Positions 1-63,630 of a stretch of DNA of 63,630 nucleotides are shown piece by piece. Within the stretch, counting starts at the first letter, position 1. Each line of letters starts with the position of its first letter. The stretch comes from an uncultured Actinomycetes bacterium (lineage in GTDB: Bacteria; Actinomycetota; Thermoleophilia; RBG-16-64-13), in NCBI GenBank assembly GCA_903873715.1, contig CAIQPS010000024.1, positions 1 to 63,630 of the forward strand, read 5' to 3'. The notes under the pieces are model-generated. The model had not been told where the DNA came from, ran no database searches, and worked only from the letters and a program-made list of their open reading frames with translations. The position numbers were made by a program, and so were the translations under genes.

Positions 1-1718
1 GCGTTGTGGAACACCTTGTGCAGCACCGTCTTGCTCGAGCATATGTGGTTGGGGATGTACTCCGCGTAGGTCTCGCCGGCGACACCTTCCGCCAAGTCGA
101 GGCTGGTGATCTCCAGGCAGATGCGGTGGCCGCGCTCGAACAGGTTGGCCGTCGAGAGGATCTCCACCCGGTATTCGTTCACCTCGCCCGGGACCACCGG
201 CTCGATATCCTGCGGGCTGAGCGTGTGCCACGGCTTCCAAGGCTTGGTGCGGACCGGGTCCAGCTTGCGGCGCGAGGCTTTGAGCCAACCGCGGGTGAGT
301 TCCCGCTCGGGCAGGTTTGCGGGGATCTCCCGCTCGCCGGGACGGGCCGTCTGCACCGACACGTCGGGGCCGAGGTCCTTGAGGATGACGATCCAGTTGG
401 TGTCGTCCTCGTCCAGGGACGCCCAGAAGGTCAGCGAGATGGGGCCGGCGATGAGCACCGGGTCGGCCAGCGGCTCGGTGACGTAGCGGAGCTTCTCGAT
501 GGTGTTGGTCTGGGTCGGGGGCATCTGCACGAAGGCGTCCGGCGGCTCGTTGATGTAGGTGTGGGCGGCCGGGAGATGGCCCTTGGTGCTGAGCTTCTCC
601 CAGCTGTGCAGGTAGAACTTGGTCCACTCGGTCTCGGGGACCGGCCAGCCGTCGAAGGTGCGCCACTTGTTCTCACCCTGGATCCACAGCTTCACCGCCG
701 GGTCCTTGTCGACGCCGTTGTCGATGCCCTTCAACCAGTGGTCGTACCAGCGGATGATCTCGTCGTGCCACGCGTGCAGCGGGCGCTCGGCGTGGGCCGG
801 CGGCGTCGCGAACAGGTGCTTGTGCGGTTGGTCGACGCCCGCGAAGAAGCCCTGGGCCCCCTGCCAGTGCATCTTGTAGGTGTAGGCCCCCTCGAAAGCC
901 CCGCAGACGAACGGGATCTTGATCTTCTTGAAGATCTCCTCGGTGGCCTCGATGGTCCCCGGCCGCTCGAACGGGAACAGCATGGGATAGAACATCCCGG
1001 CGTCGCGCTGGCCGCGCATGACGAGGACGTTGTAGAGGTTCACGTACATCATGTAATCGGGGTCCTGCATCGCCCGCTGCCAGGCTTCCTCCACCGGCGG
1101 CGGCAGTTCCGGCGGCAGGCCGATGTGCGTGCGCAGCGAGTTGAACAAGCCGATGTGGTAGGGCATGGTCTGGAGCACGCCCCCCGGGTGCTGGTCGCGG
1201 AAGCCCTCGAGGCCGCCGTAGCAACCGCCGGAGTCGAACGGGAAGATCGCCTTGAGCGCCGGGTGGCCCTGGGCGGCGGCCCGCCACTGCTCCGCCGCGA
1301 ACGCGGAGATGCCCACCATGCCCACGTTGCCGTCGCACCAGGGCTGCTGGGTGATCCACTCGATGGTGTCGTAGTGGTCCCATTCGTCGCCCACGAACAG
1401 CTCGCCCTCGGACTTGTGACCCCCGCGCACCTGGCCGATCACGTGGACGTAGCCGTTGGCCACGAACCGCTTGGAGTCGCCGCCCTCGATGACCCCGTAC
1501 CACTGGGTGCTCCACGCCGGCTGGCCCACCTTGAGGTTCTCGGCCACCTCGACACGCTGCAGGTCCTTGTTGTGCATCGCGCAGGTGTACAGCACCGGGA
1601 AGGCGCCCGGCGCATCGGGCCGGTAGACGTCCACACGCAGGCTTATGCCGCCGCGCATGGGGACGGCTAGGTCGTATTCCTTGATCATGCTGTCGTAGTA
1701 GCGGCGCTCGTCGGGCAT
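1..1718 (-). CDS. CocE/NonD (X-Pro dipeptidyl-peptidase-like) hydrolase, 3' end cut by window
   Basis: An alpha/beta-hydrolase of the CocE/NonD family, which hydrolyses esters or N-terminal dipeptides; the substrate is unknown. The frame is open from ATG 1718 to the left edge, giving at least 572 residues of a family usually about 550-650 long. The N-terminus reads MPDERRYYDSMIKEYDLAVP, followed by a stretch typical of the family core. The nucleophile region is WCDG-NVGMVGIS with Ser138; the usual GxSYxG is changed to GISAFAAEQW, so the elbow is slightly atypical. The last visible residues (TVLHKVFHN) resemble the end of the C-terminal beta-sandwich, so little is missing. GGAGGA lies five bases before the ATG. 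It follows the large regulator on the same strand after about 210 bp. Confidence 0.85.
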   Translation of the reverse strand, partial: MPDERRYYDSMIKEYDLAVPMRGGISLRVDVYRPDAPGAFPVLYTCAMHNKDLQRVEVAENLKVGQPAWSTQWYGVIEGGDSKRFVANGYVHVIGQVRGGHKSEGELFVGDEWDHYDTIEWITQQPWCDGNVGMVGISAFAAEQWRAAAQGHPALKAIFPFDSGGCYGGLEGFRDQHPGGVLQTMPYHIGLFNSLRTHIGLPPELPPPVEEAWQRAMQDPDYMMYVNLYNVLVMRGQRDAGMFYPMLFPFERPGTIEATEEIFKKIKIPFVCGAFEGAYTYKMHWQGAQGFFAGVDQPHKHLFATPPAHAERPLHAWHDEIIRWYDHWLKGIDNGVDKDPAVKLWIQGENKWRTFDGWPVPETEWTKFYLHSWEKLSTKGHLPAAHTYINEPPDAFVQMPPTQTNTIEKLRYVTEPLADPVLIAGPISLTFWASLDEDDTNWIVILKDLGPDVSVQTARPGEREIPANLPERELTRGWLKASRRKLDPVRTKPWKPWHTLSPQDIEPVVPGEVNEYRVEILSTANLFERGHRICLEITSLDLAEGVAGETYAEYIPNHICSSKTVLHKVFHN

Positions 1719-1930
1719 GGTGTCCTCCGGGAGCTGGGGCCGGCCCGCAGCCGCACCCCGCCTGTTCTTTTTGTCGTTCATTAATATCACGCTGTCTGAT
1801 GTTCTCGTTCCACGGCGCTGCGGGCCGAGGCGCTCGGACGACCGTTCCCGTGGTGGGCGCTGCTCATGGTGTCAGGATTGGCGTCTGCCCCGTTCTGGGC
1901 GAGCGTGCGGGCGGTCGTGCGGGCCGGCGT

Positions 1931-4900
1931 CTAGAGGTAGCCGTGTCCGCTCGCGACGGTGAGGAGGCGCTCTGCTGCGGAGGTCCATTCGCGGCCGGCG
2001 GGAACGGAGGGCCCGCACAGGCGGAGCAGCTGTTCTTCCACCTCCTGAGGCATCCTCTGTTGCGACGGATCGAGTATTGCACCCGCCTGCCGCGCCACCG
2101 CGTCGTGGTCCGCTTTGCTCGCGCCCAGTCCGAGGACGGTCCACCGGACCTGCCACTCGAGCGGAGAACGGGCATCCGTCTCCTCCAGTTCTGACAGACC
2201 GGCGTCCGCCAGTTCGGCCGCCCGGCGGTGGTCCCCCTTCCTCCACGCCACCCACGAGAGGTTGCCTCGAGCGTGAGCCACGTACCGCACCGTCTGCTGG
2301 GACTCCTGAGCTATCGCGACACTGCGCTCGGCGTATTCGGCGACCTTTCCGGCATCGCCGTGCAGCCGGTGCCACATCGTCAGCCCACCGAGTGCCTCGA
2401 GTTCGTGGACCGGATGCCGGTATTCCTCGGCCAACCGCAGGTAGTGGGCCAGCAGGCCGCGCGACCGTTCGCGCTCGCTGACCGATGCCAGCAAGGACAT
2501 CGCCAGGACCTGCTCGGCGAGAAGGAGGCAGGCCGGCGAGCCTATCGCGCGATAGCTGGCCGAGCAGCGCCGGGCGACCTCCAGCGCATCGTCGTCGAGC
2601 ACGAGCCGCTGGGTCTGCCAAAGACAGGAGACGAGAAGATCCTCGTATCTGGCCTTGTGCAGAGGATTGCCGCTTCGCGACACGGCCTGTTCCAACTCCT
2701 TGGCCGCTCTCTCCAACCTGTCGGTCTCCCCCATCTGGAAGAGGCAGTCGGCGGATGCCAGCCGTATCTCCAGCCATTCCTCCAACCATTCCCGATCGTC
2801 CGTAACCGCCGGCGCCGCCCCGAGGAGCGCTTCCGCCTCGGCCAGGGCGACCGCGGCTTTGAGCGGATGCGCGCGCCACGCGAATTCGGCACCCTGCTTC
2901 CGCCTGAGACGCGCGCCGCGGATCCTCTCTGCCGGAGGCAGCCTCTGGAACGCCTGCTCGTACGCGTCTATCGCCCCGGACAGATCGGCGGTGAACCCGA
3001 GGGTCTCCCCAAGTTGCTCGTAGATGCCGGCCACGTAACCCGGATCGCGCATCGGCGAACCGGAGGGCAGCAGCGAGAGAGTCTCGAGGCCTCGTCTCCA
3101 GTGGTCGCGCGCATCTTCCCACCCATATCTGGACATCGCGGCGCGCGCCGCCTCGAAGGAGAAGTGCGCGGCCTTCTCGGCGAACCCCAGACCGGCGGCC
3201 GCCCAGCAATGCCGGGCCAGTTCCCCTGCCCAGAGGTCCGAGGCCTCACCGTGAGCGCGCTCGAGGCTCTCGGCCACGCGGGCATGGAGACGAGCATGCT
3301 CCGCCGGCGGCGTCTCGGCATGGATGATCTCCTGGAACAGGCCGTGGGTGAAGGCCCACCGGTCCGGATCGTCGTCCCTGGGCCTCACCAGGCCGGCCAG
3401 CATGGCCTCGTACAGCGACTCGGCGGCTTCAGGACCAGGCACCCCCGCCGCCTCGGCGAGCTCAGGCACCCTGAACTCGGTCCCGAAGGTGGCGGCCAAC
3501 TCGAGGATCCGACGGCATGCAGCGCTCACCTCGGACAGTTGCGTGTTGACGATCTGCTTGACGCCCTCGCTGGACCCGAGATGGAGGGCTTCCAGATCCG
3601 CCGCGCAGAGCCCCGGGCGGGCGGACATCAGGCGGAGGAGCTGCGCCACCAGGAACGGGTTGCCGTCGGTCTTCTGGTGCACCGCGGCCGCCAGACGGTC
3701 GCTCTCCTGCTCGAACCCGGCCTGCTGCACCAGATGTGCGATATCGGGCCCGGACAGAGGCCCGAGGGTGAGGACGGACGCGTCGTGCAGGCGCACGAGA
3801 TCGGCGAGAAGATCGGCGACGGGGCCCGTGGACGAGGTGGGAGACGGGCGGTAGGTGACCACGATCATAAGTGGAAGGTCGCGGAGCGTCTGCACGGCGT
3901 GCCGCAGCGCCAACAGGGATGATTGGTCGCTCTCTTGGAGATCGTCCAGAAACAGGCAGAACACGCCGGACTCGGCCCGCTCCCGGACGGCCCTGCCGAG
4001 CCTTTCCAGGCGATGCCTCCGCGCGAAGACCTTGTCGTCGGGATGGAGCCCGGGACCTGCGTAGAGGGCGGGAGCGGAGGGCGCACCCGGCGGCGCGTGC
4101 GGGCGCTCCCCGCCGGCGATCTGGGCGGTCCACAGTTCGTAGAGAGGCGCCACGGACGACCGGCGGCAGGTGGCCCAGTACGTCGCCACCCCGGCGGCCG
4201 CCGCCTGCAGCTCGAACTCCTCGGCCAGCCTCGTCTTGCCGATGCCGGCCTCACCCGCGACAGCGACCGCGCCCACCTGCCCTTGCCGGACGGCGGCCAA
4301 TACTCCGGCGAGCGTGTGCATCTCGGAGTCACGCCCGACGAACGGGGGCGCGGCATGGCGGTGGCGAGGCATGGCGGCCGGGCCGGCCTCCCCGGTGCCG
4401 GGACGCGCGACCGGGAGTGTGGAAGCGAGCCGGTATCCGACCCTCCGGACGGTCTCTATCATCTCGAGGCCGCTCGCCTCGGCGCGCAGTTTCTTGCGCA
4501 GGTTGTTCAAGTGGACGGTCACGAGCCGCATGTCCCCGTAGTCGTAGCCCCATACCGCTTCGAACAGTTGCTGCCTGCTCCACACCCGGGCGGGGTGACG
4601 GACGAAGTGGGTGAGCAGTTCGAACTCCTTGGGGGTGAGGTCGAGCGGCCTCCCGAACAGAGAGGCGGAGTGCCGGACCGGGTCGATGTCGAGGCCGCCT
4701 ACGCTGACGGCGGAGCCCGAACCGACCGTCGCCCGCCCATCCGGCTCGGGTGTCCCTCCCGCGGCTACCCGCTCGATGGCCTCCGGCAAGTCGTCTATCT
4801 CGAGCGTCTGTTCGACCACGAGCAGCGGGACGCGTCGCGAATCGGCCGCGAGCCGCAGTCGGCTCATCTCCTCAGCCGGGAACGGACCGGTACGGACGAC

Positions 4901-5059
4901 CACGACCGCGGGGGCGTTCTTGGTGAGATGACGCTCGGCCGTCTTCGGATCGAGCACCGACAGGACCGAGTAGCCGGCGTCCTTCAGGAGGCGGGCGATG
5001 GGCTCCTGGGAGTCGAGGCCGGCCACGACGACGATCCGCATCAACGATCGGTCGCTCAT
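1931..5059 (-). CDS. Large transcriptional regulator: receiver-like, OmpR-type winged helix, AAA ATPase and helical repeats
   Basis: About 1042 residues. The N-terminal ~100 residues look like a response-regulator receiver fold (MRIVVVAG onward), but the phospho-acceptor strand reads AVVVVRTG with no aspartate, so phosphorylation is unlikely. Residues ~120-215 form an OmpR/PhoB winged helix (LTPKEFELL, WSRQQLFEAVWG, RRVGYRL). A STAND/MalT-like ATPase follows, with Walker A GEAGIGKT and Walker B CLFLDDLQ, then a long TPR-like helical region to the C-terminus. This is the logic of ATP-dependent activators such as AfsR, but without the BTAD domain of SARPs. ATG 5059 is chosen over an upstream GTG at 5140; ATG 5041, at the first receiver strand, is also possible. 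Likely targets are the adjacent exporter, dioxygenase and hydrolase genes (inference). Confidence 0.85.
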   Translation of the reverse strand: MSDRSLMRIVVVAGLDSQEPIARLLKDAGYSVLSVLDPKTAERHLTKNAPAVVVVRTGPFPAEEMSRLRLAADSRRVPLLVVEQTLEIDDLPEAIERVAAGGTPEPDGRATVGSGSAVSVGGLDIDPVRHSASLFGRPLDLTPKEFELLTHFVRHPARVWSRQQLFEAVWGYDYGDMRLVTVHLNNLRKKLRAEASGLEMIETVRRVGYRLASTLPVARPGTGEAGPAAMPRHRHAAPPFVGRDSEMHTLAGVLAAVRQGQVGAVAVAGEAGIGKTRLAEEFELQAAAAGVATYWATCRRSSVAPLYELWTAQIAGGERPHAPPGAPSAPALYAGPGLHPDDKVFARRHRLERLGRAVRERAESGVFCLFLDDLQESDQSSLLALRHAVQTLRDLPLMIVVTYRPSPTSSTGPVADLLADLVRLHDASVLTLGPLSGPDIAHLVQQAGFEQESDRLAAAVHQKTDGNPFLVAQLLRLMSARPGLCAADLEALHLGSSEGVKQIVNTQLSEVSAACRRILELAATFGTEFRVPELAEAAGVPGPEAAESLYEAMLAGLVRPRDDDPDRWAFTHGLFQEIIHAETPPAEHARLHARVAESLERAHGEASDLWAGELARHCWAAAGLGFAEKAAHFSFEAARAAMSRYGWEDARDHWRRGLETLSLLPSGSPMRDPGYVAGIYEQLGETLGFTADLSGAIDAYEQAFQRLPPAERIRGARLRRKQGAEFAWRAHPLKAAVALAEAEALLGAAPAVTDDREWLEEWLEIRLASADCLFQMGETDRLERAAKELEQAVSRSGNPLHKARYEDLLVSCLWQTQRLVLDDDALEVARRCSASYRAIGSPACLLLAEQVLAMSLLASVSERERSRGLLAHYLRLAEEYRHPVHELEALGGLTMWHRLHGDAGKVAEYAERSVAIAQESQQTVRYVAHARGNLSWVAWRKGDHRRAAELADAGLSELEETDARSPLEWQVRWTVLGLGASKADHDAVARQAGAILDPSQQRMPQEVEEQLLRLCGPSVPAGREWTSAAERLLTVASGHGYL

Positions 5060-5215
5060 CTCTTGAGCATATCCCTGGACGAGGGGGGACGCCACAGGAT
5101 GTTGCGGCGGATGCCTCCACGGGCGGCGGCAGCGATTCACCGGCGCGGCGCAGCCCGGCGCGCCGCTGGAGGCACGGGCTGCTCGGGCGCCGCGAGCGGC
5201 ACCGGGCGGCGCGGC

Positions 5216-6028
5216 TCAGGCGCCGGCGCCCCACAGGAAGGCCACGCACCTCTTGCCGGCGATGGAGTCGTCGAAGACCGTCTCCCCCGGGCCTCCCGCC
5301 ATGGCCGCGCAGACATGCACGGGCAGCAGGTGCTCCGAGCGCGGGTGGACGTAGCGCGCCGCGGGCGCTTCCTCCCAATGGATAAGCCGGCGCTCCCTCT
5401 CGGCCTCGGAGTGCGGACCGGTGCAGGTGTCGACGAGCCAGTCCTGGAAGCCGTCGTTGGCCTCGTCCTTCGGGTCGCCTCTACCGAAGGTGAAGGCGCC
5501 GAGGTTGTGGAACGACGACCCGGAGCCGGCCACCAGGATGTCTTCCCCGGCGAGGCCGCGCAGCGCCTTGCCCAGGGCCAGGTGTGCGGCAGGGTCCAGG
5601 CCCCGGACGAGAGACAGCTGCAGGCAGGGGATGTCCGCCTCCGGGTACATCAGCTTGAGCGGGATGAACAGGCCGTGGTCGAACCCCCGGTGGGCGTCGA
5701 TCCGCGTGGGGATACCGTGCTCCTGGAGCAGGCCGGATACCCGCTCGGCCAGGACCGGAGCTCCGGGCGCGGGGTAGGTGACCTCGTACGATTCCGGCGG
5801 GAAGCCGTAGTAGTCGTACAAGAGGCCGGGCGCAGCGCCGCCTTGCAGGGTCGTGACCGCCTCCTCCCAGTGGGCGCTGACCACCAGGATCGCCGAAGGC
5901 TTGGGGAACCGCTGAGGCAGCGCGGTCATGAACTCCACCATCGCTTGATGGCTGGGGTCGCCGAGGATCGGGAGCGGGCCGCCGCCGTGGGAGAAGTAGA
6001 CGATCCGCGCGCGGCTCATGTCGATCAT
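5216..6028 (-). CDS. DODA-type extradiol ring-cleavage dioxygenase family protein
   Basis: About 270 residues, the usual length of the class III extradiol LigB/YgiD (4,5-DOPA dioxygenase) family. Putative metal-ligand histidines sit in family positions: FSHGGGPLPIL near the N-terminus, SAHWEE, AHRGFDHGLFIPL and GSGSSFHNLG. The family opens catechol-type rings with a non-haem metal and O2; the substrate here cannot be told. The ATG at 6028 overlaps the TGA of the upstream MFS gene as ATGA, which favours translational coupling. A second ATG at 6019 has better spacing from GGGAGG and may be the true start. Pairing with an exporter suggests handling of an aromatic compound or toxin. Confidence 0.85.
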   Translation of the reverse strand: MIDMSRARIVYFSHGGGPLPILGDPSHQAMVEFMTALPQRFPKPSAILVVSAHWEEAVTTLQGGAAPGLLYDYYGFPPESYEVTYPAPGAPVLAERVSGLLQEHGIPTRIDAHRGFDHGLFIPLKLMYPEADIPCLQLSLVRGLDPAAHLALGKALRGLAGEDILVAGSGSSFHNLGAFTFGRGDPKDEANDGFQDWLVDTCTGPHSEAERERRLIHWEEAPAARYVHPRSEHLLPVHVCAAMAGGPGETVFDDSIAGKRCVAFLWGAGA

Positions 6029-7707
6029 GCCTCCCTGTGTTGCCCGATATGACGTCCGATGCTGATGGAGAACGGTATCGACAGCAGTGCGAAGATGGCC
6101 CCCGCGTAGTAGGGCCAATGGAAGGCGCCGGCGATGCGGTCCTTGAATATCTTGCCGAGCGCGGCGCCCAACTGGGCCTGCATCTGCGCCTGCGCCGACC
6201 CGGGAGCGGCCTGCGGCGCGCCCGCGAAGATGTCGATCTTCTTCCCCTCGCCCATCCCGGAACCGCCGGCGTTGGCGGCGGCCGCCTTGTCGATGGCCGC
6301 GATGATCTGCTGTTTGGCGACATCCGGGATCTGGCTCTGAGAGGTCACGTACGCCTTGGCTTCGGCGACCGCGGTGTTCGTGGCGTTGGAGATGGTGAAG
6401 GTGAAGATGGCCACCAGCACGGCCACGCCCAGCACGAACCCGAACTGCCGCCCGGTGTTCAGCACGCCCGATCCCACGCCGCGCGAACGGTCGGGCAGCG
6501 ACCCCATCCCGGCCGCGGTCAGCGCCGGCATCGCGAAGGCGAACCCGGCCCCGGTGATCACGATGCGCCAGGAGACGTCACCGAGCGACGACTCCCCGTT
6601 CAACTGGGCCAGCAGCACCAGCGACGCGGCGAACAACAGCCCTCCGATGGCGGCCAGGATCGCCGGCCCGATCTTCTCCAGCAGTTTCCCCAGGAACGGC
6701 CCGAGCACGAGCCCCACGGCCGGCATCGGCGTGACGGCCAACGCTGCCCTCAACTCCGTGTATCCGAGGACGTTCACCATGTAGATGACGATGAGGAAGA
6801 TCGCCCCGCCCACCGCAGTCCCGATGAAGAACATCGAACCGGTGGCAGACACGAACGACCGGATTCGGAACAGGCGCAGGTTGAGCATGGGCGAGCGGGC
6901 CTTCGATTCCCAGAGCCCGAACCCGCCGAGGAGCACCACCGACGCGACGAGCAGGGTGATGACCCGCCAGGACGACCACCCCCACTCGTTGCCCTGGATG
7001 AGCCCGAGCGTGAGGGCGAAGAACGCCGCTCCGGACAGGACGATGCCCGGCAGGTCCACGGCACCTTCGCCGGTGGCCCGCTTGTGCTCGGGGACCAGCC
7101 AGAACGTGGCGGCGAGGGCCACGGCCGCGATGGGCACGTTTACGAAGAAGATCCAGTGCCACGAGGCGTATTGGACGAGGACCCCGCCGAGCGTCGGTCC
7201 CACGGCCGCCGCCACCGAGCCCATGACGCCCCAGAGAGCCGTGGCCATCCCGTGCTGATGCCGCGGGAACGCGCTCATGAGGATGGTCAGCGAGACCGGC
7301 ACCATGGCCGCCGCACCGACGGCCTGCCCCACCCGGAACACGATGAGCCAGCCGATGTTCGGGGCCAGGCCGCACGCCAACGAGAAGCCGCCGAACAGCA
7401 CGATGCCGAAGACGAAGATGAGCCGCTGGCCGAAACGGTCGGCGAGGCGGCCGAAGGTCAGGAAGAACACCGCCAACCCGATGTTGTAGGCATTGAGCAC
7501 CCGGGAGACCACGGAGATGCTGGTCTTGAGGTCGATGACCACCGCGGGGATGGCGATGTTGACGATGGTGGAGTCGAGCAGGGCCATGAACATGCCCAAC
7601 GCGACCACGACAAGGATGAACCACTTGCGGGGATGGCCGTTGTCGGCCCCGCCCGGTCCAGGACCGCCTTCACGCGTCCCGCCTGCCACAGCCCCGTCCG
7701 GTCTCAC
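6025..7707 (-). CDS. MFS transporter, DHA2 (EmrB/QacA, 14-helix) family
   Basis: An inner-membrane proton-driven exporter of 560 residues. After a hydrophilic start, the first helix and motif LLDSTIVNIAIP are typical of DHA2 drug exporters, followed by GRLADRFGQR (motif A) and a motif C-like GPTLGGVL. Hydrophobic segments recur to a total of about 14. A long Ala/Gln-rich extramembrane loop (about residues 440-520) precedes the last helix, as in EmrB/QacA relatives. The start is a GTG with AAGGGGAG seven bases upstream. The 3' end overlaps the dioxygenase gene by four bases. Substrate specificity cannot be predicted. Confidence 0.9.
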   Translation of the reverse strand: MRPDGAVAGGTREGGPGPGGADNGHPRKWFILVVVALGMFMALLDSTIVNIAIPAVVIDLKTSISVVSRVLNAYNIGLAVFFLTFGRLADRFGQRLIFVFGIVLFGGFSLACGLAPNIGWLIVFRVGQAVGAAAMVPVSLTILMSAFPRHQHGMATALWGVMGSVAAAVGPTLGGVLVQYASWHWIFFVNVPIAAVALAATFWLVPEHKRATGEGAVDLPGIVLSGAAFFALTLGLIQGNEWGWSSWRVITLLVASVVLLGGFGLWESKARSPMLNLRLFRIRSFVSATGSMFFIGTAVGGAIFLIVIYMVNVLGYTELRAALAVTPMPAVGLVLGPFLGKLLEKIGPAILAAIGGLLFAASLVLLAQLNGESSLGDVSWRIVITGAGFAFAMPALTAAGMGSLPDRSRGVGSGVLNTGRQFGFVLGVAVLVAIFTFTISNATNTAVAEAKAYVTSQSQIPDVAKQQIIAAIDKAAAANAGGSGMGEGKKIDIFAGAPQAAPGSAQAQMQAQLGAALGKIFKDRIAGAFHWPYYAGAIFALLSIPFSISIGRHIGQHREA

Positions 7708-7746
7708 CGCTTGTCTCCCCTTGCCTCTGATGTTGGTCAGCCGCCC

Positions 7747-7752
7747 ATTATA
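7747..7752 (-). promoter_or_regulatory. Putative -10 box of the MFS-dioxygenase operon
   Basis: A perfect TATAAT on the minus strand lies about 40 bases before the GTG start at 7707, immediately after the preceding terminator. No good -35 is visible because the upstream bases belong to the terminator stem. Confidence 0.4.
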
Positions 7753-7756
7753 GCGA

Positions 7757-7784
7757 GAGGCCCCCTCCGGACGGAGGGGGCCTC
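7757..7784 (-). terminator. Terminator of the beta-helix gene
   Basis: Perfect GC-rich stem (GAGGCCCCCTCC / GGAGGGGGCCTC) with a 4-base loop, 48 bases past the stop at 7832. No strong T-run follows on the minus strand. Confidence 0.7.
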
Positions 7785-7831
7785 CCTTCTCACCGAGGCT
7801 CAGAAAGCCCGGCGGAGGTGCACGGTGTCTG

Positions 7832-10800
7832 TCACTTCCTGCCGCTGACGATGTCGTAGAGCAGCGCGCCGAACTGCATCATGTCGAAGCTCGTCCGTCC
7901 GGTCCGCGCCCAGGACCACCAGTCGAACTTCATGTGGAAGGACAGCGGGTCGAGGACGGCGTCGAGGCCGCCGTCGTACTCGATCCAGTGGTTCGGATAG
8001 GCGGGCACGTACCACGAGTGGGCGCCGGGGACTATGCCGGTGACGTCTTCGAAGATCGTGCCGTCGACCAGCAGGAAGATGGCCCCGTTCTTGGTGAGCA
8101 GGTTGTCGGTGTCCGCGTTCTTGAGAGCCAGACCCTTCGTTCCGCCCAGCCCGGCGGAGTAGAGCGTGCCCGCAGAGGCGGTGGGCAGACCCAGGATCTG
8201 CTTGCACCATTCCTGCATCTCGTCGGGGAACGTGATTCCCGCGATGTCGCGGAGGAACGCACTCTCGTTCTCGGCGGGGAACAGGACGTTGCTCGCGTCG
8301 CGCAGGGCCCCGAGCAGGAACCAGTCGGCGAGCGACGGGTCGTTGGTGGTGCTCGGCGGCGTCGCCGTGATGAAGCTGTCGCGAGGCGTGTACACCACCG
8401 CGGCCTTACCCGTGAGGTGGCCGGTCTCGTAGAGTTCCTTGATGGCGTTCACGTAGAACGTGGGATCGCGCAGCAGCAGGTTGTGGACTATGGCTGCAGG
8501 ACCGCACCAGGGGGTGTTCTTCTGGTTGACCAGGGTCGGGTCGTTGATCTTCTTGAGCATGTCTTCCAGGAGGGAGCCCTTGGAGACGTTCGGCCACACC
8601 CCTTTGACCTCGGAGTCCTTGAACGTCTGCCACGCCGTGTAGGCCTGGGATTTCGCGTAGGTCATGAACGGCGTCGTGCTGACCATCGGCCTCGACTGGC
8701 CGGAACCGTTGGTGTACGTGTTGATCTTGTCACCCGTGCCGATATAGAGCGACGAGTTGGTGGACGGGCCCGAACTGGTGCCCCAGTAGTTGCCGGCCGC
8801 GTTGACGATGAAGTCCGGGAAAGAACCGGTCAATCCGGACTCGTTGAATATGCCGTAGCTGACGTTCGACTTGAAGGTGTTGCCGATGATGACCAGATCG
8901 GAGGCGTTCGCGTCGACACCGGTGTCGTTGTAGCTGAAGACGCTGTTGAGGACCTTCACGTTCGCCCGGTTGATGTTCGAGGACACGGTCAGGCCCTCGC
9001 TCGCGTAGAGCACCCTCGCCCGGTCGAAGGACGCGCGGCCGCCGGTGATGGTGATGCCGTTCCAGTCCGACGCGCCTCCGGTGCTGGCGCCGTCTCCGTT
9101 GGAGTCGCCCGCCACGCTGTCGTCGTTCCACGAGGTGAAGATGACGGGGCTTGTGTTGGTGCCCTTGGCGATGAGACCGGTCCCAACGGCGTTGGCGGTG
9201 ACCGTCAGTTTGTTGTACTTGAACTTGAGCTTCGCACCGGCGGCGATGGTAAGGGTGGCGCCGCTGGGGACACCGACGTCGCCGGTCTCGAAGTAATACG
9301 CGTACGGGAAGGCCGGAAGGGTCTTGGCCCCGGATACGGTGCCCGGGCCCACGCGGATGGCGTTCGCATGGCCGTTGCCGCTGAACGTCTGGTTGGCCGG
9401 GATGCCCCACACGGGGCTGAGACCGTACAGGTAGATGCCCCAGTCGGTGTTGCTGGAGAAGGTGTTGGTCGTCAGGGCCAGGACGGCGGTGGCCACGGCC
9501 TCGATACCGTAGTCGCTGCCTTGGAAGGTCGAGCTCGTCGCAGTCAGGTTGCCGGTGCCCGTCACGTCCACACCCGTACCGGCGAACCGCACCCTCGTGT
9601 ATTTGAGGTCCGCGCGGCCGTTCAGGAGTTGGATGCCCGTCCACGAGGCGGCGCTGCCGGTGGTGGCGCCGTCGCCGTTCGAGTCACCCGCGATACTGTC
9701 GTCGTTCCACGAGGTGATGTAGACGGGGCTGCCGGAAGTCCCGTTGACGATCAGGCCTGTGCCGACCGCCGCGGCGGCCACGGTCAGTTTGTTGTACTTG
9801 AACTTGAGCTTGGCGCCGGCCGAGATGGTCAGGGTGGCGCCGCTGGGGATCCCCACGTCACCGGTCTCGAAGTAGTAGGCGTACGGGAACGCAGGCAGCG
9901 TCTTGGACCCGGAGACGGTGCCCGAGCCGACGCGGATGGCGTTGGCGTGACCGTTACCGGTGAATGTCTGGTTGGCCGGGATCCCCCACAGAGGGTTGAG
10001 GCCGTACAGGTAGATGCCCCAGTCGGTGTTGTTGGAGAAGGTGTTCGTCGCCAGACTCAGGACGGCACCGGCCGCCGCATCCAGACCGTCGTAGCTGCCT
10101 TGGAGCTTCGAGTTCGTCAGCGCCAGGTTCGAGGTGCCCTGGGCGTCGATGGCGGTGCTGGCGTACCGCACGTCAGCGTAGTCGAGGTCGGCGCGCCCCC
10201 CGGTGAGGAGGACGATACCCGTCCATGAGGCCGGGGTGCCGGTGCCGGCGCCGTCTCCGTTGGAGTCACCCGCCACGCTGTCGTCGTTCCACGAGGTGAG
10301 GATCACGGGGTTGCCCGACGTGCCGTTGACGATCAGGCCGGTACCGGCGGCCGTGGCGGCCACCGTCAACTTGTTGTATTTGAACTTGAGCTTGGCGCCG
10401 GCCGAGATGGTCAGGGTGGCGCCGGTGGCGACCCCGACGTCACCGGTCTCGAAGTAGTAGGCATACGGGAAGGCCGGCAGCGTCTTGGACCCGGAAACGG
10501 TGCCCGAGCCGACGCGGATGGCGTTCGCATGGCCGTTACCGTTGAACGTCTGGTTGGCCGGGATGCCCCACAAGGGGTTGAGGCCGTACAGGTAGATTCC
10601 CCAGTCTGTGTTGTTGGAGAAGGTGTTGCTGCTCAGGCTCAGCACCGTGGTGGCGATGGCGTCGAGACCGTCGTAGCAGCCCTTGACGGTGCTGTTGCTC
10701 ATGGTGACGACCGGCGCGGTGCTCCCGAGGGCGTCCACGCCTGTCGACGCATACGAGATCTTTGCCCGGTCGATCGTCGCCCGGCCGCCGTTTACCTGTA

Positions 10801-11590
10801 TGCCGTTCCAGTCGGCCGGTCCGCCGGCGGAGACGCCGTCCCCGTTGGAGTCGCCGCCCAGGCTGTCGTCGCGGAACGAGGTGATCATCACGGGCGTGGC
10901 CACGGTCCCTTTAGCTACCAGACCGGTGCCCGCCGCGTTCGCCGTGACCGCGATCGAGGCGTACTTCATCTTGACGATGGTGCCGGGAAGGATGGTGAGG
11001 GTCTTGCCCACGGGCACGCTGAGTTGGCCGTTGTATACGTACACATACGCCGGCGAGAGCGTGGTGTTCGAGGCCAACGAAGTCGCCGCGGAGACCTTCA
11101 CCGTCCGCGCGATCAGCGTGCCGGTGACGTCGAAGGCGTCGATGTTGACGGTGGTGGCGCTTGCCGCCACGTTCTTGGTGCCTGCGTATTCCACCCTGAG
11201 GGTGTGGACACCGCTCGCGAGCACGGGGCTCGTCCAGACTGTCGACTTGTAGGCGGGCACCGACGAGTTGAAGAGGTCCACCGTGACCGGGGCGCCCGCG
11301 TCCACCGCCACCAGCAACTGGCCGTAGTTAGGTCCCCTGGTGGCGATGATCGAGATCTGAGTGCCGTTGAATATGGCGATCTTGGAAGCCGCGGAGTCGG
11401 CCGTCACCAGGCTCCCTCCGGAGTACGAAGCACTGGACGCCGTGGTCCACGTCCCAAAAGAGAGCAGGTTGCCGTTGGTCTGCTCATAGCGGGTCCCGGC
11501 CCATGCAGAGCTGGACATCACCACCAGAAGCACCACGAGCACGAACGCGAAAATGATCGAACGCAGCAGCCAGCCACTAGTAGGTCGCAC
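7832..11590 (-). CDS. Secreted right-handed beta-helix repeat protein with C-terminal cysteine-protease-like domain
   Basis: 1252 residues. The GTG at 11590 is chosen because GGGGGGTG sits seven bases upstream and the next residues form a clean Sec signal: RSIIFAFVLVVLLVV, then SSSAWA and a cleavage site. Residues ~25-150 look like an adhesive beta-sandwich. Residues ~175-940 hold four repeats of 193-194 residues, each with AYYFETGDVG, AGAKLKFKYNKLTV, a Ca-binding-like DSNGDG, NTFSNNTDWGIYLYG and IPANQTF motifs; these are beta-helix features. After NYWGTSSGP comes a different domain with TPWCGPAAIVHNLL (Cys1029), AHSWY (His1191), NHWIEYDGG (His1201) and LDP. The order resembles papain-like/C39 peptidases. 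Export and surface location are well supported; peptidase activity is inferred from motifs only. Confidence 0.85.
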   Translation of the reverse strand: MRPTSGWLLRSIIFAFVLVVLLVVMSSSAWAGTRYEQTNGNLLSFGTWTTASSASYSGGSLVTADSAASKIAIFNGTQISIIATRGPNYGQLLVAVDAGAPVTVDLFNSSVPAYKSTVWTSPVLASGVHTLRVEYAGTKNVAASATTVNIDAFDVTGTLIARTVKVSAATSLASNTTLSPAYVYVYNGQLSVPVGKTLTILPGTIVKMKYASIAVTANAAGTGLVAKGTVATPVMITSFRDDSLGGDSNGDGVSAGGPADWNGIQVNGGRATIDRAKISYASTGVDALGSTAPVVTMSNSTVKGCYDGLDAIATTVLSLSSNTFSNNTDWGIYLYGLNPLWGIPANQTFNGNGHANAIRVGSGTVSGSKTLPAFPYAYYFETGDVGVATGATLTISAGAKLKFKYNKLTVAATAAGTGLIVNGTSGNPVILTSWNDDSVAGDSNGDGAGTGTPASWTGIVLLTGGRADLDYADVRYASTAIDAQGTSNLALTNSKLQGSYDGLDAAAGAVLSLATNTFSNNTDWGIYLYGLNPLWGIPANQTFTGNGHANAIRVGSGTVSGSKTLPAFPYAYYFETGDVGIPSGATLTISAGAKLKFKYNKLTVAAAAVGTGLIVNGTSGSPVYITSWNDDSIAGDSNGDGATTGSAASWTGIQLLNGRADLKYTRVRFAGTGVDVTGTGNLTATSSTFQGSDYGIEAVATAVLALTTNTFSSNTDWGIYLYGLSPVWGIPANQTFSGNGHANAIRVGPGTVSGAKTLPAFPYAYYFETGDVGVPSGATLTIAAGAKLKFKYNKLTVTANAVGTGLIAKGTNTSPVIFTSWNDDSVAGDSNGDGASTGGASDWNGITITGGRASFDRARVLYASEGLTVSSNINRANVKVLNSVFSYNDTGVDANASDLVIIGNTFKSNVSYGIFNESGLTGSFPDFIVNAAGNYWGTSSGPSTNSSLYIGTGDKINTYTNGSGQSRPMVSTTPFMTYAKSQAYTAWQTFKDSEVKGVWPNVSKGSLLEDMLKKINDPTLVNQKNTPWCGPAAIVHNLLLRDPTFYVNAIKELYETGHLTGKAAVVYTPRDSFITATPPSTTNDPSLADWFLLGALRDASNVLFPAENESAFLRDIAGITFPDEMQEWCKQILGLPTASAGTLYSAGLGGTKGLALKNADTDNLLTKNGAIFLLVDGTIFEDVTGIVPGAHSWYVPAYPNHWIEYDGGLDAVLDPLSFHMKFDWWSWARTGRTSFDMMQFGALLYDIVSGRK
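8760..11064 (-). repeat. Four tandem ~580-bp coding repeats
   Basis: The same landmark (GGTCTCGAAGTA on the plus strand) recurs at 10445, 9863 and 9284, giving periods of 582 and 579 bp. The first unit (from about 11064) is diverged at its beginning, and the last is diverged in its second half. The inner units are nearly identical in protein and still very similar in DNA. Confidence 0.85.
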
Positions 11591-11760
11591 GATCGGCACC
11601 CCCCGGATGAACGATTCTCTACACGCCAAGCCGTGCGCGGCGCCAGTTGCGGATATGGCGCGGACGCACGTGTGAAACCGAACGGCTAGATGCTAGCGAA
11701 TGGAGGGGGAAGAAACAACAGTACCCTTGGTACAGTACTAAGGTCGCTAACCTTTTTGTC

Positions 11761-12867
11761 CTACCGGTGCACCGAATCCACCATCGCCTTGACGTTCTCG
11801 AACTTGGCCTCGGGCGGGATGGAGCAACCCATCGCCATGATGAAGCCGTCAGGCCCGACCTCGTCGAGAAGGCGGTCGCAGTAGGCCCGGACGTCGGCCA
11901 CGGTCCCCAGGCTGAGAAGCGCAGGCGGGACGTCGCCCAGAAGACACATGTGCCCGGCGAGTATCTTCTTCGCCCGGAAGATGTCGGTCTTGCTGTCGGT
12001 CGCGAGGACACACCGGCGCGCGGGGAGGTCCAGCAGCCGTTCTATCTCCCGGTCCCAGTCGGCGTCGTAGTGGAGAACGGGAATGCCGCCCTCCTCGGCC
12101 ACGATCTCCACGATCTCCTTCATGTACGGCCACACGAAGCGGTCCCACAGGCGTGGCGACAGGAACTCCGGCGCGGTGCGCCAACTCCCCACCCAGTAGC
12201 CGATGGGCTGCCCGATGGCGCGCACCGTCTCGCGGATGCGCTCGCGCGAGTCGGCCATCATCAGGTCCAGGACCGCCTGGACTTTGTCCGGGATCTGGAA
12301 GAGATCGAGGGTGAACTCCTTAACGGTGCGGCCGCCGGCCAGGTGCTCGAACGGGTGGTCGGCCGTCATGGGTGAGAACACCACGTAGCCGCGCTCCATG
12401 TACTCGGCGGCGAAGCGGGGGCCGGCTTCCTGCAGGGCGGCGCCTGCTGCGGCCGCCTCCCCCAGGTACTTCCCGACATACTGCCGGAACCACGGCCGCC
12501 AGCCCATCTCCAGGATGGCATCGTAGTCCTCACGCTGGATGCGGACCTGCTCGTCCAACTGCCACAGGCTGTTGTCCGGCAACTCGCGCCCGGGCAGCTT
12601 GACCGGCGACAGCCACAACATCCCGAGCACCGCGGGGGTGTACACGCCGAACTGGATGGAGTCGACGTCGCCCAGTTTCTCCATGGTGCCGAGCATGCAA
12701 CGCCCTGCCAGATCGACATCCTTTACGAAGTCGGCGATGGTCACGCCCATCGTGCGGGCGGCGAAGGCGTCCATGACGAGCGAGAGCGGCACCCGGTCCG
12801 GCGTGCCGCAGGCGACGGCGGTCTGCAGGCGCTGCAACCTCTCGAAGAAGACCGGGGGCGGCGTCAT
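11761..12867 (-). CDS. URO-D family enzyme, short type (copy A)
   Basis: A TIM-barrel protein of 368 residues in the uroporphyrinogen decarboxylase / corrinoid methyltransferase (MtaA, CmuA) superfamily. The start (RLQTAVACGTPDRVPLSLV) and the end (MGCSIPPEAKFENVKAMVD) are family hallmarks. At the barrel position where MtaA has H-x-C, this protein has LHYDADW: the His is kept, the first Cys is replaced by Asp, and the later Cys in MGCSIP remains. True HemE is unlikely because the HemE N-terminal substrate loop is missing. It is the last gene of the importer/URO-D operon, one base after the previous stop. Reaction and substrate are unknown. Confidence 0.85.
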   Translation of the reverse strand: MTPPPVFFERLQRLQTAVACGTPDRVPLSLVMDAFAARTMGVTIADFVKDVDLAGRCMLGTMEKLGDVDSIQFGVYTPAVLGMLWLSPVKLPGRELPDNSLWQLDEQVRIQREDYDAILEMGWRPWFRQYVGKYLGEAAAAGAALQEAGPRFAAEYMERGYVVFSPMTADHPFEHLAGGRTVKEFTLDLFQIPDKVQAVLDLMMADSRERIRETVRAIGQPIGYWVGSWRTAPEFLSPRLWDRFVWPYMKEIVEIVAEEGGIPVLHYDADWDREIERLLDLPARRCVLATDSKTDIFRAKKILAGHMCLLGDVPPALLSLGTVADVRAYCDRLLDEVGPDGFIMAMGCSIPPEAKFENVKAMVDSVHR

Positions 12868-12868
12868 C

Positions 12869-14095
12869 TCAGTACGCTCCGTATTCCTTGGTGAAGTCCA
12901 CCATGGCCTTGACGTTGTCGATGTTCACGTCCTCAGTCTGTCCGGACGAGCCCATGATGAACCCGCCGTCCACCGCGACCGTATCGATGAGGTCCTTGCA
13001 GTAGGCGCGGACGTCGTCCGCCGACCCGACCTTGAGCAACGCCACCGGCACGTTCCCGGCTATGCAGACCCGGTGCCCCAGGACCTCCTTGGCCCGCCGC
13101 ATGTCCACATGGTCGAACCAGTAGCAGACCTTGCCCGCGGGGACGTCGGCCATGGTCTCCAGCCGAGAGTTCGAGCCACCCTCCACCAGCACGAACGGGT
13201 TCAACCCCGCTTCGGCGAGCGCGGTCAGCAACCGCTGCAGAGTCGGCCAGTAGAAGCGCTTGTACTGGTCGAGCGACATGAAGCCCTCGACTCCCCCGTG
13301 GATGGCTATGAACACCCGCGGGTTGTGCGACATGGCCGCGCCGCGCACGGCCATCTCCACCGCCATGGGCAGCATCTTCTCGGCCGCCGCCTCGAGCTTC
13401 TCCGGGCAGCGGAACATGTCCAGCATCACGCCCTTGCGGCCGCGCAGGAAGTCGCCGATGAGGTCGAACGGCGCGGCCCCGAAGGCGCTCCAGCTCATCG
13501 GGTAGCCGGCCTCGGCCAACCGCTTGCCGTGCGCGCCGAGCGCCATCACCGTCTTGAGACCCGCGGCGCCGGCTTCGCGCAACGCGTCGAGCGCTTCGAT
13601 GCCGGCGGGGGTACCGAAGGCCGCGAACGCGAACGGCCCGGCGAAATAGCCCTGCCCCTCGCGGAGCGGCGCCAGACCCGCCAGCCCGGCCAACCGGCTG
13701 TACGACCGCGGCCAGTACTTGCGCACGATGAAGTCCGACGGGTCGTATATCAGCTCGTCGTACTCCTCGGGCTTCATGACCTCTTCGTCTACGAACTGCC
13801 AGCCGGAACTCGCCGCCAACCCGTGGCCGGCCCATTTGAGGTGCCTGTAGCCTGCGGGCGCCAGGGTGGCGCCTATGGGCGGCATCAGCTCCACCATGTC
13901 CGAGTCGTAGTGGAGCGCCGTCTGGTAGTTGGCCTCGAGCGACGCGTCGATGTCGGTCATCTGCTGCTCGGGCGTGATCCCCAGACGCTCAGCCGGGTAC
14001 GGCCCGGGGACTCCGTGCCACACCGGTACGCGGTCGGGCCTGCGCAGAGCGATGGCGTCGTTGATGCGCTTCTCGCGCTCGGCGAATCCGTTCAC
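12869..14095 (-). CDS. URO-D family enzyme, long type (copy B)
   Basis: About 408 residues. The GTG at 14095 is chosen because it places the family start (FAEREKRINDAIALRRPDRV) just after the flavoprotein gene's stop; the longer frame would run inside that gene. The fold is URO-D-like, but the metal-site segment is LVEGGSNSRLE and the end is GSSGQTEDVNIDNVKAM, so both the H-x-C motif and the later Cys of MtaA are absent. It also carries AIHGGVEGFMSLDQYKRFYW, closely paralleled in copy D, so B and D are paralogues. Whether it binds a metal or works as a partner of the adjacent short copy is open. Confidence 0.85.
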   Translation of the reverse strand: MNGFAEREKRINDAIALRRPDRVPVWHGVPGPYPAERLGITPEQQMTDIDASLEANYQTALHYDSDMVELMPPIGATLAPAGYRHLKWAGHGLAASSGWQFVDEEVMKPEEYDELIYDPSDFIVRKYWPRSYSRLAGLAGLAPLREGQGYFAGPFAFAAFGTPAGIEALDALREAGAAGLKTVMALGAHGKRLAEAGYPMSWSAFGAAPFDLIGDFLRGRKGVMLDMFRCPEKLEAAAEKMLPMAVEMAVRGAAMSHNPRVFIAIHGGVEGFMSLDQYKRFYWPTLQRLLTALAEAGLNPFVLVEGGSNSRLETMADVPAGKVCYWFDHVDMRRAKEVLGHRVCIAGNVPVALLKVGSADDVRAYCKDLIDTVAVDGGFIMGSSGQTEDVNIDNVKAMVDFTKEYGAY

Positions 14096-14109
14096 CCGGC
14101 TGCAGCGGC

Positions 14110-15024
14110 CTATCGCTTCTTGGGCGCGGAGATGTAGTTGCCCCACGCCGTGTACTCGGCGATCTTGGCCTGCACCTCGGGCAGGGCGAGCTGCTTGGGC
14201 TCGTCCACCCATTCGTGCTCCATGATCCAGTGCAGGTGATGGGCTTCCTTGGGTCCGGAGAAGCGCGGCTCCCGGACGTCGTCCTGGTTCCATGCCACGG
14301 AGTATTTCCCGTTCGCGTCAGGCGAGATGATCCCGTGCACCTCGCAGGTGGGACACATGATCTCCGGGAAGTCCTTCTCGATGTACATGACGTTGCAGTG
14401 GCACACCGGGCAGGCGACCGGGGTGTCCTGGCCCAGGAACTTCCAGTCCTCGAAGGGCGTGTCCAAGGTCTTGGCCATGTTCTTGCCCATCTGGCGGCAG
14501 CGCTCGATGGCCCAGGCGTTATCCGGGGTCAGAGCAGCGGCGATGTTGGCGCAGTGGTCCACCTGCACCTGGTCGACGAGGGTGGCGAAGTGCTGCAGGA
14601 ACAGGTTGATGGTCGGCAGGCCCAGGCTGGTCCAGCCGTCGTAGCCGGAGCCGCCCACCGAGATGGCCGCACCCGGGCGCTTGCGTTCGAAGATGTTCGG
14701 CTTACGAGGGAACAGGTGGTTGGTCTTCTCGGCGATGATCATCAGGTAGCTGCAGGCGCGCAGGTGGTACACCGGGGCCGAGATGATGATGCCGGCATCG
14801 CTGAGCAGGGTCTGCTCTAGGATCCAGTCGGTGTCGTCCTTGGCGCACTTGCCGGTCTTGAGGCAGGTCCAGCAGGAGTTGCACGGCGTGACCTTGTGAT
14901 CGAACGCACGGATGATCTCGGTCTCGCAGCCCTCTTCTTCCGCGGCCATGAGGGCGGCCTTCAGCAGCATCTCGCTGTTGGAGTTCTTCCGGCCGCACGA
15001 GAGGCCGACGATCTTCTTGCTCAC
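14110..15024 (-). CDS. Iron-sulfur flavoprotein (Isf-like) with C-terminal zinc ribbon
   Basis: 304 residues. The N-terminal ~190 residues are a flavodoxin-like FMN-binding domain (NADPH-dependent FMN reductase/Isf family). A compact cysteine set, CNSCWTCLKTGKC (C-x2-C-x2-C-x5-C), matches the [4Fe-4S] motif of archaeal iron-sulfur flavoproteins. The C-terminal part has two CxxC pairs (CPVCHC and CPTCEVHG), a rubredoxin- or zinc-ribbon-like site. It probably passes electrons to or from a neighbouring enzyme. The GTG start has AGGAGGAG upstream. It sits inside the URO-D cluster between two long-short pairs, and is a paralogue of the 26307-27311 gene. Confidence 0.85.
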   Translation of the reverse strand: MSKKIVGLSCGRKNSNSEMLLKAALMAAEEEGCETEIIRAFDHKVTPCNSCWTCLKTGKCAKDDTDWILEQTLLSDAGIIISAPVYHLRACSYLMIIAEKTNHLFPRKPNIFERKRPGAAISVGGSGYDGWTSLGLPTINLFLQHFATLVDQVQVDHCANIAAALTPDNAWAIERCRQMGKNMAKTLDTPFEDWKFLGQDTPVACPVCHCNVMYIEKDFPEIMCPTCEVHGIISPDANGKYSVAWNQDDVREPRFSGPKEAHHLHWIMEHEWVDEPKQLALPEVQAKIAEYTAWGNYISAPKKR

Positions 15025-15034
15025 GTATCTCCTC

Positions 15035-16141
15035 CTATTTCACGGCGGCGATCATGGCCGCCACGTTCTCTACCTTTGCAGTGATGGGCACCTCGCAGCC
15101 CGAGCCCAGGATGAACCCGCCGTCGTGCCCCATGAAGTCGATGAGTTCCCGGCAGTAGGTGCTGACTTCCTCGACCGTGCCGAGAGCCAGCTTCGCGTGA
15201 TGGACGTCGCCCTTGATGCAGCCGTGGCCCTTGAGCACCTCGCGGGCCTTGCGGATGTCGGTCGCCCCGTCCAACTCCACCACGTAGCTCGCTTTGGGCA
15301 ATTCCAGGAACCGCGGGATCATGAGGTCCCAGTTGCCGTCGCAGTGGAGTATCGAGACCAGCCCGGCCGCGTGGTAAGCCTCGACCATCCGCTTGAGCGC
15401 CGGGAACGAGATCTCGTCGAAGAGCTTGGGCGAGATGAAGCTGGCGCTGGAGCGCATGGCGAAGATGGCCACCCGGTCACCCTTGGCCCGTTTGGCGTTG
15501 GCGATGCCCATCTTGATGATGGCGTCGGTGGCGACATCGACGGCCTTCTTGACCTTGTCCACGTTGTGGAACAGGTCCATGTAGAAGGGGCGCAGGGAGC
15601 GGCTGAGCGAGAAGACGTCGAACGCCGGGGCGACGCCGGTGTGGAACATGACCGGCATGCCGGCGGCTTTCCAGTGCTTGATGTTCTTGCCGGTGTTCAT
15701 GCCGGCACGCATGAAGCCGAACACCACCTGCAGGCTGGAGAGCGGTCCGGAGAGCGGCGGGTTCTGGATGCGCTTCATGAAGTCGGTGCTATAGGTGCCC
15801 CAGCCCTTCTCCAGGATCATGTCGTAGTCGGACTCGAGCATGAACTCGTCCTCCACGAACTGGAACGGTTCGTCGGGGCCGAGTTCTTTGCCCGGGAGCT
15901 TCACCCGCATCGATTCGATGTATGCGGTGTCGAACGGGTTCAGCGGGAAGATCACGTCCGGCTTGCCGACGCGCGCGATGGTCTTGTCGTAGGCGTCCAG
16001 CCAGACCTTGTTGGAACTGAACAGCTGTTCCTGGGTGATGCCGGCGCACCGCCCGGCGAAGGTCACGATGTGCGGGTACACCGGGATCTCCGGCGTCGGC
16101 TGGAGGGTTATCGCTCGGTGCAGTTTTTCGAACGAGTCCAT
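15035..16141 (-). CDS. URO-D family enzyme, short type (copy C)
   Basis: 368 residues, the same length as copy A and clearly its paralogue. The N-terminus (FEKLHRAITLQPTPEIPVYP) and the C-terminal GSGCEVPITAKVENVAAM are typical of MtaA-like proteins. The metal-site segment is ILHCDGNWD: His followed directly by Cys rather than H-x-C, with the distal Cys in GSGCEVP retained. It could bind zinc and activate a thiol or methyl acceptor as MtaA/CmuA do, but no corrinoid protein gene is nearby. AAGGAGTGG precedes the ATG. Gap to copy D is 30 bp, to the flavoprotein 10 bp. Confidence 0.85.
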   Translation of the reverse strand: MDSFEKLHRAITLQPTPEIPVYPHIVTFAGRCAGITQEQLFSSNKVWLDAYDKTIARVGKPDVIFPLNPFDTAYIESMRVKLPGKELGPDEPFQFVEDEFMLESDYDMILEKGWGTYSTDFMKRIQNPPLSGPLSSLQVVFGFMRAGMNTGKNIKHWKAAGMPVMFHTGVAPAFDVFSLSRSLRPFYMDLFHNVDKVKKAVDVATDAIIKMGIANAKRAKGDRVAIFAMRSSASFISPKLFDEISFPALKRMVEAYHAAGLVSILHCDGNWDLMIPRFLELPKASYVVELDGATDIRKAREVLKGHGCIKGDVHHAKLALGTVEEVSTYCRELIDFMGHDGGFILGSGCEVPITAKVENVAAMIAAVK

Positions 16142-16171
16142 GTCACCACTCCTTGTGGATTGCCGCCTTGA

Positions 16172-17428
16172 TCACAGCCTACCGTACTCCTCGACGGCCT
16201 CGCGCATGGCAAGTACGTTCTCCGGCCTGGCCTCGTCTGGGATGCCTTGGTTGCCGTCGATGATGAGGGTCCCGGTGTCGCCGAAGAGGTCGACGAGCTC
16301 CTTGACGTCGTCCTTGACCTGCTGCGGAGTACCGGTGCAGAGCAAAGAGGCCGGCACGTTGCCCCAGAAGCACATGACGTCACCGCAGACCTCTTTGAAC
16401 TTCTTGCGGTCGATGTGGTCGAAGTGCGCGGCGATCTTGCCCGCGGGCAACTCCGCCAGATACTTGAGGCGCGAGGTGTAGCCCCCTTCGAAGAGCGGCA
16501 TCGGGGTGAGCCCCTCGGCGATCAGCGCCTCGATGAGCGCCTTGAACGTCGGCCAGTAGAACTTCTCGAAGGCTTCCTCGCTCATGAAGCCGTCGGCGCC
16601 GCGGTGCATCGGGATGAAGACGCGCGGGTTGCCGGTGATCCGGGCGACAGCGACCGAGAGTCCGATGCACGATGGATGCATGAGCTCGATGGTCGCCAGC
16701 AGTTTGTCCGGGTTGCGGTAGATATCGAGGCTGCCGCCCCGCAGCCCACGGAAGAAGTCCGAGACCACGTCGAAGGCGCAGGAGGTGACCGCCGCGTAGC
16801 CGTAGGGGTAGCCCATCGCGGCCATCTCCCCGACGTGGGCGCCAAGTGCCGCATTGTTGGCCTCCACCGAGTCGGTGAGGTCGAGCAGCGCCTTGAGCGC
16901 GATGCGCAGCGGCGGCGCGGACAGGATGTTGCCACCCGCTGCCATGAGGTTGTAGGCGTTGGAGAACCACAGAGTGGGCGGAAGAGGGATCTGGCCGAGG
17001 CCGGCCAGCTTGCCGGCCACCCGTGGCAGGATCGCCCGCATGGTGAAGCCGTTCGGATCGGCGAGAAACGCGTCGTATTCGTCTTCCCGCAGATACTCGT
17101 CCTCGTTGAACTGGAACGGCGAATCGTCCGAAAGGTCGCCGCCCGGCCACTTGACCTGCTTGACGTCGAGGGCCTCCATGCTTTGCGAGGGGAAGAGGCC
17201 GTTGGGAGCCGCCCAATCCCAGCCGAACTCCAGGTCGGCTTCTTTCATACACCGGTAACGCAGCTGGTTGTCGTAGCCCGCGTCCCGGTTGGACACCCCC
17301 TTGATCTTCGTGGGGAAGTAGTGCGTCACCAGCGGCATCACCGGGATCCGGTCCGGCTTCTTGAGCGCGACGATGTCGTTGAATCTCTGCTCGCGCTCGG
17401 CGTAGAGCGCGCCTGGCTGGTCGTTCAT
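16172..17428 (-). CDS. URO-D family enzyme, long type (copy D)
   Basis: 418 residues, paralogous to copy B. Family start: YAEREQRFNDIVALKKPDRI. The metal-site segment is LFEGGYTSRLKYL and the end is IIDGNQGIPDEARPENVLAM, so the MtaA His and Cys ligands are missing. It shares with copy B the stretch MHRGADGFMSEEAFEKFYW. It is the first enzyme gene after the importer genes, behind a strong hairpin that may lower but not stop transcription, because no separate promoter is visible in the 37 bases between hairpin and ATG. AAGGGAAG lies four bases before the start. Confidence 0.85.
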   Translation of the reverse strand: MNDQPGALYAEREQRFNDIVALKKPDRIPVMPLVTHYFPTKIKGVSNRDAGYDNQLRYRCMKEADLEFGWDWAAPNGLFPSQSMEALDVKQVKWPGGDLSDDSPFQFNEDEYLREDEYDAFLADPNGFTMRAILPRVAGKLAGLGQIPLPPTLWFSNAYNLMAAGGNILSAPPLRIALKALLDLTDSVEANNAALGAHVGEMAAMGYPYGYAAVTSCAFDVVSDFFRGLRGGSLDIYRNPDKLLATIELMHPSCIGLSVAVARITGNPRVFIPMHRGADGFMSEEAFEKFYWPTFKALIEALIAEGLTPMPLFEGGYTSRLKYLAELPAGKIAAHFDHIDRKKFKEVCGDVMCFWGNVPASLLCTGTPQQVKDDVKELVDLFGDTGTLIIDGNQGIPDEARPENVLAMREAVEEYGRL

Positions 17429-17465
17429 CGACTTCCCTTACGTGAGATGGGGGGCGAAAGTGTTG

Positions 17466-17497
17466 CCCGGGGCCGGCCGGAGATGGCCGGCCCCGGG
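17466..17497 (-). terminator. Hairpin after the liv binding-protein gene (terminator or attenuator)
   Basis: Perfect 13-bp stem CCCGGGGCCGGCC / GGCCGGCCCCGGG with a 6-base loop, between the binding protein (stop at 17550) and the first URO-D gene (ATG 17428). The following minus-strand bases (CAACACTTTCG) are only mildly T-rich, so read-through into the enzyme genes is plausible. Confidence 0.7.
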
Positions 17498-17549
17498 ACA
17501 GGATGGAGGAGGTTATCAGGGGGGAGGGCCTCCTCCTAGGGCAGACTGG

Positions 17550-18875
17550 CTAGTTGATCGTGCCGACCAACTCGAACTGCGCGTTCTTCACCTGCCACTC
17601 GACCATGTTCCCGTGGATACCCATGGAGGTGGCATCGGGGGCGAAGCTCATGATGCCTTCGAGCGTGGGTAGGTCTTTAAGGTTGATGAGAGCCTGGGCC
17701 ACTTTGGCCTGATCGACCTCGCCAGCCGCTTTCATGGCGGCAACAAGGACGTTGACCGTGTCGGCGCCGTCAGCGGCGAAGAAGTCAGGTGCGGCGTTGT
17801 ACTTAGCCTGGTACCGCTGAGCGAAGTCGAGCTGGAGGGCCTTGGTCGGCCAGCTGTCCGGGAGGGCTGCCGGGTTGACGTTACCGCCGGAGTCCATGAC
17901 GAACGCACCTTCGACCGCCTGCGGGCCCTGGGCGAAGATCGCCGGGTGGGCGCAGGCCGTGCCGGCCAGGATGGGCAGCGTGACGTTGAGACCACGCAGG
18001 CCCTTGTAGATCACCGGGAAGGCGATCGGGTTGACGTACAGGACGATGGCATCCGGCTTCAGCGTGTTGATCTGCTCCATCATCTTGTTGAGGATGGGCT
18101 GGAAGTCCTGCTGATCGAAGCCGAAGGTGTCGGCCATCTTGGTGAATTTGTAGCCACCGGCGGAAGCTTTCTCGCCGACCAGCACAAGAGTCTCCTGGTC
18201 GATGTTGAGGACGTCGGCCAGACCGAGGACGTTCTTCCATCCGCTGGCTTTGATGACCTTGTCGACAGCGTCAGCCTGCGGCGGCGGGCCGGCAGCGGTC
18301 ATGACGCTCCACTGGTACTGCGTGCCTTTGAGCTGGTCAAGGGTGGCGGGACCGTCGCCCACCATCGGGACCTTGTTCTGCTCGGCCACCTGGCGGGCCG
18401 GCTCCTGGCCGTACTGAACGAACGGGCCGATGGTCGCGAAGACTTTGTCCTGCTGGATCAGCTTGTTCAGGTTGGCGATCAGCGTCGGGACGTCCGACTT
18501 GTCGTCGTACTCCACGAGCTGGAGCGGACGGCCGTTGATGCCGCCGTTCTGGTTCACCCACTCGATCTGCAGCTTGATGCCGTTGCCGAACGACGCGCCC
18601 GGGGCCGCGCCGCTGCCGGTGAGGCTGTTGGACAGACCGATCTTGATCGGTTCGCCCGTCGCCGGTCCAGCCGCTGCCGTGGTCTCGGTGCTCGGAGCAG
18701 CCGTGGTATCGCTGCTGGGCGCGGCGGTCGTCTCGGTGCTGGGAGCAGCCGTGGTCTCGGTGCTCGGCGCCGCCGCCGTGGTCGTCGTGGCCGTCGTGCC
18801 GCCGCAGGCCACCGTCGCCAGAGCGACTACCAGCAGCACCACGAGAAGACCGGCCACCATGTAGCGCTTTCTCAT
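17550..18875 (-). CDS. ABC importer substrate-binding lipoprotein, Liv type (operon 1)
   Basis: 441 residues. A signal peptide ends in a lipobox (ATVAC, Cys24), so the protein should be lipid-anchored outside the membrane. A low-complexity linker of four 8-residue APSTETTA-like repeats (residues ~37-68) separates the anchor from a type I periplasmic-binding fold of the LivJ/LivK family (EPIKIGLSNSLTGSGAAPG). Family ligands include branched-chain amino acids, amides, urea and aromatic acids; the ligand here is unknown. It follows the permease/ATPase fusion by 73 bp and precedes the URO-D genes, suggesting that it captures their substrate. Confidence 0.9.
   Translation of the reverse strand: MRKRYMVAGLLVVLLVVALATVACGGTTATTTTAAAPSTETTAAPSTETTAAPSSDTTAAPSTETTAAAGPATGEPIKIGLSNSLTGSGAAPGASFGNGIKLQIEWVNQNGGINGRPLQLVEYDDKSDVPTLIANLNKLIQQDKVFATIGPFVQYGQEPARQVAEQNKVPMVGDGPATLDQLKGTQYQWSVMTAAGPPPQADAVDKVIKASGWKNVLGLADVLNIDQETLVLVGEKASAGGYKFTKMADTFGFDQQDFQPILNKMMEQINTLKPDAIVLYVNPIAFPVIYKGLRGLNVTLPILAGTACAHPAIFAQGPQAVEGAFVMDSGGNVNPAALPDSWPTKALQLDFAQRYQAKYNAAPDFFAADGADTVNVLVAAMKAAGEVDQAKVAQALINLKDLPTLEGIMSFAPDATSMGIHGNMVEWQVKNAQFELVGTIN
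18672..18767 (-). repeat. Four 24-bp tandem repeats coding the binding-protein linker
   Basis: Encodes APSTETTA, APSTETTA, APSSDTTA, APSTETTA just after the lipobox region. It is a flexible spacer between lipid anchor and binding domain. Confidence 0.75.
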
Positions 18876-18948
18876 GTTCCCCTACCTCCCTTTCGAATCA
18901 CTCGAACCAGATCCCTTTCCCTGCCTAGCTGAAAGCGTGCTGCGCGGC

Positions 18949-21582
18949 TCAGAGGGCCGCCCCCAGATAGCTCGCCCGCACGCGATCATCCGATCTCAGG
19001 TCCTCTGCCGGGCCGGCCACAGCCACCGAACCGGTCTGAAGGACGACACCCCGATGGGCCAGCGAGAGCGCCATCTCGGCGCTCTGCTCCACCATCAACA
19101 TGGTCAGCCCGTCTTTATTGAGCTTGGACAGAGCCTCGAAGATCCGCTCGACCACGAGGGGAGCAAGACCCATGGAAGGCTCGTCGAGAAGGAGCAGTTG
19201 CGGCTTGCCGACCAGTGCCCGCCCGATAGCCAACATCTGCTGCTCGCCCCCGGACAGGGTCCCAGCAGGCTGCCTCCGCCGCTCGCCCAGCACCGGGAAC
19301 AATTCGTAGACATAGGCGATATCGTCGGCCAGCGTGCTGCGTCGGTCCTTGCGCCCGGAACTACCCACGATGAGGTTGTCCTCCACCGACAACTCGCGGA
19401 AGAGGCGCCGGCCTTCCGGCACCTGGCAGAGGCCGCGGGCGGCGATCTTCTCCGGCGCCAGCCGGGTGATGTCCGCGCCCTGGTACACGATATGACCCGC
19501 CTTGGCGCGCAGCAGACCCGAGACCGTATGGAGCAGGGTCGTCTTACCGGCACCGTTCGCGCCCAGCACGGCCACCACTTCGCCCCTGCCCACCGTGAGC
19601 GACACGCCGTGCAGAGCCTCGATGGACCCGTAGGAGGTGGTCAGGCCGCTGATGCTTAGCAGGTCTTCCGGCGCGGGACAGCTACCGGAGAGCAAGTCTC
19701 GGGTCTGGCACAGATCGACGCGCTCCTGCTTGACGCCGAGGTACGCCTCTATCACGGCCTGGTCCTTCTGGATCTCCTCCGGCCGGCCCTGCGCGATGAG
19801 GCGCCCATAGTCGAGCACGTAGACCTTCTCGGAGATGCCCATGACCAGTTCGATGTCGTGCTCCACGAGCAGCACGGTGATCCCGGAGGCGTTGATGCTG
19901 CGGATGCGCCTGATAAGGTCGGCCCGTTCGGCGCCGTTCATGCCGGCTGCGGGTTCGTCGAGCAGCAAGAGGCGGGGCTCGGAGGCCAAGGCCCGGGCGA
20001 TCTCGACCAACCGCTGCTGCCCATAGGGCAGGCTCGCGGCGGGGAACGGCGCGGCCGCCTCGAGGCCCACGGCGGCGAGAGCCTGCAGGGCCCGCTCGCG
20101 GGAGCGCTTCTCCTCGCGGCGCTGGTGCGGGAGGCCGAAGCCGCCGGCCCACAGGCCCGAGCGTTCGTGGCGGTGACAGCCGACGAGGACGTTCTCGAGA
20201 ACGGTCATGTTCGGGTAGATACGCAGGTTCTGGAAGGTGCGGGCCATCCCCAAGCGAGCCGTGTCGGCGGTGGACAGATGGGTCACGTCCTTCCCGGCGA
20301 ACCGGACGGTCCCGGCGGTGAGCTTCTGCAGGCGGCTGACGGCGTTGAAGAAGGTCGTCTTGCCGGCGCCGTTCGGCCCGATGAGCGCGACGATACCGCC
20401 CTCCGGCACCTGCAGGGTCACCTGGTCGACCGCCTTGAGGCCGCCGAAGTAGACCGACAGACCTTCGGTCTCGAGGAGGATCTCACCGGTGGAGGGGCGG
20501 CGGCCCTCAGCGGCCGCGGCAGATCCGGCGGCCGGGGGCGGTCCCGGGGCGGTCGGGGGGTCGTGCGTCACCGGCGCCTCGCGCAGCTTCTCTTTCTTGA
20601 ACAAGGCCTTCAGGCGGGCGCGCTGGTCGGGACGCAGGGCAAGCCCGGCGGGCAGGAAGATGAGCAGGAGCACCATGATGATCGAGTACGCGACCCCGGT
20701 GTACTGCTGGATGCTGGTGAAGCCGTTGACCACCCAGGTCATGATGATCGCGCCGACCACCCCGCCCCATACCGTGCCGCCGCCCAGCATCATCATGACG
20801 ATGGGCAGGATGGCCGTGGTGAACGTGAACGAACCGGGAGTGATGGCCAGCGTGATGAACGCGAACAGCCCGCCGGCGAGGCCGCAGATGACCGCGCTGG
20901 TGACAAAGGCGAGCAGTTTCCAGTTCGTGGTCCGCACGCCAAGGCTCGAGGAGGCGATCTCGCTGGTGGCGATGCCGCGCAGGGCGCGCCCCATGCGGTA
21001 CTTGAGCGCCCGGTCGATGAAGATGATGATGAGCGCCGCGACCACCCACACCAGGTAGTACTGGCGCAGGTTCGACGCGAACTTGAACCCGAAGATGCTG
21101 AGGTTCGGGACAGGCGCGAGGCCCATGGTCGAGCCGGTCACCGTCCGCAACTGGGTGACCAGCACCAGGAAGATCTGCCCGAGGCCGATGGTGGCAAGCG
21201 CCAGGTAGAAGTAGCGCAGTTTGAGCACCGGCCGGCCGACCACCAGGGCGATCACGCCCGAGACCAGCGCGCCGATGATAAGCGCGGCGAACGTGGGTAC
21301 GTGCGCCTTCATAGCCAGGAGAGCCGCGGTGTAGGCGCCGATGCCGTAGAACGCCGAGTGGGCGAAGGAGAGCTGGCCGGCCTGGCCGAGGATCACCACG
21401 ACAGCCACGGTGAGCAGCGTGTAGAGCCCGCCGGTGGTCATGATGCGCATGGTGTAGCCGTTCTGATAGAGGAGCGGCCAGACGATGAGGATGAGGACGA
21501 GGAGCGCTTTCAGGAGCAGCGCCCGGCGGCGCACCCAGAACGAGCCGCGGGTGGAAGGCGCTTGGGTTTCGACCGTCTTCAT
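18949..21582 (-). CDS. Fused Liv-type ABC permease-ATPase-ATPase (LivM-LivG-LivF)
   Basis: One continuous frame of 877 residues. Residues 1-330 are a LivM permease (GQLSFAHSAFYGIGAY, many membrane helices). A Pro/Ala-rich linker spans ~331-367. Residues ~368-620 are a LivG ATPase with Walker A GPNGAGKTT (402-410), the LivG-type signature LPYGQQR and Walker B LLLLDEPAAGM. Residues ~640-877 are a LivF ATPase with Walker A GANGAGKTT, signature LSGGEQQ and LLLLDEPSMGL. In known systems these are separate proteins, and operon 2 in this window keeps them separate. Both ATPase domains have intact motifs and there is no internal stop, so the fusion appears functional. The ATG overlaps the livH stop (TGATG). 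Confidence 0.9.
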   Translation of the reverse strand: MKTVETQAPSTRGSFWVRRRALLLKALLVLILIVWPLLYQNGYTMRIMTTGGLYTLLTVAVVVILGQAGQLSFAHSAFYGIGAYTAALLAMKAHVPTFAALIIGALVSGVIALVVGRPVLKLRYFYLALATIGLGQIFLVLVTQLRTVTGSTMGLAPVPNLSIFGFKFASNLRQYYLVWVVAALIIIFIDRALKYRMGRALRGIATSEIASSSLGVRTTNWKLLAFVTSAVICGLAGGLFAFITLAITPGSFTFTTAILPIVMMMLGGGTVWGGVVGAIIMTWVVNGFTSIQQYTGVAYSIIMVLLLIFLPAGLALRPDQRARLKALFKKEKLREAPVTHDPPTAPGPPPAAGSAAAAEGRRPSTGEILLETEGLSVYFGGLKAVDQVTLQVPEGGIVALIGPNGAGKTTFFNAVSRLQKLTAGTVRFAGKDVTHLSTADTARLGMARTFQNLRIYPNMTVLENVLVGCHRHERSGLWAGGFGLPHQRREEKRSRERALQALAAVGLEAAAPFPAASLPYGQQRLVEIARALASEPRLLLLDEPAAGMNGAERADLIRRIRSINASGITVLLVEHDIELVMGISEKVYVLDYGRLIAQGRPEEIQKDQAVIEAYLGVKQERVDLCQTRDLLSGSCPAPEDLLSISGLTTSYGSIEALHGVSLTVGRGEVVAVLGANGAGKTTLLHTVSGLLRAKAGHIVYQGADITRLAPEKIAARGLCQVPEGRRLFRELSVEDNLIVGSSGRKDRRSTLADDIAYVYELFPVLGERRRQPAGTLSGGEQQMLAIGRALVGKPQLLLLDEPSMGLAPLVVERIFEALSKLNKDGLTMLMVEQSAEMALSLAHRGVVLQTGSVAVAGPAEDLRSDDRVRASYLGAAL

Positions 21583-22460
21583 CAGGCCTCACCCTCGGTC
21601 GACGGCATACCCAGCAACCCGCCCGGGCGGAAGTACAACACCAGTATGAGGATGGCGTAGGCCACCGCATCCTGGTAGCCCGCCGGCAGGAAGCCGGTCA
21701 CCAGCGACTGGATGATCCCCAGCGCCAGCCCACCGACCACCGCTCCGGTGCTCGAACCCCAGCCCCCGAGGATGGCCGCGACGAACCCCGAGAGCGCGTA
21801 GATACCACCGGACAGGTAGTTCGTCGAGTTTATGGGCGCCACCGCGATCCCGCCCAGAGCGCCGATGGCCGCCGATATGGCGAAGGCCAGGATGATCATC
21901 CGGCCGGTGTTGATACCCGAGAGGCTTGCGGCACCGGGGTCGTTGGCGGTGGCCGTCATCTGCTTGCCGATGAGAGTGCGGTTCGTGAGCGCCCACAGCC
22001 CGATGAGCACGACCACCATCAGGCCGATCACCCACAGGCTCTGCGGGAAGACCGCGACCTTCCCGATGAAGAGCGCCTTGTCCCCGCTGAAAGCAGGCAC
22101 GCTCTTACCGTACCCTCCCCACCGGATGAGCGAGAAGCTCTCGAAGAGGATGCTGAGCGCCATGGTCGCCAGGATGATCGAGACCAGCGAGATCTTGACG
22201 AGCGGCCGCAGCACCAGCAGGTACATCACCGCGGACAGCACCATGACCCCGACTATCGCCAGGATGGCCGACAGCCAGTAGGGAAGCCCGACCTCAGAGA
22301 GCAGCGAGTAGGCGAAGAACCCCCCGAACATGACGAAGGCTCCTTGAGCCATGTTCACGATACGGGAAGTGCGATAGATGGTGACGTATCCGAGGGCGAT
22401 GAGCGAGTAGATGCTGCCGACAGTGATGCCGGTCACCAGAAGCTGGATCCACTTGGCCAA
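21582..22460 (-). CDS. livH: Liv-type ABC permease LivH (operon 1)
   Basis: 292 residues with about eight hydrophobic segments. The start, WIQLLVTGITVGSIYSLIAL, and GYVTIYRTSRIVNMAQGAF are characteristic of LivH. It forms the membrane channel with the LivM part of the fusion. It is the first gene of the operon, behind a promoter with a palindromic operator shared with tetR. The one-base overlap with the next gene suggests coupled translation. Confidence 0.93.
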   Translation of the reverse strand: MAKWIQLLVTGITVGSIYSLIALGYVTIYRTSRIVNMAQGAFVMFGGFFAYSLLSEVGLPYWLSAILAIVGVMVLSAVMYLLVLRPLVKISLVSIILATMALSILFESFSLIRWGGYGKSVPAFSGDKALFIGKVAVFPQSLWVIGLMVVVLIGLWALTNRTLIGKQMTATANDPGAASLSGINTGRMIILAFAISAAIGALGGIAVAPINSTNYLSGGIYALSGFVAAILGGWGSSTGAVVGGLALGIIQSLVTGFLPAGYQDAVAYAILILVLYFRPGGLLGMPSTEGEA

Positions 22461-22510
22461 CGAGTCCCCCCGAGCAGAAGTAAACGGCGTTCTTGTAAAC
22501 GAGCTTTACT

Positions 22511-22540
22511 AATGTATGCGACACCATGGTATGGTGTCAA
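22511..22540 (-). promoter_or_regulatory. Promoter of liv operon 1
   Basis: On the minus strand, consensus TTGACA (22535-22540) is followed after 18 bp by TACATT (22511-22516). The start site would fall near 22504, about 45 bases before livH. Confidence 0.75.
22520..22538. promoter_or_regulatory. Palindromic operator between livH and tetR
   Basis: GACACCAT-GGT-ATGGTGTC, perfect 8-bp arms. It overlaps the livH -35 and most of the -35/-10 spacer, and also covers the -10 (TATGGT) of tetR. This is the classic position for a TetR-family repressor that controls itself and the divergent operon. Confidence 0.75.
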
Positions 22541-22542
22541 GC

Positions 22543-23151
22543 ATGGCCCGATACGTAAAAGAACACGTGCGCAAGAGCCAGCAGGAACGCCGCGAGGAGA
22601 TCATCGAGGCGACCCTGCGACTCCTCAGCGAACGAGGCATCGAAGGCACGACCGTCGCTCGGATCGCGGAGGCTGTCGGCCTGACCCCCGGGGCTTTGTA
22701 CCGGCACTTCGACAGTCGGGCGGCTCTCATCTCCGAGGCCAACCGGGTAGCCGGCGAGCGGGCTTTGGCCTGGGTCGAATCCTCCGAGGATCCCGACGTC
22801 CTGACAAGGCTCGAGGAGATAGCCGAGGCTCAGGCCACCTGGGCGCAAGAGAACCTGGACATGGTCGTCCGCCCACTTTTCCAGGAAGTGGGAGCCCCCC
22901 GGGACGGCGATCCCGTCGGCCGCCTGACCTACCACGACTTCAAGTCGCTCGCGATGCTGGAGCAGTTCGCCGACGAGGGCAAACGCCAGGGCCGCATCAG
23001 AGACGACGTGCGCTCCGAAGATATCGCTTGGGCGGTGCAGATGTTCGCGTGGGCTCAGGACTTGGCCGTACTCTTGGGCGCGGAGCGCCTGGTCGAGGAT
23101 GGCCTCTTCCTCCGCAACCTCAGGCGATTGCTCGATTCGTTCCGGGCCTGA
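22543..23151 (+). CDS. TetR/AcrR family transcriptional regulator (liv operon 1)
   Basis: 202 residues from ATG 22543. N-terminal HTH typical of TetR: RREEIIEATLRLLSERGIEG, TTVARIAEAVGLTPGALYRHF, DSRAALI. The C-terminal ligand domain is not diagnostic. It is divergent from livH with the palindrome between them, so it probably represses the importer/URO-D operon until a substrate or CoA-type ligand binds. TATGGT lies seven bases before the ATG with no Shine-Dalgarno, consistent with a leaderless transcript. An in-frame ATG at 22516 would put the operator inside the gene and is less likely. Confidence 0.9.
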   Translation: MARYVKEHVRKSQQERREEIIEATLRLLSERGIEGTTVARIAEAVGLTPGALYRHFDSRAALISEANRVAGERALAWVESSEDPDVLTRLEEIAEAQATWAQENLDMVVRPLFQEVGAPRDGDPVGRLTYHDFKSLAMLEQFADEGKRQGRIRDDVRSEDIAWAVQMFAWAQDLAVLLGAERLVEDGLFLRNLRRLLDSFRA

Positions 23152-23176
23152 TCCGTCCGCGCGGCCCACGCCCAGC

Positions 23177-23192
23177 CGCGGCCTCGGCCGCG
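23177..23192. terminator. Hairpin between convergent tetR and flavoenzyme genes
   Basis: Stem CGCGGCC / GGCCGCG with a 2-base gap, in the 51-bp space between converging genes. No T-run on either side. Confidence 0.35.
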
Positions 23193-23202
23193 CTGCTCCC
23201 CG

Positions 23203-25209
23203 TCAGACGATCGCCAACCCCGCCCGATACGCCGCCTCGGTCGCGCTCACCACTTTGCCCACGGTGTTGCAGTCGCCAACCTCGAAGACCGGTACGCCCG
23301 CCGGCACCGCGGCCTTCAGCGTCGCCGCCGCGGCCGAGCAGCTCTTCATGCCGATGCATACGCACACCGTGTCGGCCTCGACGACCTCTTCGTTGCCGGC
23401 TCCGTCGACCAGCCGCACGCCGCCCGGGAGGATCTCGGTGCAGCGGCGTCCGAGCATCTGCCTGATGCCCCGCTTGTCCATCTCGGTCAGCAGCGCGCCG
23501 CGCGGCATGCTGAACGTCTCGGGAGCCATCCGCTCCTGCATCTCGATGACGGTCACGTCGTGGCCGGTGGCCGCCAGGCTCAAGCCGGTCTCGCAGCCGG
23601 CCAACCCGCCGCCGATGATGGCCACCCGCTTACCGACCTCGTCCAGGTTGTTGTAGAGAGCCAGCGCATCGACCGCGTTCTCGATGCCGGGGATCGGCGG
23701 CAGCATTGGTTCTGAACCGAGAGCCAGGACGACCGCCTCGGGCTGGAACTCAGCCACGAGCTGCGAAGTCGCCTCGGTATCGAGCAGGACCGTTATCCCC
23801 TTCGCGGCCACCTCGCGGATGATGGTCTCCTTGAACTCGCGCAGGTCGGTCTTGTAGACGTCGTGGTCGGTGAAGTCGAGGATGCCGCCGAGTACGGGCG
23901 ACTTCTCCACCAGGGTGACTCTGTGGCCCCGGTCGGCCGCCGTGATGGCCGCCTGCATCCCGGCCACGCCGCCGCCCACCACCAGCACCTTGCGGCTCCC
24001 GGTGGGCGCGGGCATCAGCGACGGATTGATGTGGTAGTTCGACACCGGGTTGATGGCGCACTGGCCCACGACTTCCATCATCTTGGCCCGCACCCAGGGC
24101 TCGAACTCGTGGATCGGCGGTTCGCTCTCGTGTTCCCGGTAGACGCCCGGGTAGCAGTGGAAGCAGCGGACGCACTTCCGGATGAGATCGTCGCGGCCGG
24201 CCGCGGCCTTGTTGGGGAACTCCGGGTCGGCGTAGGCCTGGCGGGCGATGACCACCAGATCGGCCTTTCCGGACGCGATGATGTCCTCGGCCATCGCGGG
24301 ATCGTTGATGCCGCCTATCACCGCCACCTTCGACTGTGTGACCGCCCGCTTGATCCGCTCCGCGAACGGGACATTATATCCATGAGCGTCGTACATGCTG
24401 GTGAAGCAATGCGTGGTCCAGCCCAGCCACTTGAGGCCGTTCGACACGTGGATGATGTCCACCTTGCCGTCGATGAGCTTGCAGAACTCCACCGTGTCGT
24501 CGATGGTCATGCCGCCAGGCACGCCGTCCTCGGCGCTGAAGCGCAGTTCGATGAGCTTGTCCTCGCCGATGGCCTCGCGCAGCGCGGTCAGCACCTTGAG
24601 TGGGAAGCGGGCGCGGTTCTCCATGCTGCCGCCATACTCGTCGGTCCGCGTGTTGAAGTGGGGCGAGACGAACTCCTGGAACAGGAAGCCGTGGCCTGCG
24701 TGCAGCAGGATGCCGTCGAAGCCTGCGGCCATCATGAAGCGGGCGGCCCGGGTGAGGTCGGCGATGATCTTGTCCATCTTCGCCTCGTCCATCGCGAGGA
24801 CCTCCACCCCGTCTTCCCTGGTGAACGCCACGGGCCCCCAGGGCTGATAGGGCGGTTTGACCTCGGCGTAGGCCACGTCGTGCCCGAATTCGATAAAGGC
24901 GAGAGCGCCGTGCTTCTTGATGCGGTCCGCGTATTCCTTGTAGCCGTCGAAGTAGCGGCCCTCGTGCACCGCGTAGTCGATGGGGAAGTTGAGGATGCAA
25001 TCGCCCTCTTCGGTGTTCACCGCCGCCTCACCGGTGGTGACGGATGCTGCGCCCCCGGCCGCCCGGCGCTCGACCATGGAGAAGATGCCCTCGTCGAAGC
25101 CCGGGATGAAGATGCCGGCCGCGAACATGGTGGGGCCTGTGATGATGCGGTTGCGGTAGACGTGACCGCGGATGGTCAGGGGGCTGAACAGATGCGGATA
25201 CTTGTTCAT
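23203..25209 (-). CDS. Old Yellow Enzyme / 2,4-dienoyl-CoA reductase-like iron-sulfur flavoprotein
   Basis: About 668 residues, the size of FadH-type enzymes (NADH:flavin oxidoreductase plus FAD/NAD domains). The N-terminal FMN TIM barrel (HLFSPLTIRGHVYRNRII; HAGHGFLFQEFVSPHFNTR) is followed by a cysteine set and two dinucleotide folds (VVGGGVAGMQAA and AIIGGGLAGCETG). The cluster region reads CVRCFHC followed by Cys only after 31 more residues (GQCAINP); the family normally has C-x2-C-x3-C-x11-C, so the loop is unusual. Relatives reduce enoyl, dienoyl or enoate double bonds anaerobically. ATG 25209 is preferred because AAGGG lies nine bases upstream. It has its own promoter. Confidence 0.88.
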   Translation of the reverse strand: MNKYPHLFSPLTIRGHVYRNRIITGPTMFAAGIFIPGFDEGIFSMVERRAAGGAASVTTGEAAVNTEEGDCILNFPIDYAVHEGRYFDGYKEYADRIKKHGALAFIEFGHDVAYAEVKPPYQPWGPVAFTREDGVEVLAMDEAKMDKIIADLTRAARFMMAAGFDGILLHAGHGFLFQEFVSPHFNTRTDEYGGSMENRARFPLKVLTALREAIGEDKLIELRFSAEDGVPGGMTIDDTVEFCKLIDGKVDIIHVSNGLKWLGWTTHCFTSMYDAHGYNVPFAERIKRAVTQSKVAVIGGINDPAMAEDIIASGKADLVVIARQAYADPEFPNKAAAGRDDLIRKCVRCFHCYPGVYREHESEPPIHEFEPWVRAKMMEVVGQCAINPVSNYHINPSLMPAPTGSRKVLVVGGGVAGMQAAITAADRGHRVTLVEKSPVLGGILDFTDHDVYKTDLREFKETIIREVAAKGITVLLDTEATSQLVAEFQPEAVVLALGSEPMLPPIPGIENAVDALALYNNLDEVGKRVAIIGGGLAGCETGLSLAATGHDVTVIEMQERMAPETFSMPRGALLTEMDKRGIRQMLGRRCTEILPGGVRLVDGAGNEEVVEADTVCVCIGMKSCSAAAATLKAAVPAGVPVFEVGDCNTVGKVVSATEAAYRAGLAIV

Positions 25210-25273
25210 GCGTGGCATCCCTTGGGCGATGTGGACTTCGGCGGCGCGCCGTGGCCGCTCTCCATTGTGATGC

Positions 25274-25303
25274 AGTATAGCTCTGATAACGGGCGTTATG
25301 CAA
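25274..25303 (-). promoter_or_regulatory. Promoter and operator of the Old Yellow Enzyme-like gene
   Basis: TTGCAT (25298-25303), 18-bp spacer, TATACT (25274-25279). A palindrome ATAACG-GG-CGTTAT (25286-25299) fills most of the spacer, indicating control by an unidentified DNA-binding protein. Confidence 0.65.
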
Positions 25304-25328
25304 CGGCATAGTTACCGGATGAACGAAA

Positions 25329-25352
25329 GGCCCGGGACTCACGTCCCGGGCC
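25329..25352 (-). terminator. Terminator after the EthD-like gene
   Basis: Perfect 10-bp stem GGCCCGGGAC / GTCCCGGGCC, 4-base loop, followed on the minus strand by TTTCGTT. Confidence 0.8.
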
Positions 25353-25405
25353 CTGAAGCCGTCGAATGTCCAGCGCAACGGTCGCGCCCCGCGGGCGCCG
25401 CACCG

Positions 25406-26239
25406 CTATCGCGTCGTGATATACCCCCGCCACTGCTGCAGGTGGTCGGAGTCGGGCCGGTCGAGGATGAAGATCCCCACGAAGTCCTTGTAGGGCTCGA
25501 AGAACGGTGCCTGGCCCCAGGTCGCCCACGCGGGCTTGGTGTAGCTCGCCGCCTTCTCCACGATCGCCTTGCGCCACCCCTCCGAGTCGTCGAACCAGAC
25601 CTCGGTGATGCGGTGGAACGGGTTGATGCGCGGGTCGTCCAGTTGGCGGCTGGAGAACATGCGGTTCACTTCGGGGTTCGCGCAGATCTCGGGAGCGAAC
25701 ACTTCCTTGAACCATTTGTCGCCTTCGTCGATGGACACGCCGTCCGGATACTTGTGGAGGAAGAGCCAGCGATAGTTGACGCCGTCGTCGGTGCAGCGGC
25801 CCTCGCCCTTGAAGTCGTCCTCCCAGAAGATCGGTGCGAACGAGAAGACGATGGGGTGATAGCCGTCGCGGCTGCCCTGCCAACCCGACTGCCGCAGCAC
25901 CTTGCTCGGGGGCTGGCAGGTGATCTCCATGAAGTCTTCCGGGTAGCCTTCGCCGAAGGCCAGGCCGCGGGGCATACCGGTGCCGGCGCTCTGGAAGATG
26001 TTGAACAGCCAGTAGTGCTCGGTCATGAAGCCGTTGTAGGTGCCGTAGTCCTGGGCGCCTTCGGGCAGGGCCATCGCGTAGTAGGTGGCGTACTTGGTGC
26101 AGTACGGCATGAACTGCGAGATGCTCTCCGGCACGTGCTGCTTGAACAGCCAGCGCAGCACCTTCGGCCGGTCGTTCTCAGACCGGATGTTCTGCAGGAT
26201 GAAGCTCCGCATCGGGTGGAATTCCGGGAAGTAGGCCAT
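25406..26239 (-). CDS. Conserved hypothetical, possible EthD-like (dimeric alpha/beta-barrel) protein
   Basis: 277 residues, soluble, no signal peptide. Two segments look like ferredoxin-like barrel units: an N-terminal one containing YCTKYATYYAMALPEG and TEHYWLFNIF, and a C-terminal one with HRITEVWFDDSEGWRKAIV, close to the EthD pattern (x-E-x-WFDS...). EthD-like proteins are small accessory or isomerase-like proteins in degradation clusters. The assignment is tentative. It is the last gene of the beta-propeller/flavoprotein operon, 67 bp after the flavoprotein and before a terminator. Confidence 0.6.
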   Translation of the reverse strand: MAYFPEFHPMRSFILQNIRSENDRPKVLRWLFKQHVPESISQFMPYCTKYATYYAMALPEGAQDYGTYNGFMTEHYWLFNIFQSAGTGMPRGLAFGEGYPEDFMEITCQPPSKVLRQSGWQGSRDGYHPIVFSFAPIFWEDDFKGEGRCTDDGVNYRWLFLHKYPDGVSIDEGDKWFKEVFAPEICANPEVNRMFSSRQLDDPRINPFHRITEVWFDDSEGWRKAIVEKAASYTKPAWATWGQAPFFEPYKDFVGIFILDRPDSDHLQQWRGYITTR

Positions 26240-26306
26240 AGCCTGTCCTTTCGCGTCGGGTTCGCCGTCGGTCGCCGGGCGGGGTGCCGCACCGGCGGGC
26301 CGCTCG

Positions 26307-27311
26307 CTAGAGTTCCTCGCCCTCTTCCGCCTTCTCGCCCTTGTCGCGTGCCGGAGGCTTGATGGGGGTCAGATAGTCGCGGTACTTCTTGGCCCGGTCG
26401 TTCACCGTCTCGTAGCCGACAGGCGGCTTGAGGGACACGTCCGCCAATTCCTGCAGGTGCTCGAACTTGCCCGAGAGCAGCAGGTGGGAGTGGACCCTGT
26501 CCTCTTCCTTGACGTTGAAGAACACCTTGCCGTCGGCGTCGGTGGTCAGGGTGCCGCGGACGCCGCACACGCCGCAGACCGCCGGGTACGGGTCGTGGCC
26601 GTTGCGGATCTCGATGAGCTTGCAGTGGCACATCGGGCAGAGGCCTTCCTCGCCGATGTACTCGGCGTTGTCCACGCCCTTGTTGTAGCTCTCCACCACG
26701 TGCTTGCCGGACCGGTGCGCCCGGGCCAGCTTATCCTCGTGGAAGGTGACGACCTTCGGCAGGCCGATCCAGTTGATGAGGATCTGGTCGACGACGGTCA
26801 TCTGGTGGGTGAGGGCGAACATGCCCATGGTGGGCAGCGCCAGGGTGTCCCACTCGCTGCCGCCGACGGCGATGAGCGAAGCGGTGCGCGGCTTGAAGGA
26901 CCGCGGGTCGGGGCCCTTGCCGGTGGTGATGCCCTTCTCCTCGCGGATCTTCTGGGCGATCATCCGGAAGCCCACGTCGTGGCTGGGGCCCATGCGGTCC
27001 TGCAGCGATTTCAGCTGGCCGCTGGGGGATTTCTCGTAGATGGGCGAGCCCAGGATGAGAGCGTCGCAATCCATGATGAGTTCGTCTATCACCGGGAAGT
27101 CGTCGTTCTTGAGGACGCAGGCGCCGCCGCCGTGCTTCTCCATGAGGTCCACTACGCATGAGTTGCAGCCGGTGCAGGGCTTGATGTAGTAGTCCTGCAG
27201 CCGCAGGAACTGGACCTCGGCCCCCGCCTCCTCCGCGCCCATGAGGGCTTCTTTGACCATGATCTCGGTGTTGCTCATGCGGCGTCCGCACGAGATGCCC
27301 AGGACTTTCAT
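26307..27311 (-). CDS. Iron-sulfur flavoprotein (Isf-like) with C-terminal zinc ribbon, second copy
   Basis: 334 residues, the same architecture as the gene at 14110-15024. Flavodoxin-like start: MKVLGISCGRRMSNTEIMV. The cysteine set is CTGCNSC followed by Cys after 11 residues (longer last gap than in the first copy), and a C-terminal ribbon carries CPMCHC and CGVCGVRG. It probably binds FMN and a [4Fe-4S] cluster and serves as an electron carrier or reductase. The C-terminal tail is rich in Lys/Glu. It sits 57 bp after the beta-propeller gene in the same operon. Confidence 0.85.
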   Translation of the reverse strand: MKVLGISCGRRMSNTEIMVKEALMGAEEAGAEVQFLRLQDYYIKPCTGCNSCVVDLMEKHGGGACVLKNDDFPVIDELIMDCDALILGSPIYEKSPSGQLKSLQDRMGPSHDVGFRMIAQKIREEKGITTGKGPDPRSFKPRTASLIAVGGSEWDTLALPTMGMFALTHQMTVVDQILINWIGLPKVVTFHEDKLARAHRSGKHVVESYNKGVDNAEYIGEEGLCPMCHCKLIEIRNGHDPYPAVCGVCGVRGTLTTDADGKVFFNVKEEDRVHSHLLLSGKFEHLQELADVSLKPPVGYETVNDRAKKYRDYLTPIKPPARDKGEKAEEGEEL

Positions 27312-27368
27312 CGCGTCGCTCCTAAGTGATGCCTTGTATCGCCTGTGAGTGTCGCTGCGCTGCCGTCC

Positions 27369-28712
27369 CTAGACGGTGCAGCGGAGCACGTAGATGCCGT
27401 CGGTGAAGGTGTCTATGAAGATGTTGCCCCGGTTGTCCACCAGGATGTCCTCCGCCGTGCCGATGCGCGGTCCGGGGAACAGGTCGCCGGTCTTGTTGTT
27501 GAACAGCCATTTCGGCGGGTCCGGCGGGATGAAGTAGGCGATCTCTTTGGGGATGTAGGGATCGCTGAGGTCGTAGATGCGCAGGCCGGCGTGGAAGTAG
27601 CAGCAGTACAGCCGGTCGTTGCGATCCTCGAGGGCCGGATGGCCGTGCGGCTCGTGGATGTTGTGCGGCCCGAACGGTCCGCGGCCCACGCCGGGGATGT
27701 TGGTGAAGTTCTCGTAGGGCCACTCGGCCGGGATCTCCGGGTAGGGGAACACGGAGATGAGCTGCGGGTCCTTCGGATCGGAGATATCCACCATCCCCAG
27801 GATGTTGAGCGGCTGGGCGCCGGAGTCGGCGATGATCTTCTCGTTGAAGTAGTGGTAGCGCTCGCCCTCGGTGGTGAACACCAGGTACGGCCGGTCGGTG
27901 AGCGGCAGCACCGTATGGCAACGGGCTCCGGACATCTTGCCGGCGAGCGGCGGGTGGTGCTTGAGCTGCCCTATGAGCTGCGGCACCTTCTTGTTGGAGA
28001 TATCCAAGACCATCATGCCGCCGCCGCCGTAGCTGACGTAGGCGAGGTCGCCCACCGGGTAGGCGGGGCCGTGCATCACGGCGCGGTTGAGCATGTCGAG
28101 CTGGATGTCGCCGTGGACCGCAGGCTGCGGCACCTGGCCGGCCAGCCACTGGTCGGGATGCCACCACTTGCCGGCTTCCACCGGGTTGGTGGGGTCGGCG
28201 AGGTCGAGGATCACGTAGATGAAGCCGCGGAACCCGTCATACGTGGCCGACAGATGGCAGTAGCGGCCGCCGTCGTAGTAGAAGCGGTGCACCCCGCCCA
28301 TGCCGCCGCAGTGCCATTCGCCCAGCTTCTTGGGATTCACCGGGTCCTTGACGTCCCAGATGATGACGCCCTGGTCGAACGGGTCGCCCCACTCGGTGCC
28401 GTGCAAGAACGGGAGCGTCCCGCCCAGCGCCGTCACCATGAGGCCGCCGGCCACCTGGATCTTCGGAGTGCCCTGGCCTTTGAGCGGCGGCCCGTCGATC
28501 CACTTGACGTACTCGGGCTTGGCCGGGTCGGTGACGTCGAGGATATGCCAGCCCGGATGAGCGAACGTGGCGCTGTAGATGTAGTACCGCCCGTCGACCT
28601 CCTGCATGGCCATCTGGAAGCCGGGCTTGCCGTTGAGATCGTGGTACCCGATCTGCTCGATGTTCTTGGCCAGCGCTTTGGTGCGCGGTGTGAATACCTG
28701 GCTGTCGCCCAT
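27369..28712 (-). CDS. LVIVD-repeat beta-propeller protein
   Basis: About 448 residues. Blades end in recurring (I/V)-(L/W)-DV-x-DP motifs: HILDVTDPAKPE, VIIWDVKDPVNPK, VILDLADPTNP, MVDISDPKDP, IYDLSDPYIP. These are LVIVD repeats of a beta-propeller. Histidines cluster in GPHNIHEPHGHP and HGDIQLD and could bind a metal, as in selenium-binding-protein-like propellers. No signal peptide is seen, so it is probably cytoplasmic. ATG 28712 is preferred (GGAGCGGAG just upstream) over a GTG at 28730. Function unknown; co-transcription with an iron-sulfur flavoprotein suggests an oxidoreductase or substrate-binding role. Confidence 0.8.
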   Translation of the reverse strand: MGDSQVFTPRTKALAKNIEQIGYHDLNGKPGFQMAMQEVDGRYYIYSATFAHPGWHILDVTDPAKPEYVKWIDGPPLKGQGTPKIQVAGGLMVTALGGTLPFLHGTEWGDPFDQGVIIWDVKDPVNPKKLGEWHCGGMGGVHRFYYDGGRYCHLSATYDGFRGFIYVILDLADPTNPVEAGKWWHPDQWLAGQVPQPAVHGDIQLDMLNRAVMHGPAYPVGDLAYVSYGGGGMMVLDISNKKVPQLIGQLKHHPPLAGKMSGARCHTVLPLTDRPYLVFTTEGERYHYFNEKIIADSGAQPLNILGMVDISDPKDPQLISVFPYPEIPAEWPYENFTNIPGVGRGPFGPHNIHEPHGHPALEDRNDRLYCCYFHAGLRIYDLSDPYIPKEIAYFIPPDPPKWLFNNKTGDLFPGPRIGTAEDILVDNRGNIFIDTFTDGIYVLRCTV

Positions 28713-28754
28713 CTCCGCTCCAGTCGTCACTCGTCATGGACCCGCATTGGCACT

Positions 28755-28766
28755 ATGGTAGACCAT
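28755..28766. promoter_or_regulatory. GntR/FadR-type operator candidate
   Basis: ATGGT-AG-ACCAT, perfect 5-bp arms, matching the TNGTNNACNA pattern of FCD-GntR regulators. It lies in the leader of the beta-propeller gene. A related TTGG-T-CCAA is at 28911-28919. Confidence 0.45.
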
Positions 28767-28823
28767 TTGCTGCAATCCCGCGAGAGATGCTGCGCCGGGG
28801 CGCTTGGATCCCCGGAAAAGAAG

Positions 28824-28856
28824 GACCGGCTCGGAGCCTGAGCTCACGAGCCGGTC
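28824..28856 (-). terminator. Leader hairpin upstream of the beta-propeller operon
   Basis: 10-bp outer stem GACCGGCTCG / CGAGCCGGTC with an inner GAGC-CTGA-GCTC helix. On the minus strand CTTCTTTTCC follows, giving it terminator form. It lies between the predicted promoter and the gene start, with no upstream gene to end, so it may be an attenuator. Confidence 0.55.
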
Positions 28857-28928
28857 ATAGCTGCCCCGGCAGAAGGGGGGGAATATCCACCGGCGCAGGA
28901 CTGGACTGCTTTGGTCCAATGTCTATAG

Positions 28929-28955
28929 GTTATAACTTTGAGTCTACGTTGTCAA
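28929..28955 (-). promoter_or_regulatory. Promoter of the beta-propeller operon
   Basis: TTGACA at 28950-28955 and TATAAC at 28929-28934 on the minus strand, spacer 15 bp (short). The leader would be roughly 210 nt. Confidence 0.55.
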
Positions 28956-29064
28956 TAGTCCCGTTATGGATTCTAGAGCGGACCATGTCGTATGATGCCG
29001 GGCGAGGGCACGGCGCGGCGAGGCCGGCGCCCGATTCGAAACCCCGCGGATAGGAGCGGACCCC

Positions 29065-29877
29065 ATGTCGTTCGACAGGTTGAGGGGCAAAGTGGCCTTC
29101 GTCACCGGGGGAGGGTCCGGGATAGGCAGGGCCATCGCCCGCAGTCTCGCTGAGGAGGGCGCGGCCGTGTGCGTCGCCGGGCGCCACAGCGAGACGCTCG
29201 AGGCGGCGGTCGCCGAGTTCGAGGCGCTGGGTGCGGGTGCGCTGGCAGCGCCGATGGACATCACCGTCGAACAGGACGTCGTCGACGCGGTGCGGCTGTG
29301 CATCGACACCTTCGGCGGCATCGACATCCTGGTGAACAACTCCGGCATCGGCGGTCCCACCAAGTTCGTGTGGGAGTTGTCTCTCGCGGAGTGGAACGAG
29401 GTTTTGGCGGTGGACCTCACCGGGAGCATGCTCGCCTCCCGGGAGGCTCTCAAGCACATGGTGCCGGCCGGCCGCGGGGGGTCCATCATCATGATCGGCT
29501 CCGAGGGCGGCCGCTCCGGCGATGGCCGGTCGGGCTATCCCATGCGGGCCCCGTACTGCTCGGCCAAGATGGCCCTCATAGGCCTCACCGAGACGCTGGC
29601 CCGGGAATGTGGTCCGCACGGCATCCGGGTGAACTGCATCACGCCGGGCGCGGTGGCCGGCGACCGGTTCGTGGGCATGATCGGCCGGCGCGCCGAGGCG
29701 GCCGGCATCAGTTACGCCGAGGCCCTGGCCGCCGAGATGAAGATGTACTCGCTCCGCCGCCCCGCCGAGGAGTCGGAGATCGGGCAGGTGTGCGCGTTCC
29801 TGTCGTCGGACGAGGCGGCCTGCATCACGGGACAGACCATCCCGGCCAACTGCGGCATGAACATGTGGGGGTTCTGA
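29065..29877 (+). CDS. SDR family NAD(P)-dependent oxidoreductase
   Basis: 270 residues, classical short-chain dehydrogenase. Coenzyme loop GGGSGIGRAIA, adenine-side RHSETLE (the Arg suggests NADPH), NNSG motif, and active-site YCSAK with a Ser in the preceding IMIGSEGG region. The C-terminus CAFLSSDEAACITGQTI is standard. The substrate is an unknown alcohol/ketone. GGAGCGG precedes the ATG. It is transcribed alone, diverging from the beta-propeller operon and ending at a strong hairpin shared with the converging SDR gene. Confidence 0.92.
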   Translation: MSFDRLRGKVAFVTGGGSGIGRAIARSLAEEGAAVCVAGRHSETLEAAVAEFEALGAGALAAPMDITVEQDVVDAVRLCIDTFGGIDILVNNSGIGGPTKFVWELSLAEWNEVLAVDLTGSMLASREALKHMVPAGRGGSIIMIGSEGGRSGDGRSGYPMRAPYCSAKMALIGLTETLARECGPHGIRVNCITPGAVAGDRFVGMIGRRAEAAGISYAEALAAEMKMYSLRRPAEESEIGQVCAFLSSDEAACITGQTIPANCGMNMWGF

Positions 29878-29904
29878 GGAGGCGGCGCGAACCACGCCGC
29901 CTCC
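29878..29904. terminator. Bidirectional terminator between converging SDR genes
   Basis: Perfect 10-bp stem GGAGGCGGCG / CGCCGCCTCC with a 7-base loop, starting right after the plus-strand TGA. A second, imperfect GC-rich dyad follows at ~29920-29943. Confidence 0.7.
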
Positions 29905-29961
29905 GGGCTTGCTCCTGGAGCGCCCGCCGGGCCGGCGGCGCCCACTCACCGGCCGTGGGGT

Positions 29962-30777
29962 CTACCCCCACTCGCCTCCCAGCGTGCCCACTCCCTGCGC
30001 GAACGCATCGATGACGTGGATGCCGCCGTCGTTCATCACGGTGGTCCCGGTCATGAACGCGGAGTCCTCGCTCGCCAGGAAGACGAAGAGGCCGGTCATG
30101 TCGGCCGGGCTGGCGATGCGCTTGAGCGGCACGAACTCCGACATGGCCTCGAACACGCCGTCCAGATCGGTGTGCAGCACCTCGGTGAGCGGCTCCACGT
30201 TCATCTCCAAGAGCGCGGTGCGGGCCGGGCCCGGGCAGATGACGTTACAGCGCACGCCGTTCTTGCCGAAATCGAGGGCCACCTGCTTGGTGAGGTGGAT
30301 GAGACCGGCCTTGGTGGCGCAGTAGCCGGGCCCGCCGGGGACGGCTCGCACGCCGGCCAGCGACGACACGTTGATGATGGACCCGCCGCCGCCCTTGACC
30401 ATGTGCGGGATGGCGGCCTTCATCATGAGGAACGGCCCGGTGAGGTTGTTCTCGAGGGTCTGCCGCCACACGGCGACGTCCAGGTCGACCACGTTCTTGT
30501 TGTGTTCGATCGCGGCGTTGTTCACGAGGATGTCCAGCTTGCCGCTGATGCCGAGCGCGGCGGCGACCATTGCGTCCGCTCCACCCTCGGCGGTGACGTC
30601 ACCGCAGGCGATGGTCACGGCGCCGGCCGGGAGCGACGCGGCGACTTCCTCCAGCTTCTCGCGGCGCCGGCCGGTGATGCAGACCTTCGCGCCTTCCTCG
30701 ACGAACCGCTTTGCGACGGCGGCGCCGATTCCCGTGCCGCCACCGGTGATGAGTGCCACTTTGCCCTGCAGTCGCAT
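29962..30777 (-). CDS. SDR family NAD(P)-dependent oxidoreductase
   Basis: 271 residues. Motifs in order: TGGGTGIGAAVA (coenzyme loop), RRREKLEE, NNAA, SSLAGVRA with catalytic Ser, YCATK with catalytic Tyr/Lys, and CPGPARTALL. The two basic residues after the second strand favour NADPH. It follows ilvD by 62 bp in an apparent MBL-ilvD-SDR operon, so it may oxidise or reduce a hydroxy or keto acid made or used by the dehydratase (inference). Confidence 0.92.
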   Translation of the reverse strand: MRLQGKVALITGGGTGIGAAVAKRFVEEGAKVCITGRRREKLEEVAASLPAGAVTIACGDVTAEGGADAMVAAALGISGKLDILVNNAAIEHNKNVVDLDVAVWRQTLENNLTGPFLMMKAAIPHMVKGGGGSIINVSSLAGVRAVPGGPGYCATKAGLIHLTKQVALDFGKNGVRCNVICPGPARTALLEMNVEPLTEVLHTDLDGVFEAMSEFVPLKRIASPADMTGLFVFLASEDSAFMTGTTVMNDGGIHVIDAFAQGVGTLGGEWG

Positions 30778-30839
30778 CCGGGACCCCTTTCTTTCGGACA
30801 GAGCCGGACCCCCGCCGGCCCTCGCATATGGCGGACGGG

Positions 30840-32534
30840 TCAGCCGACCACGGCTCCCTCGTCCGCACCTTTGACCATCTTAACGTAGCGGCCGAGCACT
30901 CCGGGGACGGCACGCGCCTGCAGGACCGGCCTCGTCGACCGTTCCCATCCGGCACGCCGCTCCGCCAGCTCGGTGTCGCTCACCTCCAGGCTTATCCGCC
31001 GCCCTGGGATGTCGATCTCGATTATGTCCCCATCGCGGATGAGGGCGATCGGCCCGCCATCGGCCGCTTCAGGGACCACGTGCCCCACGCAGGCCCCGCG
31101 GGTGACCCCGCTGAAGCGGCCGTCGGTCACCAGCGCCACCCGGTCGTCCAGACCGGAGCCGGCGAGGGTCGAGGTGGGCGTGAGCATCTCCGGCATACCC
31201 GGGCCGCCCTTGGGCCCGACGTAGCGGATCACCACGACGCTCCCGGGCACGATACGGTCGGTGGCGATGGCCTCGACCGCCGCCTCCTCCCCGTCGAACA
31301 CCTGGGCGGGGCCGCGGTGGTGCAGCATCTGCGGGAGGACGGCGGCCTCCTTCACCACGGCGCCGCGCGGCGCCAGGTTCCCGAACAGCACCGCCAGACC
31401 CCCGGTGGGGCTGTACGGCCGGTCGAGCGGCCTGATGACCTCGTCGTCGGATGGCAGGGCGGCCGCGATCTGCTCGCCCAGGGTGGCGCCGGACACCGCC
31501 GGCACCGAGCCGTCGATGAGTCCCGCCTCCATCAGGCGCTGCAACGCAGCCATCACGCCACCGGCCCTGTGGAAGTCCTCCATGTAGTAGCTGCCCGCAG
31601 GCGAGAGCTTCACCAGGTGGGGCGTCCGCGCCGACACCTCATTGAAGCGGGCGAGCGGGATCTCGAAACCGGCCTCGTGGGCGATGGCGATGAGGTGCAT
31701 GACCGTATTGGTGGAGCAGCCGAGGGCGGCGTCCAGCACCAGCGCGTTGGCGAGGCTCTCCGGAGTGAGGAAGCGGCGGGCCGTCGTGCCCGCCCGCGCC
31801 ACTTCGACCGCGCGGGCCCCGGTCTGCCGCGCCAGCGCCAGCCGCGCGGAGAATACGGCCGGAAGCGTCCCGTCGCCGGGCAGGGCCAGGCCGAGGCACT
31901 CGGTTAGACAGCTCATGGAGTTGGCCGTGAAGAGCCCGGCGCAGGATCCACAGGTGGGGCAGGACGCGTCCTCGAGGGCATCCAGTTCGGCGGCGCTGAT
32001 GCGCCCGCGGAAATACGCGCCCACGGCTTCGAGCACGTCCTTGTTCTCGATGCGCCGCCCCGCGTGGTAGCCGGCCAGCATCGGCCCGCCGGAGACCACC
32101 GCCACCGGGAGGTCCAGCCGGGCCGCGGCCATGACCATGCCGGGCACCACCTTGTCGCAGTTGGGTATCAGCACCAGCCCGTCGACCGCATGAGCCCGGG
32201 CCATGATCTCCACCGAATCGGCGATGACCTCCCGGCTCACCAGGGAGTAGTTCATCCCCTCGTGGTTCATGGCCAAGCCGTCGCACACGCCGATGACGTC
32301 GAACTCCAGCGGGATGCCGCCCGCCTGGTACACCCCGTACTTCACCTGTTCCGCGATGGACCGCAGGTGCATGTGCCCGGGGACGAACTCGTTGAAGGAG
32401 TTGGCTATGCCGATGAGCGGCCGGCCGCCGCCCGCGCCGGCGCCCCCCGTATCCGCTCGGCTGAGGCCGAGAGCCCGGAGCAGCGAGCGGTGCGGGGCCC
32501 TGGCGGGGCCTTTGGTCAGTCGTTCACTGGGCAT
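30840..32534 (-). CDS. ilvD: Dihydroxy-acid dehydratase (IlvD/Edd family)
   Basis: 564 residues. Dehydrates 2,3-dihydroxy acids, in valine/isoleucine synthesis or, in relatives, sugar acids. The cluster and active-site motifs are present: [46 protein letters not shown]-type region, [14 protein letters not shown] and [11 protein letters not shown]. The CDG/NCD/CPTCGSC cysteines fit an Fe-S dehydratase of the true IlvD branch. No ilvB/C/N genes are adjacent; neighbours are an MBL hydrolase, an SDR and a GntR regulator, so this may be a catabolic or accessory copy. Confidence 0.92.
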
Positions 32535-32570
32535 GGCGCGTGTGGGTGAGACGAGGGAAAGGCGCGCCGC

Positions 32571-33275
32571 TCAGGCGCCGGACCACTTGTCGCGGAAGTG
32601 CCCGTCGGCGTTCCCCACGATGGGCGCCCCATGGGCGAAACAGGCGACCCGGAACTTCTCGCCGCTCACCTTGCGCAGGCTGTCCGCTGCGAGCTTCCCG
32701 TCCTCGAAGATGTTGGGACCGTTCAGCCCCCTGACGTTGTTGGCCGCGTCGCCCGTGAAGAGCACCCCGCCGTCCACCGGCCAGAGGAACACCATGTGAC
32801 CGGCGCTGTGACCGGGAGTGTGCACGGCTTTGATGCCCCCCGCGACCGGGATGACCTCACCGGAGCGGACGAACTTGTCCACGGCGACGGGGGGGAAGGT
32901 CTGCGGTGACTTGGCGACCACGTGCCGCGCGAACCACCAGTTCCTCAGACCGGGAGCGGCCTTCCAGGGCCGGAACGCCTGCCCCTTGCCCACCATCTCG
33001 GCGTCAGCGGCATGCATCCACACCCGGGCGCCGGTCGCCTCCTTGAGCTCGGAGAGCCCGCCGGCGTGGTCGATATGGCAGTGCGTCACCAGGATGTCGC
33101 TCACATCGCCGGGCGTGCGCCCGACCTCGCCCAGAGCCTGCTCGACGAGTGGCCACGTGCCCGGAAAACCGGCGTCGACCACCGCGACACTCTCGGGACC
33201 GAGGAGAAGGAAGACATGGCAATCCCCGGTGCCGACCGCATAGACGTGCTTGGTTACCAAGTGCTCACTTGTCAT
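32571..33275 (-). CDS. MBL-fold metallo-hydrolase
   Basis: 234 residues, metallo-beta-lactamase fold. The metal motif HCHIDHAGGL is intact, with further ligands in HTPGHSAGHMVFLW, FTGDAANN and a C-terminal HGAPI. Members hydrolyse thioesters, lactones and similar bonds. As first gene of the MBL-ilvD-SDR operon, a lactonase or thioesterase step is plausible but not shown. The ATG is only 25 bp from the divergent GntR start, and the operator-like CTTGGTTACCAAG lies in its first codons. Confidence 0.88.
   Translation of the reverse strand: MTSEHLVTKHVYAVGTGDCHVFLLLGPESVAVVDAGFPGTWPLVEQALGEVGRTPGDVSDILVTHCHIDHAGGLSELKEATGARVWMHAADAEMVGKGQAFRPWKAAPGLRNWWFARHVVAKSPQTFPPVAVDKFVRSGEVIPVAGGIKAVHTPGHSAGHMVFLWPVDGGVLFTGDAANNVRGLNGPNIFEDGKLAADSLRKVSGEKFRVACFAHGAPIVGNADGHFRDKWSGA
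33249..33261. promoter_or_regulatory. GntR/FadR-type operator candidate
   Basis: CTTGGT-T-ACCAAG, perfect 6-bp arms, between the -35 region of the GntR gene and the first codons of the MBL gene. It is well placed for autoregulation and control of the divergent operon. ATTGGACCAT at 33311-33320 is a related sequence. Confidence 0.5.
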
Positions 33276-33288
33276 GGCGCCCCCATGC

Positions 33289-33294
33289 TACCAT
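33289..33294 (+). promoter_or_regulatory. -10 box for a leaderless GntR transcript
   Basis: TACCAT ends six bases before GTG 33301, so transcription would begin at or next to the start codon. No Shine-Dalgarno is visible. The -35 is weak. Confidence 0.45.
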
Positions 33295-33300
33295 CTCGAT

Positions 33301-34008
33301 GTGGAAAACCATTGGACCATACTCCCCCCCGGCAACATCGGCATAACCACCGAGCCGGTCACCGCCAGCGACAAGACCGAGAACGTCTTGCGCGCCCTCA
33401 TATTCTCCGGGCAGCTGGGCCCCGGCGACAAGCTCCCGTCGGAACGGGAACTGGCCATCCAGCTCAGCACCTCGCGCCCGACACTCCGCACCGCGCTCCG
33501 CGCCCTGGAGGCCCTCGGGTTCATCGTGGTGAAGATCGGCTCCAAGGGCGGCTTCTGGATCAGCGACGCCGAGACCATCAGAAAACGCTGGAACGACTGG
33601 ATGCACGCCAACCAGCACCAGATCGAGGAGATGCTCGACTTCCGCCGCTGGGTGGAGGTGGAGATCGCCCGCCGGGCCGCGGAACGGCGCACGCCTGAGG
33701 ACATCGCCGTCCTGGAGGCATGCTGCGAAGCGCCCGCGCCCGACCGGCTCTCGCTTGTGCGCTGGCATATGGGCGTCCACGACGCCATCGCCGAGGCCGC
33801 TCATAACAAGTATCTGGAGCACGCGATGGCCACCATCCGCGGCCAGTTGTTCGCGCCGGTCGACACCAGGCCGTTCGATCAGCGCACGGCCGACGTCGTC
33901 GCGGTCCACCTTCCGCTGATCAAAGCGGTGTGCGCCGGCGACCAGGCCGAGGCGGCCAAGGTCATGACCGACTTGGTCGAGAAGGCCGAGGCGCCGTTCC
34001 ACGCGTAG
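33301..34008 (+). CDS. GntR family regulator, FadR/FCD subfamily
   Basis: About 235 residues. N-terminal winged helix: GQLGPGDKLPSERELAIQL, STSRPTLRTALRALEALGFI, with the wing reading GGFWISD. The C-terminal all-helical FCD ligand domain contains the metal-binding-like DFRRWVEVEIARRAA, HMGVHDAIAEAAHN and VAVHLPLIKAVCAGD. FCD regulators often sense sugar acids or other small carboxylates. GTG 33301 is preferred over ATG 33274, which would overlap the divergent MBL start. It probably controls the MBL-ilvD-SDR operon and perhaps nearby SDR and propeller genes carrying similar dyads. Confidence 0.9.
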   Translation: MENHWTILPPGNIGITTEPVTASDKTENVLRALIFSGQLGPGDKLPSERELAIQLSTSRPTLRTALRALEALGFIVVKIGSKGGFWISDAETIRKRWNDWMHANQHQIEEMLDFRRWVEVEIARRAAERRTPEDIAVLEACCEAPAPDRLSLVRWHMGVHDAIAEAAHNKYLEHAMATIRGQLFAPVDTRPFDQRTADVVAVHLPLIKAVCAGDQAEAAKVMTDLVEKAEAPFHA

Positions 34009-34062
34009 CGCCGTAGGACCACGCCGTCCGCGGCCGAGTCCGTTCGACCCGCCTTCCCCTTC

Positions 34063-35031
34063 CTAGCTCAGCCGTTCTTTGATGAACCGGAACACCCGGT
34101 CGAGGTTTTCAGGCGTCTCGAACCGAGGATCCGCGTGACCAAGTCCCTCCAGCAGGTCGATCTCGAACCGTTCCCTTCCCGCGACCGTCGCCAGCGCCGC
34201 CGCCAACTGCTCGGACTGCTGATAGGGCACGAGATTGTCCATGAGCCCATGCTGGATGAGAATCGGCGGCACCCGATCGTCGACGTACGCCAGAGGGCTG
34301 GCCGACCTCACCTTCTCCGGCACGTCGGTGATCTTCGCCCCGAGATACCTGGACTCCGGCGACCAGGGCTCGTTGTGGTCGACGGGCCCCAGGCAGCTCT
34401 GGGCAAGCTGGCAGTCCATCGTCAGGAAATCCATGGGCCCGTACCAGTCCACCACCAAGGCCACATCGGAGGCGAACGTCTCATTGCCGAGCACGGGGTC
34501 GTCGAACAGAGGTTCTCCGGCGGTGACGCCCACCATCACAGCGTAGTTGGCCCCCGACGACCCGCCCCACGCGACGATCCGGTCGGTGTCGAGCGAGTAC
34601 TCCGCAGCGTGGGCGCGGAGCCAGCGCAGGGCCGCCTTGGTGTCCTGCAGGCCGGCTGGGAAGATCGCTTCGCCGCTCAGCCGGTAGTTCACGCTGACGA
34701 CGGCGAACCCTCTGTCCAGCCCTGTAAGGAAGGGAGACAGCTGGACATCCCGCTTGTCGCCGATGGCGAACGCGCCCCCGTGGATGCTGAAGATCACCGG
34801 GAACGGACCGTCACCGTGCGCGGGAAGGTAGATGTCGAGCCGCTGGGCCGGCGAGAGAGTCGCATAGGGAAGATCAAGCCACTTGCGGGCGATGTGGCTC
34901 ACATCGGCCGGCGGCGGTACGAGATCCCCGGTAGGGGGACCTCCGAAGGGCGGAGGACCCCCGAAGGGCGAGGCTCCCAGGGGCGGCCGCCCGGCGGGAT
35001 GTTCACGAGGAGGTTCACCGGGAAGGTTCAC
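34063..35031 (-). CDS. Alpha/beta hydrolase, esterase/lipase (HSL-like)
   Basis: 322 residues. HGGAFAIGDKRD is the oxyanion-hole HGG motif, WGGSSGANYAVM the nucleophile elbow (GxSxG), and the C-terminal GLMDNLVPY and GLGHADPRF provide the Asp and His. The N-terminal ~40 residues are a Pro/Gly-rich tail (GGPPPFGGPP) with no signal peptide. It probably cleaves small carboxyl esters. It is transcribed directly after the sugar-type ABC permease (15-bp gap), suggesting that it acts on the imported compound. Confidence 0.85.
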   Translation of the reverse strand: MNLPGEPPREHPAGRPPLGASPFGGPPPFGGPPTGDLVPPPADVSHIARKWLDLPYATLSPAQRLDIYLPAHGDGPFPVIFSIHGGAFAIGDKRDVQLSPFLTGLDRGFAVVSVNYRLSGEAIFPAGLQDTKAALRWLRAHAAEYSLDTDRIVAWGGSSGANYAVMVGVTAGEPLFDDPVLGNETFASDVALVVDWYGPMDFLTMDCQLAQSCLGPVDHNEPWSPESRYLGAKITDVPEKVRSASPLAYVDDRVPPILIQHGLMDNLVPYQQSEQLAAALATVAGRERFEIDLLEGLGHADPRFETPENLDRVFRFIKERLS

Positions 35032-35046
35032 GGACCCGTCCTTTGA

Positions 35047-36099
35047 CTATCGGTGCTTCGTCCGAAGACGAAGGCTCTTTTGGTATTCGTCGAAGGCCAC
35101 GGCGCCGAGCAGGATGATGCCCCTGACGATGAACTGGGCATAGCTGCTCCAGCCTGCCAGTTGCATGCCGTTGCCGAGCACGGCGAGCACGAACACGCCG
35201 GCCACGAGCGCTGGGATGTTGCCCTCACCGCCGAGGAAGCTCACGCCGCCGACGATGGCCGCAGTGAGCGCGGTGAACTCGGTGCCGGGCCCGAACGAGG
35301 ACTGCATCGAGTTGGCTTTCGAGACCATGACGATCGTCGCGATGGCCGTGAAGAAGCCACACGTGGTGTAGATGAGCATCTTGAAGCGCTTGGTGTTGAT
35401 GCCGGCCAGCCGGAGCGCCTCTTCGTTGCCGCCCAGCGCCACCACCCGCGTCCCGATCTTGGTCTGATAGAAGATGACCGAGACGATGATGATGATCACC
35501 ACCGTGAGATACACATCCAAGGGCAGGCCGAGCAGGCGCAACTTGGTGATGTCCTGGAACGACTGTGGATAGCTCCGATAAGTGCCGGCCTTGGAGATCA
35601 TGTACGAGACACCCTGGAACACCACGGAGGTCGCCAGGGTGACGATCAGCGGGAACGTGCGCAGGCGGGTGACGATCACGCCGTTCAGAAGCCCGAGGAA
35701 CGTCCCGAGCGCGAGACCGACGATCAGTGCCAGCCACACCGGCATGCCCCACTTGGTCATCCCCATCGCCATGATGACGCCGACGAGGGACATCTGATAG
35801 CCGACGGACAGGTCGATGCCCCCGGAGATGAGGACGAAGGCCAGTCCGATGGCGACGATGATGAAGTAGGTGTTCTGCGTGACGATGTTGTAGAAGTTGC
35901 GCCCACTGAAGAACTGCGGGTTCACCAGCGAGAACAGGAGGACCAGCAGGAGCAGGACGAGGACCACGGCGTACTTGCGCAGCACGCCCCAGTTGACCCC
36001 GCTCAGGCCGCCACGGCCCTGAGGCGAGGCGGGAGCGGTAGCCGCCGCGGTATCGCCGGTTGCCGGGCCCTGTCCGTCGGAGTGTCGTTGATCCGTCAT
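35047..36099 (-). CDS. Sugar-type ABC permease (RbsC family)
   Basis: 350 residues with about ten hydrophobic segments after a polar N-terminus of ~30 residues. Family motifs: GIDLSVGYQMSLVGVIMAMGM, LLGLLNGVIVTRL and GGVSFLGGEGN, all typical of ribose/xylose/autoinducer-2 permeases. It should dimerise and couple to the single-domain ATPase encoded just upstream. Ligand unknown. Confidence 0.9.
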   Translation of the reverse strand: MTDQRHSDGQGPATGDTAAATAPASPQGRGGLSGVNWGVLRKYAVVLVLLLLVLLFSLVNPQFFSGRNFYNIVTQNTYFIIVAIGLAFVLISGGIDLSVGYQMSLVGVIMAMGMTKWGMPVWLALIVGLALGTFLGLLNGVIVTRLRTFPLIVTLATSVVFQGVSYMISKAGTYRSYPQSFQDITKLRLLGLPLDVYLTVVIIIIVSVIFYQTKIGTRVVALGGNEEALRLAGINTKRFKMLIYTTCGFFTAIATIVMVSKANSMQSSFGPGTEFTALTAAIVGGVSFLGGEGNIPALVAGVFVLAVLGNGMQLAGWSSYAQFIVRGIILLGAVAFDEYQKSLRLRTKHR

Positions 36100-36106
36100 A
36101 GCGCTC

Positions 36107-36895
36107 TCATCCGAATGACTTGTACTGGACGTCGACGGGCTGGGACACGGAGTTGTCCTTGCCTTTGATGATCAGGCTGACGACATCGTCGAGGGTGATC
36201 TCGCCGACGTTCAGGACTCCCTGGCGCTGGCCGCCCTTGAGCACGAACACGCGGTCGGCGATGGCCAGGATGTCCGGGATGCGCTGGGTGATCAGGAGGA
36301 TGGAGAGGCCCGAATCCGCCAGATTGCGGATGAGTCCCAGCAGTTTGTTGGCCTCCGTCACACCCAGCGCAGCCGTGGGTTCGTCCATGATGAGGACCTT
36401 GGACTCGAACGCGATGGCGCGGGCGCAGGCCACCATCTGGCGTTGGCCCCCGGACATGGTCATCACGCTCTGGCGCAGCGACTTGATGTCGACCTTGAGC
36501 TCCTTGATGAGCTCCTCGGCCTTCTTGTTCATGCGCTTCTTGTCCAGGAACATCCCGAGCGGTCCCTTGGTGTACTCCCGGCCGACGAAGATGTTCTTGG
36601 TCACGTCGAAGTTGTTGAACAGCGCCAGATCCTGGTAGATCATGCCGATCCCAAGGTTGCTGGAGTCCTGCGGATTGCGGATGTGGACGTGCTTGCCGTT
36701 CACCCAGATCTCGCCCTCGTCGGCGACGTAGGCGCCCGACAAGACTTTCATCAGGGTGGACTTGCCGGCGCCGTTGTCACCGACGATCCCCATGATCTCG
36801 CCGCGCCTCAGCTGCAGGTCGACGTCTTTGAGGGCGTCGATGCCGCCGAACCGCTTGCAGATCCCCTTGAGTTCGACTATGTAGTCTTCCGCCAT
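36107..36895 (-). CDS. Sugar-type ABC ATPase, single domain
   Basis: 262 residues. Walker A GDNGAGKSTLM, signature MSGGQRQMVACARA, Walker B VLIMDEPTAALG and switch His replaced by Gln (LLITQRIP; normally His in many ABC proteins). The last feature is seen in FrcA/RbsA-type domains, where the H-loop region varies. RbsA proteins usually carry two ATPase domains (~500 residues); this one has one, as in the fructose-type FrcA system, so it should work as a homodimer. It lies between the permease and binding-protein genes. Confidence 0.9.
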   Translation of the reverse strand: MAEDYIVELKGICKRFGGIDALKDVDLQLRRGEIMGIVGDNGAGKSTLMKVLSGAYVADEGEIWVNGKHVHIRNPQDSSNLGIGMIYQDLALFNNFDVTKNIFVGREYTKGPLGMFLDKKRMNKKAEELIKELKVDIKSLRQSVMTMSGGQRQMVACARAIAFESKVLIMDEPTAALGVTEANKLLGLIRNLADSGLSILLITQRIPDILAIADRVFVLKGGQRQGVLNVGEITLDDVVSLIIKGKDNSVSQPVDVQYKSFG

Positions 36896-36926
36896 GCTCG
36901 CGTCCGGTCTTGTGGCCCGTGTTTCG

Positions 36927-38171
36927 TTACTTGACGGTGATGAAGCCCTGGTTGACCATCGGCGTCATGACCAGGCCGCTGGGGCCGGCGGTCGCGCAGG
37001 CCAACTCGTCCCAGGTTATCTCCGGGTACTGCTCGCCGGCCAGCATCTTCTTGACCAGCGCGGAGGTCTTGCCTGGGAGATCGGTGCCGCCGAACGCGAT
37101 GGCGCCGCGGAACACGCTCTTGCCAGCGGCGGACTGCATGACGGCGTCTGCTTCGCTGCCGAACATGCCCACGCCGAACACGCCGATCTTGTTCAGGTCT
37201 TTCACCGCGCTGCTCGAGCCTTTGGCGAACTCGTCCATGATGGCCTGCGAGGCGCCATTACCGCCGTCGGAGGCGTAGGCGAGCACCAGCTGGATGTTCG
37301 GGCTCTGGGTAAGGAAGTTCTGCATGGTGGTCTGACCGGCCTGGAACATCTCAGCGTCGGACTTCTGGACGATCTTGACGGCCGGGCAGTAGACCGGGTT
37401 GGGAGCCCTGTCTGCGTCGGACTTGCCGGCCAGATAGGCGCCCTTCTCGTCGGAGATGGGCTGGCCCTGTGCGTCGAGGTAGGCGCCGGTGGAATCTTTC
37501 AGATACGGCTCGCTGATCATCAGCAGACCGTTGGTGCGCTGTACCGCTTCAGTCGTGAGCTGGGACGTGAACACGCCGGTCTCGATGGAGCCGGGCGCTG
37601 CGCCCGGGAAGGTCTTCTCCACCCACTGCTTGCCCATCCAGGCGCAGTAGGCGCCGGCGAGGTACTGGTCCATCTTCATGACGGCGTCACGACCGGACGC
37701 GCCTGGTTCCCCGCCGATGACCAGAGTGAGGATACCCGCCTTGCGAGCGGCTTCGAGCTTGGGCAGCAGGCTGGTGGCTTCCACCGCCATGACGCACAGC
37801 AGCCTCACCTTCATGGCCGTGTAGTTCTCGACCTGGTTGGACTGCGTGTTGGGGTTGCCATCCGCGCTCTGCACCTGGACGTCGTAGTCGGCGCCGAAGT
37901 TCTTGACGAACGTGTCCTTGATCTCGAGCATCAGCGGGTTGTCCATCGCCGGCAGGCACACGGCGACGATGGGCTTGGCCCCGTTGTTGGCCGCCGGAGT
38001 GGTGGACGGGCCGCCGGCCGTCGTCGGGGCTCCAGTGGTCGGAGCACCTGTGGTGGGCGCGCCCGTAGTGGCAGCACCGGTGGTCGTGGTCTGCCCGGAC
38101 GAGCCGCAGGCCGTGACCAGCAGCGCAAGGGCGACCACCAGAATCGCAAGAACGATCCATAGCCGCTTCAT
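36927..38171 (-). CDS. Sugar-type ABC substrate-binding lipoprotein
   Basis: About 414 residues from ATG 38171 (AGGGGG upstream). Signal peptide with lipobox LLVTAC (Cys22), then a Thr/Ala/Gly/Pro linker with three TTGAP repeats, then a periplasmic-binding fold of the ribose/sugar class (KPIVAVCLPAMDNPLMLEIK). The ligand is unknown; the class includes sugars, polyols and autoinducer-2. It is the first gene of a four-gene operon (binding protein, ATPase, permease, esterase). Confidence 0.9.
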   Translation of the reverse strand: MKRLWIVLAILVVALALLVTACGSSGQTTTTGAATTGAPTTGAPTTGAPTTAGGPSTTPAANNGAKPIVAVCLPAMDNPLMLEIKDTFVKNFGADYDVQVQSADGNPNTQSNQVENYTAMKVRLLCVMAVEATSLLPKLEAARKAGILTLVIGGEPGASGRDAVMKMDQYLAGAYCAWMGKQWVEKTFPGAAPGSIETGVFTSQLTTEAVQRTNGLLMISEPYLKDSTGAYLDAQGQPISDEKGAYLAGKSDADRAPNPVYCPAVKIVQKSDAEMFQAGQTTMQNFLTQSPNIQLVLAYASDGGNGASQAIMDEFAKGSSSAVKDLNKIGVFGVGMFGSEADAVMQSAAGKSVFRGAIAFGGTDLPGKTSALVKKMLAGEQYPEITWDELACATAGPSGLVMTPMVNQGFITVK

Positions 38172-38226
38172 TACTAGAACCCCCTCTACATCGACGTGCG
38201 TTCGCGAGGGACGGACCCCTCTGTTG

Positions 38227-38244
38227 ACAGAATACATATTCTGT
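38227..38244. promoter_or_regulatory. Palindromic operator upstream of the sugar-type importer
   Basis: ACAGAATA-CA-TATTCTGT, perfect 8-bp arms. The half-site TTCTGTTA recurs in direct orientation at 38239-38246, 38274-38281 and 38286-38293, reaching the -35 region of the divergent tetR gene. Confidence 0.7.
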
Positions 38245-38257
38245 TATGGAAGCGCAA
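38229..38257 (-). promoter_or_regulatory. Promoter of the sugar-type importer operon
   Basis: TTGCGC (38252-38257), 17-bp spacer, TATTCT (38229-38234) on the minus strand. The -10 is inside the palindrome, so repressor binding would block it. Confidence 0.55.
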
Positions 38258-38308
38258 GATAAGAGAATCAATCTTCTGTTAAGGATTCTGTTATCGCCCG
38301 GAGTCCTC

Positions 38309-38314
38309 TATACT
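38309..38314 (+). promoter_or_regulatory. -10 box for a leaderless tetR transcript
   Basis: TATACT six bases before GTG 38321, with TTCTGT (38286-38291) at 17-bp spacing as -35. No ribosome-binding site is visible. Confidence 0.5.
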
Positions 38315-38320
38315 GGTCCC

Positions 38321-38989
38321 GTGGACACCATACCAGGCACATATCACGAGCCCTCCCGCCGGCCGGGCCGAGAGACCCTGGAGCGGCTGCTGACCGCCGC
38401 TGAGGACCAGCTCAAGGAAGAGGAACTCGACCTCTTCACGATCGAGAGCGTACTCAAGCGTACGGGGTTGTCGGTGGGCGCGTTCTACTCGCGCTTCCCC
38501 AGCAAGACCGCGCTCCTCCACGCAGTACAGGCGCGCCACCATGCCAGGTTGGAGCCGAAGATCCTCTCGGCCCTCGAGGATCAGCTCCGCGTTCAGGAGT
38601 CACTGACCGAGGCCGTGGAGCACGGGTTCGGCATCCTCATCGACAACGTCCTCGAGGAGCGCGAGCTCTCACGCGCCTTCATGATGCTGTCAGCCTTTGA
38701 CCCGGTGATGCGAGCCAAGGGCGAGCAGATCAACCAGGCGCGCCGGCAGGCGCTCGAAGCAGTGCTGCAGGCGCACCGGGACGAGATCCGGCACCCGGAC
38801 CCGGACAAGGCGATCGACATGGCCTATGCGATGCACATGTCGGCGATGCTCGGGCGTCTCGTCTTCTTCGGCCCCACCAACGTGTTGCACTTCGGGGTGA
38901 GCGACCAGGCGGTGTTCGCGGAACTCAAGCGGTCGATCGCGGCCTTCCTGCGCGGCGACTTGGACTGCGGCGCCGACGCGGGCGCGTAG
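38321..38989 (+). CDS. TetR family transcriptional regulator (sugar-type importer)
   Basis: About 222 residues from GTG 38321. HTH: RETLERLLTAAEDQLKEEEL, FTIESVLKRTGLSVGAFYSRF, SKTALLHAV. The C-terminal part has a helical TetR ligand-domain look. It diverges from the importer operon with repeated TTCTGTTA half-sites between them, so it most likely represses that operon and itself. The in-frame ATG at 38246 lies inside the operator region and is an unlikely start. Confidence 0.88.
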   Translation: MDTIPGTYHEPSRRPGRETLERLLTAAEDQLKEEELDLFTIESVLKRTGLSVGAFYSRFPSKTALLHAVQARHHARLEPKILSALEDQLRVQESLTEAVEHGFGILIDNVLEERELSRAFMMLSAFDPVMRAKGEQINQARRQALEAVLQAHRDEIRHPDPDKAIDMAYAMHMSAMLGRLVFFGPTNVLHFGVSDQAVFAELKRSIAAFLRGDLDCGADAGA

Positions 38990-39100
38990 CCGGCGGGACC
39001 GGGGAGCGCCGCCGCGAAGCCGACAGCCTGACCACGGCTCGGGCGCCGAACGCCCGGCTACCGGTGGCGCCGCCGCGCAGCTGCGGCGCGGCTCCCACTC

Positions 39101-39871
39101 CTAGTAGCTGAACGTCTCCGCGAACGTGCGGTACGGCACCGGCGGTTGCGGCACATACGGCGCGACCGTGTACGGGTCGTAGCCGCCATACGTGATCATG
39201 CTCGGGGCGTTCGGCTCCGGGAACTCCGGTATCTGCCTCAGGTCGATGTTCGGGCCCGCGAAGTAGTCGTCCACCCAGCTGTGCTCGTACGGCGTGCTGA
39301 AGTCCTTGCCCACCCACAGGTGCCAGATCTTCCAGCCGCCGTCCTCGTGGGCGAAGTCGATGGCGTACCGGTCCCAGTGCCACATGGCCCGCAGCTTGTC
39401 ACCCACCGGGGCCGCGATATACCCGGGCGATATCCAGATCGCCTTGGCCGTCTGCCGGTCCTCGGCCACCTCGATCACCGGGGTGGTGAGCGTGTGCAGG
39501 ATCCGCACCCCGAACGCCGGCCCCGTGTCCGGGCCGGGATCCACATCGGGATACATCTTCCGCATCGCCTCGCGCATCACGCCGAAGAAGTGCTTGTCGA
39601 ACCATTCGACGTAGTAGGCACGCACCGCGGCGAGCCCCTCGTAGCGGCCGTTCAGCACCGCCTCTTCCATCGCCAGCCCGGGCGTCTTGGTGGCCCAGAT
39701 GGCGCTCACCTCGTCGGCGTGGCGGCCGGCCGCGTGGTAGTACTCGTGCATGGAGAACACGTTCTGGATCTCCAGCGCGTCCTTCACCCGCAGCAGCGAA
39801 TGGTTCTCCGTCTCTAGCGCCGCCGTCCGCTTCTCCAGCTGCGACAGCCTCGTCTCCAGATCCGCGTCCAT
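39101..39871 (-). CDS. SnoaL/NTF2-like protein
   Basis: About 256 residues from ATG 39871. A short coiled-coil N-terminus (LETRLSQLEKRTAALETENH) leads into an NTF2-like fold: IQNVFSMHEYYHAAGRHADE, YEGLAAVRAYYVEWF, and WHWDRYAIDFAHEDGGWKIWHLWVG. SnoaL-like proteins isomerise, cyclise or dehydrate small molecules. The Pro/Tyr-rich C-terminus is unusual. It is the last gene of Liv operon 2, 20 bp after livF, so it probably acts on the imported compound. Confidence 0.8.
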   Translation of the reverse strand: MDADLETRLSQLEKRTAALETENHSLLRVKDALEIQNVFSMHEYYHAAGRHADEVSAIWATKTPGLAMEEAVLNGRYEGLAAVRAYYVEWFDKHFFGVMREAMRKMYPDVDPGPDTGPAFGVRILHTLTTPVIEVAEDRQTAKAIWISPGYIAAPVGDKLRAMWHWDRYAIDFAHEDGGWKIWHLWVGKDFSTPYEHSWVDDYFAGPNIDLRQIPEFPEPNAPSMITYGGYDPYTVAPYVPQPPVPYRTFAETFSY

Positions 39872-39891
39872 CGTGGTGCCCTCCGTCCCGG

Positions 39892-40645
39892 CTATTTCTT
39901 GGCCCCGCCGCCCAGGTACAGGCGCTTGACCTCGTCGTTGTCTATCAGGTCCTTGCAGTCGCCGCACAGGGCGATCCGCCCGTTCTCCAGGATGTACGCC
40001 CGGCTCGACAGCCGCAGGGCCAGGCGGGCGTTCTGCTCCACCAGCAGGATGCTGATGCCCCGCTCCCTGTTGATCTCCCGGATGATCTTTCCCACCTCGG
40101 CCACGAGGATCGGCGACAGGCCGATGCTGGGCTCGTCCATCAGGAGGATCTTCGGGTCGGCCATGAGCGCCCGGCCCACGGCCAACATCTGCTGCTGGCC
40201 GCCGGAGAGCTCGCCGCCGTTCTGGTTCTTCTTCTCCCGAAGGATGGGGAAGTGCTCGTAGACCGACTCGAGGTCCCGCTTGATGCCGGCCTTGTCCTTG
40301 CGCCGGTGGGCGCCGACCATGAGGTTGTCGAGCACCGACATCAACTGGAATATCTGCCGTCCCGCCGGCACCTGCACCACGCCGAGCTTGACCACGTCGT
40401 AGGCAGGCATCCGATCGATGCGCGTCCCGCCGAAACTTATCTGCCCGGCGGCCGACTGCTTCGACCCGGAGATGGTCCGGATGCAGGTGGTCTTGCCGGC
40501 GCCGTTGGCTCCGACGATGGAGACGATCTCGCCCTCGTTCACCTGCAACGACACCCGGCTCAGCGCGAGCGCCTTGCCGTAGTAGACCGTGAGGTCCTTG
40601 ATGTCGAGGAGCGCCCGCACGGGCGTCTTGGTGATGCCGTCCGCG

Positions 40646-40653
<8 letters not shown>
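39892..40653 (-). CDS. livF: Liv-type ABC ATPase LivF (operon 2)
   Basis: 253 residues. Walker A GANGAGKTT, signature LSGGQQQMLAVGRALM and Walker B ILLMDEPSIGLSP are complete; LLVEQNARLAL is the LivF-type H-loop region (Gln-Asn after Glu). It drives transport together with LivG and overlaps livG by 8 bases. In operon 1 the equivalent is the C-terminal domain of the triple fusion. Confidence 0.93.
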
Positions 40654-41490
<837 letters not shown>

Positions 41491-41494
<4 letters not shown>

Positions 41495-42561
41495 CGTTCA
41501 CCGCCTTCCGTGTCGAGCCCCAGAGGTTCGACCGCGTCGGGTATTGCCTCCGCCCCTCGCTTGATGGCCTGCGCCTGCCGCCACCCGCGGATCCGCCCCG
41601 GCACCTCCCACAGGCTCAGGAGCCCCTTGGGCAGGAACACGACGACGACCAGCACGAGCGCCCCGACGATGATGATGGCCCACTGCGGGTAGCCGCTGAA
41701 GGCCTCGTTGAAGAAGCTGAGGGCGGCCGCGCCCACGATCGGGCCCAGCGTGGCGAAGCCCACCCCGCCGAGCACCGCGAAGACCTGGATGTAGATGGTC
41801 TTCGGGAAGAGGTTGAACGCAGTCGGGATGATGAAGGTCTGGTAGTGGGCGTAGAAACTGCCGAGAAGCCCGGCGAGGGCGCAACCGACCACGAACGACG
41901 TGAGCCGGTAGCGGAAGACGTTCACGCCCATCGACTGGGCGAGTCGCGGGTTGAGCCCGATGGCGTTCCAGGCCCGTCCCGCCCAGGACGAGTAGAACGC
42001 GTTGATCACCAGGATTATCACCACGAAGATGATGAGACCGAGGTAGAAGAAGTCCACCTTGCTGTCGAAGACCACCTTGCCGAGAGCCCCGAAGTTCAGG
42101 GTGTCCGGCGCGGGGATGCTGCTGACGCCGTTGTAGCCGCCCATGCTCCCGATGTTGCCGACGGCCACCACGAACAGCATCCCGATGACCGTGGTCATGA
42201 TCACGAAGGTGAACCCGGCGCTGCGGATGATCACGTAGCCGGCAATGAGGGCCACAAGGGCCGTGATGACCACGGAGAGCGGCAGACAGGCCCAGAAGGA
42301 GAGGTGGGCGTGCATCGCGAGCATGGCCGAGGCATAGGCCCCGATGCCCCAGAAGGCGGCCACCGCAAGGCTGATGAGGCCGGTCCGGAGCATCATGACG
42401 AAGGTCATGGCCAGGCCGGCGTTGATCATCACCATGATGACCAGGTCGATGTAATAGGGCGACTTCACCCACGCGGGTATGAAGGCGAAGAAGATGATGA
42501 GGATGACGAAGCCTATGAGGCGCTTGCGCGCGGCGACCGCGTTGATTACCGGGTTGTTCAT
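41491..42561 (-). CDS. livM: Liv-type ABC permease LivM (operon 2)
   Basis: 356 residues, multi-helix membrane protein with the LivM landmarks [26 protein letters not shown]-type helices and [15 protein letters not shown]. The C-terminus is a soluble tail of ~35 residues. It forms the channel with LivH, three bases downstream of the livH stop. Confidence 0.92.
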
Positions 42562-42564
42562 GGC

Positions 42565-43440
42565 CTAGACACCCAGGTCCGTACGGTGGCCGAGCAGGCC
42601 GTTGGGCCGGAAGTAGATGACCAGCCCTATGAACAGGAACAGGTAGACCACGTTCATCTGGTGGACGTAGTACTGGCCGAAGCTCAGCACCTCCCCGACG
42701 ATGAACCCGCCGACGACCGCGCCGAGCAGGCTGTCCATGCCTCCCAACATGGTCATGAGGAGCACCGTGGCGATGACGTTGTTGCCCATCCCCGAGGAGA
42801 CGTTGTAGGCGGGGGCCAGGATGGCTCCGGCAAGACCGGCGAGCGCACAACCGACGCCCATGGTGAGGAGGTACACCCTGGACGGGTTGATGCCGTGCAG
42901 CGCCGCGACCTCCGAGTTGAGCGACACCGCGCGCATGGCCCGCCCGACCTTGGTGCGCTCGTACACGTAGAACAGGATGAGGGTCACCAGCACCCCGATG
43001 CCGATGAGGGCCAGCTTCTTGACCTCCATGTGCACCCCGCCGACGTCGAAGGCGCCGGGGAACACGTTGGGGATGCTCTTGGGCTGGGTGCCGAAGGCGG
43101 GAAGGACCGCCTGGGCCAGGATGAGCGAGATACCGAGCGCTCCCGTCACGGTGATGAGGAAGCGGTTGTCCATGTGCTGCATCCGTTTGAAGATCAGCAG
43201 GTAGCTCGCCAACCCCATCACCGCGGTCGCGACGATGGCGGTCACGAGCCCCACCACGTACGGCATGTGGAAGCGGCTGACGACATACCAGGCGATGTAC
43301 GCGCCCCACATGTAGAACTGGCCGTAGGCCACGAAGAAGATCTCCGTCACGCTGAGGACCAGCACGAGGCCGGCCGCCAGGATGATGTAGATGAGGCCTA
43401 TGGTCAGCCCATCGAAAGCCAGTTGGAAGAACACGGACAT
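42565..43440 (-). CDS. livH: Liv-type ABC permease LivH (operon 2)
   Basis: 291 residues. FQLAFDGLTIGLIYIILAAG at the start and MLGGMDSLLGAVVGGFIVG near the end are LivH hallmarks. About eight hydrophobic helices. It is separated from the upstream binding-protein gene by 132 bp containing a strong hairpin. Confidence 0.93.
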   Translation of the reverse strand: MSVFFQLAFDGLTIGLIYIILAAGLVLVLSVTEIFFVAYGQFYMWGAYIAWYVVSRFHMPYVVGLVTAIVATAVMGLASYLLIFKRMQHMDNRFLITVTGALGISLILAQAVLPAFGTQPKSIPNVFPGAFDVGGVHMEVKKLALIGIGVLVTLILFYVYERTKVGRAMRAVSLNSEVAALHGINPSRVYLLTMGVGCALAGLAGAILAPAYNVSSGMGNNVIATVLLMTMLGGMDSLLGAVVGGFIVGEVLSFGQYYVHQMNVVYLFLFIGLVIYFRPNGLLGHRTDLGV

Positions 43441-43496
43441 CTCAGCAGCTCCTACCGGTAACGTTCTGCGGGCCGGCCGTCCGGTCTGTGTTGGAG

Positions 43497-43532
43497 GAGG
43501 GGGACAGGGCTCCGAAGAACCCCATCCCCCTC
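43497..43532 (-). terminator. Intercistronic UUCG-capped hairpin
   Basis: Read on the minus strand, a 16-pair stem (including G-U pairs) beginning GAGGGGGATGGGG is closed by a C(TTCG)G tetraloop. It lies between the binding-protein and livH genes. There is no T-run after it, so it more likely protects the upstream mRNA or partly attenuates than fully terminates. Confidence 0.65.
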
Positions 43533-43572
43533 GTATCAGGCCTGAACGACCGTCACTACTTCGGTTCTGTCT

Positions 43573-44910
43573 CTAGCTGCTCGGAGTGGTGGCGGTGAAG
43601 ATCGCCGGGTTGAGGTAGCTCTTGCCTTCCTCCAGGGTGATGTAGTGGAGGAGGGTCGGCTGGCCGCCCACGATCTTCTTGATGCAGAACTCGGAGATGT
43701 TGTCCACGGTGCGGGAGATGCCGACGTCGTTGCGCGGGATCATCTCGCCTTTGCCGGTGGGGCCTTCGAAGGTGAGACCGGTCGCCAGGACCTCGGCGAC
43801 TTTGTCGACATCGAGGGTGCCGGCTTTCGCGAGAGCGGCACGCAGAGCCGCATAGGCGGCGGTCAGCTGGATCTCGGGGCCGTCCCACTTGCCGTACATC
43901 TCGATCCATTTGGCCTTGAACTCTTTGGCCACGTCGGTGGCAGCCGGGTCGAACTCGACCGGCCACGCGCCGGCGATGAAGCCTTCGAGGGCTTCGGCCG
44001 GGACGGCGGTCTTGAGGGTCTCGGTGGTGACCGTGGTGGTGGAGAACAGCAGGCCCTTGTAGCCGGCCTGCACGACGGCCTGGAAGGCCAGGGAGTCGGT
44101 GGCGCTGTTACCGACGGCGATGAAGGCGGACGGGTTGTCGCTCTTCACCTGGGTGCCGACGGCGCTCAGGTCGGTGGACATCGAGGGATATTTGATGGTG
44201 TTGACCTTGATGCCATAGCCTTCGAGCGTGGCTTTCACGCCCATGGCGTAGCCGATGCCCCCGGCTTCATCCGGGAAGGCCAGGTCGACGCTCTTGATGT
44301 CCGGCACGTTCTTGGCGATCCAGCCCGCCACTTCCGGGGTGGCCTGCATCATCGTGCCGCCCTGGAACGTGTACTTGTAGCTGGGGTCGAACATGGTCGG
44401 GATGGGAGTACCGGTGAGGCAGATGACCTTGTTCTTCTCGGTCTCGGCGAAGACCGCGCCGGGATACTGCGTCTCGGTGATGAGGAACTGCACCTTGTCT
44501 TCGTAGATGAGCTTGTTGACGGCCGACATGGTGGTCGCCTGGTCGTTGTTGGACTCGATGAAGTCGAACTCGACCTTGTACTTCTTGTCGCCGATCCGGA
44601 TGCCGCCGTTGGCGTTGTCGATGGCAGCCATGACGTCGACGCCGCGCTTCATGTCGTAGCCGAGGGGCCACTGGGTCCAGATGACCGCGCCGATCTTGAT
44701 GGTCTCGGTGGCGGCCGCGGCGGTGGTGTCGGTCGCCGGTGCGGCGGTGGTGTCGGTGCCGCCGGCCGCGGTGGTGTCGGTCGCCGGAGCGGCTGTCGTC
44801 GCGGTACCGCCGGCCGTGGTCGTGGTGCTTCCGCCGCCGCAGGCGGCAAGCATCAACGGGATGGCCAACAACACCAGGACGAGTACCGCCAGGACAACAG
44901 GTCTTTTCAC
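43573..44910 (-). CDS. Liv-type ABC substrate-binding lipoprotein (operon 2)
   Basis: About 445 residues. GTG 44910 is chosen because AAGGAGG lies about 10 bases upstream and the signal peptide (VVLAVLVLVLLAIPLML, lipobox LAAC, Cys24) starts there. A Thr/Ala linker with ATDTTA repeats follows, then a type I periplasmic-binding fold (ETIKIGAVIWTQWPLGYDMK). It is the first gene of operon 2 (binding protein, livH, livM, livG, livF, SnoaL-like). Ligand unknown. Confidence 0.9.
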   Translation of the reverse strand: MKRPVVLAVLVLVLLAIPLMLAACGGGSTTTTAGGTATTAAPATDTTAAGGTDTTAAPATDTTAAAATETIKIGAVIWTQWPLGYDMKRGVDVMAAIDNANGGIRIGDKKYKVEFDFIESNNDQATTMSAVNKLIYEDKVQFLITETQYPGAVFAETEKNKVICLTGTPIPTMFDPSYKYTFQGGTMMQATPEVAGWIAKNVPDIKSVDLAFPDEAGGIGYAMGVKATLEGYGIKVNTIKYPSMSTDLSAVGTQVKSDNPSAFIAVGNSATDSLAFQAVVQAGYKGLLFSTTTVTTETLKTAVPAEALEGFIAGAWPVEFDPAATDVAKEFKAKWIEMYGKWDGPEIQLTAAYAALRAALAKAGTLDVDKVAEVLATGLTFEGPTGKGEMIPRNDVGISRTVDNISEFCIKKIVGGQPTLLHYITLEEGKSYLNPAIFTATTPSS

Positions 44911-45013
44911 GATGGAGCCCCTCCTTCTTTGCCTGAAACGCCCACGATATGCGGTGCCCCGAGGCAGGGCTGCAGGCTGGCGGTGCCGCCCCCCGGCTGT
45001 CGGCCTATTTAGA

Positions 45014-45029
45014 TAGAGCGCTCGCTCTA
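45014..45029. promoter_or_regulatory. Operator palindrome of Liv operon 2
   Basis: TAGAGCG-CT-CGCTCTA, perfect 7-bp arms, of the style bound by TetR proteins, positioned about 10-25 bases after the predicted transcription start. No adjacent regulator gene is present. Confidence 0.6.
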
Positions 45030-45044
45030 CCAAACCTCTATTCC

Positions 45045-45073
45045 ATTAGACCAATTCGCCGTCCTCCTGTCAA
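45045..45073 (-). promoter_or_regulatory. Promoter of Liv operon 2
   Basis: Consensus TTGACA (45068-45073), exactly 17 bp, TCTAAT (45045-45050) on the minus strand. The transcript would begin near 45038. Confidence 0.7.
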
Positions 45074-45153
45074 TAGAATGGAGCGGGTCGGCGGGCGGCC
45101 AAGAGGGGCGACGGGAGTGCTGCGGAGCGGGCGGCCGGCGGGTCAGAGCGTGG

Positions 45154-45522
45154 TCACGAGAGACCGTCGTAGCCACACCCGATCCGTTGCGCGGTCCTCC
45201 CCAGGCTCTTGTCGAGAGTCCAAAGTCCAAGCCCCGTGATGAGCGCTGCCGCTACCAGATGGACGTCCACATATCCCAGGCCCGCACCCCACAACTCTTG
45301 GCCCTCGATCAACTGCAGGGTCTCGTCGTGGCTGGCGACAGCAGCGACCGGAAGCTGCCGGAGCAACTCCAAGATCTCTTTGCGGTTCTGCAGGTGGCCG
45401 CATGACAGTTCCCCGATGACAAAGGGGTGGGTCCACACTTCGCCCGCATCAAGCAGGTGCGCCAGATGCGCGTCGCCGTCACGGAGATGCGACACCCATA
45501 CGGATGTGTCGACCAGCGGCAC
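45154..45522 (-). CDS. vapC: VapC family PIN-domain toxin
   Basis: 122 residues, a complete PIN RNase. The four acidic active-site positions are visible: Asp in PLVDTSVW, Glu in IGELSCGH, Asp in GYVDVHL and Asp in WTLDKSL. It cleaves RNA when free of its antitoxin. The GTG start directly follows the antitoxin stop (TGAGTG), as in many vapBC pairs. Confidence 0.92.
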   Translation of the reverse strand: MPLVDTSVWVSHLRDGDAHLAHLLDAGEVWTHPFVIGELSCGHLQNRKEILELLRQLPVAAVASHDETLQLIEGQELWGAGLGYVDVHLVAAALITGLGLWTLDKSLGRTAQRIGCGYDGLS

Positions 45523-45714
45523 TCAGACGTCCCGGCGTCTCGGTATGTCCTGAAGGAGTCTCTCGGTCCCACCCAGTCTGGCTAGGCGGCGAGCGCTCTC
45601 CCTGGCGATCAGCGCTTCGAGGCCGAGCCTGACCAGGGCGGTCTTCTCCTTCACACCGGTCATGCTCGAAGCCCGCTCGAGCAATTCGTCGTCGATGTTC
45701 AACGTGGTCCTCAC
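45523..45714 (-). CDS. vapB: VapB family antitoxin
   Basis: 63 residues from GTG 45714 (AAGGCGG upstream). The N-terminus VRTTLNIDDELLERASSMTG is the ribbon-helix-helix DNA-binding part of VapB, and the C-terminal region that wraps the toxin is RLGGTERLLQDIPRR. It neutralises VapC and represses the pair through the palindrome just upstream. The longer open frame to 45843 has no support. Confidence 0.9.
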   Translation of the reverse strand: MRTTLNIDDELLERASSMTGVKEKTALVRLGLEALIARESARRLARLGGTERLLQDIPRRRDV

Positions 45715-45724
45715 CGCCACCCGC

Positions 45725-45751
45725 CTTATGCATCGTTTGCGTATGCATAAG
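45725..45751. promoter_or_regulatory. vapBC autoregulatory operator
   Basis: CTTATGCAT and ATGCATAAG, perfect 9-bp arms 9 bp apart, ten bases upstream of vapB. A further GATGCAT half-site is at ~45763. This spacing suits two ribbon-helix-helix dimers. Confidence 0.75.
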
Positions 45752-45891
45752 TATGGCTCTCTGATGCATCTCCGGTCAACAGCATCGAGTATGGTCGGCA
45801 ACCCACGGCGACGCACTGAAACCTTGGACCGAGATAGGCCCACCCGCGGAACCTCGGACTCCCCATCCGGCCGACGGGCGCAGCCCGGCCC

Positions 45892-47322
45892 TCAGAGCGA
45901 AGCCGCCCCTTCCCGAATGAGATCCCACAGGGCTTTGACGTGCCGCTCCTCGGTCTGCGACTGGCCCACACACACGCGGAGGACCAAGCGGTCGCTCAGG
46001 CGGGTGTGGCTGATGAAGGCCCGACCGGACCCGTTCACGTGATCCATGACCCGCTGGGTTGCTGCGTCACCGGCTCGGTGACTGAAGCACACCAGGTTGA
46101 GCGGCACCGGCGCCGCCAGCACGAAGTCGAGGTCGTCGCGGACCCAGTCGGCGAAGCGCTGCGCCAGGGCCACGTGGCGCCGCACGTGGAACTGGAGACC
46201 CTCCACTCCGTAGTGCCGGATCATCATCCACAGCTTCAGCGCCCGGAACCGCCTGCCCAAAGGGATCTGCCAGTCGCGGTAGTCGATGACCGCCCCGGAC
46301 TCGCTGGCCTGGTTGCGCAGGTACTCGGGCAGGATGCTGAGCGTCCGGATGAGGGGCTCCCGGTCGGCCACGAAGAAGCAGTCACAGTCGAAGTTGGTGA
46401 ACATCCACTTGTGGGGGTCGAAGCAGAAGCTGTCGGCGAGTCCGAGGCCGTCGTGGAGATGGCGGAACTCCGGGCAGACCGCTGCAGTGCCGGCCTGGGC
46501 GGCGTCCACATGCAGCCATACGCCGTGTCTGCGGCAGATCTCGCCTATCTCGCGCAGCGGGTCGACGGCGTTGGACGACGTGGTGCCGACCGTGGCGACC
46601 GCGTAACAGGGGCGCAGGCCGGCGTCCTCGTCGGCTCGGATGGCCTGCTCGAGCAGGTCGGGACGAAGGGCGTATTCGTAGTCGACATCGATGAGGCGCA
46701 GCTGGTCGCTCCCCAGCCCGGCCACCCGCACGGCCTTTTCCACCGAGGAGTGCACCTGGGTGGAGGCGTAGGCGGTGAGCGTCCCGTCGCAGCCGCGATG
46801 GTTGGCGGCATAGCCGGTGGCCCGCTCCCGTGCGGACAGCAGGGCGCAGAGCGCGGCGCTCGAGGCCGAGTCCTGGATGACGCCGCCGCCGGCCGAGCCG
46901 GAGCGGAAACCATCGGGAAGGCCGAGAAGCTGAGCGACCCAGTCCATCACCAGGGTCTCGAGCTCGGTCGCGGCCGGGCTCGCCGCCCAGAGCATCCCCT
47001 GGACGTTCATCCCTGCCGAGAGCAGCTCCCCCAGCGCCGCCGGCCCCGACGTGTTCGCCGGGAAATAGCCGAAGAAGTTCGGGGACTGCCAGTGAGTGAG
47101 CCCGGGCACGATTATCTCGTCCAGATCGCGGAGCACCGCGGAGAACGGCTCGCCCCGTTCGGGCGGCGCGGACGGCAGCTTGGCCCGGACGTCTCCCGGC
47201 GCGGCGGCCGATACAACCGGCAGCCCCTCGACCTCCTCCATGTACCTGGCCAGCCAGTCGACGGTCTCGTGGCCCCATCGCCGGAATTCGTCGGGCGTCA
47301 TGTGGTGACTGGTACTGCTCAC
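45892..47322 (-). CDS. PLP-dependent amino-acid decarboxylase (aromatic/group II)
   Basis: 476 residues, the standard length of aromatic-L-amino-acid/tyrosine decarboxylases. The PLP lysine sits in SFCFDPHKWMFTNFDCD, the PLP aspartate in LHVDAAQAG, and a substrate-side SQ/SN region is in THWQSPNFFGYFP. It releases CO2 from an amino acid to give an amine; aromatic substrates are most likely by family. The GTG start has GGAGGAA upstream. It may share a transcript with the CPBP protease gene (30-bp gap), but no functional link is evident. Confidence 0.9.
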   Translation of the reverse strand: MSSTSHHMTPDEFRRWGHETVDWLARYMEEVEGLPVVSAAAPGDVRAKLPSAPPERGEPFSAVLRDLDEIIVPGLTHWQSPNFFGYFPANTSGPAALGELLSAGMNVQGMLWAASPAATELETLVMDWVAQLLGLPDGFRSGSAGGGVIQDSASSAALCALLSARERATGYAANHRGCDGTLTAYASTQVHSSVEKAVRVAGLGSDQLRLIDVDYEYALRPDLLEQAIRADEDAGLRPCYAVATVGTTSSNAVDPLREIGEICRRHGVWLHVDAAQAGTAAVCPEFRHLHDGLGLADSFCFDPHKWMFTNFDCDCFFVADREPLIRTLSILPEYLRNQASESGAVIDYRDWQIPLGRRFRALKLWMMIRHYGVEGLQFHVRRHVALAQRFADWVRDDLDFVLAAPVPLNLVCFSHRAGDAATQRVMDHVNGSGRAFISHTRLSDRLVLRVCVGQSQTEERHVKALWDLIREGAASL

Positions 47323-47352
47323 GGTTCCTCCGTGGTTCGGGCGTGCGGCGGG

Positions 47353-48435
47353 CTAGAGGCGGGAGAGGACGATGGCCATCGCGAGTGAGTTCACCAGGAA
47401 ATGCAGGATCGTCCCGGGCCATACCGAGTCCGTCTTCTGGTAGACGAGAGCGAAGATGAAGCCCAGGGCGAACGCCGGGAGGAAGAACAGCGGGTCCAGA
47501 TGGGCGGCCGCGAAGAGCGCCGCGCTGACGAGGGCCGCCCAGGGCCACTGCATGCGGGCCCGCAGCCCGTTGAACAGGAAACCGCGGAAGAAGACCTCCT
47601 CGGCGAACGGCGCGAGCACCACCACGGCGAACACCAGGGGCCACGGGGTGGAGAGCTCGTGCATCGTGGGGGTGAGGTCTCGCTGCATCTGCAGGCCGAA
47701 CAACGACAGCAGGTACGCGTAGAAACCGTTGAAGATGTAGAACGAGACGAGCAGACCGATCCCCGCGGCCAGCCACGTGCCTCCGAACTTCCGGAAGCCG
47801 AGTTGTCTGAGGGTGGCGTGACGCCTGTGCCTGGCGAACCACCACACGGGCGTCAGGAGCACGACCTCGGCCAGACCGGAGAACACCGCAGCCCAGGCAT
47901 CACCCGCAGGCCGCACCAGGTAGAGCAGCAGATACGCCAGCCCGTACATCACCCCGCTGAGCACCACGGCCATGAGCAGGCCGAGCCAGACGTCCCGCGT
48001 GCTCCAGGGCGCGACCGAGGCAGCACGCCTGAGAAAGCCCCGCAGGCCGGCCCCCCAGGTCCGACGGAGATCGCGGTCGACCGCGCAGGGGTACCGGAGG
48101 TAGTAGACCGTGTCGGTCACCGGGCCCGAGATGGGCGCCCGGCAGTGCAGGCAGCGGGCCGGGTCCCGAAAGGACCACCGGCTGCCGTCGGGCGAGAGCG
48201 GCAGCCGTTCTTCCAACGATTGCTGCTCGGCCTGGGACAGGGCCCAAGGCTGGTGGCCGCCCGTCAGGGCGGCGTACTCGTGATCGAAGGTGCTCCAGGT
48301 GAGCGTGCACGTGCCGGTCTCGTTGTAGAGGAATCCCTGCTGGCTGTAGCCGGCGTGGTAAGGATAGGGTTGCGCGAACCAGTTCTGGTGACCGCAGCGA
48401 GGGCAGGTCACCACTATGTGCGTGGGCTCACTCAT
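47353..48435 (-). CDS. CPBP family intramembrane metalloprotease with N-terminal zinc-ribbon domain
   Basis: About 360 residues from ATG 48435. The N-terminal ~120 residues are soluble and contain CPRCGHQNWF and RCLHCRAP, so they probably bind zinc. Several membrane helices follow. The CPBP/Abi catalytic motif is AEEVFFRGFLFNGLR (EExxxR), with a second helix carrying ALFAAAHLDP (catalytic His) and a third ending HFLVNSLAM. Such proteases cleave membrane proteins or act in bacteriocin immunity. The start overlaps the upstream ASCH gene by 8 bases. Confidence 0.88.
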   Translation of the reverse strand: MSEPTHIVVTCPRCGHQNWFAQPYPYHAGYSQQGFLYNETGTCTLTWSTFDHEYAALTGGHQPWALSQAEQQSLEERLPLSPDGSRWSFRDPARCLHCRAPISGPVTDTVYYLRYPCAVDRDLRRTWGAGLRGFLRRAASVAPWSTRDVWLGLLMAVVLSGVMYGLAYLLLYLVRPAGDAWAAVFSGLAEVVLLTPVWWFARHRRHATLRQLGFRKFGGTWLAAGIGLLVSFYIFNGFYAYLLSLFGLQMQRDLTPTMHELSTPWPLVFAVVVLAPFAEEVFFRGFLFNGLRARMQWPWAALVSAALFAAAHLDPLFFLPAFALGFIFALVYQKTDSVWPGTILHFLVNSLAMAIVLSRL

Positions 48436-48889
48436 CGCGGAAGACGACCTCGAACCGTTGGCAGACCACCGGCATGTCGTCCGTGAGCACACGCCCGAGC
48501 GCGGCGAGTTCGCGCGAGAACGCGGCCCGGTGGGCCTCCCGCCAGTATTCGAGAGAGCCATCCCCTTCGCCCTCGGCGGCCGCGAACTCCGCCGTCACTT
48601 CTCCGAACGGGACCACCTCCACCACCGTGGTGCGGATCACCGCACGGGCCCGACCCTCCCAGTCGGTGATGATGTTGTGGTCGCCGGCCTGCGGCAGCGG
48701 TTCGCCCTCGGCCTCGTAGGCCCACAAGGCCCCTGCCGTGGCGCCCTTGATCCCGGCGACCACGAGCGCGGCCAGCACGTCGGCGTCCGCCTGGTTGTCG
48801 CAGAAGTGCCACGCGGGAGGCGGCGCCTCGGCGTCCGGGCCGCCGTACAGCGCCCACATGGCCTGCGGTGTCAGCCGGTCTTCCGTCAT
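48428..48889 (-). CDS. ASCH domain protein
   Basis: 153 residues. Matches the ASCH pattern: WHFCDNQADADVLAALVVAG, GIKGATAGALWAYE, GEPLPQAGDHNIITDWEG, VIRTTVVEVVPFGEV and EGEGDGSLEYWREAHRAAF. ASCH is a beta-barrel RNA- or nucleotide-binding fold; some members are amidohydrolases acting on modified nucleosides. It lies between a nucleoside phosphorylase gene (31 bp upstream) and the CPBP gene, so a nucleoside-related role is possible. Confidence 0.88.
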   Translation of the reverse strand: MTEDRLTPQAMWALYGGPDAEAPPPAWHFCDNQADADVLAALVVAGIKGATAGALWAYEAEGEPLPQAGDHNIITDWEGRARAVIRTTVVEVVPFGEVTAEFAAAEGEGDGSLEYWREAHRAAFSRELAALGRVLTDDMPVVCQRFEVVFRDE

Positions 48890-48920
48890 CGCCGGTGCGG
48901 GTCTCCGGTCATCCCGACGC

Positions 48921-49235
48921 TCATCCGTACGAACAGCAGTAATCCGCGACCGCGTCGATGATCAGCTTGAACGAGGAATCGGCCGGGACCTCGTAGCTCT
49001 CGCCCTCTTTGAAGACCTTCCATTCCGCCTGCCCGGGCAGCAGCACCCTCATCTCCCCGCCGAGCACTTCCATGACCTCGCGGGCGCCCGTCCCGAACTC
49101 GTATTCGCCGGGCATCATGATGCCGAGGGTCTTGCGGGTGCCGTCCGGGAAGAGGACGGTGCGGCTGGTGACCTTGCCATCGAAATAGACGTTCGCCTTC
49201 TTGACGATCGCGACGTTCTCGAAGTTGTCAGACAT
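48921..49235 (-). CDS. ppnP: Pyrimidine/purine nucleoside phosphorylase
   Basis: 104 residues, a single cupin domain. [40 protein letters not shown], and [16 protein letters not shown] at the C-terminus match PpnP (formerly DUF1255/YaiE), which cleaves nucleosides with phosphate. ATG 49235 gives the usual family length. Probably cotranscribed with the ASCH gene. Confidence 0.9.
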
Positions 49236-49378
49236 GTGTGCGGAGCTCCGTTCTGCAGTGGTGACGCGGGTGTGCCCGCCCATCGAGGAGGCGTCAGCGA
49301 TTATAGGTCAGCCCGAAGCGGTAGGGATAGGAGGCCCCGGTCCCCCGCTGATCCGGCAGACGCCGGCCATGGAGCCCG

Positions 49379-49750
49379 TCATAGACCGCCACCGGTCCTC
49401 TGCCACACCTCGAGCCGGTGCCCCTCCGGGTCGGACAGGTGGAACACCCTGGCATCCCAGGGATGCGCGGTGATGGCGGTCGGCCGCAGGTCCTTGGCCT
49501 GGGCCTCGTCCCACGCCGCCTGCAGGTCCGGCACCTCGATGGCCACGGTGACCCCCGCCCCACCGCAGCTCTTGATGGATGCCCGGCGCTCGTCGGCGAC
49601 GCTGATCCGCGAAGTGGGGCCGAGACCGAACTCCACGAACCAGTCGTTCTCCATGAGGACCGGCAGTCCCAACCCGTCTCGATAGAAGCGGACGGTCGCC
49701 TCCCAGGCGGCGCAGTAGAGGATGAGGTTGGTGGTGGCCGCATCAAGCAT
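49379..49750 (-). CDS. VOC family protein (glyoxalase/bleomycin-resistance fold)
   Basis: 123 residues: two beta-alpha-beta-beta-beta units, TNLILYCAAWEATVRFYRDG and GVTVAIEVPDLQAAWDEAQ, ending VFHLSDPEGHRLEVWQ. The metal ligands of glyoxalase I are only partly kept (Glu in LEVWQ), so activity is uncertain. Same strand as the DUF3795 gene, 30 bp after it. Confidence 0.85.
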   Translation of the reverse strand: MLDAATTNLILYCAAWEATVRFYRDGLGLPVLMENDWFVEFGLGPTSRISVADERRASIKSCGGAGVTVAIEVPDLQAAWDEAQAKDLRPTAITAHPWDARVFHLSDPEGHRLEVWQRTGGGL

Positions 49751-49780
49751 GGTCGTCCCCCCCGGATTTCGCAGCCCGGT

Positions 49781-50338
49781 TCATGTGCGCAGTCCGATCC
49801 GTACCCCCCGGACCGCCGCCCGCGCGTCGAGAGCGGCATGCAGGGCCGCCGCCAGAACCTGGACGCCTGCGTCCGGGCCGGCTGCGGAACGCGCCGTTCC
49901 GAGGGCCGACCTCACCTCGTCCACGTCGAGCAGGGTCACGGCGACCGAGTAGTAGGTCTTGGAGCGACCCTCGTCGAACCCGTCCAGCATCTCGCGGAGC
50001 AGACCCTCCCGGACCTGCTGATGTGCGTCGAAGGCAGCGATCCCTTCCGCCTCGATGAGGGCGATGTTGTCTTCGAGAGCGGCGTAGCTCACAAAACTGT
50101 CGTGTTCGCGGCCCGCCGCCCGGTGCCGTGCCCAGCGCTCGCAGGACCCACGCTCGCCGCACTCGCAGCAGGACTCGATGCCGCGCCGCTTGACTGCGCA
50201 GGTGATGAAGCCGCACCCAGCGCTCATCCGGCTCTCGCCCTTGCACCCCGTGCACCGGCTCGGGCCCGAAGTGTGGAAGTGCGGGCACAAGCGGCATGAC
50301 AGGCCGCAAACGCCCACTTCTGGATAGCGGGTCTTCAT
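49781..50338 (-). CDS. DUF3795 domain protein (cysteine-rich)
   Basis: About 185 residues. The N-terminal ~70 residues are cysteine-rich: GVCGLSCRLCPHFH, RCTGCKGE, CGFITCAVKRRG, SCCECGERGSCER. This is the DUF3795 zinc-finger-like pattern. The C-terminal helical part (EDNIALIEAEGIAAFDAHQQ) is not recognised. Function unknown. ATG 50338 is preferred over 50341 because TACGAT lies exactly six bases before it, as in other leaderless genes here. Confidence 0.82.
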   Translation of the reverse strand: MKTRYPEVGVCGLSCRLCPHFHTSGPSRCTGCKGESRMSAGCGFITCAVKRRGIESCCECGERGSCERWARHRAAGREHDSFVSYAALEDNIALIEAEGIAAFDAHQQVREGLLREMLDGFDEGRSKTYYSVAVTLLDVDEVRSALGTARSAAGPDAGVQVLAAALHAALDARAAVRGVRIGLRT

Positions 50339-50344
50339 CATTCA

Positions 50345-50350
50345 ATCGTA
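50345..50350 (-). promoter_or_regulatory. -10 box for the DUF3795 gene, leaderless arrangement
   Basis: TACGAT on the minus strand, six bases before ATG 50338. No Shine-Dalgarno. On the other strand TATAAC at 50371-50376 is a -10 for the divergent VOC gene, which does have GGAGGATC. Confidence 0.45.
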
Positions 50351-50402
50351 CCCGCGAAGCGCTCCTGGGGTATAACCGCACAAACCGAATGGAGGATCCG
50401 CC

Positions 50403-50744
50403 ATGACCAAGGGCCTCACAGCCTTGATGTTCCCGACGTCCGACCCGGTGAAGTCCCGGGAGCTGTTCACCCACCTCTTCGGAGAGCCGGTCTTCGACGA
50501 GCCGTTCTACGTGGGTTGGCAGCTCGAAGGGCTCAGCATCGGGATAGACCCCAGCGGCAAGGACCGGGGCATGACGGGCGTCACCCCCGTCTTCGAGGTG
50601 GACGACATCCGCGCGACCGTCGACGCCCTTGCGGCCGCCGGGGCCACCATCGTCGAGGATGTGCAGCCGGTCGGCGGGGGCAACCTCATCGCCATGCTGT
50701 CGGACCCGGACGGCAACATGATCGGGCTCGGGCAGACGCCCTAG
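50403..50744 (+). CDS. VOC family protein
   Basis: 113 residues. GLTALMFPTSDPVKSRELFT and PVFEVDDIRATVDALAAAGA are the two halves of the vicinal-oxygen-chelate fold, ending NLIAMLSDPDGNMIGLGQ. GGAGGATC lies six bases before the ATG. It is transcribed alone, divergent from the DUF3795 gene and convergent with the PanE-like gene (8-bp gap). Function unknown; not closely similar to the neighbouring VOC protein. Confidence 0.87.
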   Translation: MTKGLTALMFPTSDPVKSRELFTHLFGEPVFDEPFYVGWQLEGLSIGIDPSGKDRGMTGVTPVFEVDDIRATVDALAAAGATIVEDVQPVGGGNLIAMLSDPDGNMIGLGQTP

Positions 50745-50752
50745 AGGCGCGC

Positions 50753-51796
50753 CTAAGCCTTCGCCAGCAGCAGGTCGAGAAGATCCATGCCGGGCACCGC
50801 GTCCCCGGCGACGATCCGGCCGAGCACCCGCATCACCAGTTCGTGCGTCGGTGTGGGGACCCCCAGTTCGCGGCCTTTGCGGATGAGATAGCCGTTCGTA
50901 TGGTCTATCTCGAGCGGCAGCCCCAGCTTGAGGTCCTTCAGCAGGGGTGCTTCGTCGGGATCGAACGCCGGTGCCGGCATGCCCGGCCGCGGCGCGAACG
51001 GAGCGCTGATGATGCGGCTGAGCGCGGGCTCGGGCCCTCGCGCGAGCGAAGCCCAGTCGGCGGCCGTCAAGCCGATCACTTCATCCAGCGGATGCCCGGC
51101 AGCCGCCGCCACCGACAACGTCTCGCACATGAGCCGTCCGAACACGACATGCGCCTTCTCCACCTGCAGTATCGCGGGGAACCCCACGCCGGCTATCGCC
51201 CCGACCGGTACCGTCATGGTGACCTGGGCGAGCTTGTCCCAGCGTTGCGCCATCACGTCGGCAGAGCACTCGGCGGGAGCGGCCAGACTGAGGATCGCCG
51301 CCAACTCCTGGACGCGAGGCGTGATGCGCCCATCCAATTCGCCCACGACGAACCTGCCGCCGTGCGCCCGGACGTATCCGGGCCTCAGCAGCCCGCCTCC
51401 TGCGTAGCTGACGCAGGCGACGACGGCTGCCTCGCCCACCAGCGGGACGATGACGTCCTCGTTCATCCCGTTCTGCAGGGAGACCACCATCGCGCCGTCC
51501 GCAAGGCAGGGCACCACGGCGGACAGGCAGCGTTCCGTGTCGTTCGACTTCGTGGCCGCGAGGAGGATGTCCACCCCGCGCAGCGATCCCGCCGCCTCAT
51601 CGAGGAACAGCGCCTTGACCGGCGTCGTCTCCTCCACGCCGTCCGGCCCGGCTATGGTAAGACCATCGCTCCTGAGCCACTCCAGATTGGCCCGCCACGA
51701 CGTGCAGATGAGGGTGACATCCTGGCCTCCCATGGTCAGGCGCCCGCCGACCAGCGCGCCTATGGCACCCACACCCAGTACGGCGATCTTCTTCAT
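50753..51796 (-). CDS. Ketopantoate reductase (PanE/ApbA) family protein
   Basis: 347 residues. N-terminal Rossmann fold IAVLGVGAIGALVGGRL, LAATKSNDTERCL and SLQNGMNEDV with the family Asn; the C-terminal helical domain contains AQRWDKLAQVTMTVPVGAI with a catalytic-type Lys. Family members reduce ketopantoate or similar 2-keto acids with NADPH. No other pantothenate genes are near, and it follows the sensor kinase by two bases, so a dedicated role cannot be assumed. Confidence 0.87.
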   Translation of the reverse strand: MKKIAVLGVGAIGALVGGRLTMGGQDVTLICTSWRANLEWLRSDGLTIAGPDGVEETTPVKALFLDEAAGSLRGVDILLAATKSNDTERCLSAVVPCLADGAMVVSLQNGMNEDVIVPLVGEAAVVACVSYAGGGLLRPGYVRAHGGRFVVGELDGRITPRVQELAAILSLAAPAECSADVMAQRWDKLAQVTMTVPVGAIAGVGFPAILQVEKAHVVFGRLMCETLSVAAAAGHPLDEVIGLTAADWASLARGPEPALSRIISAPFAPRPGMPAPAFDPDEAPLLKDLKLGLPLEIDHTNGYLIRKGRELGVPTPTHELVMRVLGRIVAGDAVPGMDLLDLLLAKA

Positions 51797-51798
51797 CG

Positions 51799-54700
51799 CT
51801 ATGGGTTCGGCCGACCCTGCAGCGCGTCCCGCACGGCCTGAGCCAGGTCGTTACGGGTGAAAGGCTTGCCCAGGAACTGCACGCCGTCTTCCAAGACCCC
51901 TTGATGCGCGATGACGTCCGAGGTGTAACCAGACATGAAGAGGCATCTCATATCGGGGGACTTCACGGCCAGCGTCGAAGCCAGGTCCCGGCCGTTCATC
52001 CCGGGCATGACGACGTCGGTTATCAGCAGGTGGATGGGGCCGGGATACTCGTCCGCCAGTCGCATGGCCTGCTCCGGGTCGGCCGCCACCACCACCGTGT
52101 AGCCGAGGCTCTTCAGGAACCTCTCGGTGATGGCCCTCACGCTCCTGTCGTCCTCGACCAGCAGGACGGTCTCCGAGCCTTCAGCCGCCTGTGAGCTCGT
52201 AGCCGGCGTCTCGGCCTCGGAGGCACGGCCGGTCATCCCGGGGATGTAGACTCGGAACGTGGTCCCCTTCCTCGGCCGGCTCTGGACGTCCACGAAGCCG
52301 CCGTTCTGCTGGACGATGCCGTACACCGTGGCCAGACCGAGCCCGGTGCCTTTGCCGGGCTCCTTGGTGGTGAAGAACGGCTCGAAGATGCGGTCGAGCG
52401 TGGCCCGGTCCATTCCGCAACCCGAGTCGCTCACCGCCAGCACGACATACGAACCGGGCACCGCACCAGGGCGCTCGCTGCAATACTCCGCGTCGACGAG
52501 CGCCTGCGAGGTCTCGATCGTCAGGGTCCCCACCCCGGCGATGGCGTCCCGGGCGTTGACCACCAGATTGGCCAGGATCTGGTCGATCTGTGACGGGTCC
52601 ATCTTGACCGCGGCCTCCTGCGCCTCGGGGCGCCAGATGAGCTCGACGTCCTCTCCTATCAGGGGGCGCATCAACTCGAGGGTGCCGGCCACGTGGTCGT
52701 TGAGGTCGAGGACCACGGGCGAGATGGTCTGCTGGCGGGCGAAGGCGAGGAGTTGCCGCGTGATCCCGGCCGAGCGCTGGGCGCCGCCGGTTATCTCGTC
52801 GAGCCAGGGGGCTATCGGGTGGTCGGCGGGCACGGCTGAACGGCACATGTCGGCGTACCCCATGATCCCCGTGAGCAGGTTGTTGAAGTCGTGAGCGACA
52901 CCACCGGCGAGCCGCCCGATGGACTCCATCTTCTGGGCCTGCCACAGCTGCGTCTCGAGGTCCGCTCTCTCCTTCTCCGCCTCCTGCCGGGCCGTGATGT
53001 CCCGGACGAACACGAGACGCCCGTCCTGCCCCTCGAAGCGGACGGCTACCGCAGTCGTCTCAACGGGGACCTCAGTGCCGTCGAGCCGAAGATAGACCTG
53101 TTCCATCGGCGGCACGACCATCGAGGAATCGTGCTGTTCGCGGACCCGCGCGGAGACCAACTCATGGTACGCGGCGGATACACGCTCCAGGTAGGGACGC
53201 CCCAGAAGGTCCTTGGGCCACGCGGCACCCACGAGCCTCACCATGGCCTGGTTGACATAGGTGAAGATGCCGTCGCACTGGACGAACACCGCCTCCGGGG
53301 CCCCTTCGATGAGGGAACGGAAACGCGCCTCGCTCTCCCGGAGCGCCGCGGCATCCTGCCTGCGCTTGACGGCCACGCCGAAGCTCGCGGTGAGCCTCTC
53401 GAAGAAGCGGATCGCGTCCGGCGTGAAGACGTCCTTCCGCCGGTCGCCCAGGTGCAGCAGACCAAGCACCTGATTCTCCGCCCGGATGGGGATCAGAGCC
53501 AAGGAGTTCAGGCCGTCATGGCTGCAGCGGTCGCGCGGCCTCACGCGCGGGTCGTCTCCCTCGAGGGAAGCGGCCAGGGCGGGCCCGTCGTTGGTCCAGA
53601 AGCTGCCGTACTGCGTGACATGATCGCTGGGCGGGCCGCACTTCTCTGCGAGCACCATGCCGCACGTACATTCGAGGCGCAGATCACCGTTCTCGTCTCG
53701 GCAAACGACGCCGCTCTCGTCGCGGAGCACCACCGAGCTCTCGGCCCTCAGGAACGCGTCGTCGAGTCCATCGGAGCTGAAGAAGGGGAAGTCGTCGTGG
53801 TCCTTCAAACGGATACCGACTGCATCCACGCCGATCTCTTCCTTGATGAGGCCGAGGATGGCACCGGTGGCCTCCTGGAGCCCCAGTGGCTCGTTGAGCA
53901 CCCCGAGGATGGCCGTGGAAAGCCGCTGGAACTTCTCGGCCTGTCTGCGCTGGGCCTCGTTGTCCAGGTTCTCGATGGCGTAGCCGATGTCCACCGCCGC
54001 CTCTTCGAGCAGGGCGATCTCCTGGTCCTGGAAGGAGGCCATCTCGGCCTCGTAGATGCCGAGCACACCCCAGACCTCGTCCCGGACCCGGATGGGTATG
54101 ACCGCCGCAGCGCGGATGCCCGCCCGCTCCATGGCGGGCCACCAGGAAGGCAGGTCGGCTTCGGAGGCCAGGTCGTTGGACACGAACGAGCGGCCCTCGC
54201 GGATCACCGGGCCGCACAGACAACGGTGCCCCGGGACATCCAGCGAGGTGTGGCGCACAGCGAGGATGCATTCCTCCGGCCCCCCCGCCCAACCCAGCGG
54301 AACGAGGTCTCCGGACTGGGGGTCGTGACATCCCACCCAGCACATCATGTAGCCGCCCGACTGGACAACTGCCCGGGCGACCTGCGCGGAAAGTTGCTCC
54401 CGAGACTCCACCCGGACGATGGCCTGGCTGATCTCGCTCAGCGTGGCGTAGAGACGGGTGAGTCGCTCTATATCGCGCTCACGCGACTTGCGCTCGGTGA
54501 CGTCGTGGATGATCCCGGTGAGGCGCCGTTTCCCGTCATCGGGGTCCACCCGGTAGCGGCCGGCGACCCAGACCCAGCGGACCTGTTCATCCGTACGCCG
54601 TATGCGGCATTCGAGGCTGAAGTCGCTTTGCATCTCGATCCCGTCCTGGATGGTCGCGCGGGCTCGCTCCCGGTCTTCGGGCAGAATGTGCGAGATGAAG

Positions 54701-55116
54701 ATCTCGAAGGTCCAAGGTGCCGCGGGATCTTCATAACCGAAGATGCGGGCGTGCTCCGGCGAGCGGAAAGCGGCATGAGAACCCAGATCCAGGTCCCAAG
54801 CGCCAATCTGGCTGATCTCGAGAGCGAACCGCATACGCTTCTCGCTCTCTTCCAGCCGCTCGGTAGCCTTGCGGACGACGCGGAAGCTCCTGGCCAGCCA
54901 CCAGCCGAGCACGACCGCGGTCACACCCACGAAGAGCCAGTCCTTGGCGCTTTCGAGTATCGCCTCGAGCAGATGGGTCTTGACCAGGCTGTGGAGGAGC
55001 CAGCCGGAGAACAGTATCCACAGCGCACCGACGAGCGCGTAGACCGCCGCTATCTTCAGCGCGGTGGTCCATCCCGGTGCGGACTCGCGATCCCGCTTCA
55101 TCGGACTCCCAGACAT
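51799..55116 (-). CDS. Membrane hybrid sensor histidine kinase (PAS-GAF-GAF-PAS-HK-REC)
   Basis: 1105 residues. Two membrane helices (about 20-45 and 60-80). A PAS domain starts near 95 (FALEISQIGAWDLDLGS), then GAF1 (~225-390), GAF2 (~400-600, with Cys-rich VVCRDENG, ECTCGMV and RDRCSHDG) and a second PAS (~605-735). The kinase follows: HisKA with phospho-His in GGVAHDFNNLL, and HATPase with NLVVNARDAI, DSGCGM and GTGLGLATV. The C-terminal receiver has its Asp in LLITDVVMPGM. It senses an unknown cytoplasmic signal and can phosphorylate its own receiver. No partner response regulator is adjacent. Confidence 0.93.
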   Translation of the reverse strand: MSGSPMKRDRESAPGWTTALKIAAVYALVGALWILFSGWLLHSLVKTHLLEAILESAKDWLFVGVTAVVLGWWLARSFRVVRKATERLEESEKRMRFALEISQIGAWDLDLGSHAAFRSPEHARIFGYEDPAAPWTFEIFISHILPEDRERARATIQDGIEMQSDFSLECRIRRTDEQVRWVWVAGRYRVDPDDGKRRLTGIIHDVTERKSRERDIERLTRLYATLSEISQAIVRVESREQLSAQVARAVVQSGGYMMCWVGCHDPQSGDLVPLGWAGGPEECILAVRHTSLDVPGHRCLCGPVIREGRSFVSNDLASEADLPSWWPAMERAGIRAAAVIPIRVRDEVWGVLGIYEAEMASFQDQEIALLEEAAVDIGYAIENLDNEAQRRQAEKFQRLSTAILGVLNEPLGLQEATGAILGLIKEEIGVDAVGIRLKDHDDFPFFSSDGLDDAFLRAESSVVLRDESGVVCRDENGDLRLECTCGMVLAEKCGPPSDHVTQYGSFWTNDGPALAASLEGDDPRVRPRDRCSHDGLNSLALIPIRAENQVLGLLHLGDRRKDVFTPDAIRFFERLTASFGVAVKRRQDAAALRESEARFRSLIEGAPEAVFVQCDGIFTYVNQAMVRLVGAAWPKDLLGRPYLERVSAAYHELVSARVREQHDSSMVVPPMEQVYLRLDGTEVPVETTAVAVRFEGQDGRLVFVRDITARQEAEKERADLETQLWQAQKMESIGRLAGGVAHDFNNLLTGIMGYADMCRSAVPADHPIAPWLDEITGGAQRSAGITRQLLAFARQQTISPVVLDLNDHVAGTLELMRPLIGEDVELIWRPEAQEAAVKMDPSQIDQILANLVVNARDAIAGVGTLTIETSQALVDAEYCSERPGAVPGSYVVLAVSDSGCGMDRATLDRIFEPFFTTKEPGKGTGLGLATVYGIVQQNGGFVDVQSRPRKGTTFRVYIPGMTGRASEAETPATSSQAAEGSETVLLVEDDRSVRAITERFLKSLGYTVVVAADPEQAMRLADEYPGPIHLLITDVVMPGMNGRDLASTLAVKSPDMRCLFMSGYTSDVIAHQGVLEDGVQFLGKPFTRNDLAQAVRDALQGRPNP

Positions 55117-55208
55117 CTCCTCGGCTGGATGTGAGATCGAGGACTAGTTCGTCGAGGATGCCGCCGGTCCTGCCGTGACCAACCGGTGACTCCGGCGGCC
55201 GGCTCCTG

Positions 55209-55811
55209 TCACTCGGCGAGCTCGGGGTAGTGTTCCTTGACGCATTCCGGGCAAACGCCGTGGCTGATCTCAGCCGAGGAGTGTTTGGACAGGTAGATGT
55301 CGACCTGCTCCCAGTAGCCTTCGTCGTCCCTGACCTTCTTGCAGATGCAGCACACGGGGACTATCCCCCTGAGCGTCTTGATCTCGGCCAAGGACTCCCG
55401 GAGGCGGGCGATGAGTTCCTCTCGTTGCTTCTCCGCCCGTTTCTTGCCGGTGATGTCTCTGCAGATGCAGAGTATGAGCTTGTGACCCCGGTACATGGCG
55501 CCGTTGTTGCTCAGTTCCACGTCTATGAGGGCGCCGTCTTTGCGCCTGTGCTGGGTCTCGAAGTGATGGCCGCCGGCATCGACGCTCTTCGCAAGTCTCT
55601 GTATCTGCTCCTTGTCGTAGACCGCGTCCCAATCCCAGGCGTGGAGAGCGGAGACCTCCTCCTCCGAATAGCCCAGCATCTCCGCGAACCTGCGGTTCGC
55701 CTCGAACACCTTGGCGTCCTCGTCGAGGATGACGATGGGATCGCGCGATTCCCGCACCAGCAGTTGACGCCACCGGGCCTCGTCACGCAGGAGCGCTTCC
55801 ATGTCGGACAC
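55209..55811 (-). CDS. PAS-domain protein with C-terminal zinc-finger-like domain
   Basis: About 200 residues from GTG 55811 (GGGGAG six bases upstream). The PAS core is residues ~15-130 (DPIVILDEDAKVFEANRRFA, AWDWDAVYDKEQI, ICRDITGKKRAE). A helical linker leads to a compact domain: IVPVCCICKKVRDDEGYWEQ, then HSSAEISHGVCPECVKEHYP. Its two Cys pairs look metal-binding, and such tails occur on many PAS proteins without catalytic output. It is probably an accessory sensor for the kinase encoded next (92 bp). Confidence 0.88.
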   Translation of the reverse strand: MSDMEALLRDEARWRQLLVRESRDPIVILDEDAKVFEANRRFAEMLGYSEEEVSALHAWDWDAVYDKEQIQRLAKSVDAGGHHFETQHRRKDGALIDVELSNNGAMYRGHKLILCICRDITGKKRAEKQREELIARLRESLAEIKTLRGIVPVCCICKKVRDDEGYWEQVDIYLSKHSSAEISHGVCPECVKEHYPELAE

Positions 55812-55912
55812 TGTCGTCTCCCCACATAGGCGTGGCATAGGGCCTTGGCACAGAGACTCTATACATACGGCACGAGGCCGTCAAATCGCATCCACCGGCG
55901 GTTCTGAAAGGT

Positions 55913-55948
55913 GCCATCCGGGAGATGGCTTGGCATCTCCCGGATGGC
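55913..55948 (-). terminator. Terminator after the zinc-ribbon gene
   Basis: Perfect 15-bp stem GCCATCCGGGAGATG / CATCTCCCGGATGGC with a 6-base loop. Minus-strand bases after it are ACCTTTCAG. Confidence 0.75.
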
Positions 55949-55966
55949 CGCCCCGGTACCCCTGCC

Positions 55967-56347
55967 TCAGAGGCCAAAACCTCCCGGCGAACGCCAGGAG
56001 CCGAACAGGTCCCAGGCGACCCTGCCCAGCCACCGCCTGACTCTCCGGACCAAGGAGCTTCGAGAGAGCCAGGAGCCCCGAGCGAACCAGTACGCGTGCA
56101 TGGCGGCCAGCAGGCCGCCGTCGAGAGGCGTACCAGGTCCTTCGGGGATGACGCTGTCTATGCCGCACCGCGGGCACAGCGCCGTGGACCCGGGAGGGCC
56201 CGGCTCGTCCAGCCACTCGGGGATCTCCCCGGGCGGGAAGACGGCGCCGCAGTAGAAGCAGCCGCATCTGGCGGCGGCCTCCATAGCCTCGCGGTGACGG
56301 CTGCTCAGCTTGTGGACGGCTTCCAGGGTGGAACTACTGAAACGCAT
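55967..56347 (-). CDS. Small zinc-ribbon-like hypothetical protein
   Basis: 126 residues. A helical start (LEAVHKLSSRHREAMEAA) is followed by CGCFYCGAVFPPGEIPEW and ALCPRCGIDSVIPEG; the paired CxxC motifs suggest one zinc. LLAAMHAYWFARGSW is characteristic of a family of conserved cytoplasmic proteins of unknown function. Its tail of about 30 residues is Arg/Trp-rich. It has its own terminator and no evident partner. Confidence 0.78.
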   Translation of the reverse strand: MRFSSSTLEAVHKLSSRHREAMEAAARCGCFYCGAVFPPGEIPEWLDEPGPPGSTALCPRCGIDSVIPEGPGTPLDGGLLAAMHAYWFARGSWLSRSSLVRRVRRWLGRVAWDLFGSWRSPGGFGL

Positions 56348-56550
56348 GAGGACTCCTTTCGTGCGGCGTCGGGCGCATGACCGCGACAGGCAGCGGATCC
56401 CGAGACGAGTGCCTCGGGACGCCTGTCGATCGCCGCGGAGTCCTGGCTCGAGGTCGCCCCCGCGTCATGCAGGTGGGGCGCCTCCGCTGCATCCGAAGAG
56501 TAACTCACGCTCCGGACAGGAACCGGCGCGGCGGCGGCCGGACTCTGGCT

Positions 56551-56583
56551 CGAAAGAAGAAGGGGGCGCCTCGCGGCGCCCCC
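56551..56583 (-). terminator. Terminator of the hdr-flx operon
   Basis: 9-bp stem GGGGGCGCC / GGCGCCCCC, 4-base loop, followed on the minus strand by TTCTTCTTTCG. It is 34 bases after the last gene. The remaining 200 bases to the next gene contain no recognised feature. Confidence 0.88.
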
Positions 56584-56616
56584 AAAGGGAACGGATCCTT
56601 CTTGGAACGACCCCGG

Positions 56617-57534
56617 CTACAGCTCGTCCGGCAACTCGTTCAACTCCGCCATCGAGAACACCGGCCCGTCCACGCACACGTACTTGGGCCCCACGTTGCA
56701 GCGCCCACAGATCCCGATGCCGCACTTCATGCGCTTCTCGAGCGTGGTGTAGGTCTGTTCCGGGGTGAAGCCCAGCTTCATGAAGCTGATGAGCGCGAAC
56801 TTGATCATGATCGGCGGGCCGCAGAGGATGGCTATCGTGTTGGCCGGGTCCGGGTTCATGCGCTCCAGCACCGCCGGCACCATGCCCACGTCGCACTGCC
56901 AGCCGTCGCACTCGCGGTCGATGGTGAGGGTGAGGTCGATGTCCTCGCGCTTCTGCCATTCGTCGATGTCGTACTGGTAGGTGAAGTTGGTCGGGTGGGT
57001 GGCCCCGTAGAGGATGTTCACGCCCTGGTAGTCGGCGCGGTGCTCCAGGCAGTACTCGATCGTCGCCTTGAGCGCGGCGCTGCCGATGCCGCCCATGACG
57101 AACAGGATCTTCTTGCCCTTCCATGCATCCATGGGGAAGCCGCAGCCCATGGGGGCGCGGATGCCCACTTTGTCGCCCACGCTCAGCTTGTGGAGCGCCT
57201 GGGTGACCTCGCCCGCCCGCATCACGGAGAACTGGATGAACTCCTTCTCGGACGGTTTGCTGGTGATGGCGAAGGTCGACTCGCCCACGCCGAACACACC
57301 GAGCTGGCCCACCTGGCCGGGGGCGAAGGAGAAGCTCTCCATCACCGCCGGGTCGTCGAACCGCATGCGGAAGGTCTTGATGGTGGGGGTCTCCTGGATG
57401 ATCTCGACGACGGTCGCGATCTCCGGGACGTAGGAGTTGCCGGCCAGCTTGCCCGCCTTCGCGGTGCTCGCGCCGGGGACCACATCGGCAAAGGTGAGGC
57501 GCTTCTTGGCGGCGCCGCTCGTGGTGTCGGCCAT
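56617..57534 (-). CDS. flxA: FlxA-like FAD/NAD(P)-binding electron-input subunit
   Basis: 305 residues. A ferredoxin-NADP-reductase-like module: FAD-side TFRMRFDDP and APGQVGQLGVFG, RAPMGCGFPM, and NAD-binding FVMGGIGSAALKATIEYCL. The C-terminal [2Fe-2S] site is MKCGIGICGRC plus a later VCVDG Cys, as in dihydroorotate dehydrogenase B and AsrB. In FlxABCD-HdrABC it takes electrons from NADH. The ATG directly abuts the flxB stop. An extra Ala/Thr/Lys-rich N-terminal tail (~25 residues) is present. Confidence 0.88.
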   Translation of the reverse strand: MADTTSGAAKKRLTFADVVPGASTAKAGKLAGNSYVPEIATVVEIIQETPTIKTFRMRFDDPAVMESFSFAPGQVGQLGVFGVGESTFAITSKPSEKEFIQFSVMRAGEVTQALHKLSVGDKVGIRAPMGCGFPMDAWKGKKILFVMGGIGSAALKATIEYCLEHRADYQGVNILYGATHPTNFTYQYDIDEWQKREDIDLTLTIDRECDGWQCDVGMVPAVLERMNPDPANTIAILCGPPIMIKFALISFMKLGFTPEQTYTTLEKRMKCGIGICGRCNVGPKYVCVDGPVFSMAELNELPDEL

Positions 57535-58707
57535 CTACGCCTCCTTCCCTTCGGTCGTGGTGTCCGCCGCTGCGGCGACGGCCGCGGCAGCGGCCGCACT
57601 CGCGGCCACGGCGCCACTCGCAGCCGGAGCTTCCTTCGGCGCGCCCATCACCCGGATGACCTCGCGGATGTCGATGCGCGTCGGGCAGTTGGCTATGCAG
57701 CGGCCGCAGCCGGAGCAGAGCAGGCTGTCGTACTTGTCCGGGTAGTACCAGAACTTGTGGCTGAAGCGGTTGCGGAACCGGTTCATCTTCTTCGCCCGCG
57801 GGTTGTGGCCCGAGGTCTCCTCGGTGTAGACCGGGTTGAAGCAGTTGTCCCAGCAGCGGTACCGGTCGCCCTTGGTCTCCACGATGGAGTCGTTGATACT
57901 GAAGCAGTAGCAGCTCGGGCACACGTAGGTGCAGGTGCCGCAACTGACGCAGCGCATGGCCAGGTCGGCCCAGCGCTTGTCGGCGATGTTGTCGTGCAGC
58001 GCGTCGCGGACGCCCTCGAGGTCGAACGCCGGGTCCACCTTGGTGGCGGACGCCAGCTTGGCCTCGTTGGCCTCGGTCGCCTGGGTGTCGGTGGGGTCGG
58101 TCAAGGCCGCCCCGGCCGCCTCGGCGATCGCTTCGCCCTTGTCGGTGATGGGCTCCACGAAGAAGCCGCCCTCTATCTGGGTGAAGAGCACGTCCGCGCC
58201 CTCGCGGCTCGACGGGCAGCCGCCGACCGAAGTGCAGAAGCAGGTCGAGCGAGGTTCGCGGCAGGTGACGGCGAGGAGCGTGGTGGCCTCGCGCCGTGCG
58301 TTGTAGAGCGGGTCGAAGTAGAAGCCGCCGTAGCCGCCGAAGACCTGGTCCATCTGGACGAAGCCCCGGACGTCGCAGGGGCGCAGGCCGAAGATGACCT
58401 GTTTGGGCGCCTCGTTCTGCGGGTCGACCTTGACGGTCTCGTACGGGACGGCGTCCTCGCCCTCCGCGCCTTCCGGCACCGGAGCCATCTCGTAGCCGAA
58501 CTTGAGGTAGGTCTCGGTCTGCAGGAACACGTACTCCTTCGGGCTCTGCTTGGCCAGCAGCACGTCCAACTCGACGTCCTTGCCGGACTGCCAGGGCTCG
58601 TACTGGGTCACCCCGTCGCGCTTGAAGGGAGCGACCACACGGGCATTCTTGGCCAGCGACTCGAGGAACGCCGGCAGTTGCTCAGATTTGAGGTATTTGC
58701 TTGCCAT
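57535..58707 (-). CDS. flxB: FlxB-like 4Fe-4S dicluster subunit (AsrA-like)
   Basis: 390 residues. N-terminal AsrA/hydrogenase-subunit-like region (GLRPCDVRGFVQMDQVFGG, TCREPRSTCFCTSVGGCP), then two [4Fe-4S] sites, CVSCGTCTYVCPSCYC and CSGCGRCIANCPTRIDI. It relays electrons between FlxA and the Hdr part. An Ala-rich tail (about 30 residues, GAVAASAAAAAAVAAAA) ends the protein and is unusual. AAAGGAGG precedes the ATG. The B/C lettering follows gene order and could be swapped. Confidence 0.85.
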   Translation of the reverse strand: MASKYLKSEQLPAFLESLAKNARVVAPFKRDGVTQYEPWQSGKDVELDVLLAKQSPKEYVFLQTETYLKFGYEMAPVPEGAEGEDAVPYETVKVDPQNEAPKQVIFGLRPCDVRGFVQMDQVFGGYGGFYFDPLYNARREATTLLAVTCREPRSTCFCTSVGGCPSSREGADVLFTQIEGGFFVEPITDKGEAIAEAAGAALTDPTDTQATEANEAKLASATKVDPAFDLEGVRDALHDNIADKRWADLAMRCVSCGTCTYVCPSCYCFSINDSIVETKGDRYRCWDNCFNPVYTEETSGHNPRAKKMNRFRNRFSHKFWYYPDKYDSLLCSGCGRCIANCPTRIDIREVIRVMGAPKEAPAASGAVAASAAAAAAVAAAADTTTEGKEA

Positions 58708-58718
58708 CGTCCCTCCTT

Positions 58719-59690
58719 TCAGTCGCCGAACTGGTCTTTGAGGTCGAACACCTGGAACACCGGCTTCTCGTCGAGCTTGACGCCCGGCTCGAATCCGAAC
58801 ATGTCGTAGATCTCCTTGTTCATCTTCGCGTGCAGCAGGCCGAGCGGGATCTCCACCGGGCAGGCCCGGTCACACGCGCCGCACGACGGGCAACGGCCCG
58901 CGACGTGGAACATGTGGACCATCTGGAACAGCAGGTTCTCTTTGGGGCCGACCTTCTGGCTCACCAACTCGGGCTGCCGCGAGCGGTTCACGCACTTGTC
59001 CCAGCACACGCACACCGGGCACACGTGGATACACGCGAAGCAGCGGATGCAGGTGGCGTAGATCTTCTCGAGCAGCGCCTGCTTGACGTCGTCGCTGAGG
59101 CTCTCGTACTGCTCGAGCGCGCTCCAGTCGGGCTTGGTCTCCTCGCGGTCCGGCTCCTTCTCGAGGGGACCGGCGGTGTTGTCGGAGTAGAGCGGGTTGG
59201 GGTAGCGGCAGTGGGCGCAGCCGATGAGTTCGACGTCTTTCTGGTCGAGCTCTTTCGTCTCCCCGGCCCGGGTGGTGACCTTCACCTTGCCGCGCTCGGG
59301 GAACTCGATCTCGGTGATCTCGGAGGAGAACATCTTCTCGAGCTTGCGCCGGTCCACGATGCCGTCGCAGGGGACGCCCACCACATAGAGGCGGTCTTTG
59401 TCGACCAGGCCCTCCTGGAGCAGCGCCACCAGCGTGCGGCTGTCGCAGCCCTTGACGCACAGGCCCACCTTGGCGTCGGCCGGCTCGGGCATGTTGCGCT
59501 TGATGAACGTCACCAGGTTGTGGTGGCAGAGCGGGTTCCAGACGAGCTGGTCCGCTTCGGCGGGGTCGGTGACGAACGCCGGGATCATCTCGGAGCTGTT
59601 GTAGCCCTGCTTCCACCCGATGAAGTAGTCGACCCGCTTCTCGGTGAGCGCGTTGGCCGCGAATTCGCGGATGTGGTCCTGCCGGCTCAT
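58719..59690 (-). CDS. flxC: FlxC-like 4Fe-4S subunit with FrhB-like N-terminal domain
   Basis: 323 residues. The N-terminal part (KVGLCVKGCDSRTLVALLQE, YVVGVPCDGIVDRRKLE) resembles the F420 hydrogenase/dehydrogenase beta-subunit fold. Two cluster motifs follow, CIRCFACIHVCPVCVC with an extra WDKC, and CPSCGACDRACPVEIPL. It is an electron-transfer subunit of the Flx-Hdr complex. Its ATG overlaps the stop of the MvhD-like gene as ATGA. Confidence 0.85.
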   Translation of the reverse strand: MSRQDHIREFAANALTEKRVDYFIGWKQGYNSSEMIPAFVTDPAEADQLVWNPLCHHNLVTFIKRNMPEPADAKVGLCVKGCDSRTLVALLQEGLVDKDRLYVVGVPCDGIVDRRKLEKMFSSEITEIEFPERGKVKVTTRAGETKELDQKDVELIGCAHCRYPNPLYSDNTAGPLEKEPDREETKPDWSALEQYESLSDDVKQALLEKIYATCIRCFACIHVCPVCVCWDKCVNRSRQPELVSQKVGPKENLLFQMVHMFHVAGRCPSCGACDRACPVEIPLGLLHAKMNKEIYDMFGFEPGVKLDEKPVFQVFDLKDQFGD

Positions 59691-60169
59691 AGGGCCTTCC
59701 CTTCACGCGGGCCCAGCTTCTGCACGCCGGCGACGAACTCGGTGACCACTTTCTGCCACCGCTGCCCTTCGGACGCGGACACCCAGGTCCACTTGAAGCG
59801 CTCCGGCGGGATGCCCAGGTGGTGGATCATCCGCTCCGCCAGCTCGAACTTGCGGCGGGCGTAGTAGTTGCCTTCGGAATAGTGGCAGTCGCCGGGATGG
59901 CAGCCGCTGATGAGGACGCCGTCGGCGCCTTTCTCGAAGGCTTTGAGGGCGAACAGCGGGTCGATCCGGCCCGTGCAGGGGACGCGGATGAGCCTGAGGT
60001 TCGCGGGTTGCTTGAAGCGGCCCACGCCGGCCGTGTCGGCGCCGGCGTAGCTGCACCAGTTGCAGACTATGCCCACTACCTTGACGGGGCGATCGGGAGC
60101 GCCGGCCCCGCCCGGTGCGGCACCTGTGGTGGCGGCGCCGCTGGCTTGGTTGTTGGTTGCTTCGGCCAT
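59687..60169 (-). CDS. flxD: MvhD/FlxD-like iron-sulfur subunit
   Basis: About 160 residues. Cysteines occur in VGIVCNWCSYAGADTAG, RVPCTGRIDP and ISGCHPGDCHYSEGN, the MvhD pattern for a [2Fe-2S]-binding subunit that delivers electrons to HdrA. An Ala/Gly-rich N-terminal tail (~25 residues) precedes the domain. ATG 60169 (AAAGGCGG upstream) is preferred over a GTG at 60175. Lies 13 bp after hdrA. Confidence 0.9.
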   Translation of the reverse strand: MAEATNNQASGAATTGAAPGGAGAPDRPVKVVGIVCNWCSYAGADTAGVGRFKQPANLRLIRVPCTGRIDPLFALKAFEKGADGVLISGCHPGDCHYSEGNYYARRKFELAERMIHHLGIPPERFKWTWVSASEGQRWQKVVTEFVAGVQKLGPREGKAL

Positions 60170-60182
60170 CTTCACCGCCTTT

Positions 60183-62153
60183 CTATAGTTGCGATTGCAG
60201 GACTTCTTCGATCTGGTCCAGTATCGCGTCCGTTGTGAACCCCTTAAGCTCGATGGTGTTCACCGGGCACGTGGCCACGCAGATGCCGCAGCCCTGGCAG
60301 ACCGTCTCGATGACGTGGCTCTTGTAGGTGCCGTCGCGCAGTTCCTGCTTCTCAGGAGCGCTGAACGGGCAGACCTCGATGCACTTCCAGCAGGACACGC
60401 AGTTCTTCTGGTTCACCACCGCGATCTGCGGGCTGGTCTTGAGCTTGTCCTTGGCCAGCAGGCCGATGACCTTCGACGCCGTGCCCGAGGCCTGGGCCAC
60501 GGTGGCCGGGATGTCCTTGGGCGCCTGGCAGACGCCGGCCAGGAACACGCCGGCGGTGTTGGTCTCGACCGGGCGCAGCTTGGGATGGCCTTCCTTCATG
60601 AAGCCGAACTCGTCGTAGCTGATGTTCAGCGTCTGCGCGAGTTGCTTGGCGCCGTCCGCGGGTTGGATCCCGCTGGCCAGGACCACCAGGTCGGCAGGGA
60701 TCTCGACCTGCTCGCCCAGCAGGGTGTCGGTGCCGCGCACCATGACCTTGCCGTCCTGCTCGTAGAGCTTGGACACCCGGCCGCGCACGTACTTGACGCC
60801 GAACTCGGTCTGGACGCGCTTGATGAACTCCTCGTAACCCTTACCGGTGGCCCGGATGTCGATGTAGAAGACGTACACGTCGGTGTCCATGCCGCAGTGG
60901 TCCTTGGTGAGGAGCGCCTGCTTGGCCGTGTACATGCAGCACACGCTCGAGCAGTAGGGCCGGTTGACCGACTCGTCGCGGGAACCCACGCACTGGATGA
61001 ACACCACGGTCTTGGGATCGGCGCCGTCGGACATCCGCCGGACATGACCGCCGTACGGGCCGGACGCGTTCAGCATCCTCTCGTACTGCAGCCCGGATAT
61101 GACGTCCTTGATCTTGCCGCCGCCGTACTCGCTGTAGTGCTCCTCCCAGGGGAACACTTCCAGGCCCGTGGCCACCACGATGGCCCCGAACTCCTTGGTG
61201 ACGGACGTGTCCTTCTGCTCGTAGTCGATGGCGCCGGCCGGGCAGACCCGCTCGCAGACCTTGCACTTGCCGGTCTGGAAGTAGCGGCAGTAGTCCACCT
61301 GGATGGCCGCCCGCTTCGGTACCGCCTGCGGGAACGGGATGTAGATGGCCTTGGTGGGTTCCAACCCCTCGTCGAAGAGGTTGGGCGCCTTGGCGGGGCA
61401 CTTCTGCACGCACACGTCGCAACCGACGCACTTGTTCCAGTCGACCATGGCCGCTTTCCTGCGGATGTCGACGGTGAAGTTGCCCACGTAGCCACTGACC
61501 TTCTCCACCTCGGAGTAGGTCATGAGCGTGATGTTCTCGTGCTGCGAGCAGTCCACCATGCGCGGCGTGAGGATGCAGGCCGAGCAGTCGATGGTGGGGA
61601 AGGTCTTGTCGAGCTTGGCCATCGTGCCACCGATGGTGGTCTCCTTCTCCACGATGGTGACCTTGAGACCTGCGTCGGCCAGGTCGAGAGCGGCCTGGAT
61701 GCCGGCCACCCCGCCCCCGATGATGAGGACGTCCTTGTTGACGCTCACCTCGTTGGCGTACAGGGGCTCGAGCTGGCGGGCCTTGGCCACCGCCATCTTG
61801 ATGATCTCCCAGGCCTTCTCGGTGCCTTCCGCCATGTCGGGATGGATCCAGGAGCAGTGCTCGCGGATGTTGGCCATCTCCATGAGGTACGGGTTCATCC
61901 CGGCGCCTTCGACGGTGCGGCGGAAGGTCTGCTCGTGCATGTGCGGCGAGCAGGCGGAGACCACCACCCGGTCTAGCTTCTTGTCCTTGATGGCCTGCTG
62001 GATGCCCGCCTGCCCCGGCTCGGAGCAGGTGTACATGGGATGGTCGGAGTAGACGACGTCCTTGAGCGTGAGCGCGCGCTTGGCGAGCTCCGCGACGTCG
62101 ACGGTGCCGGCGATGTTGCTGCCGCAGTGGCAGACGAAGACTCCTATCCTCAT
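60183..62153 (-). CDS. hdrA: Heterodisulfide reductase subunit A (flavin-based bifurcation subunit)
   Basis: 656 residues, the full length of HdrA. N-terminal FVCHCGSNI domain; FAD-binding IIGGGVAGIQAALDLADAG; cluster motifs CVGCDVCVQKCPAKAPN and CKVCERVCPAGAI; the HdrA-specific DCSACILTPRMVD; and two C-terminal ferredoxin sites, CVSCWKCIEVCP and CQGCGICVATCP. By analogy it holds the bifurcating FAD and couples NADH oxidation to ferredoxin and disulfide reduction. The start overlaps the hdrB stop (ATGA). Confidence 0.94.
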   Translation of the reverse strand: MRIGVFVCHCGSNIAGTVDVAELAKRALTLKDVVYSDHPMYTCSEPGQAGIQQAIKDKKLDRVVVSACSPHMHEQTFRRTVEGAGMNPYLMEMANIREHCSWIHPDMAEGTEKAWEIIKMAVAKARQLEPLYANEVSVNKDVLIIGGGVAGIQAALDLADAGLKVTIVEKETTIGGTMAKLDKTFPTIDCSACILTPRMVDCSQHENITLMTYSEVEKVSGYVGNFTVDIRRKAAMVDWNKCVGCDVCVQKCPAKAPNLFDEGLEPTKAIYIPFPQAVPKRAAIQVDYCRYFQTGKCKVCERVCPAGAIDYEQKDTSVTKEFGAIVVATGLEVFPWEEHYSEYGGGKIKDVISGLQYERMLNASGPYGGHVRRMSDGADPKTVVFIQCVGSRDESVNRPYCSSVCCMYTAKQALLTKDHCGMDTDVYVFYIDIRATGKGYEEFIKRVQTEFGVKYVRGRVSKLYEQDGKVMVRGTDTLLGEQVEIPADLVVLASGIQPADGAKQLAQTLNISYDEFGFMKEGHPKLRPVETNTAGVFLAGVCQAPKDIPATVAQASGTASKVIGLLAKDKLKTSPQIAVVNQKNCVSCWKCIEVCPFSAPEKQELRDGTYKSHVIETVCQGCGICVATCPVNTIELKGFTTDAILDQIEEVLQSQL

Positions 62154-63172
62154 TCCTTCGCCTCCTCCACTGCCGCGGCCGGCTCCGCGGCGGGCTTGGC
62201 CGCCGGGGCGGCAGCCGCGGCCTCCGCCGCCTTGGCGGCTTTGGCCGCTTCCTTCGCCGCTTTCTCGGCGGCCTTACGGTCTTCTTCGGCCTTGATGGCG
62301 GCGGCGTTCTGGATGGCCAGGCCGATCAGCACCGTCGGGTCGACGACGTTCTTCTCGAGCATGACGTCCTTGCCGCTCAACCCGAAGGCGAGCCCCAGCA
62401 CCTGCGACAGATACAGGATGGGCACGTTGTAGGCCGTGCCGAGGGCCTTGTTGATCTGGCCCTGTTTGAGGTCCAGGTTGACGTGGCAGAGCGGGCAGGC
62501 CACCACGATCGCTTCAGCGCCGGCGGCGAGGGCCTGCTCCAGGATCTTGCCACTGAGCTTTCGCTGGATCTCCGCCTTGGGCATGCCCACGGAGGCGCCA
62601 CAGCACTCGGTCTTGTAGTTCCACCACTTGACGTCCACGCCGGCGGCCTGGAGCAGCAGGTCCATCATCATGGGCTGCTCTATGTCCTTCTCGCCGGTGA
62701 GCTCGCCCGGGCGGCCGAGCAGGCAGCCGTAGTAGGGCACCACCTTGAGCTGGGACAGGTCGGTCTTGACCAGGCCGGCGATCTTCTCCTCGCCCACGGA
62801 CTTCATGAGGAACTCCGGGAGCGACCAGACGGAGACGCGGCCGGTGTAGGGCTTGTCCAGCAGTTCGTTGACTTCCGCCCGGAACGCGGGGTCCGCGTGG
62901 ATCTCGACCTCGGCGTTCTTCTCCCGCTGATAGCAGGAGGGGCAGGGCACCAGCATGTCCTCGCCGACAGTGGCCGCCTGCCGCAGGTTGCGGGCGGCGA
63001 GGGCCTGGGCGAGCATGTGGTCCATCATGTGCGCCGGGGACGAGCCGCAGCAGGTCCAGTCCGGCACTTCCTTGACCTCGACGCCGAGGACGCCCAGCAT
63101 CTTGCGGACGGAGACGTCGTATTCGGCGGAGGACTTGTGCAGAGAGCACCCGGGGTAGTAAGCGAGGGTCAT
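62150..63172 (-). CDS. hdrB: Heterodisulfide reductase subunit B
   Basis: 340 residues. Two CCG domains: YYPGCSLHKSS and DWTCCGSSPAH in the first; YYGCLLGRPGE, KTECCGASVG and CPLCHVNLDLKQG in the second. These hold the noncubane clusters where the disulfide is reduced. The C-terminal ~55 residues form a long Ala/Lys-rich charged helix (KAAEKAAKEAAKAAKAAEAA), absent from standard HdrB. It overlaps hdrC by ATGA. The natural substrate may be DsrC-like or another disulfide; no such gene is in the window. Confidence 0.92.
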   Translation of the reverse strand: MTLAYYPGCSLHKSSAEYDVSVRKMLGVLGVEVKEVPDWTCCGSSPAHMMDHMLAQALAARNLRQAATVGEDMLVPCPSCYQREKNAEVEIHADPAFRAEVNELLDKPYTGRVSVWSLPEFLMKSVGEEKIAGLVKTDLSQLKVVPYYGCLLGRPGELTGEKDIEQPMMMDLLLQAAGVDVKWWNYKTECCGASVGMPKAEIQRKLSGKILEQALAAGAEAIVVACPLCHVNLDLKQGQINKALGTAYNVPILYLSQVLGLAFGLSGKDVMLEKNVVDPTVLIGLAIQNAAAIKAEEDRKAAEKAAKEAAKAAKAAEAAAAAPAAKPAAEPAAAVEEAKE

Positions 63173-63630
63173 TGCGCCACCTCGGCTTCCCCGGAGTCCT
63201 TGGAGGGCTCGGCGCCGTGGCCGTGGACGGCCGGCGCGGCAGCGGCTTTCGCCGCCCGGGCGGCCTCTTCGCGGGCCGCCGCCTCAGCGTAGCCCTTCTC
63301 GCGAGCCTTGGCCTTCTCGAGCGCCTTCTTGTAGATGCGCCCCACCTCGTCGGCCCCTTTGGCCTTGTGCGGCATAACGCCCATCTTACCCTTGGCGAAC
63401 ATCGGGACGGCGAGCCCCGCATCGCCCATGGCCATCTTGGGGTTCATGGTGCCGAGGTAGAACATGCCCATCATGTAGAGCTCGGGCAGCCGGCCGAAGC
63501 GGGCCACCGCGTTCATGAAGGCCTCGTTGAAGGTCCTGGCGTGCTCGGGCACGTCGCGCCCCTGGGCGGCCGCGACCGTCTTGAGGTCCTCGAAGATCCC
63601 GGCGATGTCGATGTTGCGCGGGCAGCGGCC
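63169..63630 (-). CDS. hdrC: Heterodisulfide reductase subunit C, 5' part cut by window
   Basis: The frame is open to the right edge; about 153 residues are visible. It begins inside the second [4Fe-4S] motif (GRCPRNIDIAGIFEDLK), followed by the HdrC helical region (ARTFNEAFMNAVARFGRLPE, MYYLGT-like segment). It ends in a ~50-residue Ala/Glu/Lys-rich tail. It carries electrons from HdrA to HdrB. It is the most upstream operon gene visible; promoter and start lie outside. Confidence 0.88.
   Translation of the reverse strand, partial: GRCPRNIDIAGIFEDLKTVAAAQGRDVPEHARTFNEAFMNAVARFGRLPELYMMGMFYLGTMNPKMAMGDAGLAVPMFAKGKMGVMPHKAKGADEVGRIYKKALEKAKAREKGYAEAAAREEAARAAKAAAAPAVHGHGAEPSKDSGEAEVAQ

What the first reader, a model, noticed from the sequence alone, without database searches (positions are those of the whole stretch)
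7832..9000. Beta-helix surface protein ending in a cysteine-protease-like domain
After the beta-helix, about 250 residues carry TPWCGPAA, AHSWY, NHWIEYDGG and LDP in the order Cys, His, Asp seen in papain-like/C39 peptidases. A secreted beta-helix fused to such a domain could be a self-processing adhesin or a surface enzyme acting on peptides. I do not recognise a described family with this architecture.
Basis: partly seen in the sequence, partly recalled or inferred. Interest (0 to 1): 0.6.

Follow-up and report, generated by a model that had tools for sequence, protein, structure and literature searches.

The report
Surface beta-helix with effector-like cysteine-enzyme domain
An actinobacterium makes a secreted surface protein whose last 250 residues belong to an unnamed cysteine-enzyme family otherwise seen mainly as probable toxins that Gram-negative bacteria inject into rivals, suggesting a cell-envelope-cutting enzyme reused on a surface stalk.

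Summary
The gene at 11629-7832 (-) encodes a Sec signal peptide, a 130-residue jelly-roll-like module, a right-handed beta-helix with ~194-residue repeats, and a ~265-residue C-terminal domain holding Q-x5-C-G-P-A and NHW. The domain matches nothing in Pfam, NCBIfam, PHROGs, PADLOC or, by sequence, the PDB. It belongs to a coherent but unnamed family: about 60 loci in Enterobacterales, Acinetobacter, Psychrobacter, Gilliamella and Helicobacter, often beside PAAR/VgrG/Hcp genes and followed by a lipoprotein gene (probable periplasmic immunity). Single members occur in another actinobacterium, a MAG and a haloarchaeon. A profile built without the window protein scores it 51 bits against 1.6 for the best decoy. 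Gln(-6), Cys and one His are conserved as in papain-like peptidases, nearest C39. In the host genome the N-terminal module recurs ~92 times in ~41 proteins, several of them wall hydrolases or C1/C39 peptidases. Best reading: a secreted thiol hydrolase of envelope peptides or proteins, not a self-processing adhesin. Substrate, third catalytic residue and antibacterial role are unproven; no immunity gene was found.

The parts
7832..11629 (-). Whole gene, 1265 aa from TTG (a GTG start at 11590 gives 1252 aa)
11495..11590 (-). Signal peptide region (LLRSIIFAFVLVVLLVVMSSSAWA-G), cleavage probably after AWA; read by eye
   Evidence: sequence
11099..11494 (-). N-terminal ~130-aa module (residues 46-177); jelly-roll CE2_N-like by its paralogues; ~92 further copies in the genome
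8678..11098 (-). Right-handed parallel beta-helix, four ~194-aa repeats plus a final cap (residues 178-984)
7835..8638 (-). C-terminal papain-like domain (residues 998-1265), homologous to an unnamed T6SS-effector-like family
8522..8524 (-). Gln1036, six residues before Cys, invariant; proposed oxyanion-hole residue
8504..8506 (-). Cys1042 (CGPA), proposed nucleophile, invariant
8297..8326 (-). DW....LRD segment (Asp1102 to Asp1111), invariant family signature
7988..7990 (-). His1214 (NHW), proposed catalytic His, invariant
7910..7918 (-). W-S-W (residues 1238-1240), counterpart of the family's (S/T)WG; last Trp1240 invariant
7949..7951 (-).

Best explanation
A secreted, surface-held cysteine hydrolase. 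A signal peptide exports it; the jelly-roll-like module probably holds it on the cell wall or a polysaccharide, and the beta-helix projects the last domain. That domain uses the papain-type mechanism: Cys1042 as nucleophile at a helix start, His1214 as base, Gln1036 as oxyanion-hole residue. It cleaves an amide bond outside the cytoplasm, most likely in cell-envelope peptides (peptidoglycan stem peptides or surface proteins). Shown here: architecture, homology, conservation, neighbourhoods. Inferred: enzymatic activity, surface retention, substrate.
For: Gln/Cys/His are invariant across the actinobacterial, MAG and Gram-negative members despite ~20% identity; a haloarchaeal member keeps Gln, Cys, His and WG. 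The Q-x5-C-G-P-A/S motif is the same as in C39_2 peptidases, and hhalign gives E 1e-3 with catalytic His on catalytic His, against 0.47 (C1) and 0.74 (unrelated control). The best fold matches are papain-like: SERA5E and SpeB, AvrRpt2-type. Extracytoplasmic target: 62 of 65 relatives are followed by a gene with a lipobox, against 14% of all ORFs (alignment); upstream genes are PAAR, VgrG or Hcp in many. Host context: the module is fused to NlpC/P60, YkuD, Amidase_3, M23, C39_2 and four C1 domains in the same genome.
Against: No fold match is significant (best E 0.04-0.13) and the model is only moderate (pLDDT 61, pTM 0.62). The papain Asn/Asp is not identifiable. No Pfam peptidase model hits the window domain. 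Lipoprotein immunity also accompanies lipases and pore-formers, so the substrate class is indirect. The module's binding function is inferred from its companions.
Confidence: 0.55

Rival explanations
1. A Sec-exported antibacterial toxin on a stalk, working like CdiA: the beta-helix presents a C-terminal effector domain that damages the envelope of neighbouring cells.
For: The domain's nearest large group is T6SS-associated with probable immunity lipoproteins. Beta-helix stalk plus C-terminal domain is the CDI layout (general knowledge).
Against: No relative of the immunity family in the own genome (without a positive control) and no small partner gene; downstream is an MFS transporter.
Confidence: 0.2
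2. A surface protease for nutrient uptake or for processing other surface proteins, like the C1 and C39 peptidases carrying the same module.
For: Four C1 and one C39_2 protein with the module in the same genome.
Against: The domain is clearly distinct from C1 (hhalign E 0.47); its relatives' immunity and delivery point to antagonism rather than feeding.
Confidence: 0.15
3. A self-processing adhesin: the domain cuts its own chain to release or anchor the beta-helix.
For: Papain-like domains can be releasing peptidases in polymorphic toxins (PMC3482391).
Against: The domain is the last one in the chain and in relatives is fused to unrelated N-termini or stand-alone; no conserved junction was seen.
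Confidence: 0.06
4. A catalytically dead binding domain.
For: The third catalytic residue is not identified; SWG is WSWA here.
Against: Gln, Cys and His are invariant at about 20% identity.
Confidence: 0.04

Closest known systems
T6SS-associated 'hypothetical protein' family with lipoprotein partner (e.g. WP_109728847.1 Edwardsiella, WP_082981375.1 Moellerella, EHY67512.1 Salmonella houtenae)
   Same: Homologous domain over its full length with Q, C, DW, LRD..N, HW and SW positions
   Different: Those are injected-effector-like, without signal peptide or beta-helix, and most have a lipoprotein partner
Cpe1/EvpQ/TsaP papain-like cysteine protease effectors (PMC12136450)
   Same: Interbacterial C39/ComA-like Cys-His enzymes carried by PAAR/VgrG/Rhs or CdiA
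   Different: Cpe1 cuts cytoplasmic GyrB/ParE; our profile finds no PDB chain of Cpe1, ComA or LahT; about 170 residues lie between Cys and His here, far more than in the C39_2 sequences collected
Peptidase_C39_2 (PF13529)
   Same: Q-x5-CGPA/S motif and His strand in register
   Different: No Pfam hit; long insertion; Asp-Pro not conserved in the family
Tae / NlpC-P60 T6SS amidases
   Same: Papain-like, envelope-targeting, periplasmic immunity (general knowledge)
   Different: No sequence match to any such Pfam model
CdiA-type beta-helix toxins
   Same: Beta-helix stalk with a C-terminal effector domain (general knowledge)
   Different: Actinobacterial host; no transporter partner or immunity gene seen beside it

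Membership tests
Papain-like (clan CA) peptidases | Cys then His in order, Gln before Cys | tested here: met
   Q1036/C1042/H1214 invariant in the family
Papain-like (clan CA) peptidases | Third residue Asp/Asn after His | tested here: inconclusive
   D1227 has a DP counterpart only in the other actinobacterial member; S/T/N precedes the invariant Trp in the rest
Papain-like (clan CA) peptidases | Papain fold | tested here: inconclusive
   Top matches papain-like but E 0.04-0.13; pLDDT 61
Papain-like (clan CA) peptidases | Cys-dependent hydrolysis | not testable with these tools
   needs biochemistry
Peptidase_C39_2 (PF13529) | Score above the Pfam cut-off | tested here: not met
   no hit for the domain at E<=5
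Unnamed T6SS-effector-like CGPA/HW/SWG family | Significant score to a profile made without the window protein | tested here: met
   51.4 bits against <=1.6 for decoys
Unnamed T6SS-effector-like CGPA/HW/SWG family | Neighbouring PAAR/VgrG/Hcp and lipoprotein gene (a T6SS effector proper) | tested here: not met
   neighbours are UROD-type, MFS and LigB genes; no match to the lipoprotein family in the genome
CDI (CdiA) systems | CdiB transporter and CdiI immunity gene | tested here: inconclusive
   neither among the ten neighbours scanned; not searched genome-wide

The most novel reading that the evidence does not exclude
An effector domain normally delivered by contractile injection is, in an actinobacterium, exported by Sec and displayed on a beta-helix stalk as a contact-dependent envelope-cleaving toxin or wall hydrolase: a T6SS-effector family working without a T6SS.
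Probability: 0.25. Interest if true: 0.7.

Novelty: new variant of a known kind. Interest (0 to 1): 0.5.

Why it matters
It joins an orphan actinobacterial surface domain to a widespread but unannotated effector family that has a probable lipoprotein immunity partner, giving that family testable catalytic residues, an expected compartment, and members in Actinomycetota and Halobacteria. It also shows such a domain reused on a Sec-exported surface scaffold.

Tried and rejected
Single-sequence scans of genome contigs and viral contigs found nothing. The G071 hit is a thioredoxin (WCGPCR). Erwinia phage RisingSun gp208 (E 0.3) lacks CGP and was dropped. Single-sequence AlphaFold was useless (pLDDT 36). 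Large minus-strand ORFs beside the G348 member gave no families and read as spurious, so a contractile-system neighbourhood there was not shown. The tree joins the window with G348 at 100/98, but both are very long branches and the program warns. DNA search of E. coli genomes with the Salmonella houtenae gene: none. PADLOC and PHROGs: none. TRF found no DNA-level tandem array of the helix repeats; they are visible in the protein. Whether the enterobacterial N-terminal region is the PIX domain could not be checked because that paper is not held.

Full report
The gene. A Sec signal peptide is readable at about residues 21-45. Residues 46-177 form a module; 178-984 a right-handed beta-helix (Pfam Beta_helix 1.2e-18) with four repeat starts 195, 194 and 193 residues apart; 998-1265 the domain in question. 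GC3 is uniform (0.88-0.92) from module to domain and equal to neighbours, so nothing points to a recent import. Neighbours are metabolic genes: UROD-type proteins, a periplasmic binding protein, an MFS transporter, a LigB-type dioxygenase and a large regulator.

What the C-terminal domain is. Pfam, NCBIfam, PHROGs and PADLOC give nothing for it, nor does the PDB by sequence. tblastn against plasmids and phage-collection records found it in Moellerella (7e-6), Edwardsiella (1e-3) and Salmonella houtenae (3e-5), all 'hypothetical protein'. An alignment of these (A2) recovered 58 loci in the genome collection (Enterobacterales, Acinetobacter, Psychrobacter, Gilliamella, Helicobacter, one MAG), 8 viral-collection contigs and one further actinobacterium, G348 (E 2.6e-20). 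In the window's own class it is the only one of 399 genomes, and one of two in 396 of the phylum. A haloarchaeal plasmid (Natrinema) also encodes a member that keeps the Gln, Cys, His and WG positions. The kinship is not chance: a profile built from Gram-negative members alone gives the window protein 51.4 bits, with the best of 200 shuffles and about 41 genome decoys at 1.6.

Catalytic anatomy. Invariant positions are Gln1036, Cys1042-Gly-Pro, Asp1102-Trp, Asp1111, His1214 and Trp1240. Gln six residues before Cys is also the spacing in C39_2 sequences collected here (SQETSYWCGPAS) and in papain (general knowledge). hhalign against C39_2 gives a weak match (prob 22%, E 1e-3) that superposes the His strands; against C1 and against an unrelated control there is none. 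AlphaFold with 22 aligned sequences gives pTM 0.62; the best fold matches are the papain-like SERA5E in the PDB and an AvrRpt2-type protease in the viral library, none significant. Papain-like is therefore likely, not proven. The third catalytic residue is open.

What the family does elsewhere. Of 32 upstream neighbours scanned, 11 match PAAR, 8-9 VgrG-type models and 3 Hcp. Right after the gene, 62 of 65 loci have an ORF with a lipobox, against 14% of ORFs in the same DNA (the search was allowed to choose the start codon, which favours a lipobox somewhat). These small lipoproteins align as one family with an invariant lipidation Cys. This is the layout of an effector with periplasmic immunity, so the target is probably in the envelope (inference). 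A different papain-like effector, Cpe1, cuts cytoplasmic topoisomerases (PMC12136450), so fold alone does not give the substrate.

What the host uses around it. The N-terminal module occurs ~92 times in ~41 proteins of this genome, usually as tandem C-terminal copies, and the jelly-roll CE2_N model matches 23 of 38 such proteins scanned. Its companions include NlpC/P60, YkuD, Amidase_3, M23, PG_binding_1, CW_binding_2, C39_2 and four papain C1 domains. It is thus a general surface module of this organism and often carries wall hydrolases and cysteine peptidases. Our protein fits that set, with a new catalytic domain and a beta-helix spacer.

Verdict. A secreted, surface-held papain-like hydrolase of envelope peptides or proteins is the best reading. 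A stalk-displayed antibacterial toxin is the most novel reading not excluded, but no immunity gene was found (a search without a positive control). Self-processing has no support. The architecture was seen in no other member found; the domain family itself appears undescribed in the libraries searched and in the papers found here, a search limited to openly licensed papers.

Noticed in passing
Own genome G000, e.g. L132-L165; window 11099-11494: About 92 copies of one ~130-aa CE2_N-like module in ~41 predicted secreted proteins, mostly 2-4 tandem copies at the C-terminus; the window protein is unusual in having one at the N-terminus.
   Followed up: partly
L107, L123, L128, L130 (own genome): Four papain C1 peptidases (with Lectin_like domains in the same set of proteins) fused to the same module.
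   Followed up: partly
window 11761-17428: Four UROD-domain proteins in a row with a flavin-reductase-like gene among them, perhaps a corrinoid methyltransferase cluster.
   Followed up: no
window 1931-5140: 1069-aa regulator with a winged-helix Trans_reg_C domain and an AAA_16 ATPase domain.
   Followed up: no
L084:2430-3725: The gene beside the actinobacterial relative G348 encodes an unannotated repeat protein in the same orientation, possibly its partner.
   Followed up: partly
L012:284-1495: In a 2.7-kb Klebsiella plasmid the family gene is split into two annotated ORFs.
   Followed up: no
L167:2716-3999: Haloarchaeal (Natrinema) member with CVAA in place of CGPA.
   Followed up: partly
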